A stretch of DNA of 23,589 nucleotides from positions 1 to 23,589 of IMG/VR virus record IMGVR_UViG_3300010885_036854, one strand, 5' to 3'. The DNA is from a virus. The notes under the pieces were generated by a model that saw only the letters and a program-made list of their open reading frames with translations, did not search any database and had not been told where the DNA came from. Below, one piece after another: positions 1-23,589 of this stretch; within the stretch, counting starts at the first letter, position 1, and each line of letters opens with the position of its first letter. The position numbers were made by a program, and so were the translations under genes.

Positions 1-2
1 CA

Positions 3-122
3 ATGGAAGAAGAAGATATGATGCTCAGTGCGAGTGGGTATCTAGCAACAGCAGGAGTTAAAATTACATCACTAATGATGGAACTACAAGAGAAGGGGAT
101 TATACCTAATGCAGAGCAATGA
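3..122 (+). CDS. C-terminal part (or all) of a small protein of unknown function
   Basis: An open frame from the window edge ends in TGA at 120-122. It has an ATG at position 3, giving 39 residues, but only two bases lie upstream, so the true start may be outside the window. The visible peptide is acidic at its N-terminus (MEEED) and ends in PNAEQ. It overlaps the start of the ERF gene by 14 nt, and the ERF ribosome binding site AAGGGG lies inside it, so the two are probably co-translated. No family is recognised. Confidence 0.55.
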   Translation: MEEEDMMLSASGYLATAGVKITSLMMELQEKGIIPNAEQ

Positions 123-690
123 GATTAACGAGTTAGCAAGTGCGCTGGTAGCGGCTCAGGCCGAGTTCAGTGCAGTACCAAAGGGGTCAACCAACCCATT
201 CTTTAAGAGTAAGTATGCGGCTCTACCTGACGTTGTGCAAAGCGCCAGCCCAGTGTTAGCCAAGCATGGACTAGCGGTGAGCCAACACATCACCACTAAC
301 GAGCAGGGTGCTGACATGCTTATCACCTACATACTTCACACATCAGGACAGTTCATCGCCCACGGCATGATACTACACATGGTGAAGGATGACCCGCAAG
401 CCCAGGGGTCGGCGGTGACGTATGCAAGAAGGTACTCATACATGAGTGCACTTGGTCTAGTTGCTGACGATGATGACGATGCCAACAGTGCAACAAAGGC
501 AAAGCAGAGTGCACCTGCCAAGCCAAAAGAACCATCGGCTATGGACGTGATGCGAGATTTACTATCAGCCAAGTTTGAGGCACCAGCCGAACGTAAGACA
601 TACGTTGAAGGTTTAGTAGGGCGTGAACTTAAATCATTGAGTGACCTATCCAGTGCTGAAGTAGCAGGCGTGGTTCTAGAACTTTCATGA
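109..690 (+). CDS. erf: ERF-family single-strand DNA annealing recombinase
   Basis: This 193-residue protein matches the ERF (essential recombination function) superfamily of phage single-strand annealing proteins, which anneal complementary strands during recombination and genome circularisation. Visible hallmarks are the N-terminal segment NPFFKSKYAALPDV (about 29-42) and the signature AQGSAVTYARRYSYMSALGL (about 98-117), followed directly by an acidic run (ADDDDDA). The C-terminal part is a charged linker rich in K, A and P (about 126-145) and then a short helical tail, as is usual for ERF proteins. AAGGGG about ten bases upstream supports the ATG at 109. The stop overlaps the next ATG (ATGA), and the SSB and nuclease genes of the same operon fit a recombination/replication module. 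The family call is secure; activity is inferred. Confidence 0.93.
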   Translation: MQSNEINELASALVAAQAEFSAVPKGSTNPFFKSKYAALPDVVQSASPVLAKHGLAVSQHITTNEQGADMLITYILHTSGQFIAHGMILHMVKDDPQAQGSAVTYARRYSYMSALGLVADDDDDANSATKAKQSAPAKPKEPSAMDVMRDLLSAKFEAPAERKTYVEGLVGRELKSLSDLSSAEVAGVVLELS

Positions 691-836
691 AACACTGTGG
701 GCATGATTGGCGCATCAACATAAGTGCACAGGCTCCCGTGGTCTTGTGTCATCTATGTGGTGCGTCATTCAAGCCACAGCCACAGCAGTTGCCTTACAGG
801 GGCGTAGTACCGGAGAAGTTTAAGGTAGAAGAATGA
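687..836 (+). CDS. Small cysteine/histidine-rich, probable zinc-binding protein
   Basis: A 49-residue ORF is wedged exactly between its neighbours: its ATG overlaps the ERF stop and its TGA overlaps the ATG of the protease gene, both as ATGA. This two-sided coupling is the main evidence that it is real. It contains C4-x-H6 near the start and a CHLC knuckle at residues 21-24 followed by GASF, which resembles a minimal zinc ribbon. The C-terminal half is rich in proline and glutamine. A role as a small zinc-stabilised phage accessory protein is inferred. Confidence 0.7.
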   Translation: MKHCGHDWRINISAQAPVVLCHLCGASFKPQPQQLPYRGVVPEKFKVEE

Positions 837-1306
837 CAATCATCATTGGTTATACAGATGGAAAGACATACGCCATTGGTGGCGACTCAGGTGCCTTCGA
901 GGACGGCGGTCTATTCCAACTGTCTGGTGAATCAAAGGTATGGAAGTCTGGCGATGCTTTGCTTGGTGGTGCGGGTAGTTTCCGTATCATTGAGTTGGCT
1001 CGCAAGTCAGGGCTTAGTGACCCGTACGCACTACGCAACCATCTTGTCGAAGCAAACCCAGGTGGTGAGTGGAGCCTGCTTATAGTAACAAAGAAGGCAC
1101 TCTACGAAATAGATGATGATTTCTCGGTGATTAAGTTTAAGGAGAACTATGCGTCTATCGGTGCTAGTAATAGCGTTGCTACTGGTGCGATTGCTGTACT
1201 CGCTGAGCAAAAGGCAGTGAGTGACGTTGCGGTTCGTGTAGCGTTGAAGATAACGGTTAGACATAGCAACATGGCGATGCCACCGTTTAACGTGATAAAG
1301 GTATAG
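833..1306 (+). CDS. HslV/proteasome-beta-like Ntn-hydrolase (phage peptidase)
   Basis: The 157-residue protein begins Met-Thr-Ile-Ile-Ile-Gly, so Met removal would expose an N-terminal threonine nucleophile as in HslV and proteasome beta subunits. GGDSGA at 16-21 places Asp at mature position 17, the HslV catalytic Asp. SKVWKSGDALLGGAGS (34-49) places a Lys-Val pair about one residue from HslV Lys33, followed by the conserved glycine-rich strand. The chain ends in PFNVIKV, a strand of the kind that closes this fold. Its length is slightly shorter than HslV (about 175). No HslU, ClpX or proteasomal ATPase gene is visible, so it would act alone, use a host unfoldase, or have another amidohydrolase role. 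It lies in the early DNA-metabolism operon, not next to capsid genes, which argues against a simple prohead protease role. Fold confidence is good; the substrate is unknown. Confidence 0.8.
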   Translation: MTIIIGYTDGKTYAIGGDSGAFEDGGLFQLSGESKVWKSGDALLGGAGSFRIIELARKSGLSDPYALRNHLVEANPGGEWSLLIVTKKALYEIDDDFSVIKFKENYASIGASNSVATGAIAVLAEQKAVSDVAVRVALKITVRHSNMAMPPFNVIKV

Positions 1307-1312
1307 GTAACG

Positions 1313-1459
1313 ATGAGAAAATGGGTATGCCCCAAGTGTCTATTGCTGATTGAAGCAAGAGCAGAGGAAGTATTGCATCGTTGTCCTAGTAACAAGAATA
1401 AATACACTCAGTTTGATGAGAGGGAAAACAAACATGAATCAGGAACAAATAGAGATTAA
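1313..1459 (+). CDS. Small zinc-ribbon protein
   Basis: A 48-residue ORF starts at ATG 1313, six bases after the protease stop. It opens with RKWVCPKCLLLIEARAEEV and continues to HRCP at about 22-25, giving a C-x2-C and a later H-x-C pair. This pattern is common in short actinophage proteins of unknown role. Its 3' end overlaps the next gene's ATG by 26 nt in another frame. The zinc-binding call rests on the spacing of Cys/His only. Confidence 0.65.
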   Translation: MRKWVCPKCLLLIEARAEEVLHRCPSNKNKYTQFDERENKHESGTNRD

Positions 1460-1604
1460 CTATTTAAGGGACAGGAACGAGAAACTGACCCTAAGAGTTG
1501 AAGAATACATGGACATGGCTCAAGCCTTTCAGGTGAAGGCCATAGCACTGGAGATGGAACTATCCAAACTCCGTCACCCTAGTGGTGGGGGGCAGTTTGA
1601 TTAG
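1434..1604 (+). CDS. Short coiled-coil protein of unknown function
   Basis: This is a 56-residue protein from ATG 1434. GAGAGGGA about ten bases upstream is a good ribosome binding site, so this start is preferred over an upstream in-frame start at 1350 that would lie deep inside the zinc-ribbon gene. Residues 2-49 form one continuous charged heptad-like helix (NYLRDRNEKLTLRVEEY and KAIALEMELSKLRH), and the tail SGGGQFD is flexible. The stop overlaps the transglycosylase gene. It is probably an oligomerising accessory protein, but no function can be assigned. Confidence 0.6.
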   Translation: MNQEQIEINYLRDRNEKLTLRVEEYMDMAQAFQVKAIALEMELSKLRHPSGGGQFD

Positions 1605-1992
1605 GCCCGTGATTGTAATGGGGACAGTACTTGTGTCGTTGTCTTTGTTTCAATCACCAACTAGCATTGTCGCAAAAGCAGACGAGGTACCGATGGTGCA
1701 TAACGGTATTAGAGAGTTTGACCCCATCACAGCGTTGCCACCAAGTGTGCAGTTGCAGTTTAAATGTATTGCTTACAGAGAGAGTAGAAACAAACTCGTT
1801 GATACCAATGTGGTATCGGGAGCGCAAGGAATGTATCAGTTCATGCCTGAGATATGGGCGTACGCACGTGCTAACATTCAGGGCTTACCTGCTACACCTA
1901 ATGAGGCAACACAGATACAACAGAACGCAGTAGCGTATTTTTATTGGACAAGAAATCATGGGTTGTACCCAGAATGGACGGATGGTTGCTAA
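1582..1992 (+). CDS. Secreted or membrane-anchored transglycosylase-like (Rpf/SLT-type) enzyme
   Basis: The frame from GTG 1582 gives 136 residues; later starts at 1597 (TTG) or 1618 (ATG) are possible. Residues about 7-32 form a hydrophobic helix ending in AKA, which fits a signal peptide or signal-anchor. The catalytic region follows as CIAYRESRN (62-70), in which Glu67 is the expected general acid, then VSGAQGMYQFMPEIW (78-92). This arrangement is that of transglycosylase-like/resuscitation-promoting-factor domains that cleave peptidoglycan. Cys62 and the C-terminal Cys136 could form the disulfide seen in Rpf-type domains. It sits in the early operon, 6.6 kb from the holin-like gene, so it may be an endolysin with its own export signal or a cell-wall remodelling factor. 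The domain is clear; its timing and role are inferred. Confidence 0.8.
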   Translation: MVGGSLIRPVIVMGTVLVSLSLFQSPTSIVAKADEVPMVHNGIREFDPITALPPSVQLQFKCIAYRESRNKLVDTNVVSGAQGMYQFMPEIWAYARANIQGLPATPNEATQIQQNAVAYFYWTRNHGLYPEWTDGC

Positions 1993-2210
1993 TGAACTTT
2001 GATGAGTGGATTGACTTCGGGATTAAGAATGGTTTTTGCAGTGAGCAATACTGCGAACGTCATGGTCGAACACCTATGACAGAATTAGAGGAACGTTTAG
2101 AGGACATTGATGCTGACCTGTGCGTGCACGTTGTACGTCTTGGCAGTGAGAAGTGGTGGGATGCTGATGCTGATGCTTACATGATTGCTCAGTTGCCGGT
2201 GTCACGATGA
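1992..2210 (+). CDS. Conserved-type small actinophage protein, unknown function
   Basis: The ATG at 1992 overlaps the upstream stop as TAATG, giving 72 residues; a longer in-frame start at 1944 would lie inside the transglycosylase gene and is not needed. The sequence starts MNFDEWIDFGIKNGFC and later has DADLCVHVVRL, an arrangement that recurs in short actinophage proteins, with Cys residues at about 16 and 21 and a strongly acidic middle. The stop overlaps the next ATG as ATGA. No biochemical function is known to me for this type. Confidence 0.75.
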   Translation: MNFDEWIDFGIKNGFCSEQYCERHGRTPMTELEERLEDIDADLCVHVVRLGSEKWWDADADAYMIAQLPVSR

Positions 2211-2491
2211 ACCCATCCTTCAATGTAATCTTGCAAGAAGTGCAGGAGATGCACGATAAGAAGTCACGGGACTATGGGCGACCAGAGAACCCGTACTACA
2301 ACATACGACAGAGCATGGCCTTTGGTATTCCATCATGGGTGGGTGCTGTGCTCAGAGCCAACGACAAGATGGGTCGTCTACAACTTGCGGCTCAAGGTTC
2401 GACACTTGCGAACGAGGGTATCGAGGACTCGTTGCTTGACATGATTACATACCTCACCATTGCATTGGATGAGTTCAGGAATGGCAACTGA
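2207..2491 (+). CDS. Nucleotide modification associated domain 1-type (DUF1599-like) protein
   Basis: A 94-residue all-helical protein. The segments KKSRDYGRPENPYYNIRQS (18-36), AVLRANDKMGRLQ (47-59) and GIEDSLLDMITYLTIALDEF (71-90) match the compact helical family annotated as nucleotide modification associated domain 1. That family resembles MazG-like nucleotide pyrophosphatase folds, and the E/D residues in EDSLLDMITY are the likely metal ligands. Such proteins often occur in phages next to nucleotide or DNA-modification genes. The ATG overlaps the upstream stop as ATGA. A role in dNTP pools or modified nucleotides is inferred; no base-modification enzyme is visible in the window. Confidence 0.72.
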   Translation: MNPSFNVILQEVQEMHDKKSRDYGRPENPYYNIRQSMAFGIPSWVGAVLRANDKMGRLQLAAQGSTLANEGIEDSLLDMITYLTIALDEFRNGN

Positions 2492-2996
2492 TTTTAAGAG
2501 GGTAGTATCTATCCTGGTCAGCGATGGTTTAGTAACTGTCGCACAGGTGAACGATGCGATTAAACGTGACCGACAATGGCGTAAGCCAATGCGTTCAGGT
2601 GCAACATGGGAGTCAGCAAAACGTTTGTCAGGTGAACTGAACGAACGCATAGAACGCAACGGGCTGAAGCCATTTAACAATGACGTGGGTGCAGTGAGTT
2701 ACATCGAATTGCTTATCCGTGTTGATGGTCACACCGAAGATGAAATACGAAACGTAATTAAGTGGGCAATGGATGACTCGTTTTGGTACAGGGTGATACT
2801 TAGCCCTGAGAAACTACGCCAGAAGTTTGACACATTGAAAGCGCAGACACACGAACGCAGTGAACCGAAGGTTGTGTACGACCCTGAGAGAGTGCGTGAG
2901 AGTATGCGTAAGTATGATGCACGATACGAACAGCGCAGGGCAGAGTCAGTTCCAATGCCTGCTAATTTTAAAGACATACTAAAGAGAGGTAAGTAA
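2481..2996 (+). CDS. Replication initiator/helicase-loader-like protein
   Basis: The ATG at 2481 (MATDFKRVV) overlaps the previous gene by 11 nt and gives 171 residues. The frame is open back to TTG 2460, with another ATG at 2469, so the exact start is uncertain. The middle (SYIELLIRVDGHTEDEIRN and VIKWAMDDSFWYRVILSPEK, about 76-114) followed by LRQKFDTLKAQ resembles the C-terminal region of phage replisome-organiser or replication initiation proteins, where W...SFW..vi.s..kLr..FdtL is typical. The basic N-terminal part (DAIKRDRQWRKPMRSG) could bind DNA. The C-terminus is a charged tail. Position in the operon with SSB and nuclease supports a replication role, which remains an inference. Confidence 0.6.
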   Translation: MATDFKRVVSILVSDGLVTVAQVNDAIKRDRQWRKPMRSGATWESAKRLSGELNERIERNGLKPFNNDVGAVSYIELLIRVDGHTEDEIRNVIKWAMDDSFWYRVILSPEKLRQKFDTLKAQTHERSEPKVVYDPERVRESMRKYDARYEQRRAESVPMPANFKDILKRGK

Positions 2997-3262
2997 TGGA
3001 TTGGATTGATGAAGCAAAGTGCAGGGGTATGGATGTAAATAAGTTCCACCCAGGCAAGGGCGTGGACTCACAAAAGATTAAGAACGAGATACTAGAGATT
3101 TGTAATGTGTGCCCCGTGATTAATGAGTGCTTAGAAGATGCACTTGGTGACTACTTACAGATTGGTTATCGTGGCGGTAAGAGTGCAAAGGAACGCAGGC
3201 AGATTGCCTCACGGCGTTCGAGAGAAGGCAACGTGTCTTGGAAAGTTAGGGATGTAGCATGA
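2996..3262 (+). CDS. whiB: WhiB-like Fe-S transcriptional regulator (first copy)
   Basis: This 88-residue protein has the four-cysteine WhiB arrangement C9, C36-x2-C39-x5-C45 expected to bind a [4Fe-4S] cluster. The turn after the cluster reads IGYRGG (56-61) instead of the usual G-V/I-W-x-G, and it is followed by the basic stretch KSAKERRQIASRRSR. WhiB proteins are confined to actinobacteria and their phages and work with the principal sigma factor; phage members can modulate host promoters. TAATG overlap with the upstream gene fixes the start. The Trp-to-Tyr/Arg change in the turn may alter sigma contact. Family certain; target promoters unknown. Confidence 0.9.
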   Translation: MDWIDEAKCRGMDVNKFHPGKGVDSQKIKNEILEICNVCPVINECLEDALGDYLQIGYRGGKSAKERRQIASRRSREGNVSWKVRDVA

Positions 3263-3383
3263 CCACACCACAGAAGGACAATGTTTTTGGTCGAATCAGT
3301 GAATCAATGACAAAGGAAGAACTCTTGAAGGAACTTACAAAAATACAAGAAGAAATGGGTATGTATGACGACACCACAGAAGG
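3259..3383 (+). repeat. Near-identical 19-nt gene-start repeat (3259-3277 and 3365-3383)
   Basis: The starts of the 42-aa ORF and of the nuclease gene share ATGAC-n-ACACCACAGAAGG, differing at one base, 106 bp apart. Both encode MTTPQK. Because 106 is not a multiple of three, the two copies lie in different frames. This looks like a short tandem duplication of a gene start or a recombination joint. Confidence 0.7.
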
Positions 3384-3387
3384 CTAA
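3259..3387 (+). CDS. Small acidic protein of unknown function
   Basis: A 42-residue ORF whose ATG overlaps the WhiB stop (ATGA) and whose 3' end overlaps the nuclease start by 23 nt. It begins MTTPQKDN and continues as a charged amphipathic helix (TKEELLKELTKIQEEMG). Its first six residues and 18 of its first 19 nucleotides are the same as the start of the following nuclease gene, so it may have arisen by a local duplication of that gene's 5' end. No function is recognised. Confidence 0.5.
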   Translation: MTTPQKDNVFGRISESMTKEELLKELTKIQEEMGMYDDTTEG

Positions 3388-3703
3388 GGGTTCACAGTGG
3401 GAGCGAGATGTTGCTCGTTACTTCAATGACAGAGGGCGTGTCACTATCGAACGCAGGTATGGAGCAGGCAACACTATTGACAAGGGTGACCTTAACGGGC
3501 TACCTGGCATAGTCTTTGAGTGCAAGAACGTAGGAAAGATAACGCTTGCGTCTATTGTTGATGAAGCACTACACGAACAAGCCAATGCCCGTGCTGACTT
3601 CGGCGTATCAATAATCAAACGGCGTAACCGAGGGGCTAAGGAAGCGTACGTAGTCATGACTCTGGAGCAGTGGATAACGTTGCTAGATGAGACTGAACGG
3701 TGA
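3365..3703 (+). CDS. PD-(D/E)XK nuclease, Holliday-junction-resolvase-like
   Basis: This 112-residue protein starts MTTPQKAKGSQWERDVARYF, the N-terminal helix typical of small resolvase-like nucleases. The active-site strands follow: RRYGAGNTIDKGD (30-42) supplies Asp42 and IVFECKN (49-55) supplies the E-x-K pair Glu52/Lys54. A helix with basic residues and the strand YVVMTLEQW close the compact fold. Size and motif order fit archaeal-Hjc-like or phage junction-resolving nucleases; a more general VRR/restriction-like nuclease is an alternative. It sits just upstream of SSB in the recombination operon, consistent with resolving branched replication or recombination intermediates before packaging. 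Confidence 0.78.
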   Translation: MTTPQKAKGSQWERDVARYFNDRGRVTIERRYGAGNTIDKGDLNGLPGIVFECKNVGKITLASIVDEALHEQANARADFGVSIIKRRNRGAKEAYVVMTLEQWITLLDETER

Positions 3704-3709
3704 TACAAT
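3680..3709 (+). promoter_or_regulatory. Candidate promoter for ssb
   Basis: TTGCTA (3680-3685) lies 18 bases before TACAAT (3704-3709), which is preceded by TGA, giving an extended -10 (TG-n-TACAAT). It lies at the end of the nuclease gene, and the predicted start of transcription near 3716 is about 20 bases before the ssb ATG. The same TGRTACAAT form recurs upstream of the scaffold gene at 22061. Confidence 0.4.
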
Positions 3710-3736
3710 TACCATCTACAAACAAAGAGAAAGTAG

Positions 3737-4102
3737 ATGAGAATGGATACCGTGCTACAAGGCAGACTTACAGCAGACCCCGAACTAACCTTTACTAACA
3801 AGGGAATGGCACTTGCTAAGTTCACCGTTGCAGTTAATCGCAAGAAGGGTGACGAAGATTACGCATCATTCTTTGACTGCACTATCTGGAACGAATCAGC
3901 AAAGAACCTATGCGCCTCACTCAAGAAGGGTGACCTAGTTGTAGTTTTAGGTAACCTATCCCAAGAACGTTGGGAAAAAGATGGAACTAAGTTCACTAAG
4001 ATTGTTGTCAATGCTACGAAGGTAGCAGCAGACCTCACCTTTAAGACCGCAACATTGTCAGAGCCAGAGTCTACGGGAAAGACGGTTGAAGCCGACTTTT
4101 AG
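3737..4102 (+). CDS. ssb: Single-stranded DNA-binding protein
   Basis: This 121-residue OB-fold protein reads as a bacterial-type SSB: LQGRLTADPELTFTNKGMAL (7-26), AKFTVAVNRK (27-36), FFDCTIWNESAKNL (45-58), KGDLVVVLGNLSQERWEKDG (64-83) and the closing strand. It coats single-stranded DNA during replication and recombination and would work with the ERF and nuclease of the same operon. The C-terminal linker is very short and ends EADF; this keeps a terminal Phe and acidic residues but not the full DDDIPF tip. ATG 3737 is used, with ATG 3743 two codons later as an alternative; a purine-rich AAAGAGAAAG precedes them. A 33-nt gap before it holds a candidate promoter. Confidence 0.92.
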   Translation: MRMDTVLQGRLTADPELTFTNKGMALAKFTVAVNRKKGDEDYASFFDCTIWNESAKNLCASLKKGDLVVVLGNLSQERWEKDGTKFTKIVVNATKVAADLTFKTATLSEPESTGKTVEADF

Positions 4103-4515
4103 TGACAGACTGGTCGCTGGCTAAATGTATCGGTAAGACAAGAACATTCTTTGATGACCGTACATCACGAGTCCAACGTGCCAAACTAATCTGTACCAGT
4201 TGTCCACTCAAGTCTGATTGCTTGCAGTGGGCGCTGGAACACAGAGAGGCGTGGGGTGTGTGGGCTGGACTTGACTACCATGAACTTAGAATCGTGGCAG
4301 TTTCACTTGGCTATGAGCCACCCAACAGAAAAGAAATTGAACACGGTACTGAACGTGCGTGGGCGTGGCACAGGCGACAGAAGATGAAAGACCCTACCCA
4401 CGAAACGTGCCAGCCTTGCATTGACGCTTACAACTCTGCAACTCGTGTCCGTGTCGCTCGCTATCGCAAGCGTAAAGAAGTGACTGGTAGTGGGGAGTCA
4501 CAGTCAGGGAAATAA
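4102..4515 (+). CDS. whiB: WhiB-like regulator with an added C-terminal Cys/His domain (second copy)
   Basis: A GTG start overlaps the ssb stop (TAGTG), giving 137 residues. C9, C31-x2-C34-x5-C40 form the WhiB cluster ligands, and GVWAG (52-56) is the canonical sigma-contact turn, unlike the first copy. Residues about 80-125 add a second unit: EHGTERAWAWHRR, then CQPC (103-106), then a basic helix. This H-G-T...H-R-R...C-x2-C arrangement recurs as a small zinc-type module in actinophage proteins. The fusion may give the protein its own DNA contact. It ends the rightward early operon. The WhiB call is firm; the zinc-module interpretation is moderate. Confidence 0.88.
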   Translation: MTDWSLAKCIGKTRTFFDDRTSRVQRAKLICTSCPLKSDCLQWALEHREAWGVWAGLDYHELRIVAVSLGYEPPNRKEIEHGTERAWAWHRRQKMKDPTHETCQPCIDAYNSATRVRVARYRKRKEVTGSGESQSGK

Positions 4516-4516
4516 C

Positions 4517-4624
4517 TTGACTCATTACGAGGGCGAGTTAGACCTCACCCACTTCCCAGCCAAGAGAATTGTAACACACAAGCAGAAAGACCGCCACCTT
4601 ATCGGTGACGGCCTGACTGCTTAA
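4517..4624 (+). CDS. Possible 35-residue ORF with TTG start
   Basis: An ORF begins at TTG 4517, one base after the WhiB stop, with AGGGA about eight bases upstream, and ends at 4624. It encodes a short histidine-rich peptide (LTHYEGELDLTHFPAKRIV at the N-terminus). A hairpin that probably terminates the opposing transcription lies inside its 3' half, which weakens the case for coding. Confidence 0.3.
   Translation: MTHYEGELDLTHFPAKRIVTHKQKDRHLIGDGLTA
4591..4611 (-). terminator. Terminator hairpin ending the leftward operon
   Basis: Read on the minus strand, CCGTCACC-GATAA-GGTGGCGG forms an 8-bp stem with one G-U wobble, followed by TCTTTCT. On the plus strand the same stem has a C-A mismatch, so it is better formed in leftward RNA. 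It lies about 25 bases past the last leftward stop codon, at the convergence with the rightward operon. Confidence 0.6.
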
Positions 4625-4636
4625 TCTTGATTGTGT

Positions 4637-4777
4637 TTAGTAATCCCAGCCCTGCTCGAAGAACCGCTTGTGTTCCTTGTACCACGTTTCTTCACAGTCG
4701 GGGCACATGTCTGGCCCCTTTGGATTTACTTCCCAGCCACAGAATCGACATGTCTTAATAAGTGTTTCGGTACTCAT
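4637..4777 (-). CDS. Small zinc-ribbon protein
   Basis: A 46-residue ORF is the last gene of the leftward cassette. It has two CxxC knuckles, CRFCGW (10-15) and CPDC (26-29), a standard zinc-ribbon layout, followed by an aromatic/basic helix (ETWYKEHKRFFEQGW). The ribosome binding site AAAAGGGAGAAG is strong, and the leader AACAGAGAAAAGGGA is shared with other genes of the cassette. Zinc binding is inferred from the cysteine spacing; its target is unknown. Confidence 0.75.
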   Translation of the reverse strand: MSTETLIKTCRFCGWEVNPKGPDMCPDCEETWYKEHKRFFEQGWDY

Positions 4778-4804
4778 TTACTTCTCCCTTTTCTCTGTTA
4801 GTGA

Positions 4805-4987
4805 CTAGCCCCAATGCCAGTCGTTGTTTAATACACTTTCAATGTTTGCTTTCATGATGTGACAGTCTGCACGTAGTTCGCTGTACACCCTCTCATCATT
4901 CATCTGCTCAATCGCCACAAGAAGTGACGCCTTAAGCATGATTAAAGTTCCAAGCGTTGCGTAACTCATCTTGGTATCTGTACTCAT
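4805..4987 (-). CDS. Helical protein of unknown function
   Basis: A 60-residue protein whose ATG overlaps the upstream gene's stop as TAATG, with GAGGTGGA just ahead as ribosome binding site. It is one long mixed hydrophobic and charged helix pair (SYATLGTLIMLKASLLVAIE, then NDERVYSELRADCHIMKANI) with a tail DWHWG. It is probably a small helical dimer. No family recognised. Confidence 0.68.
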   Translation of the reverse strand: MSTDTKMSYATLGTLIMLKASLLVAIEQMNDERVYSELRADCHIMKANIESVLNNDWHWG

Positions 4988-5148
4988 TATTCCACCTCGT
5001 AACTTTCACAAATCAAAGCGACTGCATCGCTCAACTCATTACGCAGTTCGTCTAAGTCGTCCACTGTTAGATGGCTAACCATAGCCTCGGTCAGTTCAGC
5101 AAACCAAACGACCTCGGTGTTATCTGCTCCAAATAATACTTCTTCCAT
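4987..5148 (-). CDS. Small acidic protein of unknown function
   Basis: A 53-residue ORF chained on both sides by TAATG overlaps. It is very acidic (LTVDDLDELRNELSDAVALI) and helical, with a single Cys near the end. Real-gene status rests on the exact stop-start chaining. A strongly acidic small protein could act as a DNA mimic or inhibitor, but that is speculation. Confidence 0.65.
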   Translation of the reverse strand: MEEVLFGADNTEVVWFAELTEAMVSHLTVDDLDELRNELSDAVALICESYEVE

Positions 5149-5330
5149 TAGTTTCCTTCCGTGCATAGGTGATAAATTATTCCTTTACCGTCATAGCGGT
5201 CATCTGGAACTGTGTCTGCGTTCATGATGAACTCGTACTTGTCTGTGATTCTGCAACTGCAACCAACTGCGTGTACGTTCATCTGAAAACTAGACTTCTT
5301 TTCGTAAATTGCTAACTCTGTTTGACTCAT
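5148..5330 (-). CDS. Small protein of unknown function
   Basis: The preferred start is ATG at 5330 (MSQTELAIYEKK), because it overlaps the upstream stop as ATGA; an upstream in-frame start at 5393 would lie deep inside the neighbour. The 60 residues include a GCSC pair at 23-26 and a beta-rich middle (KYEFIMNADTVPDDRYDGKG). The stop overlaps the next ATG. No family recognised. Confidence 0.68.
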   Translation of the reverse strand: MSQTELAIYEKKSSFQMNVHAVGCSCRITDKYEFIMNADTVPDDRYDGKGIIYHLCTEGN

Positions 5331-5500
5331 GAAAACACCGCTATCACTTCTGGCTCTGCTTCTTCCAATGAATAGTCTGGCAAGGCAAGCCAAGCCTGAT
5401 GCAACGCTTCTTGTTCATTTTCTGCCATTACCTGAATGTCCAGTGTGTAGCGTACGGTCATCCATTTAGTGCCGTCGGTGTCTGTTCCTACTTTGCTCAT
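5327..5500 (-). CDS. Small protein of unknown function
   Basis: A 57-residue ORF is joined to both neighbours by ATGA overlaps. The pattern is strand-helix-strand: WMTVRYTLDIQVMAENEQEA (13-32), LHQAWLALPDYSLEEAEPEV (33-52), then IAVFS. Small ferredoxin-fold-like proteins of this look are common in actinophage accessory regions. No function assigned. Confidence 0.68.
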   Translation of the reverse strand: MSKVGTDTDGTKWMTVRYTLDIQVMAENEQEALHQAWLALPDYSLEEAEPEVIAVFS

Positions 5501-5685
5501 GACAACACCGCCACACGCTCAGCACTCACCCACACTTCACCAGCACCAGCAACGGGCTTTACGCTGTAACGTAGGTTACCGTAAGCCTTCTTAGCGTCAG
5601 TGATAGTGACGTGAACGATTAAACCGTCAGTCTGAGACAGCGCCCCAGTCTTTCCGATTATCTCTTTTATTTCTTGGTAGTTCAT
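5497..5685 (-). CDS. Small beta-rich actinophage-type protein
   Basis: The start is ATG 5685 (MNYQEIKEIIG), preceded by GAAAGGGA at good spacing and overlapping the upstream stop as TAATG; an upstream in-frame start at 5715 is not needed. The 62 residues form repeated strands: GLIVHVTITDAKKAYGNLRY (31-50), SVKPVAGAGEVWVSAERVAV (51-70 in the longer frame). The layout DGL.V.V.I.DA...YG...Y.V.PV.G.G..WV is one I associate with small SH3-like barrel proteins of actinophages. Its role is unknown. Confidence 0.72.
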   Translation of the reverse strand: MNYQEIKEIIGKTGALSQTDGLIVHVTITDAKKAYGNLRYSVKPVAGAGEVWVSAERVAVLS

Positions 5686-5984
5686 TAATTCCCTTTCGTT
5701 AGTTGTACTGCACAATTTGACTTTAAACCACTACCTACCCAAACATCGTGCCTTGCTTCTTCTGGCATCCTTGGAGAAAAAAACACCGTGCCACAAGTGA
5801 CACACGTGTATTCTGTGCGTTGCATTGTTACACTGTCGCAGAAATCCTGCTCCCAAGCCCAGTCAAAGGCATCTTCACTTTCCTTAAATGTCTTTAACTC
5901 TTTGCCGTCAGGCATACACACTGCATACTTAATGGCGTCATCGTCACCAAGTTTTTTTACTTTTAGATGTACTTTGTCCATCAT
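5685..5984 (-). CDS. Protein of unknown function with a CxxC zinc knuckle
   Basis: A 99-residue protein from ATG 5984, with a second ATG three bases later that has better spacing from AAAGGG. The N-terminal half is a basic/acidic alpha-beta unit (KVHLKVKKLGDDDAIKYAVC); the second half has TCVTCGTVFFSPRMPEEARH, a single CxxC with a later lone Cys. It follows an 81-nt gap that carries three inverted repeats, so it is the first gene of the chained block that runs to 4637. Confidence 0.72.
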   Translation of the reverse strand: MMDKVHLKVKKLGDDDAIKYAVCMPDGKELKTFKESEDAFDWAWEQDFCDSVTMQRTEYTCVTCGTVFFSPRMPEEARHDVWVGSGLKSNCAVQLTKGN

Positions 5985-6019
5985 TTCCCTTTCTAACTCT
6001 TGGCCATTTTGGCCTTAGA

Positions 6020-6047
6020 TAGCCTTGCGGGGGAGATTGCAAGACTA
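6020..6047 (-). promoter_or_regulatory. Leader hairpin upstream of the 5685-5984 gene
   Basis: In leftward RNA, TAGTCTTGC and GCAAGGCTA pair over nine positions, with one G-U wobble, around a 10-nt loop. A smaller GGCC-AAAAT-GGCC hairpin (about 6002-6014) lies between it and the ribosome binding site. The wobble means that the stem is complete only in minus-strand RNA. Confidence 0.5.
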
Positions 6048-6050
6048 CCT

Positions 6051-6066
6051 AAGCCCACTAGGGCTT
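6051..6066 (-). terminator. End-of-unit hairpin (AGCCC-N4-GGGCT family, copy 1)
   Basis: AAGCCC-ACTA-GGGCTT lies exactly at the stop codon of the 6066-6269 gene. No U-tract follows, so it may be a terminator of the type without a U-tract or an RNA-processing/stability hairpin. Two more copies of the same 14-nt format lie after the two other leftward units. Confidence 0.5.
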
Positions 6067-6269
6067 TAATAACCTGAGCGCTTAAAAATGGCATCACTCA
6101 CTATCCAGCATACACCGCCAACGATGAGCCCTGAAAGCAATGCTAGAGCGTCAGCGTTCCCGTAATCGTGGTTATACCAGCCCCAGTCATCGTGGGCATG
6201 CACCCATGACCACACACAACACCCGATAGCAACGCTCAAAACCCTGTTGAATGTCTTCAGGTGTCTCAC
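6066..6269 (-). CDS. Small membrane protein
   Basis: A GTG start overlaps the upstream stop as GTGA, giving 67 residues. It has two hydrophobic segments, FNRVLSVAIGCCVWSWVHAH (about 7-26) and ADALALLSGLIVGGVCWIVS (about 39-58), separated by an aromatic/acidic loop (DDWGWYNHDYG) and ending in a basic tail (FKRSGY). It is probably a two-pass inner-membrane protein. In an early phage cassette this could be a superinfection-exclusion or membrane-stress protein, but no direct motif supports this. Confidence 0.65.
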   Translation of the reverse strand: MRHLKTFNRVLSVAIGCCVWSWVHAHDDWGWYNHDYGNADALALLSGLIVGGVCWIVSDAIFKRSGY

Positions 6270-6559
6270 GCCGTCACCGCCTCTTCCATCGTGTCGCCAA
6301 TGTCAAACAAAGTTCTCGAAGATTGGAGCAACTGCTCATACACTTCACGCTTCGTTGCTCTGCCTGCGGTGTCACTGCTAAACCCCGGCAGGTTGTGTAA
6401 CCAGTTACCATCTACCCTGCGACATACCATGTAGGCCATCCCGTAAGGTTGTGCGATTACTGCGCCTGCGACATCATCATCACCCAAGCCTGCGAAACGA
6501 CACGCCGAGACGTAACGCTTCAGGGCTTGCTGTAATTTTTCGTCCGTAATTCTTTCCAT
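6266..6559 (-). CDS. Conserved-type small actinophage protein
   Basis: A 97-residue protein with ATG 6559 and AAGGGAA in front. Its layout is an N-terminal helix (LQQALKRYVSACRFAGLG), a beta hairpin (GMAYMVCRRVDGNWLHNLPG) and a helix beginning ATKREVYEQLLQSSRTLFDI. The TKREVY...L......L ending is common in short phage proteins of unknown function. It is the first gene of a two-gene unit with its own sigma-70-type promoter at 6607-6635 and a leader hairpin. Confidence 0.72.
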   Translation of the reverse strand: MERITDEKLQQALKRYVSACRFAGLGDDDVAGAVIAQPYGMAYMVCRRVDGNWLHNLPGFSSDTAGRATKREVYEQLLQSSRTLFDIGDTMEEAVTA

Positions 6560-6577
6560 TGTTTCCCTTACTCTCTA

Positions 6578-6596
6578 ACTTAGACACTCGCTAAGT
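6578..6596 (-). promoter_or_regulatory. Leader hairpin before the 6266-6559 gene
   Basis: ACTTAG-N7-CTAAGT is a perfect 6-bp inverted repeat between the promoter and the AAGGGAA ribosome binding site, within the predicted 5' leader. Confidence 0.5.
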
Positions 6597-6606
6597 CTTA
6601 CACCTG

Positions 6607-6635
6607 ACAGTAACACAAACTACTAGCACTGTCAA
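6607..6635 (-). promoter_or_regulatory. Leftward promoter for the 6266-6559 unit
   Basis: On the minus strand, TTGACA (6635-6630) is followed after 17 bases by TACTGT (6612-6607). The preceding bases make GCTTGACA, the same -35 context as at 7245-7250 and 8042-8047. Confidence 0.65.
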
Positions 6636-6640
6636 GCCTA

Positions 6641-6654
6641 AGCCCTAGCGGGCT
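6641..6654 (-). terminator. End-of-unit hairpin (AGCCC-N4-GGGCT family, copy 2)
   Basis: AGCCC-TAGC-GGGCT begins three bases past the stop codon of the 6658-6918 gene and sits immediately upstream of the next promoter, so it separates two leftward units. Confidence 0.5.
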
Positions 6655-6657
6655 CTG

Positions 6658-6918
6658 CTACTCTGTTTCGTATGCTTTCTCTATTAAACCTACTTGAATG
6701 TCTAGGTATGTCCTGAAAACTTCCATGAGTTGAGATGCTACTTTCTCAGGGCTTGCATCTGAAGAAGTTAGGTACAAACCTACACCATTTACTATAATTT
6801 CTCCCCTGTATGGACGCTCTAGGGTTTCGTCATACTTGAAGATACGGGCACTAACTGTCGTTAGTTCTTCGGTGCCATTCTCCCTAAGCAAATTCCTAAA
6901 TTCTGTTGTTGCTTTCAT
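6658..6918 (-). CDS. Small protein of unknown function
   Basis: An 86-residue ORF from ATG 6918 with AAAAGGGAAA in front. Sequence: helix (TEFRNLLRENGTEE), strands (LTTVSARIFKYDE, GEIIVNGVGLYLTSS), then a long helix (PEKVASQLMEVFRTYLDIQV). An alpha-beta fold with a carboxy-terminal helix is likely. It is a single-gene unit bounded by an AGCCC-N4-GGGCT hairpin at each side. No family recognised. Confidence 0.7.
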   Translation of the reverse strand: MKATTEFRNLLRENGTEELTTVSARIFKYDETLERPYRGEIIVNGVGLYLTSSDASPEKVASQLMEVFRTYLDIQVGLIEKAYETE

Positions 6919-6955
6919 AATTTCCCTTTTCTCTCTTTAGCCTGTCTCATCAGTA

Positions 6956-6973
6956 CGGGGAGGCAATCCCCCG
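6956..6973 (-). promoter_or_regulatory. GC-rich leader hairpin before the 6658-6918 gene
   Basis: CGGGG-N8-CCCCG forms a 5-bp GC stem between the copy-3 end hairpin (6977-6990) and the ribosome binding site of the 6918 gene. No clear -35/-10 pair is visible here, so this gene may be reached by read-through. Confidence 0.4.
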
Positions 6974-6976
6974 CAG

Positions 6977-6990
6977 AGCCCCTACGGGCT
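6977..6990 (-). terminator. End-of-unit hairpin (AGCCC-N4-GGGCT family, copy 3)
   Basis: AGCCC-CTAC-GGGCT begins five bases past the stop of the 6996-7181 gene. It has the same 5-4-5 geometry and stem sequence as copies at 6052-6065 and 6641-6654, with a different loop. Confidence 0.5.
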
Positions 6991-6995
6991 TTCGA

Positions 6996-7181
6996 CTAGT
7001 TCTGCTCAATTCCTAAAGAGACATAAAGAGCCCATGTTACGGTTTCCAAGTCCCAACGTAAGTTGTCCAATCCGGCATCATCTCCGGCGGTGATGTTCAT
7101 CTCAATCAATCGAAGGATAGAGCGCATTTCTTGGATGTTCTTTCTAGAAACTGTCTTCTTGATTTTGTCAGTCTTTGCCAT
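6996..7181 (-). CDS. Small basic/helical protein, first leftward gene
   Basis: The preferred start is ATG 7181 (MAKTDKIKKTVSRKN), because AAAGGGA sits five bases ahead; an upstream in-frame start at 7262 would extend through the promoter and leader hairpin. The 61 residues have a lysine-rich N-terminus, then two helices (IQEMRSILRLIEMNITAGDD and LDNLRWDLETVTWALYVSLG). The basic head and helical body could bind nucleic acid, but no family is recognised. It is the first gene after a strong promoter, so it is probably among the earliest leftward products. Confidence 0.7.
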   Translation of the reverse strand: MAKTDKIKKTVSRKNIQEMRSILRLIEMNITAGDDAGLDNLRWDLETVTWALYVSLGIEQN

Positions 7182-7198
7182 GTTGTCCCTTTCAACTC

Positions 7199-7214
7199 TC
7201 AGGCGTTTACCTGA
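7199..7214 (-). promoter_or_regulatory. Leader hairpin before the 6996-7181 gene
   Basis: TCAGG-N6-CCTGA is a perfect 5-bp inverted repeat between the -10 box and the GAAAGGGA ribosome binding site. Confidence 0.45.
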
Positions 7215-7221
7215 TAACAAC

Positions 7222-7250
7222 ACATTAGCAAGCATCCTTACCCTTGTCAA
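7222..7250 (-). promoter_or_regulatory. Strong leftward promoter
   Basis: On the minus strand, TTGACA (7250-7245) is followed after 17 bases by TAATGT (7227-7222). The -35 is a perfect match with optimal spacing, so this should be a strong sigma-70/SigA-type promoter for the leftward cassette. Confidence 0.75.
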
Positions 7251-7295
7251 GCATAGTGACACTCTACAGGCCTAGTGTTTATTGGTGTTTCAAAT

Positions 7296-7313
7296 TGTTA
7301 CATAATTGTAACA
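7296..7313. promoter_or_regulatory. TGTTAC-N6-GTAACA dyad, candidate operator
   Basis: A perfect 6-bp inverted repeat with a 6-bp spacer lies about 45 bp upstream of the leftward -35 box. The half-site WTGTAAC recurs at about 7440-7446 (plus) and 7692-7699 (minus), so a dimeric repressor or activator could bind here. Confidence 0.45.
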
Positions 7314-7368
7314 TTGTTGTGAATGTGTGCACAAGCGAGGGGCAGTAGTTCAGGGCTTGGCAGTCAGG

Positions 7369-7393
7369 CAGTGAGAGTGCTAATCAGTGAGAG
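7369..7393 (+). repeat. CAGTGAGAG direct repeat
   Basis: CAGTGAGAG at 7369-7377 and again at 7385-7393, 16 bp apart, within a stretch holding four CAGT steps. It could be an iteron-like or operator array. Confidence 0.4.
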
Positions 7394-7394
7394 A

Positions 7395-7504
7395 GTGCCG
7401 AGGGTATGGGGGGTATGCCACATCTCAAGCCTCCCCTGCATGTAACAAAGGCGAACACTTGTACGACTAACAGACGTTCGCTTTGACCGGCTGTGTGCCG
7501 AGGG
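7395..7504 (+). repeat. GTGCCGAGGG direct repeat, 100 bp apart
   Basis: An identical 10-mer at 7395-7404 and 7495-7504. Between the copies lies an inverted repeat, GCGAAC (7451-7456) and GTTCGC (7476-7481), flanked by AAAG and TTT. Confidence 0.4.
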
Positions 7505-7542
7505 GGGTCATAGAAAGTGTTAGGAAAGCCCAACAACGGTAA

Positions 7543-7670
7543 ACTGTCATTCTCATCAGGGTTTTAACCTACAACCAGTTCAAAAACGCCAGAGATTATT
7601 ACATCCTAAAAAAGATAAAAACGGTAACTACACCCACTGTCATTTTCTTTTCACAACACCTGTTAAAACC
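7543..7670. repeat. Paired direct and inverted repeats in the A/C-rich half
   Basis: ACTGTCATTCTC (7543-7554) recurs with one change at 7636-7647, each copy preceded nearby by ACGGTAA. GGTTTTAAC (7560-7568) is matched by its complement GTTAAAACC (7662-7670). The elements repeat in the same order about 93-103 bp apart. Confidence 0.4.
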
Positions 7671-7741
7671 ACTATCTTTTAATGTCTCACTTGGTTACAA
7701 GTTGCCCCGCATCACCACCACAAAAAAAGCAGAGAAATGCT

Positions 7742-7963
7742 CTATAATATTCGTGGGACATCCATCCCGTCTTGAACACGAGGCGTGTCTGTGGCAGAGT
7801 TCTCTTGCCTTGACTGTTTACCTAAGAGCATAATGTGCTGCCTCTTACGTACGTGTTCGACCCAATCCTGCTCTAACCAGGTAACTACCGCTGACGTTTT
7901 ATGCTTCCCAGCATTAAACAAGTCTCTTACTCGGCGGGGACTTCCACCCACGAACGCTCTCAT
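7742..7963 (-). CDS. Possible 73-residue leftward protein, unknown; regulator candidate
   Basis: This is the only sizeable ORF in the control region. It has no ribosome binding site, but on its strand TATAAC (7976-7971) lies seven bases before the ATG, the spacing expected for a leaderless transcript, which is common in actinobacteria. A perfect ACAGA-CC-TCTGT dyad (7989-8000) covers the matching -35 position. The protein is basic at its N-terminus (GGSPRRVRDLFNAGKHKTSA), continues VVTWLEQDWVEHVRKRQHIM, and has a polar tail. A position between the leftward and rightward units is where a switch regulator would be expected. No family is recognised, and the plus strand is also open here, so it could be non-coding. 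Confidence 0.38.
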   Translation of the reverse strand: MRAFVGGSPRRVRDLFNAGKHKTSAVVTWLEQDWVEHVRKRQHIMLLGKQSRQENSATDTPRVQDGMDVPRIL

Positions 7964-7988
7964 CGGCGCTGTTATAAGAGTAGCACGT

Positions 7989-8000
7989 ACAGACCTCTGT
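7989..8000. promoter_or_regulatory. ACAGA-CC-TCTGT dyad, candidate operator
   Basis: A perfect 5-bp inverted repeat with a 2-bp centre overlaps the -35 position of the putative leaderless promoter of the 7742-7963 ORF and lies 42 bp upstream of the rightward late promoter. Confidence 0.4.
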
Positions 8001-8041
8001 GTGACGTAACTTGTATGTGAATGTTTTCACGAGCCAGGTGC

Positions 8042-8070
8042 TTGACAGGTGTATACGAGGTGTGTATAGT
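8042..8070 (+). promoter_or_regulatory. Strong rightward (late) promoter
   Basis: TTGACA (8042-8047), a 17-bp spacer and TATAGT (8065-8070) form a near-consensus SigA-type promoter in the same GCTTGACA context as the two leftward promoters. Transcription should start near 8077 and head toward the late genes. Confidence 0.78.
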
Positions 8071-8076
8071 TCTGAG

Positions 8077-8155
8077 TGGGCACTGTCCCATTAGTAACTT
8101 CCGACACTAAAAGGTAAAAGGTCCGGCACCGTAGGGATATGGGGTCGGGCTTTTT
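8077..8155 (+). ncRNA. Candidate short terminated leader RNA (about 80 nt)
   Basis: A strong promoter ends at 8070 and an intrinsic terminator ends at 8155, with no ORF between. The predicted transcript starts with a TGGG-N6-CCCA hairpin (8077-8090). By geometry it resembles the lambda pR' leader (6S RNA), where late transcription stops unless antiterminated; it could instead be a stand-alone small RNA. Confidence 0.5.
8116..8155 (+). terminator. Intrinsic terminator between the late promoter and the late genes
   Basis: GTCCGGCACC (8121-8130) pairs with GGGGTCGGGC (8141-8150) across a 10-nt loop, with one A-G mismatch and two wobbles. It is preceded by AAAAG and followed by TTTTT (8151-8155), so A-tract, stem and U-tract are all present. 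Confidence 0.75.
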
Positions 8156-8171
8156 GCTTTGATACGATATG

Positions 8172-8180
8172 TGCTATCAT
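8172..8180 (+). promoter_or_regulatory. Extended -10 promoter giving a leaderless mRNA
   Basis: TG-C-TATCAT (8172-8180) is an extended -10 element. The expected start seven bases downstream is 8187, the A of the ATG of the next gene, so a leaderless transcript is predicted. A TGATA/TATCA inverted repeat spans it. Confidence 0.5.
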
Positions 8181-8186
8181 AGAAAC

Positions 8187-8303
8187 ATGTGTTCTACTTG
8201 CGGCTGTGGCAAGCCTAAAGATAAGCATGGTGAAAAGACCATTGCTGCTGCCAATAAAAAATACGCTTTAAAGCCAAAGGCTAAGGCTCGTAAAAAGAAG
8301 TAA
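8187..8303 (+). CDS. Small Cys-rich/Lys-rich protein
   Basis: A 38-residue protein begins MCSTCGCGKPKDKHGEKTIA, giving a CxxCxC cluster plus a His, and ends in a lysine-rich tail (KAKARKKK). Short proteins starting MC-x2-CGCG with a following HG are a recurrent actinophage type of unknown role. There is no ribosome binding site; instead a -10 element sits at leaderless spacing. The stop overlaps the next ATG as TAATG. Metal binding by the N-terminus and nucleic-acid binding by the tail are inferences. Confidence 0.68.
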   Translation: MCSTCGCGKPKDKHGEKTIAAANKKYALKPKAKARKKK

Positions 8304-8455
8304 TGAAAATTCGGCGAAAGTCAGTCAAGACAGCGGACCCCGCTTCTTGGCTTTTTGACCCCAAGTACAGACGTAAGGTACGCCGCAAACGCCGTGGTAT
8401 CAAACTGACGGTTAACGGCCAGCCCTACGAAGCATGGTACGAAGACCAGTCGTAG
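8303..8455 (+). CDS. Small highly basic protein
   Basis: A 50-residue ORF starts on the TAATG overlap. The central stretch FDPKYRRKVRRKRRGIKL is very basic and is followed by a polar/aromatic end (TVNGQPYEAWYEDQS). It looks like a nucleic-acid-binding or virion-internal small protein. It is closed by a terminator 10 bases downstream. No family recognised. Confidence 0.62.
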   Translation: MKIRRKSVKTADPASWLFDPKYRRKVRRKRRGIKLTVNGQPYEAWYEDQS

Positions 8456-8463
8456 AGCAGGCT

Positions 8464-8496
8464 TTGCACCTTGGTGCGAAATTTTAAATTTTTTTT
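8464..8496 (+). terminator. Intrinsic terminator after the two small late genes
   Basis: TTGCACC and GGTGCGAA form a tight inverted repeat (about 8464-8480) and an uninterrupted run of eight T ends at 8496. The inner pairs must open to leave a loop of at least four bases. Confidence 0.62.
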
Positions 8497-8515
8497 GGGT
8501 CTAACGTTTCAATGC

Positions 8516-8544
8516 GTTACATAGTGCTACACTTAAACTATAAA
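8516..8544 (+). promoter_or_regulatory. Candidate promoter for the holin-like gene
   Basis: GTTACA (8516-8521), a 17-bp spacer and TATAAA (8539-8544) form a plausible promoter. The predicted start near 8551 is just before ATG 8553, which opens a 17-codon ORF (8553-8606) overlapping the holin GTG. Confidence 0.45.
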
Positions 8545-8593
8545 GAAAATATATGCACCCCACATCACCTCAATCCTTGCAGGAGCAGGTGCT

Positions 8594-8812
8594 GTGCTAT
8601 CATTAGTACACCCAGGCTTTACAATTCCGTCAGGAGTTCAGGGCCTTATTGCATCAATTTGCGTTTTGTCTGCTACATCAGTACAGGCTTTGCACTTTGT
8701 TAAAAGGAATAACCTAGAGGGCAACATTATCTTGGCTCAACATTTGTCTAGTCAAGTAGCAGCCTCAGTTATGGGTGACACCACATCTGCTGACGCAACG
8801 CCAAAAGCCTAA
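8594..8812 (+). CDS. Holin-like small membrane protein
   Basis: From GTG 8594, with AGGAG eight bases upstream, the protein is 72 residues. It contains VHPGFTIPSGVQGLIASICV (5-24) followed by LSATSVQALHFVKRNN, a hydrophobic segment ending in basic residues, and a soluble tail (QHLSSQVAASVMGDTT). The size, the HPGFTIP motif and the position ahead of terminase fit actinophage holin-like membrane proteins that permeabilise the membrane at lysis. The same frame is open upstream to 8537 and encodes KKIYAPHITSILAGAGA, which would complete a first membrane helix, but no standard start codon precedes it. The stop overlaps the next ATG as TAATG. The start site is the main doubt. Confidence 0.6.
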   Translation: MLSLVHPGFTIPSGVQGLIASICVLSATSVQALHFVKRNNLEGNIILAQHLSSQVAASVMGDTTSADATPKA

Positions 8813-9063
8813 TGTCTCACGGGGAGGTTATTGAAAAGTCTCTTAAAGACTGGATAGATGAGAACCTTCCTAAATTCCTCAACCGTATAAACGAGGAAAT
8901 GGATAGTGAATTGCCGTGGGAGATGCCCGTTGTAGAAGACTATGTTCTTGTAATTGCAGTTAAAGATTACAACGACGGTCTAGGCGGCATTTTTACTATT
9001 GGTGATTCAAACGTACCTGGATACAGAGTACGTGGTTTGATTGCTGACGCATTGAACTCATAA
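8812..9063 (+). CDS. Small acidic protein preceding terminase, unknown function
   Basis: An 83-residue ORF starts on a TAATG overlap and ends immediately before the terminase ATG. The layout is helix (EVIEKSLKDWIDENLPKFLN), then strands (VEDYVLVIAVKDYNDGLGGI, FTIGDSNVPGYRVRG) and a final helix. Proteins of this type, ending in ..R-x-RGL...LN, recur upstream of terminases in actinophages. It does not look like a small terminase. Function unknown. Confidence 0.72.
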   Translation: MSHGEVIEKSLKDWIDENLPKFLNRINEEMDSELPWEMPVVEDYVLVIAVKDYNDGLGGIFTIGDSNVPGYRVRGLIADALNS

Positions 9064-10983
9064 ATGGCAGTAACACCAGTACAACGCAAGAAATATTTTG
9101 AAGCACGCACGGCGGGATTCTCTATTGCTGAAAGTGCTCGCAAGGCTAAATTTTCCGAAGCCACTGCTTATAGAGTTGAGAAGGCAGCACAGACCTTACG
9201 CTCTGATGAAGGCATTGACAGTTCTGCTAGCAACTATAGAGAACTAAAAACTGAAGCCAAACTTTCAGGGCCAATTGCTTATGAAAAACTAAGTGACGAA
9301 GCAAAACTTGCTTTAGAAGACTTTGGTTATTTTCGTGAACGTTATTTTGGTCGTGTGTCTACGCCATGGCAAGAAGAAGCAGGTATGGCACTTGTAGAAC
9401 TTCTTGAATCAGAAAACAAAGAATACGTGGTTATGAACATGCCACCTGGTTCAGGTAAGACAACATTGCTACACGACATTACGTGTTGGGTTATTTGCCG
9501 CAACCGTTCAACACGACTTTTGACCGGTAGTGCGACTATGTCACTAGCCAAGCGAAACCTAATGCGTGTGCGTCGTTCATTAGAACGTGTTATCCCAGAA
9601 ATGGCTGATGACCAACTTAAAGCACGAGGGCAAGCCCTTGATGCTATTACAACTATGGCTCACGACTTTGGGCGCTTTAAACCATTAGAAAAAGAACTAT
9701 GGACTAACGAAGCCTTTATTGTTATGCAGCCTGACGAGATGGGTGCTATTTCAGAAAAGGAGCCAACACTAAGTGCCTACGGTATGGATAGTGGTTTCAT
9801 TGGAGGACGTTTCGATGGTTGTTTCTGGGACGACCTTGTGGACCCTCGCAAAGTTCGTTCTGCAGAACAACGAGAAGCAATGGAAGATTGGTACCAAGAC
9901 GTTGCAGAAACTCGACTTGAGCCTGCAGGTATGCTTGCTCTTATTGGTCAGCGCCTGGCTCCTGACGACCTTTATCGCTTTGCTTTAGACATGGTGCAGC
10001 CTTTAGACGACGAGGAAGAACAAGCACTAGATGAACTTGTTGAAGAAGAAATTGCAGCAATTCGTCGTGACAAAAAATACAAGCATCTAAAATACAGAGC
10101 ACATTATGAAGATAAATGCAGTGCAGAAAATCACAAACGAGGTTCGGATGCTTACCCCATCGGTTGTTTGTTGGACCCTCGCCGTCTCCCGTGGCGAGAA
10201 ATTTCTAACCTTATGTCGAACCGTGGAGAACGATTTGCAGTTGTATATCAACAAGAAGACCTGGCCTTAGACGAAGTATTAGTTAGAAACGAATGGGTCT
10301 ACGGGCATGGAGATAGCCCAGGGTGCATAGACAAAGAACGAGATAGGTGGGAAATACCCGCAGGGCTCAACCCCCGTGATTGCATTGTCATAGCCACAGC
10401 CGACCCTTCTCCAACAATGTATTGGTCTATCCAATGCTGGCTATATCACAAAGAATCTGAACAACGGTTTCTTTTAGACCTTATTAGGGCAAAAATGGAA
10501 GCGCCACAATTCCTGGAATATGATTACAATCAAGGGGAATTTACTGGAGTTATGGAGGAATGGCAACGTTTATCTATATCTTTAGGGTTTCCTATTCAGG
10601 TTTGGGTAGTGGAACAAAACGCAGCCCAGCGGTTTATGTTGCAGTATGACCATTTTAAAAGATGGCGACAATTACGTGGTGTGGAGATTATTCCACACAA
10701 CACCACAAGTAACAAATCGGACTCTAATTATGGTGTTACGACAATTTCCCAACATTGGAAGTTTGGTCGTGTAAGATTGATGGGTAAGGGCGAAGGCAAA
10801 GTTCGTTCAATGAGACTCATTGATGAAGTGACCAGATACCCTCATGGACGTACCGATGACTGTGTTATGGCGGAATGGTTTTTTGAATGGAACCTTCCTA
10901 ACATTTATGTACCGCCATCCGTGGCTGTCAAAGCATGGCGACCAACATGGGTGAAAAACACCCAACTAGCAAACTTGAGGTAA
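9064..10983 (+). CDS. terL: Terminase large subunit with N-terminal helix-turn-helix
   Basis: This 639-residue protein is the DNA-packaging motor and headful/cos nuclease. The ATPase half shows Walker A MPPGSGKTT (126-134), the segment LLTGSATMSLAKRNLMRVRR (152-171) and Walker B CFWDDLVD (253-260). The RNase H-like nuclease half shows VIATADPSP (442-450) with Asp447, LLDLIRAKME (470-479), WVVEQNAAQRF (514-524) with Glu517, and GRTDDCVMAEWFFEW (595-609) with Asp598/599. Residues about 14-42 (AGFSIAESARKAKFSEATAY) read as a helix-turn-helix, a feature usually found in the small subunit. No separate small-terminase gene is recognisable in the window, so DNA recognition may be built in. It abuts the portal gene (3-nt gap). 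Confidence 0.95.
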   Translation: MAVTPVQRKKYFEARTAGFSIAESARKAKFSEATAYRVEKAAQTLRSDEGIDSSASNYRELKTEAKLSGPIAYEKLSDEAKLALEDFGYFRERYFGRVSTPWQEEAGMALVELLESENKEYVVMNMPPGSGKTTLLHDITCWVICRNRSTRLLTGSATMSLAKRNLMRVRRSLERVIPEMADDQLKARGQALDAITTMAHDFGRFKPLEKELWTNEAFIVMQPDEMGAISEKEPTLSAYGMDSGFIGGRFDGCFWDDLVDPRKVRSAEQREAMEDWYQDVAETRLEPAGMLALIGQRLAPDDLYRFALDMVQPLDDEEEQALDELVEEEIAAIRRDKKYKHLKYRAHYEDKCSAENHKRGSDAYPIGCLLDPRRLPWREISNLMSNRGERFAVVYQQEDLALDEVLVRNEWVYGHGDSPGCIDKERDRWEIPAGLNPRDCIVIATADPSPTMYWSIQCWLYHKESEQRFLLDLIRAKMEAPQFLEYDYNQGEFTGVMEEWQRLSISLGFPIQVWVVEQNAAQRFMLQYDHFKRWRQLRGVEIIPHNTTSNKSDSNYGVTTISQHWKFGRVRLMGKGEGKVRSMRLIDEVTRYPHGRTDDCVMAEWFFEWNLPNIYVPPSVAVKAWRPTWVKNTQLANLR

Positions 10984-10986
10984 TAG

Positions 10987-12873
10987 ATGCCCGTTTCCTT
11001 CGATGACGATAAGGCTGCTGGCCAGATTGTTACCATGTACCAGGAACGTCGTTCCCAGCGTGGTGGCCAATTTCGCCGCATGCAGGAAATACGTGACCAC
11101 TATAACGGTGATGTAATTGTTCCACTGCCTGAGTTAGACGAAGCAGAGAAGCCCGCAATCCCTAACCTTATTGCTCAAGGTATCGATGCCTTTGCGATGC
11201 GAGTAGCATCTGTTCTTCCTGATATTCAATACCCTTCACTTCGCCCTGGTATCCAGATTGCCGACAACCGTGCCCGTGACCGTCGTTTAGCCAACATTGG
11301 TTGGTGGGACATGAACCGCATGGGAACTAAAGTACGTCGTCGTGCCCGTCACCTTACTGCTTATGGTATGAGTGCGGTATCACTATCGCCAGTATCTCTC
11401 GACCCTAGCGACCAGCGTCAGATTCCCCACTGGCGTGTACGTAACCCATTGGCTACCTACCCATCGCCAATGATTGACCCAGACAACATGGAGCCACAGG
11501 ATTGTATTTTTGCAGACCGTCGCCCACTTGGATGGATGAAGCAATGGTACCCACAGCAAACTTCTATCCTTTACAAGGGTGACAAAAACGACACAGACAT
11601 GTTTGAGATTCTTGAGTATCTTGACGCTTACGAAACAGTATTAATTGCTGTAGGTGCTGAAAAACCAAAGACCCATGATTTCCGTGACGAAACAGGCAAG
11701 GGTATTGCTACTCACATTATTCTTGAACGCATCCCTAACCGTTCTGAAATCTGCCCTGTTGTAATTGCTGGACGCATTACGCTTGACCGCCTTCAAGGTC
11801 AGTTTGACCAAATGCTTGGTATGTACCAGCGTGAGGCAAAGTTGGACGCACTTAATACTATTGCAGTATTTCGCAACGTATTTCCAGACGAATGGGTTGT
11901 ATCACCTGCTAATGCACCAACCTCACCACGTATTGTGCAAGAGGCTGACGGTAAGCAAGGTATTCGAGGAATCTTGGACAAAGGACAAATTCAGATTGTT
12001 CACCCACAGCAAACACAAGACGCACAGATGGCACTTGACCGCCTAGAGCGTTCACAGCGTCTTACTGGTGGAATCCCTGCTGAGTTTGGTGGAGAGTCTG
12101 GTTCTAACATTCGTACCGCCCGTCGTGGTGCTTCAGTACTTTCTAGTGCTGTAGACATGCCGCTTCAGGAATACCAGGAAATTTTCTCTCAGTCAATGGA
12201 ACTTGAAAATATTCGTGCTGTACGTATTATGAAAGCATATTATGGTTCTAAACCATCTATGTTCTTTATGGGTGGCGATGGCAAGGTGGTCAGTGAAGAT
12301 TACAAGCCAAACGAAACATTCGACACACATTTTGGATACGTGAAATATCCAATGCCAGGCTCAGACATTAACGCTATGATTGTTTCAATTGGTCAACGTG
12401 TTGGTATGGGTATTATGTCGAACGAAACTGCTCGCATTATGGACCCTGCTATTGAAGATGCTACATTAGAAGCAGACCGTGTTGAGATTGAAGGATTGCG
12501 TAAAGCACTCCTAACAGGTCTTGAACAACAGGCTTCACAAGGGTCACTTGACCCAAGTATTATTGCTCGCATTGCTAAAATGAAAGCACAGCGTCACACA
12601 ACACTTGAAGATGCTGTTGCAACAATTCACCAAGAAATGCAAGAAGAACAAGCACAAAAGGCTCAATCAATGCAGCAACCACAGCCAGAAGGACCATCGG
12701 CAGAAATGCAACCAGGTATGGGCGTAAGTCCAGATAACCCAGTTCAAGGTGGAGCACCACAGGGCGCTGGGGGACAACCAAACCTACAAGACCTCTTAGC
12801 CTCATTACATGGAGGCGGCGGAGCACCAGGCGGAATGGCACCAGCAGCAGCACCAACACCAGCAGGAGTGTAG
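10987..12873 (+). CDS. Portal protein
   Basis: This 628-residue protein directly follows terminase. It has features of siphovirus-type portal proteins: an N-terminal helical region (YQERRSQRGGQFRRMQEIRD, then HYNGDVIVPLPELDEAEKPA), the WDMNRMGTKVRRRARHLTAY segment, and a crown/stem region with RLTGGIPAEFGGESGSNIRT. The last 85 or so residues are rich in Gln, Pro, Gly and Ala and are probably disordered. The portal forms the 12-mer ring at the capsid vertex through which terminase pumps DNA. The following gene starts three bases after its stop. Confidence 0.9.
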   Translation: MPVSFDDDKAAGQIVTMYQERRSQRGGQFRRMQEIRDHYNGDVIVPLPELDEAEKPAIPNLIAQGIDAFAMRVASVLPDIQYPSLRPGIQIADNRARDRRLANIGWWDMNRMGTKVRRRARHLTAYGMSAVSLSPVSLDPSDQRQIPHWRVRNPLATYPSPMIDPDNMEPQDCIFADRRPLGWMKQWYPQQTSILYKGDKNDTDMFEILEYLDAYETVLIAVGAEKPKTHDFRDETGKGIATHIILERIPNRSEICPVVIAGRITLDRLQGQFDQMLGMYQREAKLDALNTIAVFRNVFPDEWVVSPANAPTSPRIVQEADGKQGIRGILDKGQIQIVHPQQTQDAQMALDRLERSQRLTGGIPAEFGGESGSNIRTARRGASVLSSAVDMPLQEYQEIFSQSMELENIRAVRIMKAYYGSKPSMFFMGGDGKVVSEDYKPNETFDTHFGYVKYPMPGSDINAMIVSIGQRVGMGIMSNETARIMDPAIEDATLEADRVEIEGLRKALLTGLEQQASQGSLDPSIIARIAKMKAQRHTTLEDAVATIHQEMQEEQAQKAQSMQQPQPEGPSAEMQPGMGVSPDNPVQGGAPQGAGGQPNLQDLLASLHGGGGAPGGMAPAAAPTPAGV

Positions 12874-12876
12874 TAA

Positions 12877-13302
12877 ATGCCACGTAAAGGTAGAGGTGGA
12901 GAACGCCAAGGAACACCAGGCACAGCATACGGAAATCGTTCAGATTTAAATATGCCAATTAGTACAGTCCCAGGACAAGACTACGGTAAAGCATCTGCAC
13001 AACAAGCGGCACAAAGCGCCGTACCTATGGGTCAATCACCAGTATCCAATTTACAACAAGCACCTGCAATGCCCACCCCGCAAGCAGCACCACTTCCACA
13101 GCCAGGTAGCATGCCTTGGCTTCACCCAACTAATCGTCCTAATGAGCCAGTAACTGCAGGGCTTCCATTTGGACCAGGTGCTTCAGCGCCGGAACCATCA
13201 CGAGATGTAATTAGTAGTGCATTATCGTCAATTGCACGCACCGCTAGTTCATCAAGTGCTGTTTCAGAATTGGCAGCAACTGCTAAGTCAATGGGTCTTT
13301 AA
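12877..13302 (+). CDS. Low-complexity Pro/Gln/Ala-rich virion-region protein
   Basis: This 141-residue protein begins MPRKGRGGERQGTPGTAYGN and RSDLNMPISTVPGQDYGKAS, then runs through Ala/Gln/Pro-rich sequence to a short C-terminal helix (AVSELAATAKSMGL). The start RGG..GTPG..Y.NR.DLN followed by YG..AAQ.AVP is a pattern I associate with genes just after the portal in actinophages, where the function is unknown. It probably acts as a mostly disordered virion or head-assembly partner. Its stop overlaps the giant gene as TAATG, so the two are coupled. Confidence 0.72.
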   Translation: MPRKGRGGERQGTPGTAYGNRSDLNMPISTVPGQDYGKASAQQAAQSAVPMGQSPVSNLQQAPAMPTPQAAPLPQPGSMPWLHPTNRPNEPVTAGLPFGPGASAPEPSRDVISSALSSIARTASSSSAVSELAATAKSMGL

Positions 13303-16300
13303 TGGCTGAAGTAAACCCAACCGCACCCGCACCAGCACCAGTTGCACCTCCAGCACCTACAAACGTTTTTGAAGGTCAACAGGATGTAACAAAATTTAAC
13401 CTTGAACAAAACTCAGTAGGTCAGAAAATTGCTGACATGGTTGCTGCTAACCCAGCGTTAAAACATCAACCCGCAACCGTGTTTGGATTAAGCAATGTTG
13501 AAAGCGTTGATGGTAAAACACTAGGCCTTGCAGCAAAGCACATGACTACGTTTCAAGCAGTTGGAAATACGGTTAACCCTAGTACCCCTACAACAACTGT
13601 GCCAACCGTCCAAAGTGTAGATACAACCACCACAACACAACCAGGGCAAAAAATCCCGTCTAAAGTATCCGCAGGCGGAGCGACATCAACCACGCTTTTT
13701 TCTGTGTCAGGGAATACACCAGCACCATCTGGACCAGTAGTTCAAAACACTTACAATGGAAGCAACATATTTCACAGCATTGCTAATGAGTTTGATGCAT
13801 TTCGTCATGAAACAGCAAATTTGGCTGATGCATTTGGACAAGGTACAGTACCAATTGCAAAAAGTATTTGGGATTTTGTTCACCGCACTGGTGTAACTAT
13901 TGAAGAACTTGCAACGGTGGGGAATGCAGGGTATAGCAGTAGTCAAAGTAAAAATCTTGCAGATGCTTTTGAAACATTGTGGCACACAGCAACATATATT
14001 CCTAACACGGTAAACCCTTGGAGTCAGCAAAACCTGTTGTTTTCTATGCAACACATGGGTGCTTATCTTTTAACAATGTCAAAACAAAAAGGTTGGGCTT
14101 ACACAATCTCTTATATGATGCCAACCATTCTTGCTGCTATTGCGGCTAAAAATGCTGCAGTTGGTTCTTTGGGAATGGAAGCAATTGATTCTGCTGCAGT
14201 TGATGCAACAACAATTAAAGACCTTGAAGCAAAAGCAACAAGCGGAACAATTAGTGACGCAGAACGTAATTTGCTTGACAAAGCAAAAATACGCACACAA
14301 GAACGTGCAGACACACCCAAAAGGGAAAACGTAACACAAAAATTTATTAATGATATGCATGATGTATCAAGCCCAATTCGTCGTGGTATGGCAGGGGTAA
14401 CCAACGTTGCGGGGTGGCGTGGGCCATTGCGTCTTATTGGAATTCCAGTTAGAACGGCTATGAAAATTCTTCATGCAGCAACTGCTCCAGGCCGTGACCT
14501 GTCAAACAATATTGCTTATTTAATTGCACAACAAAACGCACAAACAGACCCATTTCACAAAGCATTGTGGGAAGCAACAAAAGGTGGAAATGTTTTTGAT
14601 GCAAACGGAAACCGTATTGGTACAGATGGAGAAGCATTTGCACAATTTTTAGGTGCCCACCAAGGAGACATGTGGTTTGCTCCAATTCAAAAATCAGTTG
14701 ACTTTTATACTAAATGGTTAGGTTCAGACCCATTTGGTGCTGCAGGTAAGGTAACCGCTGCTGCACGTACATCACAAGGTCTTGGTGGGATGCTTGGAAA
14801 ATGGTTTGATGGTACCGGCATTAAAGAGGGTTCAGACATTTGGCGAGTTGCCGATAAATATAACCGTGCTGCAAGAACCTTTGAATGGCAAGCAAGCCAT
14901 GATGAAGGTCAGATTCTTAGAAAATTTACTAACACATACACTGTTGACCAAGCAAGACTTTTAGGTAAAGCCAAAACTGTAGATGCAGTTAAAAGCCTTC
15001 ATGCTGAATGGGCTGACGCAAATGCATTGTTAAAACCAGAAGCACCATTAATGAGTGTGTGGGACCTTGCCAAAGCAAATATTAAAGAAGGTAAATTTGC
15101 AGGCATAGGTTTTGCAGGCGATGGCGGTATTCTTGGACGTGGCATTGATTTTCTTCGTGCGAACAGGGCTGAAATCCTTAAAGATACTGCTTACGATGTA
15201 GCGCCTAAAGATGCAACCGAGGCCATTGTTCAAGACGTAAATGAACAGATGCAAACTATTAAGGCTCGTTGGTTTAGAAACTTTTTTAATAAGTCACCAA
15301 TGTGGCGTGATGAAACAAGCCTAAAACTTCAAACTGAAAAAATTACACCAGGAAGCGTAAACGCTATTAGTGACGGTATCGCTAGGTGGGGACAGTCTAT
15401 TGGCATTTCGGAAACTGAAATTAATCAAGTAACAAAAGATTTGATGGCAACAGGCACAGACACAGAAGCATACAAAAATGTATTTGAAAACTTTTTAGTA
15501 CGCTTTGGTGTTTCAGGAGTATTAGCAGGAATGGAAAAGAATTTTGTTTCTGCTTTACGTAATGATGTAATTCAAATGGTTCGTATTAATGTTCGTCATT
15601 TTACTGCTGGTGACTATGGTGCAGAAACCGCTACGTTTACACAGGGTGCAGAAGCAACTAACTATGGTTCTGTTATTGATGCAGAAAAAAACCAGGCTAT
15701 TGGCGCAGGTCTTGATGAGCAGGACCTTGGTTCTATTTATCTTCCACGACGTGCTTCTATGGAAGGAATGGTTCGTGATATTCGTCAAGCAATTCAAAGT
15801 CAAACAGCATCAACAACAGTTATGGCTAGCGAATCAACACGTTTATTTTTAGACCAGTTTAAAAAGTTGGCCAACTACAGCAACGCAACTATGGCTGGTG
15901 TTGACAAAGAAATTGCGGCACTTGCCGGAACAAAAGAAATACCTGTTATGGCACCCCGTGGCCTTAAGGCAAAAGAAATGGCCACTGGCTACGCAACGGG
16001 TGTTGAGCAAGTACGTAATGAAATTAGAGGTTACGTACAGCAGATTACAGAAAACCGTGATTTGCCAAATGTTCCCTACCCAAAGAACTATGAAGTATTT
16101 ACCGCAGCATTTACTCCAGTACAAAACACTATTCGTACATTAAAGATTCTTTTGAATTTAAGTGATGAAAAGGTAATGAACAATCTTGCACTTGACGCAG
16201 AGGGAATGTCCCCTGCCCTAGAACAGATTAATGGCCTTATACCGCCTAACCCATGGGTTAAAGATGCTCTTGCTTTATCACCAGAAAACACGGCTTATCT

Positions 16301-19300
16301 GCGAGGCATGCTTCATGCATACGAAGATTCTGCAAATATATTTACCAACCGTTTAAATACGGTAAATATGTCTACAAAAGATTTAGACACGCACTTTGAT
16401 GAATATGTAACTAGTCTTAACAAAACTCAAGAACTAGACAAAAATTTAACTGAGGCTCTTAAAAAGAGAACAATTGAAATACGTAAGGGTAATAGTAACT
16501 ACTTAAACGGTTGGTACAAATTTGGAGACATGGTTAACCATATCCAAAGTAACTACTGGGTTCAATTGGCACTTGCTACGGGTAAATGGGCCGCACACAT
16601 TGTTGCATCTGAAAGCATGTTAAATTATCTTCGCCTTGGATTCCGTGGTGGATTTGAGTCATCAGTAATGCGTTCCGCAATTAGACACGAAATTGGTTAT
16701 ACAGAAGTTGCTGGCATGAATGAGCGTAGTCTTATTAACCGTCTGCAAAAAAAGATTGATGACATTAAATATCCTAAGCCAGTAGAATCAGAAATTGTTG
16801 ACCCTGCCAGCGTTGGCTTGCACGAACCAGGTACAGACCTCAAGAATATCGAAAACGGTCTTGCTCACAATGTTGAGTCTGGTAAAAGTATTCATGGTGT
16901 TTCATTTAATGACCCTGAGTTTCATACAACTGAAGTTGGTTTGTTAGGTAAAGCAACTGCTATGGCGCTTTCCGGTATTAATGAAATATTTCTTAAATTG
17001 CCACGAGACATTGTTGGTGGGGCTATTCTAGGTTTTGACCGCACACTTCTTTCGGGTATGAAGGGTTTACAATACGAACGTTTGTTGGACAACACTGTTC
17101 GTGCAATGATTGACTTTAAGGGACACTTGCCTGGTGGCGTAGAAGGCCACAACGGTGGAATTTTTGAAAATGATTTTCTTGATTACACCGCTAAAAGAGC
17201 AACGGTTGGCTATGACCAATCAGGAAAATTAAAAGTTAGTCATTTGTACCCAAGTAGTAAATACACTGCGTTTAATAAGGGTGAAGGTTACGTAACCGCT
17301 CTTTACTCAGCAATTGCTAAATTGGGCAGAAGCGATATGAAGCGTGCTACCGTTCAACGCCTTGCTGACATAATGCATGAAGAAGGAACAAAGATTCTTT
17401 TGTCTGAAGGCAAGACAGCAGAACAAATTGCAAACATGACTCTTGGTGATGTACGCAAAAAGGCTGAAAAATCATTTAGTTCTGAAGGGGACTTTAAACG
17501 ACTTATTGATGAATTAACTATTGCTGGATACAAACACATCAGTAGCCTTCCAGACAATGTATTGGCACGCTACCGTAGAAACGAATTACGACTTGCGCAA
17601 AATTTCCAATGCACTATTCCTGGATTAGACAACGCAAGGGGCGACTGGGCAAAAGCAATTGCACATGACGTATTTGGTGTTGTAGGCAGCAGAACTGGTG
17701 AAGAAGGTAATTTAATTCACCACAGCCTTGTTGACCAAGTTGTACATGGAGAAGCAAAGTACCCAACGGAATTAGCAAAAGACATTAACAAAATGCCAAA
17801 AGGCACAGAACCTGTAAACATTCAAGCACGTCAAATGGTTCCTTACAAAGACCTGGGTGGTTCGCTTGGTAAATTGAAAGATGGAAATTTTCTTAGTTGG
17901 CTTGCCGACAAGGGACATGAAAAAATCTTTGGTCCAATTATTAACAACATGGTTCGTGAACCTGTATTTCTTTTGGAATACCATTATGCGTATGAATCAA
18001 TGCGTGATGCAGTTGACCGTGGATTAATTTCTGAAGATGCCGCTAGAACAAAAGCGGCTATTCACGCAACAGAAAACATGACACGATTTGTGCACAACCC
18101 CCTTGATAAGACTGTTGTTGAAAAAAACATCAAGGTAGCAGCGCCATTTTATTTTGCTCAAAATCAGGCTTGGCGCAGAGCCCTTCGTGTACTACAAAAA
18201 GACCCAGGTGCTTTTGAAAAGTTTATGAAAATTCAACTTGGTATTACTAACCATGTTTCTGTAAACAACGACAAAGGCCAACCAATTACAGTTACGATTC
18301 CAGGTTCTCAATGGATTGGAGATGCATTATCTCTAATTGGTTTCCCAACAAGGGGAATGGGCATAACTACTTCTTTGTCACACGTAGGTTCTATGGATGT
18401 TCTAGGCAGCAGCATGAACCCAGTTTCAATGATTGCTGGAATTGCACGCCCTAGTTTTGGTCCTGCTGTAACGGTCCCTATTGATGGTTTAAATCACTTA
18501 ATGGGTCTTGTACACTTTAACTGGGTACAAAATATTATTAATTGGCTTGCACCTGACGCAGTTAAATACAGTTTAGGTAGCCAATTGCAACCATCACCAA
18601 TTCTTTCAGACCTTTACGGAGCGCTCCGTGGTGACCAGAGTGGCTTAGCATCATCGGTAAATAATTCTTTGCGTGAGCACTTTGTTACTGACTTTCAAAA
18701 AAGGGTAGCAGAGGTAGAATCAAACCCACAATACTTAGCAGTTATTGAATCATTGCCTGCAGACAAACAATGGGCTTACATTACTGGTACGGCAGGATAT
18801 TTACAAAGCGTTGATTTTAAAGACACAAACAAACAAACTGCTTTTATTAGTGCTGCTCACGGAAGTGGAACTACAATGGCTGTATTGAAAGCACTTCTTG
18901 GTGACGTGTTTAACCCAGGTACTTCAAAAATTCGTGACATGCTTTCTAAGGCTCCTGAATTTCAAGCAATGTACTCTAAGATGTCACCTTTAAAAAACGC
19001 TGATGGTTCTAGCACGTATTCCTATTGGGACATAGTTTCCCAGTACACACAGGAGCACCCTGAATGGCTTTTGTACACCGCAGCAATTTCTGGACCTACG
19101 GGTGTTTCTTTCCCTGAAACAAAGTCGTTCTTTAATATGGCAACTAATCACCCAGAGTTTATAACAGCGCACCCTAGCGCCTCTGCTTATTTGTTAGATA
19201 GAAGTGGCCAAGCAGATAATCGCAGTTGGGCATTGCAAATTAAACTAGGCCTACGTCAAACATCTGCACCACAAAATGTGGTTAACAATTTATTGATTGC

Positions 19301-19766
19301 CGATGGTGAAGCGTACGTTAACGGAGTACTTAAAACCAAGTATCCTAATTACCAAATATATAATTCCCCTGATTACAAAAATTACACTGCAGAAATTAAT
19401 GCGTACATGCCTACCAACAAACCATGGTGGAATTACAAACAGCACTCAGACTCGACAGTACTTGAATCAAGGGCTATTGAAGAATTTAATAACATGTTTG
19501 GGTTTAATGGTCAACCGCCAGAAAACGCTCCCGACTCTTTGTTCGGTGGCACAGCGGCTAAACAAATTTGGGAAAACATTTTAACTAATTACAATAGCGA
19601 AGCAAGACTTCTTTCAAACATCCCAAAGTACGAAGCAAAAAAACTTAAGAGTACTTTTTATGACAGAGTACAAAAAGATGCAGAAACTAATCCAGTGTAC
19701 AACAATGCACAAAGATACTTTCTTTTAAACGTTGTACGATTTATGCCAACAGTTGTAATTAATTAA
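13302..19766 (+). CDS. Giant (2154-residue) virion-type protein of unknown function
   Basis: One uninterrupted 6.5-kb frame occupies more than a quarter of the window. Residues about 1-145 are Pro/Thr/Ala-rich and unstructured. A hydrophobic, Ala-rich stretch (SYMMPTILAAIAAKNAAVGS, about 267-286) could insert in a membrane. Most of the rest is long mixed helices. Near 1590-1720 lies the region FVHNPLDKTVVEKNIKVAAP and FYFAQNQAWRRALRVLQKDP, then VTIPGSQW and FPTRGMG, a look I associate with very large phage structural proteins. The C-terminal quarter has repeated Tyr/Trp/Asn-rich helices. A location between portal and scaffold, not among tail genes, argues for an internal or ejected virion protein rather than a tape measure. 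No lysozyme, protease or polymerase active site is evident. Codons are markedly A/T-ending. Confidence 0.75.
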   Translation: MAEVNPTAPAPAPVAPPAPTNVFEGQQDVTKFNLEQNSVGQKIADMVAANPALKHQPATVFGLSNVESVDGKTLGLAAKHMTTFQAVGNTVNPSTPTTTVPTVQSVDTTTTTQPGQKIPSKVSAGGATSTTLFSVSGNTPAPSGPVVQNTYNGSNIFHSIANEFDAFRHETANLADAFGQGTVPIAKSIWDFVHRTGVTIEELATVGNAGYSSSQSKNLADAFETLWHTATYIPNTVNPWSQQNLLFSMQHMGAYLLTMSKQKGWAYTISYMMPTILAAIAAKNAAVGSLGMEAIDSAAVDATTIKDLEAKATSGTISDAERNLLDKAKIRTQERADTPKRENVTQKFINDMHDVSSPIRRGMAGVTNVAGWRGPLRLIGIPVRTAMKILHAATAPGRDLSNNIAYLIAQQNAQTDPFHKALWEATKGGNVFDANGNRIGTDGEAFAQFLGAHQGDMWFAPIQKSVDFYTKWLGSDPFGAAGKVTAAARTSQGLGGMLGKWFDGTGIKEGSDIWRVADKYNRAARTFEWQASHDEGQILRKFTNTYTVDQARLLGKAKTVDAVKSLHAEWADANALLKPEAPLMSVWDLAKANIKEGKFAGIGFAGDGGILGRGIDFLRANRAEILKDTAYDVAPKDATEAIVQDVNEQMQTIKARWFRNFFNKSPMWRDETSLKLQTEKITPGSVNAISDGIARWGQSIGISETEINQVTKDLMATGTDTEAYKNVFENFLVRFGVSGVLAGMEKNFVSALRNDVIQMVRINVRHFTAGDYGAETATFTQGAEATNYGSVIDAEKNQAIGAGLDEQDLGSIYLPRRASMEGMVRDIRQAIQSQTASTTVMASESTRLFLDQFKKLANYSNATMAGVDKEIAALAGTKEIPVMAPRGLKAKEMATGYATGVEQVRNEIRGYVQQITENRDLPNVPYPKNYEVFTAAFTPVQNTIRTLKILLNLSDEKVMNNLALDAEGMSPALEQINGLIPPNPWVKDALALSPENTAYLRGMLHAYEDSANIFTNRLNTVNMSTKDLDTHFDEYVTSLNKTQELDKNLTEALKKRTIEIRKGNSNYLNGWYKFGDMVNHIQSNYWVQLALATGKWAAHIVASESMLNYLRLGFRGGFESSVMRSAIRHEIGYTEVAGMNERSLINRLQKKIDDIKYPKPVESEIVDPASVGLHEPGTDLKNIENGLAHNVESGKSIHGVSFNDPEFHTTEVGLLGKATAMALSGINEIFLKLPRDIVGGAILGFDRTLLSGMKGLQYERLLDNTVRAMIDFKGHLPGGVEGHNGGIFENDFLDYTAKRATVGYDQSGKLKVSHLYPSSKYTAFNKGEGYVTALYSAIAKLGRSDMKRATVQRLADIMHEEGTKILLSEGKTAEQIANMTLGDVRKKAEKSFSSEGDFKRLIDELTIAGYKHISSLPDNVLARYRRNELRLAQNFQCTIPGLDNARGDWAKAIAHDVFGVVGSRTGEEGNLIHHSLVDQVVHGEAKYPTELAKDINKMPKGTEPVNIQARQMVPYKDLGGSLGKLKDGNFLSWLADKGHEKIFGPIINNMVREPVFLLEYHYAYESMRDAVDRGLISEDAARTKAAIHATENMTRFVHNPLDKTVVEKNIKVAAPFYFAQNQAWRRALRVLQKDPGAFEKFMKIQLGITNHVSVNNDKGQPITVTIPGSQWIGDALSLIGFPTRGMGITTSLSHVGSMDVLGSSMNPVSMIAGIARPSFGPAVTVPIDGLNHLMGLVHFNWVQNIINWLAPDAVKYSLGSQLQPSPILSDLYGALRGDQSGLASSVNNSLREHFVTDFQKRVAEVESNPQYLAVIESLPADKQWAYITGTAGYLQSVDFKDTNKQTAFISAAHGSGTTMAVLKALLGDVFNPGTSKIRDMLSKAPEFQAMYSKMSPLKNADGSSTYSYWDIVSQYTQEHPEWLLYTAAISGPTGVSFPETKSFFNMATNHPEFITAHPSASAYLLDRSGQADNRSWALQIKLGLRQTSAPQNVVNNLLIADGEAYVNGVLKTKYPNYQIYNSPDYKNYTAEINAYMPTNKPWWNYKQHSDSTVLESRAIEEFNNMFGFNGQPPENAPDSLFGGTAAKQIWENILTNYNSEARLLSNIPKYEAKKLKSTFYDRVQKDAETNPVYNNAQRYFLLNVVRFMPTVVIN

Positions 19767-19778
19767 TAGGAATACATA

Positions 19779-20342
19779 ATGACAGACACAATGCCATCAA
19801 CACCTCCAGAAGAACAGCGAATGAGTCAGACCACTGGTGACGCTCCTAAGCCGCAAGACCCTATGGAGCGTATGCGTCAGATATCTCACGATTACCATGT
19901 ACCAATTAGTGACGGTACAATCAAAAGCATTATTGGTGAAGGGGCAAAGACAGTTGACCAAAGCAAGATAAATGCTTTTGAGGAATACACAAAAACAGCA
20001 GCAAAAGGTTTATTCCCTACACTTGCTAAGCAAATAGATGCTGGCATCCCAACGGCTTATTTATTAGACCCTTATCGTCAAGTTGGTAAACAGGTTCTTG
20101 GTGAAGATTTTGAACCTAACTTTATTGGTGACCCTAAATCTATGATGGCGCTACACGGGGGTACAGACCCTATGACGGGCAGGCCGGCACCCATGGACCT
20201 AGGACAATGGCGTGAACATTTAATGTCACATCCAGGATTTGAATGGGATAAAACTCCTGCTGCTCACGACCACGTTAATGCAATTCTTAAAAACATGGCA
20301 GATGCATTTGGAAAAACAATGCCAATTGAAGGAGGACGCTAA
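19779..20342 (+). CDS. Virion-module protein of unknown function
   Basis: This 187-residue protein starts at ATG 19779 after AGGAA. Residues 1-30 are a Pro/Gln-rich polar head. The body includes YHVPISDGTIKSIIGEG, AGIPTAYLLDPYRQVGKQVL and the C-terminal LGQWREHLMSHPGFEWDKT followed by NAILKNMADAFGKT. The W..hl...PgfewdkT....v...l..ma..FGk ending resembles repeats found at the ends of large phage virion proteins. It is coupled to the next gene by TAATG. It is probably a virion or ejection component that works with the giant protein. Confidence 0.62.
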   Translation: MTDTMPSTPPEEQRMSQTTGDAPKPQDPMERMRQISHDYHVPISDGTIKSIIGEGAKTVDQSKINAFEEYTKTAAKGLFPTLAKQIDAGIPTAYLLDPYRQVGKQVLGEDFEPNFIGDPKSMMALHGGTDPMTGRPAPMDLGQWREHLMSHPGFEWDKTPAAHDHVNAILKNMADAFGKTMPIEGGR

Positions 20343-22045
20343 TGGCCGGAATAGATATTACATGGAAACCAATTCCAAAAACTGCAACTGGAGGAATTGA
20401 TTTTTCTGGATTAAAAGCAGGACAAGAATATATTTATGACCCTTCAAAAAGTAGGATGGGGGTTGTAAACCAAGGGGTTAACGTTCCAAAAGGAATGATG
20501 ATTCTTCCCACAACAGGTGTTGAATTAAAAAATGGTGTTGTTGTAAGTTCTGTAACAAAACTTCCTTATGTACCACCAGCACCAGTGTCTAACCCTTCTA
20601 ATGGTCAGGTAAGTTATTCGGGCACTTGGCAATCTCCAAATCTTCAAGACCTAATTTCTAAAGGTAAGTTAAACGTAAAAGACCCAGCAGTTGCTGCATA
20701 TTTAGCAAAGAATTTCCTTGGTCAACCATACGCAACAACATTCATCCCTCTTGCAAACCCAATGACGGGTGCAATTCTTGGTGGCGGTGACCTTGAAGCA
20801 GCACTTTCAGACGTTAATATTCCAAAACCAATCCTTGATGCTATTAAAGTATCTCTTGGTATTACAGGAAGTATTCCAGGTGTTTCAGCAAGCACTCAAT
20901 ATGCCACAGTTTTTAAACTTGGTGAAGGTGCTGGTGGAAGTCTAGGCAAAGTAAATCCTTCAGACATTAAACTGTTGGCTCCATTTGTCAACCAGATGAA
21001 TGTTGACTCAACAAATATTAATCGATTAAGCAATGACATTCAAACAGGTGCCACAGCAACTCTTGTTTCTACAACGGCAAGTGCAAAAGCAAGTGCGTTT
21101 AACAGCGTTGAAAGCACGCTTCAGGATTGGAATTTCTCACCTACTCAGGCCCGTTTTATTAATGGAATTGTTCAGCAACTTGTAACTAAAGCCGGTGGTC
21201 AACTTATTGCACCTAATGCAATCCTTGAAGTTATTCGTGGCAATGCTTCAAGTAATCTAGGAAAAACACCAGCAGAAACTGCTGCAATAGACAAACGAAT
21301 TGCAGCCGAATACGCAGCGGCTTTTCCAGGTCTTGCTGATTTTAATAAAAACCCCAACGCTCAACACATGACAGAAATTCAATATAACGATTATGGAAAT
21401 AGAATACGAGACACTGCTACTCAATACGGGGTTCCAGCAAGTTTCTTGAATCAAAAAGAAATTGGTACCCTTCTTAACGGGCACGTTAGCGCTAACGAAT
21501 TTCAGCAGCGTGTAGTTGATATTTATAATGTTGTGCAGAACGCCGACCAGAACGTACGCAACACATTGGCAAACCAATACGGTATTAGTTCGTCTAACCT
21601 ATTGACTTACATGGCGGACCCGACCAAGGCTTTACCTATGATGCAACGTCAAATCGCTTCAGCAGAAATTGGCGATTACGCATCCCGTGTTGGGCTTAGT
21701 GGCCTAGGAGAATCAGGACAAAACCAATTGGCTGAAATGGCTAAGTTGGCTGCTACCGCTGGTGGCAACAACCTGGGTATTGGCGTAGGTCAAATTGAAA
21801 ACTCATTGCTTACGGCTTCTCGTGACGTATCCCTTACTAAGGCTACCCCTGGTGCTGCTCCAGCCACTGTTGACACCAATACCCTTATTGGTTCTCAGAT
21901 TGCTGGATTTGGAGGAACTAACCAAGTTGCCGCTCAAACTGAAGTGGCCCGTGCTGAATCTGCCAAGGCTGCCCCCTTTGAAAAAGGCGGCGGATATGAC
22001 GCTTCCAACAAGGGAGTGACAGGAATTGGCTCTGCAAGAACGTAA
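20342..22045 (+). CDS. Virion-module protein (567 aa) of unknown function
   Basis: The ATG overlaps the previous stop as TAATG. Residues 1-95 are beta-rich and Pro/Gly-rich; the middle has LGITGSIPGVSASTQYATVF and helical Ala/Asn-rich segments. The C-terminal part has GISSSNLLTYMADPTKALPM and MQRQIASAEIGDYASRVGLS, then a Gly/Ala-rich tail. The ..LL.YM.DP......Q.QIA..EI pattern echoes TAYLLDPYRQVGKQ in the previous gene and recurs in large actinophage virion proteins. From about 21480 its codons become more C-ending, approaching the capsid gene. No enzymatic motif seen. A structural or internal virion role is inferred from context. Confidence 0.65.
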   Translation: MAGIDITWKPIPKTATGGIDFSGLKAGQEYIYDPSKSRMGVVNQGVNVPKGMMILPTTGVELKNGVVVSSVTKLPYVPPAPVSNPSNGQVSYSGTWQSPNLQDLISKGKLNVKDPAVAAYLAKNFLGQPYATTFIPLANPMTGAILGGGDLEAALSDVNIPKPILDAIKVSLGITGSIPGVSASTQYATVFKLGEGAGGSLGKVNPSDIKLLAPFVNQMNVDSTNINRLSNDIQTGATATLVSTTASAKASAFNSVESTLQDWNFSPTQARFINGIVQQLVTKAGGQLIAPNAILEVIRGNASSNLGKTPAETAAIDKRIAAEYAAAFPGLADFNKNPNAQHMTEIQYNDYGNRIRDTATQYGVPASFLNQKEIGTLLNGHVSANEFQQRVVDIYNVVQNADQNVRNTLANQYGISSSNLLTYMADPTKALPMMQRQIASAEIGDYASRVGLSGLGESGQNQLAEMAKLAATAGGNNLGIGVGQIENSLLTASRDVSLTKATPGAAPATVDTNTLIGSQIAGFGGTNQVAAQTEVARAESAKAAPFEKGGGYDASNKGVTGIGSART

Positions 22046-22060
22046 CATTTAAACCAATAA

Positions 22061-22069
22061 TGGTACAAT
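22061..22069 (+). promoter_or_regulatory. Extended -10 promoter for scaffold/capsid
   Basis: TGG-TACAAT (22061-22069) is an extended -10 with no clear -35. The predicted start near 22076 lies at the foot of the first hairpin of the structured leader. Compare TGA-TACAAT before ssb. Confidence 0.5.
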
Positions 22070-22075
22070 GTTTCT

Positions 22076-22217
22076 AGGTAGTTGGCCCTATGTGGCCGTA
22101 GGTGCGCTAACTATCGAACCCGCTTAGGAGGGCATGACCTAAGTGCGTAAACAAATGCTGAAAATTATCCGCTTTATTAACCTCTGGTAAAGTGCGTACC
22201 CGCAAGGAGCGATTAGC
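22076..22217 (+). promoter_or_regulatory. Structured RNA leader with two related hairpins before scaffold
   Basis: Hairpin 1 pairs GGTAGTT (22077-22083) with AACTATC (22109-22115) and encloses GGCC-CTATGT-GGCC. Hairpin 2 pairs CGCTTAGG (22121-22128) with CCTAAGTG (22138-22145). Hairpin 3 pairs CGCTTTA (22170-22176) with TAAAGTG (22188-22194). Hairpins 2 and 3 begin with CGCTT, end AAGTGCGTA, start 49 bp apart and differ in the upper stem by changes that keep pairing. AAGGAG follows just before the scaffold ATG. Short ORFs (22068-22127 and 22155-22190) also fall here and could be leader peptides or chance. Confidence 0.55.
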
Positions 22218-22703
22218 ATGGCAGAATTTGAAGATTATGAAGATGAGCAAGAAGTTGAGCGTCAACCGCTAGACCCGAATATTCGGAAGCAGTTGCGTGA
22301 AGCAGAAAAGGCTCGTAAGGAATTAGATGGTCTTAAGGCTGAACTAGAAACGCAAAAGCGTGAAGTCCAGTTTTCAAAGGCAGGAATTCCAGATTCAGGT
22401 ATTGGTTCGTTGTTCCGTAAGGCTTATGACGGTGAAACTTCTCAGGAAGCAATCCGAGCAGCAGCCGAGGAATATGGAATTCTACAATCTGAATCTACTG
22501 AAAATTATTCAAACGATGCAGAATTAGATGCTCTACGCAGGACGCAAGGTGCAACCGTTGGAAACTCTGGCGCAATGCCGGACCCACAACAGATGTACCT
22601 AGAAGCCCTTGCCTCAGCATCTACTCCTGAAGAAGTTATGCGAATCGTTGAAGGAGACTCAGGTAAGAAACTGGGTGTCTACTCCTCTCGTGGTGCGTTC
22701 TAA
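22218..22703 (+). CDS. Capsid scaffolding protein
   Basis: This 161-residue protein sits immediately upstream of the major capsid gene, the normal place for a scaffold. It has an acidic head (MAEFEDYEDEQEVERQPLDP), a coiled coil at about 22-52 (KQLREAEKARKELDGLKAEL), and the segment FSKAGIPDSGIGSLFRKAYD (about 54-73), then GETSQEAIRAAAEEYGIL, which is typical of actinophage scaffolds. The C-terminus (TPEEVMRIVEGDSGKKLG) would be the capsid-binding helix. AAGGAG at good spacing gives efficient initiation. It guides capsid assembly and then leaves the prohead. No scaffold protease domain is present. Confidence 0.88.
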   Translation: MAEFEDYEDEQEVERQPLDPNIRKQLREAEKARKELDGLKAELETQKREVQFSKAGIPDSGIGSLFRKAYDGETSQEAIRAAAEEYGILQSESTENYSNDAELDALRRTQGATVGNSGAMPDPQQMYLEALASASTPEEVMRIVEGDSGKKLGVYSSRGAF

Positions 22704-22744
22704 GCCTAAAAACTTAAACAACTAAAGAAAAGGAGTCAACCAAA

Positions 22745-23589
22745 ATGGCTGACGCATTTACAGGGTCCAGTACCCTAGACTTTTCAAAGGCCGCTTATGA
22801 CCGTATGGCGTACTTCGCTCTACGTCCTGAGTTGTACTTTGACGCTGCCGCTGACATCCAGCCTACTCACCAGAGTATGCCAGGTGCTTCTGTAGCATTT
22901 ACCATCGTTAACGACCTGCCAATCCAGGCATCTGCTTTGACTGAAACAACCGACGTTTCGACTGTCGCTCTTTCAGACTCACAGGTAACCTTGACACTTG
23001 CAGAATACGGTAACGCTGTACTTACCACTGCCAAGTTGCGTGGCACATCATACGTAGACATTGACCCAATCGTAGCCAACGTAGTTGGATACAACGCTGG
23101 TGTTTCAATTGACACAATTGCACGTGCAGCACTTGACCAGGGTACAAACATTCAGTACGCATCGGGACTTGGAGCAACAACTCTACAGTCTGCAATCACA
23201 ACACGTGCTGGAGTAACAGCAGGCGCAACATTGTCATCACTTGACATTCGTGTTGCTCGTGCTCGTCTCCGTTCACAGAACGTACCAACATTCGGCGGCA
23301 TGTACGTCGGATACATCCACCCAGACCTCGTGGCTGACCTTCAGGGAGAATCTATCTCTGGCAGCAACGTACAGGGATGGCGTGCACCACACGTATACGC
23401 ACAGCCTGGAGAAATCTGGACTGGTGAACTCGGTGCTTACGAAGGTGTCCGTTGGATTGAAACACCACGTGCTCCTGTATTCCAGGGTGCCGGTGCTTCA
23501 AGCACTAACGTTTACGGAACAATGATTCTTGGTCGTCAGGCTCTTGCTAAGACGTACTCAACGCTAGATGGCAATGGTGCCTTCCCACA
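22745..23589 (+). CDS. Major capsid protein, N4-gp56 family (3' end outside window)
   Basis: ATG 22745 is preceded by AAAGGAG. 281 codons are visible before the window ends. Recognisable features are the N-terminal arm (FSKAAYDRMAYFALRPELYF), the segment SMPGASVAFTIVNDLPIQAS, LTETTDVSTVALSDSQVTLT, LAEYGNAVLTTAKLRGTSYV and the C-terminal IHPDLVADLQGE and ILGRQALAKTYS, which fit the N4-gp56-type HK97-fold capsid family. It forms the icosahedral shell. The codons are strongly C-ending (GAC, TAC, AAC, TTC), unlike the giant gene, consistent with very high expression. Confidence 0.93.
   Translation, partial: MADAFTGSSTLDFSKAAYDRMAYFALRPELYFDAAADIQPTHQSMPGASVAFTIVNDLPIQASALTETTDVSTVALSDSQVTLTLAEYGNAVLTTAKLRGTSYVDIDPIVANVVGYNAGVSIDTIARAALDQGTNIQYASGLGATTLQSAITTRAGVTAGATLSSLDIRVARARLRSQNVPTFGGMYVGYIHPDLVADLQGESISGSNVQGWRAPHVYAQPGEIWTGELGAYEGVRWIETPRAPVFQGAGASSTNVYGTMILGRQALAKTYSTLDGNGAFP

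Follow-up and report, generated by a model that had tools for sequence, protein, structure and literature searches.

Several short untranslated RNAs are known from phage intergenic regions, including OOP (77 nt) and PreS (about 88 nt) of lambda and sar (68/69 nt) of P22 (review PMC12197685). In the lambda late switch, the promoter pR' is followed by the intrinsic terminator tR' with no ORF between them and with the head genes further downstream, and the switch employs a Q binding element in the promoter DNA and a promoter-proximal sigma-dependent pause (PMC7171158). Non-coding RNAs are also made by actinobacterial phages; in cluster A mycobacteriophages, abundant small transcripts arise in the early Pleft region, of which about 500 bp are transcribed, and show no evident stem-loop terminator (PMC5712189). 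In mycobacteria, the 6C/B11 sRNA has pyrimidine-rich loops for which chaperone-independent pairing with G-rich mRNA leaders has been proposed (PMC10470900).

The window, by which we mean the whole 23,589-base IMG/VR virus record analysed here, carries a unit that resembles each of these systems in part. Judging from sequence comparison, positions 8042-8155 of this actinobacterial lake phage probably form a self-contained small-RNA gene, the RNA of which (about 80 nt) would act in trans. Like OOP, PreS and sar, the predicted RNA is short, untranslated, of similar length and located in a phage intergenic region. Unlike them, it has an exchangeable body, occupies several slots within its phage group and adjoins a leaderless promoter, and no sequence relation to them was found. 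An earlier note on this DNA had proposed a late switch similar to lambda pR'-tR' or, alternatively, an RNA of about 80 nt. The locus does share with pR'-tR' a promoter followed by an intrinsic terminator, without an ORF between and with head genes further downstream; however, it differs in the predicted leaderless promoters of its downstream genes, and in having relatives that lack the unit, and the searched records, mostly fragments, yielded no gene of two Q families. The alternative is strengthened by the finding that promoter, RNA and terminator are conserved together with an invariant internal motif. A small-RNA gene is more likely than a lambda-type late switch, because relatives swap, lose and duplicate the unit and because the next gene is preceded by a promoter of its own. 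With the cluster A transcripts the unit has in common that they are non-coding RNAs of actinobacterial phages, but no sequence match to them was found in phage records. With 6C/B11 it shares the actinobacterial host group and a pyrimidine-rich motif, an analogy that is functional speculation; 6C/B11 has two C-rich loops as against one ACUUCCGA motif here, and Rfam scans gave no 6C match.

The promoter P1 and the intrinsic terminator described in the earlier note are both real features of the sequence (Table 1). P1 is the best promoter match within 6500-10500 and the sole match of at least 11/12 on either strand of the whole window. The terminator core (GTCCGGCACC..GGGTCGGGC) occupies 8121-8150, and the full stem at 8111-8160 folds at -28.5 kcal/mol (z -5.1), which none of 200 shuffles matched. 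The stem sequence is identical throughout the type A relatives described below, and a stem-scoring scan detected just two strong terminators in the window, this one among them. As had been stated, no plausible ORF lies between P1 and the terminator; a short ORF-less RNA is framed by its own promoter and its own terminator, which is the arrangement of a small-RNA gene. A comparable pair, defined as a promoter of at least 10/12 with an equal-scoring terminator 20-130 nt downstream, occurred in 0/200 dinucleotide-shuffled windows, so that chance pairing is excluded. Over 8071-8160, Rfam 15 (whole-window scan and permissive scan of 6900-8300) gave no match at the gathering threshold and none at E up to 5. 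In addition, BLASTN of 7690-8200 found no match among phage and plasmid records.

Table 1. Features of the small-RNA locus and its surroundings (window coordinates)
Feature	Position	Strand	Observation
Divergent structured RNA, neighbour of the unit	7480..7970	-	Left end uncertain; conserved DNA to about 7480
-10-like TGC-TACTCT of the leftward RNA	7977..7985	-	Conserved in alignment; putative promoter role
Conserved block upstream of P1	8000..8030	.	93-97% identity in L008 and L012; within the 94% stretch 8000-8071 of L011
P1, sigma-70-type promoter TTGACA-17-TATAGT	8042..8070	+	11/12 consensus match; spacer and promoter kept in class I relatives
Predicted class I, type A small RNA (about 79 nt)	8077..8155	+	P1-to-terminator interval; 18 distinct homologues; models R1/R2; predicted ends
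5' hairpin TGGGCACTGTCCCA	8077..8090	+	Weak, -3.9 kcal/mol; replaced or absent in other versions
Conserved motif ACTTCCGA	8097..8104	+	Predicted loop of small second hairpin 8091-8110 (folding); TTCCGA in 18/18 versions
Intrinsic terminator	8121..8155	+	Core stem 8121-8150, U-tract 8151-8155; A-tract pairs lengthen the stem to 8111-8160
P2, extended -10 TGC-TATCAT	8172..8180	+	Directly after the U-tract, 6 nt before ATG 8187; also in RNA-less relatives
First downstream gene, encoding the 38-aa protein MCSTCGCGKPKDKHGEK..	8187..8303	+	Conserved in 37 sequences
Second gene of the same short unit, encoding a basic 50-aa protein	8303..8455	+	Conserved in 12 sequences
Palindrome GCACCTTGGTGC and T-tract	8463..8496	+	Flagged by the terminator scan; kept in about 20 relatives
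P3, TGC-TACACT	8525..8533	+	6 nt before the next gene start (8540), leading into the terminase operon; same layout in L006, L009 and L025

A terminase search of viral contigs yielded 80 related loci (designated by L numbers), and the named phage collection contained distant terminases only (<60% identity, none covering >80% of the query). In related lake phages, the slot precedes a small CxxCxC protein or a small basic protein, and 18 distinct versions of the RNA were collected, eight with the terminator of the window (type A) and ten with a different terminator (type B). The sequence (C/T)TTCCGA is constant across the 18 versions, and the hairpins flanking it on either side interchange. The RNA body is conserved in the relatives beyond the promoter and terminator, as expected of a small-RNA gene, and promoter, RNA body, terminator and P2 can be read directly from the DNA, as can their conservation and exchangeability. 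The covariance models R1 and R2 detect at most one copy per record. The comparison among related phages suggested in the earlier note showed the unit to be conserved. Little covariation appeared within either type, for which the sequences are few, so that the evidence for the RNA structure comes mostly from folding and from the exchange of hairpins. Among 25 representative linkers, picked for their layout irrespective of motif, the most frequent 5-mer is TTCCG (15/25 vs 0.9 in shuffles), a count that is no independent-sample test since the linkers are related sequences. The same limit applies throughout, as related sequences are not independent samples and the related records are mostly fragments. 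A family from an unrelated phage (L087), with a promoter, a hairpin and CTTCCGA, is probably a chance resemblance and was left out of the analysis; most other matches to the first motif pattern were also judged to be chance.

If the unit is a small-RNA gene, transcription from P1 would stop at the unit's intrinsic terminator, and the resulting RNA of about 79 nt would expose the motif ACUUCCGA. We infer that this RNA is produced and acts in trans with ACUUCCGA as its active part, most likely by pairing with purine-rich (GGAAG-type) sites in host or phage mRNAs, or by binding a factor. The terminator would insulate the next unit, which would begin at the leaderless promoter P2. Further support for the small-RNA reading comes from the presence, in this phage group, of other promoter-hairpin-terminator RNAs whose sequences differ and which were identified by eye. 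A second class (GTACCAAGTTGGTAC..GCCTCAACC..) occupies such slots in L031, L052 and L076, with a similar one in L064; a third (CTCGGAAAGTCCGAG..CGATGC..) is seemingly free-standing in L018, L024, L070, L071 and L073. Against it stands the fact that the layout always adjoins a co-directional gene, as would be equally expected for a leader, in a set that was selected for that layout. However, P2 is there with or without the RNA, and the RNA is therefore not needed as a leader of the next gene. The little covariation per type also speaks against a small RNA, as does the lack of a TTCCG-type motif in some cassettes (L019, L024, L031 and the second slot of L076). With the 28-29-nt linker as query, a duplex search of four phages found no shared target.

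P2 would be the start of a leaderless mRNA, as suggested by its extended -10, the fixed 6-nt gap, the lack of a Shine-Dalgarno sequence at the gene beginning with ATG 8187, and the precedent of M. smegmatis, in which TANNNT -10 motifs occur and about 24% of transcripts are leaderless (PMC6448022). A layout search over the related loci (terminator, within 55 nt TANNNT, 4-8 nt, ATG, ORF) gave 44 distinct places, about 40 of which were judged by inspection to be such cassettes. In a representative set of 28, where a gap of 4-8 nt was permitted, the -10 lies 6 nt from the ATG in 26 and 7 nt in two. Near the class I RNA, the P2 pattern is present in 13 of 16 distinct upstream sequences; the remaining three belong to internal CxxC gene copies behind another gene, with a purine-rich upstream sequence and a TAATG junction. 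As a background, an extended -10 at the P2 spacing precedes 4/295 ORFs. The same layout is also found ahead of another gene about 550 nt upstream of terminase, and the linker there often has CTTCCG. The 38-aa product of the first gene has no match in Pfam or PHROGs. Further downstream, the palindrome GCACCTTGGTGC before P3 may be either terminator-like or an operator. The window has ATA at 8540-8542, 6 nt after the -10, where the MKK..APHIT gene of relatives has ATG; either the gene uses a non-canonical start codon, or the triplet has arisen by mutation or by a sequencing error.

These downstream promoters bear on late antitermination of the lambda pR'-tR' or put/nut-like kind, in which P1 would yield a short terminated RNA early, and later the recruitment of a phage factor to the promoter or to the leader RNA would allow read-through of the terminator into the late genes. 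An ORF-less promoter and terminator do stand ahead of the head genes, and the same layout heads several co-directional units. However, P2 and P3, both predicted from sequence and both conserved, would give the downstream genes transcription starts of their own, a read-through mRNA would carry no Shine-Dalgarno sequence for the first gene, and a terminator-like palindrome lies ahead of the terminase operon. The earlier note placed the whole late module downstream of the switch; head genes do follow, but the region does not look like one transcription unit, since two further promoters and the terminator-like palindrome precede terminase. Type B and some distant cassettes have a common 5' hairpin with a varied stem and a similar A-rich loop, as nut-like sites can. 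The idea of a boxB-like conserved loop is suggestive for these only, and it fails in the window's own branch. The hairpin at 8077-8090, which had been regarded as a possible recognition site, does not suit that role: 60/200 shuffles fold equally well, and it is missing in L058, L110 and L122. Meanwhile, the Pfam Q families PF06530 and PF03589 had no match in 26 records, mostly fragments, with their controls detected; PF06323 had no match either, but its controls were also silent.

The distribution of the unit also argues against a late switch. On the terminase tree of the 42 loci with the slot covered, the class I RNA is present in 20 and lacking in 22, and six gain/loss changes are needed, at least four of which are forced by starred branches. 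The unit has been gained or lost among phages with identical terminase N-termini, of which L009, L011 and L014 carry the class I RNA and L012 does not. In L006, L008 and L012, the upstream palindrome block and P2 are retained, P1 and the RNA are missing, and no R1/R2 copy was found elsewhere in their records; therefore, in these phages the head genes can do without the unit. Taken with the promoters of the downstream genes, this makes late antitermination unlikely, though antiterminators outside the described families do exist.

The position of the terminator might be seen as a sign of a polymerase relay, in which polymerase loaded at P1 would terminate at P2, stay on the DNA and restart at the weak leaderless promoter, with the RNA body being of minor importance. 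In the 28 representative cassettes, the distance from the end of the terminator stem to the P2-type -10 is 2-24 nt (median 8), so that the -35 region of P2 falls inside the terminator, and the RNA body is exchangeable. Retention and restart of polymerase after intrinsic termination have been described in vitro (PMC6978380, PMC6978322); however, the restart usually runs in the reverse direction (PMC6978322). Short distances are also expected from compact genomes, and some relatives have P2 but no P1. As the relay leaves the invariant TTCCGA unexplained, we rate it as very unlikely. We give equally little credence to a natural relay cassette with a strong first promoter, whose exchangeable RNA body would also make the slots modular sites for phage small RNAs. 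The unit sits between a divergent structured-RNA gene and the rightward unit, and P1 and the terminator might serve as an insulator only, with the short transcript as a by-product. Yet a terminator alone would suffice for this, the conserved promoter and motif would have no explanation, and relatives manage without the unit; this is the least probable of the readings considered. In the region between the divergent promoters, a palindrome, GTGAATGTTTTCAC, is located at 8017-8030; it is unique in the window, is kept also by relatives without the small RNA, and is a candidate operator of the divergent promoter region.

The divergent RNA, which runs leftward from about 7970, may matter more than the small-RNA unit. 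It may span several hundred nt, given that the conserved DNA reaches about 7480, and it is conserved in dozens of related loci. In 25 aligned sequences, 34 hand-drawn pairs, including a long-range helix of GAACACG with CGTGTTC, leave 96.5% of cells paired. Cells with compensatory changes on both sides number 107, vs 32 in shuffled alignments and 7-19 in slid versions, over which the structure is favoured because it was drawn by eye from the same sequences. Despite the hand drawing, the compensatory count is striking. The minus-strand ORF at 7742-7963 was rejected as a gene, since relatives have in-frame stops and frame changes there while the RNA pairs covary. Large phage RNAs without a known function, such as GOLLD and ROOL, have been described (PMC12286853); the Rfam scan matched the leftward RNA to no family, these types included, and we therefore claim no family membership for it.

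If the small-RNA reading is correct, the locus would define a concrete family of small RNAs for lake phages that are uncultured and known from contigs alone. It also illustrates that the lambda analogy, a promoter and terminator before late genes, can mislead if the next gene is leaderless and started by its own promoter. The repeated layout makes testable the function of the ACUUCCGA RNA and whether a terminator in the -35 region feeds a promoter. According to PHROGs, the rightward genes include terminase (1e-51), portal (4e-11) and major head protein (5e-61). Two WhiB-family genes (Pfam PF02467) were detected at 2996-3262 and 4102-4515, and it is mainly these that point to an actinobacterium as the host. 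A distant terminase relative (50% identity) is found in a MAG titled Acidimicrobiaceae, and another genome has two weaker matches. Other observations in the window include a type II hammerhead ribozyme match at 6936-6997 on the minus strand, between two leftward small ORFs (40.1 bits, gathering 37), and an ORF of 2154 aa at 13302-19766, after the portal gene, with no PHROGs match. In addition, the protein encoded at 833-1306 is similar to the PHROGs 'peptidase HslV family' (1.4e-8).
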